A stretch of DNA of 13,121 bases from an uncultured Mesorhizobium sp. (lineage in GTDB: Bacteria > Pseudomonadota > Alphaproteobacteria > Rhizobiales > Rhizobiaceae), in contig CATMOC010000042.1 in the NCBI GenBank assembly GCA_950071955.1, forward strand, positions 1 through 13,121, written 5' to 3'. The notes beneath the pieces are model-generated. The model saw only the letters and a list, made by a program, of their open reading frames with translations. It was not told where the DNA came from and did no database searches. Each line of letters starts with the position of its first letter. Within the stretch, counting starts at the first letter, position 1. Positions 1-13,121 of this stretch are shown here, piece by piece. Made by a program: the position numbers and the translations under genes.

Positions 1-633
1 AAGGTCGCCTATGTGCGCGCCCTCGGCCAGATCGAACTGGTCTTTACCTTCCTCTCCTCGGTCCTGTGGTTCCGGGAAAGGATTACGCGCCTGGAATTTG
101 CCGGCTCGGCCGTGGTCGTCTGCGCGATCCTGCTCCTGATCGGCGCCGCCCTTGCCGGGCTCGCCGTCTGGGCCGTGCTGGAAGCCGTTCTCGTCTTCAC
201 GCCGGCGCCCGCCGCGCTCGCCTTCCTCATACAGGGCGAGGTGGGCGACACGGGTGCCACCGGCGGTATCTCGGAACTGCCTCTGGTCTCGCTGGTGCTG
301 GGCTTCGCCGGCGCGCTCGCGATCGTCTCCATCGCCACGCTTCTGGCGCGGGTGCCCTGGGCGAACGGACTGCGCTGGCTGGGCGAACATTCCATCGTCG
401 TCTACCTCGCCTTCTTCCTGCCGATGGCAACCGCCCGCGTGGTGCTCGTCAAGACCGGCATCGTGCCCGACGTCGGCGTGATGGCCTTCCTCGTCACCGC
501 AGCCGGCGTCACCGGGCCGGTGGTGCTCTTCCTCGCCGTGCAGTGGAGCGGCCGCGGCAAGTGGCTGTTCGAGCGGCCGGACTGGGCGAAAATCGACGGC
601 AGGCACAAGGCCGGGGCGCGCGCCGCGGCGTAG
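1..633 (+). CDS. Partial membrane protein: DMT-transporter end fused to acyltransferase-3 C-terminal half
   Basis: The frame is open from the first base, so the true start lies outside the window; 210 residues are visible. Residues 1-47 resemble the last helix-loop-helix of an EamA/DMT drug-metabolite transporter (AYVRALGQIELVF, then an FRERI-type motif and a final hydrophobic helix). From about residue 48 the sequence instead resembles the membrane C-terminal half of an acyltransferase family 3 protein: several hydrophobic helices, a WLGEHSIVVYLAFFLPMA segment near residues 127-144, then a soluble FERPDWAKI tail. The acyltransferase N-terminal half, with its catalytic histidine, is not visible. 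I recognise both halves from family memory, without a search. The ORF may be a deletion fusion of two adjacent genes, a real chimeric gene, or an assembly join. If it is a fusion, neither activity is likely to be intact. Confidence 0.7.
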   Translation, partial: KVAYVRALGQIELVFTFLSSVLWFRERITRLEFAGSAVVVCAILLLIGAALAGLAVWAVLEAVLVFTPAPAALAFLIQGEVGDTGATGGISELPLVSLVLGFAGALAIVSIATLLARVPWANGLRWLGEHSIVVYLAFFLPMATARVVLVKTGIVPDVGVMAFLVTAAGVTGPVVLFLAVQWSGRGKWLFERPDWAKIDGRHKAGARAAA

Positions 634-723
634 AGGGGCAGGATCGGGGTCGGAGGGAAAACTCCGGCCAGATCGCGCTCCGTCGCGCCCCCCTCTGTCC
701 TCCCGAGCTCTTGCCGAGGGGCG

Positions 724-750
724 GACATCTCCCCCACGAGGGGGGAGATC
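724..750. repeat. 27-base palindromic repeat, copy 1
   Basis: This copy is identical to 1122-1148 and nearly identical, inverted, to 815-839. Its arms GATCTCCCCC-type and GGGGGAGATC-type pair into a hairpin. The two direct copies and the inverted one frame about 400 bases of other hairpin elements. Confidence 0.75.
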
Positions 751-1121
751 AGCCGTCGCGTATATCGTCGCCAACCTTAACTATTGCAGGAGAAGCGGCG
801 ATATCGACGCTGCCGATCTCCCCCCTCGTGGGGGAGGTCGGATGAGGGGTGCTGGACGGAGCGGGGTGGTTGAAGGGGAGACGCGGATTGCCTTTCGGTG
901 GCTGGATTGTGGGATCGGTCTCCGGCCGACACCCCTCATCCGTCTCGGCGCTGCGCGCCGAGCCACCTTTTCCCACAAGGGGAGAAGGAAGAGAGCCGCG
1001 GCATTTCGCGAGCCACGGTACCGGGGCTGCCGGGGCACCCCCACCCCTGGCCCCTCCCCGCAAGGGGGAGGGGGACGCGGCGGCGGCATCCCGCGAGGCG
1101 CCCCCCTCTGTCGGCTTCGCC

Positions 1122-1148
1122 GACATCTCCCCCACGAGGGGGGAGATC
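1122..1148. repeat. 27-base palindromic repeat, copy 2
   Basis: This is a base-for-base match to 724-750. Both copies are preceded by a CCCCCCTCTGTC stretch, so the repeated unit is longer than the hairpin core and the spacer between them differs. Confidence 0.75.
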
Positions 1149-1216
1149 GGCAGCTTCGGCATCGCGCCCGTATCTTCCGCTTCAGAAATGTTCGTGGAGG
1201 CGGCGGCACCTCGGCT

Positions 1217-1243
1217 TTCCTTCTCCCCTTGTGGGAGAAGGAA
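1217..1243. repeat. 11-bp stem hairpin within the repeat region
   Basis: Arms 1217-1227 and 1233-1243 are perfect reverse complements (TTCCTTCTCCC and GGGAGAAGGAA) around a 5-base loop. A related hairpin with TTCCCACAAGGGGA is at 966-988, so this is a second repeat type interleaved with the 27-base element. Confidence 0.7.
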
Positions 1244-1467
1244 GGGCCGGATCCCACGAGGCGCCCCTGCGGACCGCGTCTCACCCCCACAAGGGGGAAG
1301 ATTGGCAGCGCCAGCATCGCGAAACCCTGCTCTTCCTGTGGGAAGGGGAGGCAGGCTTTGTCCGGGGATCACGTGGGTGAGCGGCTCGGCCGGCCATTGC
1401 CGAACCGCTTCCCGTCGTTGCCGAACCGTCGCCCCATGACCAGGGGCTACATTTCGCCCGGCGGCGA

Positions 1468-1986
1468 TCAGGCCTCGGCGAGCTCCGGTATGCGCAGCAC
1501 CTGGCCCGGGTAGATCTTGTCCGGATGCTTCAGCATAGGCTTGTTGGCTTCGAAGATGACGGTGTATTTCGATGCCTTGCCCTTGCCGTAGACATGCTCG
1601 GCGATCTTCGAGAGATTGTCGCCTTTCTGGACGGTGTAGAAGACGGGTTGCCGGGCCGGCGTCGATGCCTTGACCAGTTCGGTCATGTCGACGTTCCTGT
1701 CGAGCGAAACGGCCGCCTGCGGCGCCACGACCTTTAGCTCGTCGGCCTGGACCTTGGAAACGCCAAGCGTGTTTCCGATGGCGATGACGGCCTTTTCGAA
1801 GACGGACTGGTCGGCGACGTCGCCTTTCAGGATCGCGGTGTCTCCCTTGACCTCGACCTGCACCTTTTCGGTGCCGAGCTTGTAGGAATCGAGCTCCTTC
1901 TTCAAGACCGCCGCGTCGGTGGCCTCATCATGATCGCCGAAGCCGAGCTTGTTGCCGACACTCTTCACGAAATCAAATATGCCCAT
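1468..1986 (-). CDS. lysM: BON and LysM domain protein (Kbp/YgaU-like)
   Basis: The product has 172 residues. The N-terminus MGIFDFVKSVGNKL, a BON domain (about 24-88) and a C-terminal LysM domain (about 117-167, with YTVQKGDNLSKIA and FEANKPMLKHPDKIYPGQVL) match E. coli YgaU/Kbp in order and in motifs. Kbp is known as a small soluble potassium-binding protein; LysM generally binds N-acetylglucosamine polymers such as peptidoglycan. No signal peptide is visible. I chose the start at 1986 because AGGAGA lies at a normal distance upstream and the N-terminus matches the family; the frame stays open 70 codons further upstream but with unlikely composition. It is somewhat longer than the roughly 150-residue E. 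coli protein, mainly between the two domains. It lies 169 bases downstream of the secreted-protein gene on the same strand. Confidence 0.92.
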   Translation of the reverse strand: MGIFDFVKSVGNKLGFGDHDEATDAAVLKKELDSYKLGTEKVQVEVKGDTAILKGDVADQSVFEKAVIAIGNTLGVSKVQADELKVVAPQAAVSLDRNVDMTELVKASTPARQPVFYTVQKGDNLSKIAEHVYGKGKASKYTVIFEANKPMLKHPDKIYPGQVLRIPELAEA

Positions 1987-2155
1987 GATGCGTTTCTCCT
2001 GTGCGTCCCCACGCCCGGATATCGCATTGGCGCGTGGCAAAGGAAAGCATCCTCGACCGCAATAGTTCCCCGACTTCCATCGCATCCGCAGGGGAGGATC
2101 GGGCACCGGCTGTGGCGCGATCGGTCGTCCCCGCACATGGAGGATAAGCGCTGGC

Positions 2156-2512
2156 TTACCCTCCGATGTCGATGTGGGCGGCGGAGACGGGGGCACAGGT
2201 GAGGCAGCACTGATCGCAGACGAGGTCGCGTTCGGGGCCGACGCCGTAAGCGGTCGTCTCGTCGCCGAAGCGCCAGGCGCCGTAGCAGATGGTCTCGCCG
2301 ACGCGGCACTCGATGCGCACCGACTTACGCTCGCCCTTTTCGAGAAGGTAGACCTTGCCGCCGCCCGGCCACTCGCCGTCGCCGCCGGGCGCGGAGAGTT
2401 CGGCCGCCACCGCGTGCGGGGCGCGGTTGGCGAGGTAGAGCGTCAGCTCCTCGGCCAGCGACGGCGAGGCGAGAAGGACGGCGGGAAGGGCGAGAAGGGC
2501 GGCGCGAAGCAT
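2156..2512 (-). CDS. Small secreted cysteine-rich protein of unknown function
   Basis: The product has 118 residues. Residues 1-20 are a typical signal peptide (basic residue, leucine/alanine-rich core, SLA end), so the mature protein of about 98 residues should be periplasmic or outside the cell. It has six cysteines at 69, 76, 99, 102, 103 and 106, including a CDQCCLTC cluster, and motifs WPGGGKVYLL, CRVGETICYGAW and GVGPERD. I recall similar uncharacterised proteins in Rhizobiales, with the same ICYGAW and paired-cysteine features, but no function for them. The even number of cysteines suggests disulfides or metal binding after export; this is inference. The ATG has no clear Shine-Dalgarno sequence, but the signal peptide begins exactly there. 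It lies between lepA and lysM on the same strand. Confidence 0.75.
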   Translation of the reverse strand: MLRAALLALPAVLLASPSLAEELTLYLANRAPHAVAAELSAPGGDGEWPGGGKVYLLEKGERKSVRIECRVGETICYGAWRFGDETTAYGVGPERDLVCDQCCLTCAPVSAAHIDIGG

Positions 2513-2820
2513 GGCTGATTCTGCGCTCGCGCGCGGGCGGGATCAAGAGGGGGAGGACGCGGCGATGGCGAGGACGCGGGTCGAGGGAGTCCGGTGCGTC
2601 GCTCTCGTGGTTCGCCCTTCGGCCGGCTCAGGAAGCTCACCATGAGGGCGAGAGGAGCATCGCAGTCACTTCACCGCCGCAGTCTGAGGTGCTCATGGTT
2701 CGTGGTTCGTGGTGCGTGGTTCGACAGGCTCACCATGAGGAGGTTTGCAATGGGGCTGCGGTGCAGCCTCCGGCCTCATGGTGAGCCTGTCGAACCACGA
2801 GGCGGGAGTGGTATCAGCCG
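2513..2820. repeat. Intergenic region with a long inverted repeat and related fragments
   Basis: This gap of about 308 bases holds no gene. Its main feature is the inverted repeat at 2715-2799. A degenerate copy of the same element (GTGGTTCG ... GCTCACCATGAG) lies at about 2607-2643, and short GTTCGTGGT iterations lie at 2697-2720. The rest (2513-2600) is GC-rich sequence in which I see nothing. Confidence 0.6.
2715..2799. repeat. 26-bp perfect inverted repeat (TTCGACAGGCTCACCATGAG type)
   Basis: Arms 2715-2740 and 2774-2799 are exact reverse complements. The 33-base spacer holds its own 6-bp hairpin at 2754-2768 (GGCTGC and GCAGCC around GGT). The arm motif GGTTCGACAGGCTCACCATGAG is, from memory, a widespread intergenic repeat in alphaproteobacteria. 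It begins 22 bases past the lepA stop, so the lepA transcript would fold it. It could act as a transcript end or stabiliser, but there is no U-run. Confidence 0.85.
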
Positions 2821-4626
<1,806 letters not shown>

Positions 4627-4635
4627 GGGGCGGGC

Positions 4636-4664
4636 GTATAGAGCATCCGCGGGCAAAACGCCAA
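4636..4664 (-). promoter_or_regulatory. Candidate lepA promoter, very close to the start codon
   Basis: On the minus strand TTGGCG (4659-4664) and CTATAC (4636-4641) are 17 bases apart. This fits the rhizobial housekeeping form CTTGAC-N17-CTATAT fairly well. Transcription would begin at about 4628-4630, only a few bases before the ATG at 4626, giving an almost leaderless message. That agrees with the lack of a ribosome binding site there. Confidence 0.45.
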
Positions 4665-4841
4665 ACGGGTTTTGCGGGGCGTGCGGCAAATGGAATGGGC
4701 GAGTTGCGGTCGCACGAGCAACGTGGCCGCGTTCACGAGACGCACGCCTACCGTGTGCCGACAGGACCGCTCCATCAGTGTTCTATCGTTCGTTTCGCAG
4801 CGCGACCGAAACGCACGAAGGAGCCTTTCTGCAACTTTAAC

Positions 4842-4870
4842 TTGACATACTTCGCATTCGGGGCAAGATT
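4842..4870 (+). promoter_or_regulatory. Candidate promoter of the PatG-like protease gene
   Basis: A perfect TTGACA (4842-4847, preceded by C as in rhizobial promoters) is followed after 17 bases by a poor -10 match, AAGATT (4865-4870). The predicted start at about 4877 leaves a leader of roughly ten bases that contains the GAGG ribosome binding site (4878-4881), six bases before the ATG at 4888. The weak -10 suggests low basal activity or an activator. The rest of the lepA-protease gap (4627-4887) shows no gene. Confidence 0.4.
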
Positions 4871-4887
4871 TCCCGTTGAGGTTGCAG

Positions 4888-6882
4888 ATGAGATACGACT
4901 TCAATCCGCTGGGAGATCCGCGTATCAAGGTTGCCGTTCTCGACGGCCCCGTAGACGTGTCGCATCCTTGCTTTGACGGCGCCACGATCGAGATCCCTTG
5001 GGGCATGCCGAAGACGGCTCCCGGTTCACCGGCCAGCTGCCACGGCACGCATATCGCCAGCATCTTGTTCGGGCAGCCGGGAAGCCCTGTCCACGGACTG
5101 GTCCCATGCTGCCGCGGTTTGATTCTGCCAATCTTCCGAGACACCGGCGAAATGGACGTTTCCTGCACCCAACGCGATCTTGCGCGCGCGATACTCGCTG
5201 CAATCGACCAGGGTGCCCATATCGTTGCCATCTCTGGTGGCGAACCCGGCACGCCAGAAGCCGCAGATGCTTTCCTCGTGGAGGCGATAGGACGATGTCT
5301 CGAGGACAACGTGCTTGTAGTGGCAGCCGCGGGCAACGATGGGGCATCGCTTGCACATATTCCGGCGGCTATGAGTGGCGTGCTGGCAGTCGGAGCTTGC
5401 GATCTAAACGGAAAACCGTTGTCCTTCAGCAACTTCGCGGAAGTTTACACCGACCACGGGATATTGGCACCGGGATCTGAGATCGTTGGTGCCGTCCCGG
5501 GCGGCGGCGTGGTTAGCCGCAGCGGGACCAGCTTCGCGGTCCCGATCGTTGCGGGATTGGCGGCCCGAATGCTTGCCGAAACAGTTCAGCGTGGCGATAT
5601 CCCGAACCCGGTGGCAGTCGGGCGAAGCCTGATCGCCAATGCGGTCGGCTGCGGAGAATATCTTTCGGATCCCGATCGATGCCTTTCAGGGCGCATCAAT
5701 CCTTTTCAGAGTTTGGCGGCGCGAAACACCGGCGCGCGCTCGGAGAGCAGATTTGCAACTGGGAGCGGAGGAATGGTCATGTCGGAATTAGCTGAAGAGT
5801 TGGAGCGGACCGAAGCAGGACCGGGAGGGGTGCGCGCCGCCAGCGACCACTCTCCCGATGAAGTTGGCCGGCAAGATTCTGCCGGTCTCAAGCAATCCGT
5901 CCTTTCGACCTCCGATTGCGGATGCGGATGCGGCGGCAAATGTGCTTCGGACTGCGGATGCGGAGGCAAACCTGCATCGGCTCCACAGAAAGTCTACGCG
6001 CTGGGACAGATCGGCTACGACTTCGGCACAGAAGCCCGCCGCGACTCCATCCGACAGTATATGTCGACGAACACCGGACCCTCTCCGGTGGAGTTGATAG
6101 AGCACTTGCAGGAGCCCGAGAACATTTTCGACGTCGAACGCATCATTTGGACCCTGAATCTAGATGGTGCGCCGATTTATGCGCTGATGCCGAGCGGGGC
6201 TTACGCAGCCGAAGGCTATGCTCGAATCTTCACCGCATATATCAACCAGGTGATTGGTCGAACCACCGAGGACGGAGCCAATAAAGGAAAAGCGAAGAAA
6301 TCACCGTCAAAAGTTACTCTTTTTGCAGTTCCCGGGCAGATATGTGGCTCGGTTCGCCTGATGTCGGGAGAGACGGTGCCGGTCTTGGTGCCCGTGGCTC
6401 GCGCGATCGCGGAGTGGGATGTCGAGGATGCAACCGCGAGGTTCCTCGCGAGGTTTGAAGAAGAAGCGAAAGCAGCAGGCGAAGGGTCCGGTCTTGCGGA
6501 TCGCATTGCGCAGATGGCCGACGATCTCCCGCCTTTCCTCAGCGATTTCCGCAACCTCATCACGCGCAAATATCGGAATCTCGGCATAGCAGGGCGGGAC
6601 CGGGCTCTGAACTTCGCCGCGACATCGGCATTCCGCACGTTTCAGATACTTTCGGAGATCGCCGGACTGAAGCTGATCCTGGACGACATCCTCGTCACGA
6701 GGAGCCCCTCCTGCCGCGCCGGTTCCGAATGCTACGACATCGCTATCCGGTTCTTCCGTGAGGCGGATGTCACTTCAGCGCTCTACACCTTCCAGTTCAC
6801 GCTGGACGTGAGTGATACGGTTCCAGTGAGTATCGGCGAGCTCTCGCAGTGGAGAGAGCGGCCGAAAGCACTCCTCGGATAA
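4888..6882 (+). CDS. PatA/PatG-like subtilisin protease (cyanobactin maturation protease family)
   Basis: The product has 664 residues. Residues 10-280 are a subtilisin (S8) domain with Asp19 in AVLDGPVDVSHPCF, His52 in CHGTHIASI, oxyanion Asn150 in AAAGND and Ser215 in SGTSFAVPI, so the catalytic set is complete. DGPVD-SHPCF and CCRGLILPIF are typical of PatA/PatG proteases. Residues 343-360 form a Cys/Gly-rich linker with six cysteines. From residue 369 follows a PatG-type C-terminal domain: VYALGQIGYDFGTEARRDS, then IIWTLNLDGAPIYAL and LMSGETVPVL. PatA removes the leader of a cyanobactin precursor and PatG cuts and cyclises its core; which of these happens here cannot be told. There is no signal peptide, so it should be cytoplasmic. 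GAGG six bases before the ATG supports this start over two TTG codons upstream. The likely partner is the cysteine-rich peptide 78 bases downstream. Base composition is visibly lower in GC than in neighbouring genes, suggesting transfer. Confidence 0.88.
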   Translation: MRYDFNPLGDPRIKVAVLDGPVDVSHPCFDGATIEIPWGMPKTAPGSPASCHGTHIASILFGQPGSPVHGLVPCCRGLILPIFRDTGEMDVSCTQRDLARAILAAIDQGAHIVAISGGEPGTPEAADAFLVEAIGRCLEDNVLVVAAAGNDGASLAHIPAAMSGVLAVGACDLNGKPLSFSNFAEVYTDHGILAPGSEIVGAVPGGGVVSRSGTSFAVPIVAGLAARMLAETVQRGDIPNPVAVGRSLIANAVGCGEYLSDPDRCLSGRINPFQSLAARNTGARSESRFATGSGGMVMSELAEELERTEAGPGGVRAASDHSPDEVGRQDSAGLKQSVLSTSDCGCGCGGKCASDCGCGGKPASAPQKVYALGQIGYDFGTEARRDSIRQYMSTNTGPSPVELIEHLQEPENIFDVERIIWTLNLDGAPIYALMPSGAYAAEGYARIFTAYINQVIGRTTEDGANKGKAKKSPSKVTLFAVPGQICGSVRLMSGETVPVLVPVARAIAEWDVEDATARFLARFEEEAKAAGEGSGLADRIAQMADDLPPFLSDFRNLITRKYRNLGIAGRDRALNFAATSAFRTFQILSEIAGLKLILDDILVTRSPSCRAGSECYDIAIRFFREADVTSALYTFQFTLDVSDTVPVSIGELSQWRERPKALLG

Positions 6883-6891
6883 TCTTGCCAG

Positions 6892-6941
6892 GCGGAATGG
6901 CGCGGGAACATTCCGCAGGGCTCCGAAACTTCCTGTCCCGC
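6892..6941 (+). promoter_or_regulatory. Stem-loop, possible pseudoknot, between protease and peptide genes
   Basis: Arms GCGGAATG (6892-6899) and CATTCCGC (6909-6916) form a perfect 8-bp stem with a 9-base loop. Loop bases 6902-6907 (GCGGGA) are complementary to 6936-6941 (TCCCGC), so an H-type pseudoknot could form nine bases before the ribosome binding site of the peptide gene (6950-6954). It could tune peptide expression relative to the protease or define an RNA end. No U-run follows, so it is not a standard terminator. Confidence 0.4.
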
Positions 6942-6960
6942 AGATTTACGGGAGTATCAA

Positions 6961-7161
6961 ATGAAGAGGACACTCAACGCTAAGCTCTCCGGTTCAGCCG
7001 ATGTTGCACCGGTCATGAGAGCTTATTCACCCACTGCGCAAAGGCAGAATGTCTCTGCCTCCAGCATCGAATGTGATCTCTGTCACTTCGGTTGCGAACT
7101 GATACCGGATCCTTTCGCGAAGCAAGCCTGTCACATCGCGTGTCAGCACACCGTCTGCTGA
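6961..7161 (+). CDS. Small six-cysteine peptide, candidate substrate of the PatG-like protease
   Basis: The product has 66 residues. A strong ribosome binding site (GGGAG at 6950-6954, six bases upstream) supports the start. The first half (1-35) is basic and Ser/Ala-rich without cysteine, like a leader. The second half has all six cysteines (38, 41, 45, 57, 61, 66), with the near-symmetrical pair CHFGC (41-45) and CHIAC (57-61), a Pro/Asp turn between them, and a final cysteine as the last residue. There is no signal peptide, no LAELSEE-type cyanobactin leader motif and no AYDG-type follower, so it is not a classical cyanobactin precursor. The position directly after a PatG-like protease suggests a precursor peptide cut between leader and core; VSASS before Ile36 is one possible site (inference). 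I do not recognise the family. It could also be a stand-alone cysteine-rich or metal-binding peptide. Confidence 0.72.
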   Translation: MKRTLNAKLSGSADVAPVMRAYSPTAQRQNVSASSIECDLCHFGCELIPDPFAKQACHIACQHTVC

Positions 7162-7205
7162 GGCTTGCGCGGCCTGGCGCGTGGCAACGCGCTAGGCCCG
7201 AAGCC
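7162..7205 (+). terminator. Large stem-loop directly after the peptide gene stop
   Basis: Starting at the base after the TGA, three paired blocks stack: GGCTT/AAGCC (7162-7166 with 7201-7205), GGCCT/AGGCC (7171-7175 with 7194-7198) and GCGCGT/ACGCGC (7177-7182 with 7187-7192), closing on a 4-base loop. A 4-by-2 internal loop and one G-T pair interrupt it. No T-run follows, so it may block exonucleases or act as an imperfect terminator against the convergent tetR gene. Confidence 0.55.
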
Positions 7206-7260
7206 GGGCAGTCAGCCGACGTCCGCCACGTATCTGCGACTTCACCGCCAGCGATCAGTT

Positions 7261-7920
7261 TCACTCCGCGGCAATGGCCGCGCGGGCGGGCACATGCAGG
7301 GCAGCGGTAGCAGGTTCGGAGAAGAGCAGCTTCACGAAGGAGCGGAAGGCAAGCAGCTGGTTGGGCAGCCGCTGCGGGTCCTTCATGACCTTGGCCATGA
7401 TGATGCCTCCGTCGATGATGCAGGTGACCATCTCGGCAAGCGCGTCGAGGTCGACGGGCTCGCGCGGCGCGTAGACGCTGGCAACCGCTTCGAGATAGCG
7501 GCGAAAGCGGTCGTTCAGCCCTTCGACCGCCTGCCGGTTGATCTCGACCACCTCGCGGTCGAACAGCCTCTCCTGATAACAGACCGATGCGATGATGCAG
7601 CCGGGATGGCCGTTCGGCAGATCGGCAAGCGTTTCGGCGAAGAGCTTCAGCCCGATCAGGAATGCCTGAAGCGGATCGTCGGACAGATCGGCGGCACGGG
7701 CGAAGATCTCATCCAGGATGCGGTTGTCCTCGGCGACGTAGCGGCGCAGCATGTCGCGGGCGAGTTCGTTCTTGTCACGGAAGTGGTAGAAGAAGCCGCT
7801 CTTGGTGATTCCGGCTTCCGCGATGATTTCGTCGATGGACGTCGCCCCGAATCCCTTTGCCAGGACGGACGCTTCGGCGATCTCGAGGATGCGCTCGCGC
7901 GTGTCGGCGCCCTTTCCCAT
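7261..7920 (-). CDS. TetR/AcrR family transcriptional regulator
   Basis: The product has 219 residues, the normal TetR length. The N-terminal helix-turn-helix covers about residues 8-55, with the signature TSIDEIIAEAGITKSGFFYHFRDK; the rest is an all-helical ligand domain containing HPGCIIASVCYQERLFDREV. Members usually repress a neighbouring gene and release DNA on binding a small molecule. I chose the start at 7920 because AGGAG lies six bases upstream; a longer frame would add six residues. The gene is divergent from the homocysteine methyltransferase gene 250 bases away, which makes that gene and itself the first candidates for regulation (inference). The ligand cannot be guessed. Confidence 0.93.
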   Translation of the reverse strand: MGKGADTRERILEIAEASVLAKGFGATSIDEIIAEAGITKSGFFYHFRDKNELARDMLRRYVAEDNRILDEIFARAADLSDDPLQAFLIGLKLFAETLADLPNGHPGCIIASVCYQERLFDREVVEINRQAVEGLNDRFRRYLEAVASVYAPREPVDLDALAEMVTCIIDGGIIMAKVMKDPQRLPNQLLAFRSFVKLLFSEPATAALHVPARAAIAAE

Positions 7921-8170
7921 GTGAAGCTCCTCATACAATTACTTGACCGACGGTGCGGTTTTGCTTGGGCGCCCCCATACACGTTCGCGATGGTTGGCGC
8001 TACAGCTTCCTCCAAGTCATTGAAGAACAAGACATAGTTCCTTTCCTTCCGGCACAGGACCGCAGGTTTGCTAGTCTCCGGACGCTTCATCCGGCACATC
8101 TTGAGCCATAGCCGACGGGCTGAACGGTCGTGCCGGCAATCATCGTGAACTACACCGAAAGGATGCGACA
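7921..8170. promoter_or_regulatory. Divergent control region between tetR and the methyltransferase gene
   Basis: These 250 bases must hold both promoters. An imperfect palindrome ACCG-N6-CGGT (7946-7959) lies 26 bases before the tetR start and could be its operator. Nearer the other gene, TCCGGCACA occurs twice as a direct repeat (8048-8056 and 8090-8098), CCGGA/TCCGG form a 5-bp hairpin (8078-8094), and TGCCGGCA is at about 8131-8138. I see no convincing -35/-10 pair and no recognisable S-adenosylmethionine riboswitch. The antisense frame through this region is most likely chance. Confidence 0.35.
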
Positions 8171-9121
8171 ATGAGCAAGTATCGCAACAACCTACCGCAG
8201 ACGAAGGGCGGCATGTTCCTGACCGACGGCGGCCTGGAGACCACCCTCATCTTCAAGGAGGGGATCGACCTGCCCGCCTTCGCCTCGTTCGTCCTCCTGG
8301 AGACGGACCCGGGCCGCGAAAAGCTGACGGCCTACTACGAGAACTATCTGTCACTTGCCCGCGCGAGAGGCGTCGGCTTCATCCTCGACACGCCGACCTG
8401 GCGCGCGAACCCCGACTGGGGCCGCGAACTCGGCTATGACGCCGACGGCTTGCGGAGGATCAACCAGGCGGGCGTGCGGTTCGTCGAGGGGTTGCGCGAG
8501 AACTGGGAGACCTCCTCCACGCCCGTCGTGCTCAACGGCGTGATCGGCCCGCGCGGCGACGGCTACAAGGCGGGCCGCGTCGAACCGGACGAGGCGCAGG
8601 ACTACCATGCCTTCCAGGTCGGCGTCCTCGCCGGCACGGCGGCCGACATGATCTCCGCGATCACCATGAACACGGTGAACGAGGCGATCGGCATCGCCCG
8701 CGCCGCGAAGGCCGCAGGCATGCCGAGCATCATCTCGTTCACGGTGGAAACCGACGGACGGCTGGCGGACGGCGCCAGCCTGCGCGAGGCGGTGGAGCGC
8801 ACCGACGAGGCCACCGCCGGCGCACCGGCCTACTACATGATCAACTGCGCCCATCCGTCCCATTTCGAAGCCGCGCTCCAAGCCGGCGAGAATTGGCTGG
8901 AGCGGGTGCAGGGCCTCCGGGCGAACGCGTCGGCGAAGAGCCATGCCGAACTCGACGAGTCCACCGAACTGGACGAGGGCGACATCCCCGATCTCGGCCG
9001 CCGCTACTCAAGCCTCACCGCAAAGCACCCGCGGATGCGGATCCTCGGCGGCTGCTGCGGCACCGACCATACCCACATCCGCGCGATCTGCGAGGCCTGC
9101 CTCCCGGCCGAGGCCGCCTGA
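8171..9121 (+). CDS. Homocysteine S-methyltransferase family protein
   Basis: The product has 316 residues, the usual size for the stand-alone zinc-dependent enzymes (MmuM/BHMT type) that transfer a methyl group from donors such as S-methylmethionine or betaine to homocysteine, forming methionine. The visible signatures are LTDGGLETTL at 18-27, LNGVIGPRGDGY at 121-132, the zinc ligand Cys226 in INCAHP, and the paired Cys295-Cys296 in ILGGCCGTDH. The fold is a cytoplasmic TIM barrel. AAAGGA lies about seven bases upstream of the ATG. A DUF1127 gene follows after 31 bases and is probably co-transcribed. The methyl donor cannot be told from the sequence. Confidence 0.93.
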   Translation: MSKYRNNLPQTKGGMFLTDGGLETTLIFKEGIDLPAFASFVLLETDPGREKLTAYYENYLSLARARGVGFILDTPTWRANPDWGRELGYDADGLRRINQAGVRFVEGLRENWETSSTPVVLNGVIGPRGDGYKAGRVEPDEAQDYHAFQVGVLAGTAADMISAITMNTVNEAIGIARAAKAAGMPSIISFTVETDGRLADGASLREAVERTDEATAGAPAYYMINCAHPSHFEAALQAGENWLERVQGLRANASAKSHAELDESTELDEGDIPDLGRRYSSLTAKHPRMRILGGCCGTDHTHIRAICEACLPAEAA

Positions 9122-9152
9122 ACCGGCGCGCGACACATCGAAGGACAGAAAC

Positions 9153-9335
9153 ATGACCATCCACAGACCGGCCCGCAGCCTCCCTGCGCGCATGAGGGAC
9201 TGGTTCGAGACCCGGCGCCGACATCGCCGCGAGATCGACGCCATTGCGGCGCTCGACAGCCTCAACAGCCACCTGTTGCGCGACATCGGAATGCGGCGGG
9301 ACCGCCCTGCGGGGCACCGGTTCCCAGAGTACTAG
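9153..9335 (+). CDS. DUF1127 small protein
   Basis: The product has 60 residues and is strongly basic in its first half (RRRHRREIDAIAAL). It ends with the DUF1127 signature: a helix containing L-x-x-L-x3-LLRDIGM followed by an arginine. Small DUF1127 proteins are abundant in alphaproteobacteria; some are tied to RNA turnover, phosphate or stress responses, but this one has no assigned role. AAGGA seven bases before the ATG supports this start, although the frame stays open well upstream into the methyltransferase gene. The gene lies 31 bases after that gene and is likely in its operon. Confidence 0.85.
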   Translation: MTIHRPARSLPARMRDWFETRRRHRREIDAIAALDSLNSHLLRDIGMRRDRPAGHRFPEY

Positions 9336-9389
9336 GACCGCCTGCCCGCAAGACTGCAACCAGGAAAACCGGGCGGCATCCTCCCCGCC

Positions 9390-9457
9390 GTCCGGATCAC
9401 CGGACCGTCCAGCATCGAACAAGACGCATCCCGTCCCGGACCTGAAGGCGGTCCGGG
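9390..9457 (+). other. Two stem-loops between the DUF1127 and CMD-like genes
   Basis: GTCCGG/CCGGAC pair around ATCA (9390-9405), and CCCGGAC/GTCCGGG pair around a 9-base loop (9435-9457). All four arms share the same GTCCGG/CCGGAC core, so they could also pair with each other. They lie in the 161-base gap and may end the upstream operon or structure the leader of the next gene; neither is followed by a T-run. Confidence 0.4.
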
Positions 9458-9496
9458 AACGATCCTCCATGCCTTCGAAACGGAAAGGACAAGACC

Positions 9497-9940
9497 ATGA
9501 GACACAGCATTCATCTGGGCGCCGCCCTGCTCGCCGCCTCCCTGGCACTCGATGCAGGCGGAGCCGCTGCGCAGGAGGTCGCGACCGCGGAAGCCACCTA
9601 CAGGGACATCGAGGCGACCTACGGCGTCGTGCCGACCTTCATGAAGATCTACCCCCGGCAGGGGATCGCGGGCGCATGGGCTCTCACCAAGAGTCTGGAA
9701 GTCGAAAGGGGCGCACTCGATCCCAAGGTGAAGTCGCTGATCAACATCGCCGTGGCGGCACAGATCCCATGCCGGTACTGCGTGTGGATCGACACCAAGA
9801 CTGCCCGCGACCTCGGCGCCACCGACGAGGAGATCGCCGAGGCCGTCGCCCAGGCCGGGCTGACCCGTCACTGGAGCGCGATCCTCAACGGCCTGCAGAT
9901 CGACTTCGAGACCTTTAAGGCGGAGTTCGGCGGCGATTGA
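9497..9940 (+). CDS. Exported carboxymuconolactone decarboxylase (AhpD-like) family protein
   Basis: The product has 147 residues. Residues 1-25 are a signal peptide with an alanine-rich core ending GGAAAQ, so the protein should be periplasmic. The CMD/AhpD-type helical domain follows, with Cys92 and Cys95 in IPCRYCVW and a GATDEEIAEAVAQAG helix, then TRHWSAILNG. AhpD-like members use CxxC with a histidine four residues after the second cysteine as a redox or proton relay; here that position is Asp99. Redox activity on a small molecule or protein thiol is possible but unproven. AAAGGA seven bases before the ATG fixes the start. The gene converges on the amj-like gene, with a strong hairpin between them. 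Confidence 0.87.
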   Translation: MRHSIHLGAALLAASLALDAGGAAAQEVATAEATYRDIEATYGVVPTFMKIYPRQGIAGAWALTKSLEVERGALDPKVKSLINIAVAAQIPCRYCVWIDTKTARDLGATDEEIAEAVAQAGLTRHWSAILNGLQIDFETFKAEFGGD

Positions 9941-9948
9941 GCCGCCTG

Positions 9949-9978
9949 GCCGCGGCCTCCCGATCGGGCGGCCGCGGC
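9949..9978. terminator. Strong bidirectional stem-loop between convergent genes
   Basis: Arms GCCGCGGCC (9949-9957) and GGCCGCGGC (9970-9978) pair perfectly. Inside them, after one T/C mismatch, CCCGATCGGG (9959-9968) continues the stem. It lies in the 42-base gap between two convergent stop codons, where it can serve both transcripts. It has no T-run on either side, as is common for GC-rich genomes. Confidence 0.65.
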
Positions 9979-9982
9979 AGCC

Positions 9983-10786
9983 TCATATCAGCCGGGCCAC
10001 CCAGGCGATCAGCAGCGCAGAGGGCAACAGCAGTGTCTGTGCGAGCACCGTGCCGACGAATCGGCTCGTGACCATCCAGATGACGGCGCGGCGGAAATCC
10101 TTCTCGCTGGCGCGGCCGGCGACCACGTCGTCGGTGAGGCCGGCCAGGAACGGGTCGATCACCACGAACATCATGATCGTGGCAACGCCGTTGATGATGG
10201 CCGATAGGGTGCTGGCAGTCACCCGATACTGGGGTTCGAGCGAACCGGCGTAGATGGCGGCGAGCGCGCCGACCGTCCAGAGTGCCGTGACTGCGATATT
10301 GAGCAGCACGATGCCCGCCGGGACGGCGCCTCCGATCCGCAATTGCCGGACGTTCGCATAGCGGGGCAGGGCGACGGATTGCGAAAGCAGCACCAGGCCG
10401 CGCGGCGTGAGGGCGCGAACCATGAGGCGCGGTACGGAGCGCGTGCGCCGAAAGGCGCCGACGGCGGCGGTGGAATAGCGCTGGAAGCTCGGAATGAGCA
10501 GTCCACCGGCGAGCGTCGCCACAGAGGCGGCGGCGATGACCAGCGCGAAATCGAGCGCCAGGTGATGCAGGCCGGGATCGACGATCGCCGTCTCGACCCG
10601 CTTGGCGAGAAAGGGTGCCTGGAAGGAATTGGAGATCCGCGACACCAGGACGAGGATGTTGAACAGCGAGAATGCGACGGCGATGTGGCCTGTGCGGATG
10701 CCGGCGATGCGGAACGCGTAGGCGAGCGTGCCGACGAGATGGATGACGAAGGTGAGCGCGAGAATGAAGGCGAGTTGGATGTCCAT
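9983..10786 (-). CDS. amj: Amj-type lipid II flippase family membrane protein
   Basis: The product has 267 residues with about six hydrophobic segments. The N-terminus is characteristic of the Amj/YdaH family: FVIHLVGTLAYAFRIAGIRT, then AFSLFNILVLVSRISNSFQAP, and a late VVIDPFLAGLTDDV segment. In Bacillus subtilis, Amj is a second flippase that moves the peptidoglycan precursor lipid II across the inner membrane when MurJ is absent. Its presence here suggests a back-up to MurJ, but that role is unproven in this lineage. The ATG at 10786 begins the family N-terminus; no strong ribosome binding site is visible. The gene is divergent from the potassium channel gene, 126 bases away. Confidence 0.88.
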   Translation of the reverse strand: MDIQLAFILALTFVIHLVGTLAYAFRIAGIRTGHIAVAFSLFNILVLVSRISNSFQAPFLAKRVETAIVDPGLHHLALDFALVIAAASVATLAGGLLIPSFQRYSTAAVGAFRRTRSVPRLMVRALTPRGLVLLSQSVALPRYANVRQLRIGGAVPAGIVLLNIAVTALWTVGALAAIYAGSLEPQYRVTASTLSAIINGVATIMMFVVIDPFLAGLTDDVVAGRASEKDFRRAVIWMVTSRFVGTVLAQTLLLPSALLIAWVARLI

Positions 10787-10912
10787 GGCCGATCCGCGGT
10801 CGGTGACCGGTTGATTCGCGCCATCCTAGGCGCGCGGCGTGCCGCCCGCCATCGGGTGCTTGCGGTACCCGCCGGGCTGGACGCCGGGCGGCCGCCGCCC
10901 TAAGCCGGCAGG

Positions 10913-11716
10913 ATGGCAGAACCCGATCGCCCCGACGCCCGCCCCCCCTCCCGGATCGGGACCTTGCGCCTGACGCTTCGACGGCTCTATTTCGGAAGCG
11001 ACCTGACCGCGCTGCGGTTCCAGCTCGCGGTCCTACTGCTCGATATGGTCATCATCGCCTTCTTCATTGCGTCGCCGCTGCTGCGCGAGCAGCCGTCCTT
11101 CCTCTGGCTCGACTACACGATCGCCATGTTCCTGGCGGGCGACACGGTTGCGCGGGCGCTGGCCTCCACCGACATCGGGCGCTGGATCAGGCGCCCGACG
11201 GTGTGGGTGGACGTGTTCATCCTGGCGACGCTGCTCTTCCCCTACGAACTCGCCAATCTCGGGTTCCTGCGCATCCTGCGGCTCTGGTCGCTGTCGCGCA
11301 GCGGATTCCTCTGGCAGCCTCTGGAAAGGAGGGGCTACGCCCAGTGGCGCGAGGCCCTGCAGGCGATGCTCAACCTGGCCACCTTCCTGCTGGTCGCGAC
11401 CGGCTTCGTTTATACATTCTTCTTCCGAAACGGCACCGGCATCGAGGGCTACGTCGATGCCCTCTATTTCACCGTGGCGACGGTCACCACGACCGGCTTC
11501 GGCGACATCGTGCTTCAGGGGGTGTGGGGAAAGCTCACGGCAATCGTCACCATGATCGTCGGCATCTCGCTGTTCGTCAGGCTCGCGCAGGCGATCTTCA
11601 GGCCGAACAAGGTGTTCTATCCGTGCCCGCGCTGCGCGCTGCAGCGGCACGATCCCGATGCCGTCTTCTGCAAGGCCTGCGGGCACCTCCTGAAGATCCC
11701 GGAGGAAGGCACCTGA
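10913..11716 (+). CDS. Potassium channel family protein with C-terminal zinc ribbon
   Basis: The product has 267 residues. Four hydrophobic segments (about 34-56, 62-84, 98-112 and 114-126) form a voltage-sensor-like module. Its last segment carries spaced arginines (FLRILRLWSLSR), fewer than in true voltage-gated channels. A pore module follows: helix 152-171, a pore loop with the selectivity filter TTTGFGD (192-198), and helix 207-228. The filter indicates potassium selectivity, and four subunits would be needed per pore. The C-terminus holds CPRC (238-241) and CKAC (253-256), a zinc-ribbon pattern in the cytoplasm in place of the RCK domain seen in many bacterial channels. The start ATG lacks a properly spaced ribosome binding site, so the N-terminus is less certain. 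Confidence 0.9.
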   Translation: MAEPDRPDARPPSRIGTLRLTLRRLYFGSDLTALRFQLAVLLLDMVIIAFFIASPLLREQPSFLWLDYTIAMFLAGDTVARALASTDIGRWIRRPTVWVDVFILATLLFPYELANLGFLRILRLWSLSRSGFLWQPLERRGYAQWREALQAMLNLATFLLVATGFVYTFFFRNGTGIEGYVDALYFTVATVTTTGFGDIVLQGVWGKLTAIVTMIVGISLFVRLAQAIFRPNKVFYPCPRCALQRHDPDAVFCKACGHLLKIPEEGT

Positions 11717-11824
11717 GGCCGCGCCCGCACACTCGGCGGAAAACTTGTGCCGGGATGTCATTTTCAAGTGATCCGTGCGCCGACGTGGCGTAGCAATGCG
11801 TGGCAACGCAGTCCCAAGACCCCC

Positions 11825-13036
11825 ATGCCGCACAGACCGGAGTTCCCGCCCAAGACCGCACATCCGCTTGCCGAAGGCATTCGAGGTCTGCACCATTCGT
11901 CGATCAGCACCGCCAACCAGCGGGCCGTCCTGATGATCGTCGCCACCACGCCGGGCGTCACCAACGCGGAAATCTCGCGGCTCTGCGGGCTGGGCGCGCA
12001 GACGGTGTCGCGCTTCCTCGCCGATCTCGAAAACGACGGCCTGATCCGGCGCGGCGAGGTCAAGCGCGGACAGCCGGGACTCCCCGCAACGCCCTACTAT
12101 CTGGTCTACGACAGCGTCAGGTCGCTCGGCGTGTCGATCGGCTGGCGGCACTGCGACATCGTTCTGATGGACATGTCCGGATCGGCGAGCGCGATCGAGA
12201 CCATCCACTACGACCATCCGGCGGAGACGGTGTTTTCCGACATCGCCGACAGGTGGAGGAAGATGGCGGGGACGCTGGACGATGCCGCGCGCGGGCTCAT
12301 GAAGTTCGCCGGCGTGGCGGTGCCCGACGATTTCGCCGGCGACCTGCGGATGCTCGGCGCGCCGGAGGGCGTGCCGCAGGGCTGGAACATGCACGAAATC
12401 GCCCGGCGCCTGTCGGAGGCGACCGGCCTGCCGTTCCGCGGCTACAACCCGGGCCGCGCCGCCGCCTGGGCGGAGCATGCGGGACCCGGCAGTCCCTGGA
12501 AGGGCGATTTCCTCTATCTCCACATCGACGAGGTCATCAGTTCGGGCGTGATCGTCGGCGGAACCGCCTGGCGCGGCGGCAGCGGCGGCGCCGGTCCGCA
12601 GCTCGGCCGCACGCTTGCCGGCTGGCGCGATGGCGAACCGACCCGCCTGCAGGACATCGCCTCGCTCGCGGCGCTGCGGAAGCGCGACCGCGACGAGCAC
12701 GTTCGCGGTTCCGAGGAGCCGGCCGGGACCGATCGCCTGTTTTCCTCGCCCGCCGCGGAAGCCTGGCTCGAGGAGGCGGCGGCGGCGCTGGCCTGGGCCT
12801 TCTCCAACACAGCCATGGTGATCGGCATGCGCCACGCGGTGCTCGGCGGCCCGGTGCCGCGGCCCCTGCTGACGCGCCTGTGCGCAGCGGTGCGGGAGCG
12901 CATGCGGGTCATCTGGCCCTGCGACTGCGAACTCCTTGCCGTCGACGTCGGTCTTGCCGGACCGGCGGCGCCGGCGATCGGGGCGTCCTATCTGCCGGTC
13001 TACGAGGACCTCTTCGCGAGGGAGCCGTCGGGCTAA
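11825..13036 (+). CDS. ROK family transcriptional regulator, kinase and zinc motifs degenerate
   Basis: The product has 403 residues, the usual ROK-repressor length. Residues 31-95 form a winged helix-turn-helix (TNAEISRLCGLGAQTVSRFLADLENDGLI). Residues 98-390 form a ROK sugar-kinase-like domain starting LGVSIGWRHCDIVLMDMSG. ROK repressors such as NagC and Mlc sense sugars or sugar phosphates and control uptake genes. Here the usual ND-x-NAA catalytic segment reads NPGRAAA (208-214), and the GEIGH and CxCGxxGC zinc motifs are absent (GPQLGR at 257-262, no cysteine cluster after it). It is therefore unlikely to be a kinase and may sense its ligand differently. The start at 11825 removes an implausible 26-residue extension from GTG 11747, but no ribosome binding site is clear. 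Target genes probably lie beyond the right edge. Confidence 0.85.
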   Translation: MPHRPEFPPKTAHPLAEGIRGLHHSSISTANQRAVLMIVATTPGVTNAEISRLCGLGAQTVSRFLADLENDGLIRRGEVKRGQPGLPATPYYLVYDSVRSLGVSIGWRHCDIVLMDMSGSASAIETIHYDHPAETVFSDIADRWRKMAGTLDDAARGLMKFAGVAVPDDFAGDLRMLGAPEGVPQGWNMHEIARRLSEATGLPFRGYNPGRAAAWAEHAGPGSPWKGDFLYLHIDEVISSGVIVGGTAWRGGSGGAGPQLGRTLAGWRDGEPTRLQDIASLAALRKRDRDEHVRGSEEPAGTDRLFSSPAAEAWLEEAAAALAWAFSNTAMVIGMRHAVLGGPVPRPLLTRLCAAVRERMRVIWPCDCELLAVDVGLAGPAAPAIGASYLPVYEDLFAREPSG

Positions 13037-13088
13037 GGTTCCTGCTGCAACAGCGATCCGCGCCACGGCAATTCAGGGGAACAGAGGC

Positions 13089-13121
13089 ATGACGGTCTCG
13101 GGTTTTCTGCAACTCTCCCTG
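13089..13121 (+). CDS. Start of the next gene, possibly kdpA
   Basis: Only 11 codons are visible (MTVSGFLQLSL). AGGGGA eight bases before the ATG is a good ribosome binding site. The N-terminus resembles potassium-transporting ATPase subunit KdpA (M-T-x-x-G-x-L-Q-x-x-L), but 11 residues cannot settle this. It lies 52 bases after the ROK gene on the same strand. Confidence 0.4.
   Translation, partial: MTVSGFLQLSL

What the first reader, a model, noticed from the sequence alone, without database searches (positions are those of the whole stretch)
4888..7161. Two-gene candidate peptide-maturation locus: PatG-like protease plus six-cysteine peptide
A complete PatA/PatG-type protease, with both subtilisin and PatG-like C-terminal domains, is followed by a short, well-initiated cysteine-rich peptide gene and nothing else of a cyanobactin pathway. 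The peptide lacks the classical cyanobactin leader and follower motifs and ends in cysteine. This suggests a minimal RiPP-like system in a proteobacterium in which the protease trims, and perhaps modifies, an unusual disulfide- or thioether-prone core.
Basis: partly seen in the sequence, partly recalled or inferred. Interest (0 to 1): 0.85.

Follow-up and report, generated by a model that had tools for sequence, protein, structure and literature searches.

The report
Trimming protease with its cysteine-rich peptide
A bacterium of the rhizobia order carries a two-gene cassette in which a cutting enzyme, related to those that make cyanobacterial ring peptides, sits beside the small cysteine-rich peptide that it most likely trims; similar pairs turn up in several other groups of bacteria.

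Summary
Observation confirmed; interpretation partly supported. The protease (4888-6882) is complete and above the TIGR03895 cut-off, but its subtilisin domain is PatA-type (leader-removing), not PatG-type (macrocyclising). The 66-residue peptide (6961-7161) is real: in an alignment with 34 database relatives, Pro17, Arg20 and five cysteines are invariant and the sixth nearly so. Of 201 genomes, 8 have the full-length protease; 7 of these have strong matches to the peptide families, the eighth has other leader-tagged peptides, and none of the other 193 has a strong match. Leader-tagged small ORFs follow such proteases in six phyla (29 of 44 loci). The predicted cut after Ser34 coincides with the start of a predicted helical hairpin. 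Best explanation: the protease removes the leader and frees a 32-residue, probably disulfide-stapled hairpin, without ring closure or heterocycles. Similar sites are enriched in the proteases' own linkers, though the window's is degenerate; PatA self-cleavage is already recorded in a PDB title. The cassette is probably foreign DNA at the lepA locus. Cleavage, disulfides, export and role are untested.

The parts
4888..6882 (+). PatA-type maturation protease, 664 aa (S8 domain plus PatG_D and PatG_C)
4924..5580 (+). Subtilisin (S8) domain; Asp19, His52, Ser215
5734..5973 (+). Linker, residues 283-362; 283-297 and 308-362 are below pLDDT 50
5899..5967 (+). Linker segment VLSTS/DCGCGCGG...DCGCGG at the place of the RSII-like, core-like site of many relatives; the window's own version is degenerate and was scored as a miss
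5989..6249 (+). PatG_D domain
6547..6852 (+). PatG_C domain
6961..7161 (+). Precursor peptide, 66 aa
6961..7062 (+). Inferred leader, residues 1-34; residues 1-30 are of low confidence in the model
7009..7020 (+). P-V-M-R leader element (residues 17-20)
7048..7062 (+). NVSAS, RSII-like predicted cut site (after Ser34)
   Evidence: PatA consensus from PMC10885120, passages
7063..7158 (+). Predicted 32-residue core, helical hairpin with six Cys
2821..4689 (-). lepA, the flank next to which the cassette sits in six of seven family genomes (not part of the system)

Best explanation
The locus is a minimal leader-removal cassette. The precursor is made with a 34-residue leader that carries the P-V-x-R element shared with cyanobactin precursors. 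The PatA-type subtilisin cuts after the RSII-like site NVSAS and releases a 32-residue core. The core folds as a helix-loop-helix stapled by up to three disulfides, which I would place at C38-C66, C41-C61 and C45-C57. No heterocycles are made and no head-to-tail ring is closed. Shown by computation: protease type, conservation and co-occurrence of the peptides, shared leader element, coincidence of predicted cut and fold boundary. Inferred: the cut itself, the disulfides, export and biological role. That the PatG_D/PatG_C part helps to recognise the leader is a guess.
For: PatA-type S8 domain: 266 bits to PatA 4h6v, 145 to PatG 4aks, with 47 residues of PatG against 10 here; Foldseek ranks PagA and PatA first. 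Conservation: 35 sequences aligned, P17, R20 and five Cys invariant, the sixth Cys at 90% or more. Co-occurrence: 7 of 7 family genomes with the full protease have strong peptide hits, 0 of 193 genomes without a full protease; Fisher p 3.4e-12 with G159 counted as protease without these families. Leader: P[VILM]xR in 34 of 35 precursors, shuffled mean 3.9; RSII-like [VIL]x[PA]S within 6 residues before the first Cys in 21 of 35, shuffled mean 1.0. Survey of 44 loci with an intact protease ORF: 46 strict-motif ORFs downstream, 4 upstream, 3 antisense; 0 in 24 control loci, none of which has an ORF with the PatG_D marker. PatA-like enzymes cut after G(L/V)E(A/P)S (PMC10885120, passages). Fold: helices 35-46 and 51-64, pLDDT about 90 at 41-60. 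No YcaO match in G002, G004, G035, G071.
Confidence: 0.7

Rival explanations
1. The trimmed core is a metal-binding peptide (Cys thiolates, with two His) and not a disulfide hairpin; the protease then makes a small metallophore or metal chaperone.
For: CDLCHFGC...CHIAC offers closely spaced Cys and His. A dimeric cuprous-ion-binding periplasmic protein is among the weak fold hits (rank 19). PMC13266932 (listing and abstract start only) reports a copper link for a cyanobactin.
Against: The His residues are not conserved (Arg, Leu, Met and others in relatives). No metal gene was recognised among the 13 window ORFs scanned. The CX3C...CX3C spacing and the hairpin model fit disulfides.
Confidence: 0.25
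2. The protease cyclises the core head to tail, as PatG does.
For: It belongs to the PatA/PatG family and shares the C-terminal domains of PatG.
Against: Where PatG has 47 residues (chain 74-120) the query has 10 (36-45); that this stretch is the macrocyclase insertion is recalled. There is no follower after the last Cys.
Confidence: 0.05
3. The core is further modified (azoles, thioethers) by enzymes encoded elsewhere.
For: One YcaO match lies on another contig of the window's genome (G000:C84) and YcaO matches exist in G084 and G090.
Against: No YcaO match in G002 (one contig, 100% complete), G004, G035 or G071, which carry the same kind of cassette. Other enzyme classes were not searched genome-wide.
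Confidence: 0.1
4. The peptide is an inhibitor or propeptide-like regulator of the protease and not its product.
For: BWI-2c (2lqx), titled a trypsin inhibitor, is among the weak fold hits.
Against: Cores beside one protease are of several distinct types while the leaders share one motif, as expected of substrates.
Confidence: 0.08

Closest known systems
Cyanobactin pathway: PatA and PagA leader proteases with their E precursors
   Same: PatA-type S8 domain; C-terminal PatG_D/PatG_C as in PatG (4uvq); precursor leader with P-V-x-R; RSII-like cut site. E-type peptides seen in fetched loci (L031, L037, L040) carry the same leader element.
   Different: No PatG macrocyclase, RSI, follower or YcaO beside it; one 32-residue Cys-rich core, predicted to fold, instead of short cores.
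PatA/PatG-family proteases annotated in rhizobia (e.g. P0020 Mesorhizobium cantuariense, P0024 Bradyrhizobium ontarionense, P0065 Aquibium microcysteis)
   Same: Same family by NCBI's own naming; the A. microcysteis one has the same kinds of peptides beside it (G002).
   Different: No title or abstract start listed by my searches describes peptide partners for them.
Plant alpha-hairpinins (Nigellin-1.1, BWI-2c)
   Same: CX3C-xn-CX3C spacing (recalled for the plant family) and helix-loop-helix; 35-36 residues superpose at 1.4-2.0 A.
   Different: Two extra Cys, bacterial, different biosynthesis; no significant score, so likeness of shape and not shown kinship.

Membership tests
PatA/PatG maturation protease (TIGR03895) | Score above the curated cut-off | tested here: met
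   470.4 against 421.05 bits
PatA-type leader protease | Catalytic triad and PatA-like S8 domain without the extra PatG stretch | tested here: met
Cyanobactin pathway | P-V-x-R leader element in the precursor | tested here: met
   only the P-V-x-R half in the window
Cyanobactin pathway | RSII cut signal G(L/V)E(A/P)S | tested here: inconclusive
   Window NVSAS; relatives GVAAS, GVSAS, GVQAS, GVNAS; enriched over shuffles
Cyanobactin pathway | RSI (LAELSEEAL-like) element | tested here: not met
   Absent from the sequence
Cyanobactin pathway | C-terminal follower (AYDG or DDAE-like) | tested here: not met
   Peptide ends in the last Cys
Cyanobactin pathway | PatG macrocyclase | tested here: not met
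   One match over cut-off in the window's genome, which is 70% complete; extra PatG stretch absent; one match in the single-contig G002
Cyanobactin pathway | YcaO heterocyclase in the cluster | tested here: not met
   None among 13 window ORFs; no match in 4 of 7 carrier genomes. Cyanobactins without it exist (anacyclamides, PMC4663559, passages)
Cyanobactin pathway | Prenyltransferase (F protein) | not tested
   None among 13 window ORFs; no genome-wide search
Alpha-hairpinin | CX3C-xn-CX3C spacing (recalled) | tested here: met
Alpha-hairpinin | Helix-loop-helix fold related to known members | tested here: inconclusive
   Predicted hairpin; matches not significant
Alpha-hairpinin | Two disulfides C1-C4 and C2-C3 (recalled) | not testable with these tools
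   Needs mass spectrometry or NMR

The most novel reading that the evidence does not exclude
Cyanobactins are one specialised branch of a much wider superfamily of protease-only peptide cassettes in at least six phyla. Their common core is a DUF-bearing PatA-type protease plus precursors tagged with (L)PxQxxPVxR; the orphan PatG_D/PatG_C domains are the receptor of that tag; and copies of the precursors' cut site in the protease's own linker make the enzyme cut itself there, releasing the receptor part.
Probability: 0.3. Interest if true: 0.8.

Novelty: new variant of a known kind. Interest (0 to 1): 0.62.

Why it matters
The paper that solved the C-terminal domain shared by PatA and PatG left its role open; the isolated PatG domain did not bind the patellamide precursor in NMR (PMC4259220, parts 1-3 of 4 read). 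I saw no later assignment in the passages and listings I read. Here the domain and one leader element travel together across phyla, in the window without the rest of the cyanobactin pathway, which gives a two-protein system in which the domain's role can be tested. It also points to a large set of genetically simple peptides: Cys-rich cores, the window's type predicted to fold as a hairpin, and, in other loci, Cys-free cores that look amphipathic by eye.

Tried and rejected
Chance ORF: rejected. PatG-type macrocyclase: rejected on the missing stretch and follower. Haem c attachment at CDLCH: rejected, the His is not conserved. Rfam and tRNA scans of the window: nothing. Pfam and NCBIfam scans of ten precursors: no match over a cut-off. 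Three NCBIfam models touched two of the ten below cut-off (CopL_fam E 0.08, Moor_cyan_RiPP E 0.98, and TIGR03678, the patellamide leader, E 0.042, 14.2 bits against 39.6, on the leader of an L016 precursor). Fold libraries gave no significant match for the peptide. Literature: Houssen 2012, Agarwal 2012 and two further papers are not held. Six papers were opened: PMC4259220 (parts 1-3 of 4), and PMC4603692, PMC10885120, PMC4663559, PMC12710340 and PMC13252029 (passages). The listings show no title on self-cleavage in this family.

Rows dropped before counts; 11 of 55 loci had no intact ORF with the PatG_D marker and were left out. Of the remaining 44, 29 had a strict-motif ORF within 3 kb downstream and 15 had none; of the 15, L032, L055, L058, L060 and L077 have under 800 bases downstream, and L035 has a precursor that the strict pattern misses. 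About equal lengths were searched downstream and upstream (118 and 120 kb). L079 was left out of the controls because one search showed a leader-motif ORF in it; one search then showed that it carries a PatG_D-bearing protease, so it had been misfiled. The other 24 controls have no ORF with that marker. With the looser pattern the counts were 94 same-strand and 16 opposite in 55 loci, 6 and 7 in 25 controls; of 133 full proteases, 59 representatives under 65% identity were counted. RSII-like sites were also enriched in the preceding 45 residues (32 of 41, shuffled mean 8.1), which weakens the idea of one placed cut site; the sixth A4 sequence, a shorter paralogue in G002, was left out of the dN/dS pairs; two of six A3 pairs gave no dS. 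Weak hits (E 9.9e-4 to 0.01) in other genomes: 6, 9 and 8 genomes, some with stops. I took them as chance, though that is more than the two or so expected at the threshold.

Full report
What is there. The window holds a 664-residue protease (4888-6882, plus strand) followed after 78 bases by a 66-residue peptide gene (6961-7161), both with plausible ribosome-binding sites. The protease has Peptidase_S8, PatG_D and PatG_C domains and scores 470 bits against TIGR03895, cut-off 421. Upstream is a divergent lepA; downstream, on the other strand, a TetR-type regulator. Thirteen window ORFs were scanned with Pfam and none other belongs to a cyanobactin pathway.

Which protease. The S8 domain aligns to PatA (4h6v, 266 bits) and PagA (4h6w, 255 bits) far better than to the PatG macrocyclase (4aks, 145 bits); ahead of the region of the catalytic His, PatG has 47 residues where the query has 10. 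Foldseek on the model ranks PagA and PatA first and also finds the PatG domain of unknown function (4uvq); by sequence 4uvq matches residues 368-656. The title 'PatG-like' should therefore read PatA-type. The two halves are joined by a linker of low predicted confidence.

Is the peptide real. A single-sequence search found one relative besides itself. A seven-sequence profile found 35 proteins including the window's own. Their alignment keeps Pro17, Arg20 and five Cys invariant and the sixth Cys at 90% or more, mostly with the spacing C-x2-C-x3-C-x10/11-C-x3-C-x3/4-C. Some peptide and protease hits come from contigs of identical length (4278, 2776, 2548, 9125, 151173 and 6109263 bases), which suggests, without proving it, that they are neighbours. 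For the 151173-base contig both were seen on one locus, L035; for the 6109263-base contig both lie side by side in G002.

Co-occurrence. Of 201 genomes (the window's and 200 relatives), 12 have a protease hit at 1e-20: 7 full-length in the same family, 1 full-length in another family (G159, in two pieces of one ORF) and 4 that match the subtilase part only. Three peptide families were searched in the same 201. The window's type (A2) gives strong hits (best hit 1e-17 or better) in 6 of the 7; a second type (A3) in 6; a third (A4) in 5. Every one of the 7 has at least one, and no other genome has a hit better than 9.9e-4. G159 has two small ORFs with the leader MKSPIQAAPALR and a different Cys core, one about 0.1 kb and one 1.1 kb downstream. 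The Fisher value of 3.4e-12 ignores kinship between genomes, and the profiles were built largely from these loci, so the absence elsewhere is the informative half.

The leader. Most precursors of the other family genomes begin roughly M[RK][LF]PxQ[SA]xPVxR. In fetched cyanobacterial loci, ordinary cyanobactin precursors carry the same element, for example MNKKNILPAQGKPVIR...LAELSEEAL in L031. In 44 loci with an intact protease ORF, 29 have at least one ORF with the strict motif within 3 kb downstream. The totals are 46 downstream, 4 upstream, 3 antisense, and 0 in 24 control loci that have no ORF with the PatG_D marker. The record titles place the positive loci in Cyanobacteria, Proteobacteria, Actinobacteria, Bacteroidetes, Acidobacteria and Clostridia, some of them single MAGs. 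Sixteen of the 46 are a second conserved type that resembles the small conserved proteins of cyanobactin clusters; I take them for PatC from memory, and sorted them by a pattern of my own. The window's own peptide retains only the P-V-x-R half.

The cut site. PatA-like enzymes cut after G(L/V)E(A/P)S (PMC10885120, passages). The window has NVSAS just before the core; relatives have GVAAS, GVSAS, GVQAS and GVNAS. The looser form [VIL]x[PA]S ends within six residues of the first Cys in 21 of 35 precursors, against a shuffled mean of 1.0 (11 of 17 representatives against 0.43). In the cross-phylum survey it is present in 16 of 30 non-PatC-like precursors, shuffled mean 3.1.

Selection on a sister peptide. 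In the A4 type, ten pairwise comparisons among five genomes give dN 0 to 0.022 in the 31-residue core against dS 0.17 to 1.6, while the leader has dN 0.22 to 0.62. The core is what selection holds still, the reverse of the hypervariable cores reported for cyanobactins (PMC4603692, passages). This was not measured for the window's own peptide type.

The protease's own linker. In 46 of 59 non-redundant proteases the last 45 residues before PatG_D contain an RSII-like site, shuffled mean 9.0 and maximum 19, in many directly followed by DCGCGG. The preceding 45 residues are enriched too (32 of 41, shuffled mean 8.1), so no single position is marked. The window's linker (VLSTSDCGCGCGG) is degenerate and counts as a miss. 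The PDB title of 3zxx reads 'Structure of self-cleaved protease domain of PatA', so self-cleavage in this family is known; where it occurs I could not read. A general self-cutting site in the linker is a prediction.

How the window got it. Window LepA is 94% identical to those of G002 and G004, but its protease is only 41-43% identical to theirs, while theirs are 84% identical to each other. Third-position GC is 0.65 in the window's protease and 0.59 in the peptide against 0.94 in lepA; the two congeners' proteases are at 0.83 and 0.85. Of the four congeners searched, the closest by LepA, G001 (98%), has no cassette, and G003 has none either. In six of seven family genomes the cassette abuts lepA; in G084 it lies about 17 kb away. 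A cassette of foreign origin that replaced or joined the lepA-side locus explains this best.

Novelty. No title or abstract start listed by seven literature searches describes these peptides; the library lacks most subscription journals. NCBI already names such rhizobial proteins PatA/PatG family cyanobactin maturation protease. I rate it a new variant of a known kind: a PatA-type protease with P-V-x-R-tagged precursors, but without macrocyclase, heterocyclase, RSI or follower, and with a conserved Cys-rich core. Since RSI, follower and macrocyclase were tested and not met, it should not be called a cyanobactin.

Noticed in passing
L016 6037-6213, L017 5497-5673, L018 5955-6131, L019 8499-8675, L020 6324-6500: A sister precursor whose 31-residue core is almost unchanged between genera while its leader drifts; suggests a fixed target and not an arms race.
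   Followed up: partly
L025 8614-8868: A cyanobacterial (Calothrix MAG) precursor with a core like the A3 type of the Hyphomicrobiales, so a similar core occurs in two phyla (compared by eye).
   Followed up: no
L027 8293-8725, L048 8055-8213, L059 7950-8099, L075 2264-2440: Leader-tagged peptides with Cys-free cores that follow G(V/I)(E/N)(A/P)(S/A) and look amphipathic by eye, beside the same protease family. Described only.
   Followed up: no
L028, L031, L036, L037, L040, L041, L044 and others, just downstream of the protease: A second conserved small protein (MRLPxxSPPVKRP...GANYNDPAAF), PatC-like by recollection, carries the same leader element; 16 of 46 downstream hits. It may be a substrate or decoy of the protease.
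   Followed up: no
L022 9021-9149 and 10001-10129; L057 8025-8162: A further shared core (QSGCCVxVAGVC...) in two alphaproteobacterial lineages, in L022 as two near-identical copies.
   Followed up: no
window 4888-7161: Third-position GC of protease and peptide is far below that of lepA and of 8171-9118 (0.65 and 0.59 against 0.94 and 0.91): probable foreign origin.
   Followed up: partly
L023 (G000:C192): A second subtilase in the window's genome matches TIGR03895 weakly (53 bits, below cut-off).
   Followed up: no
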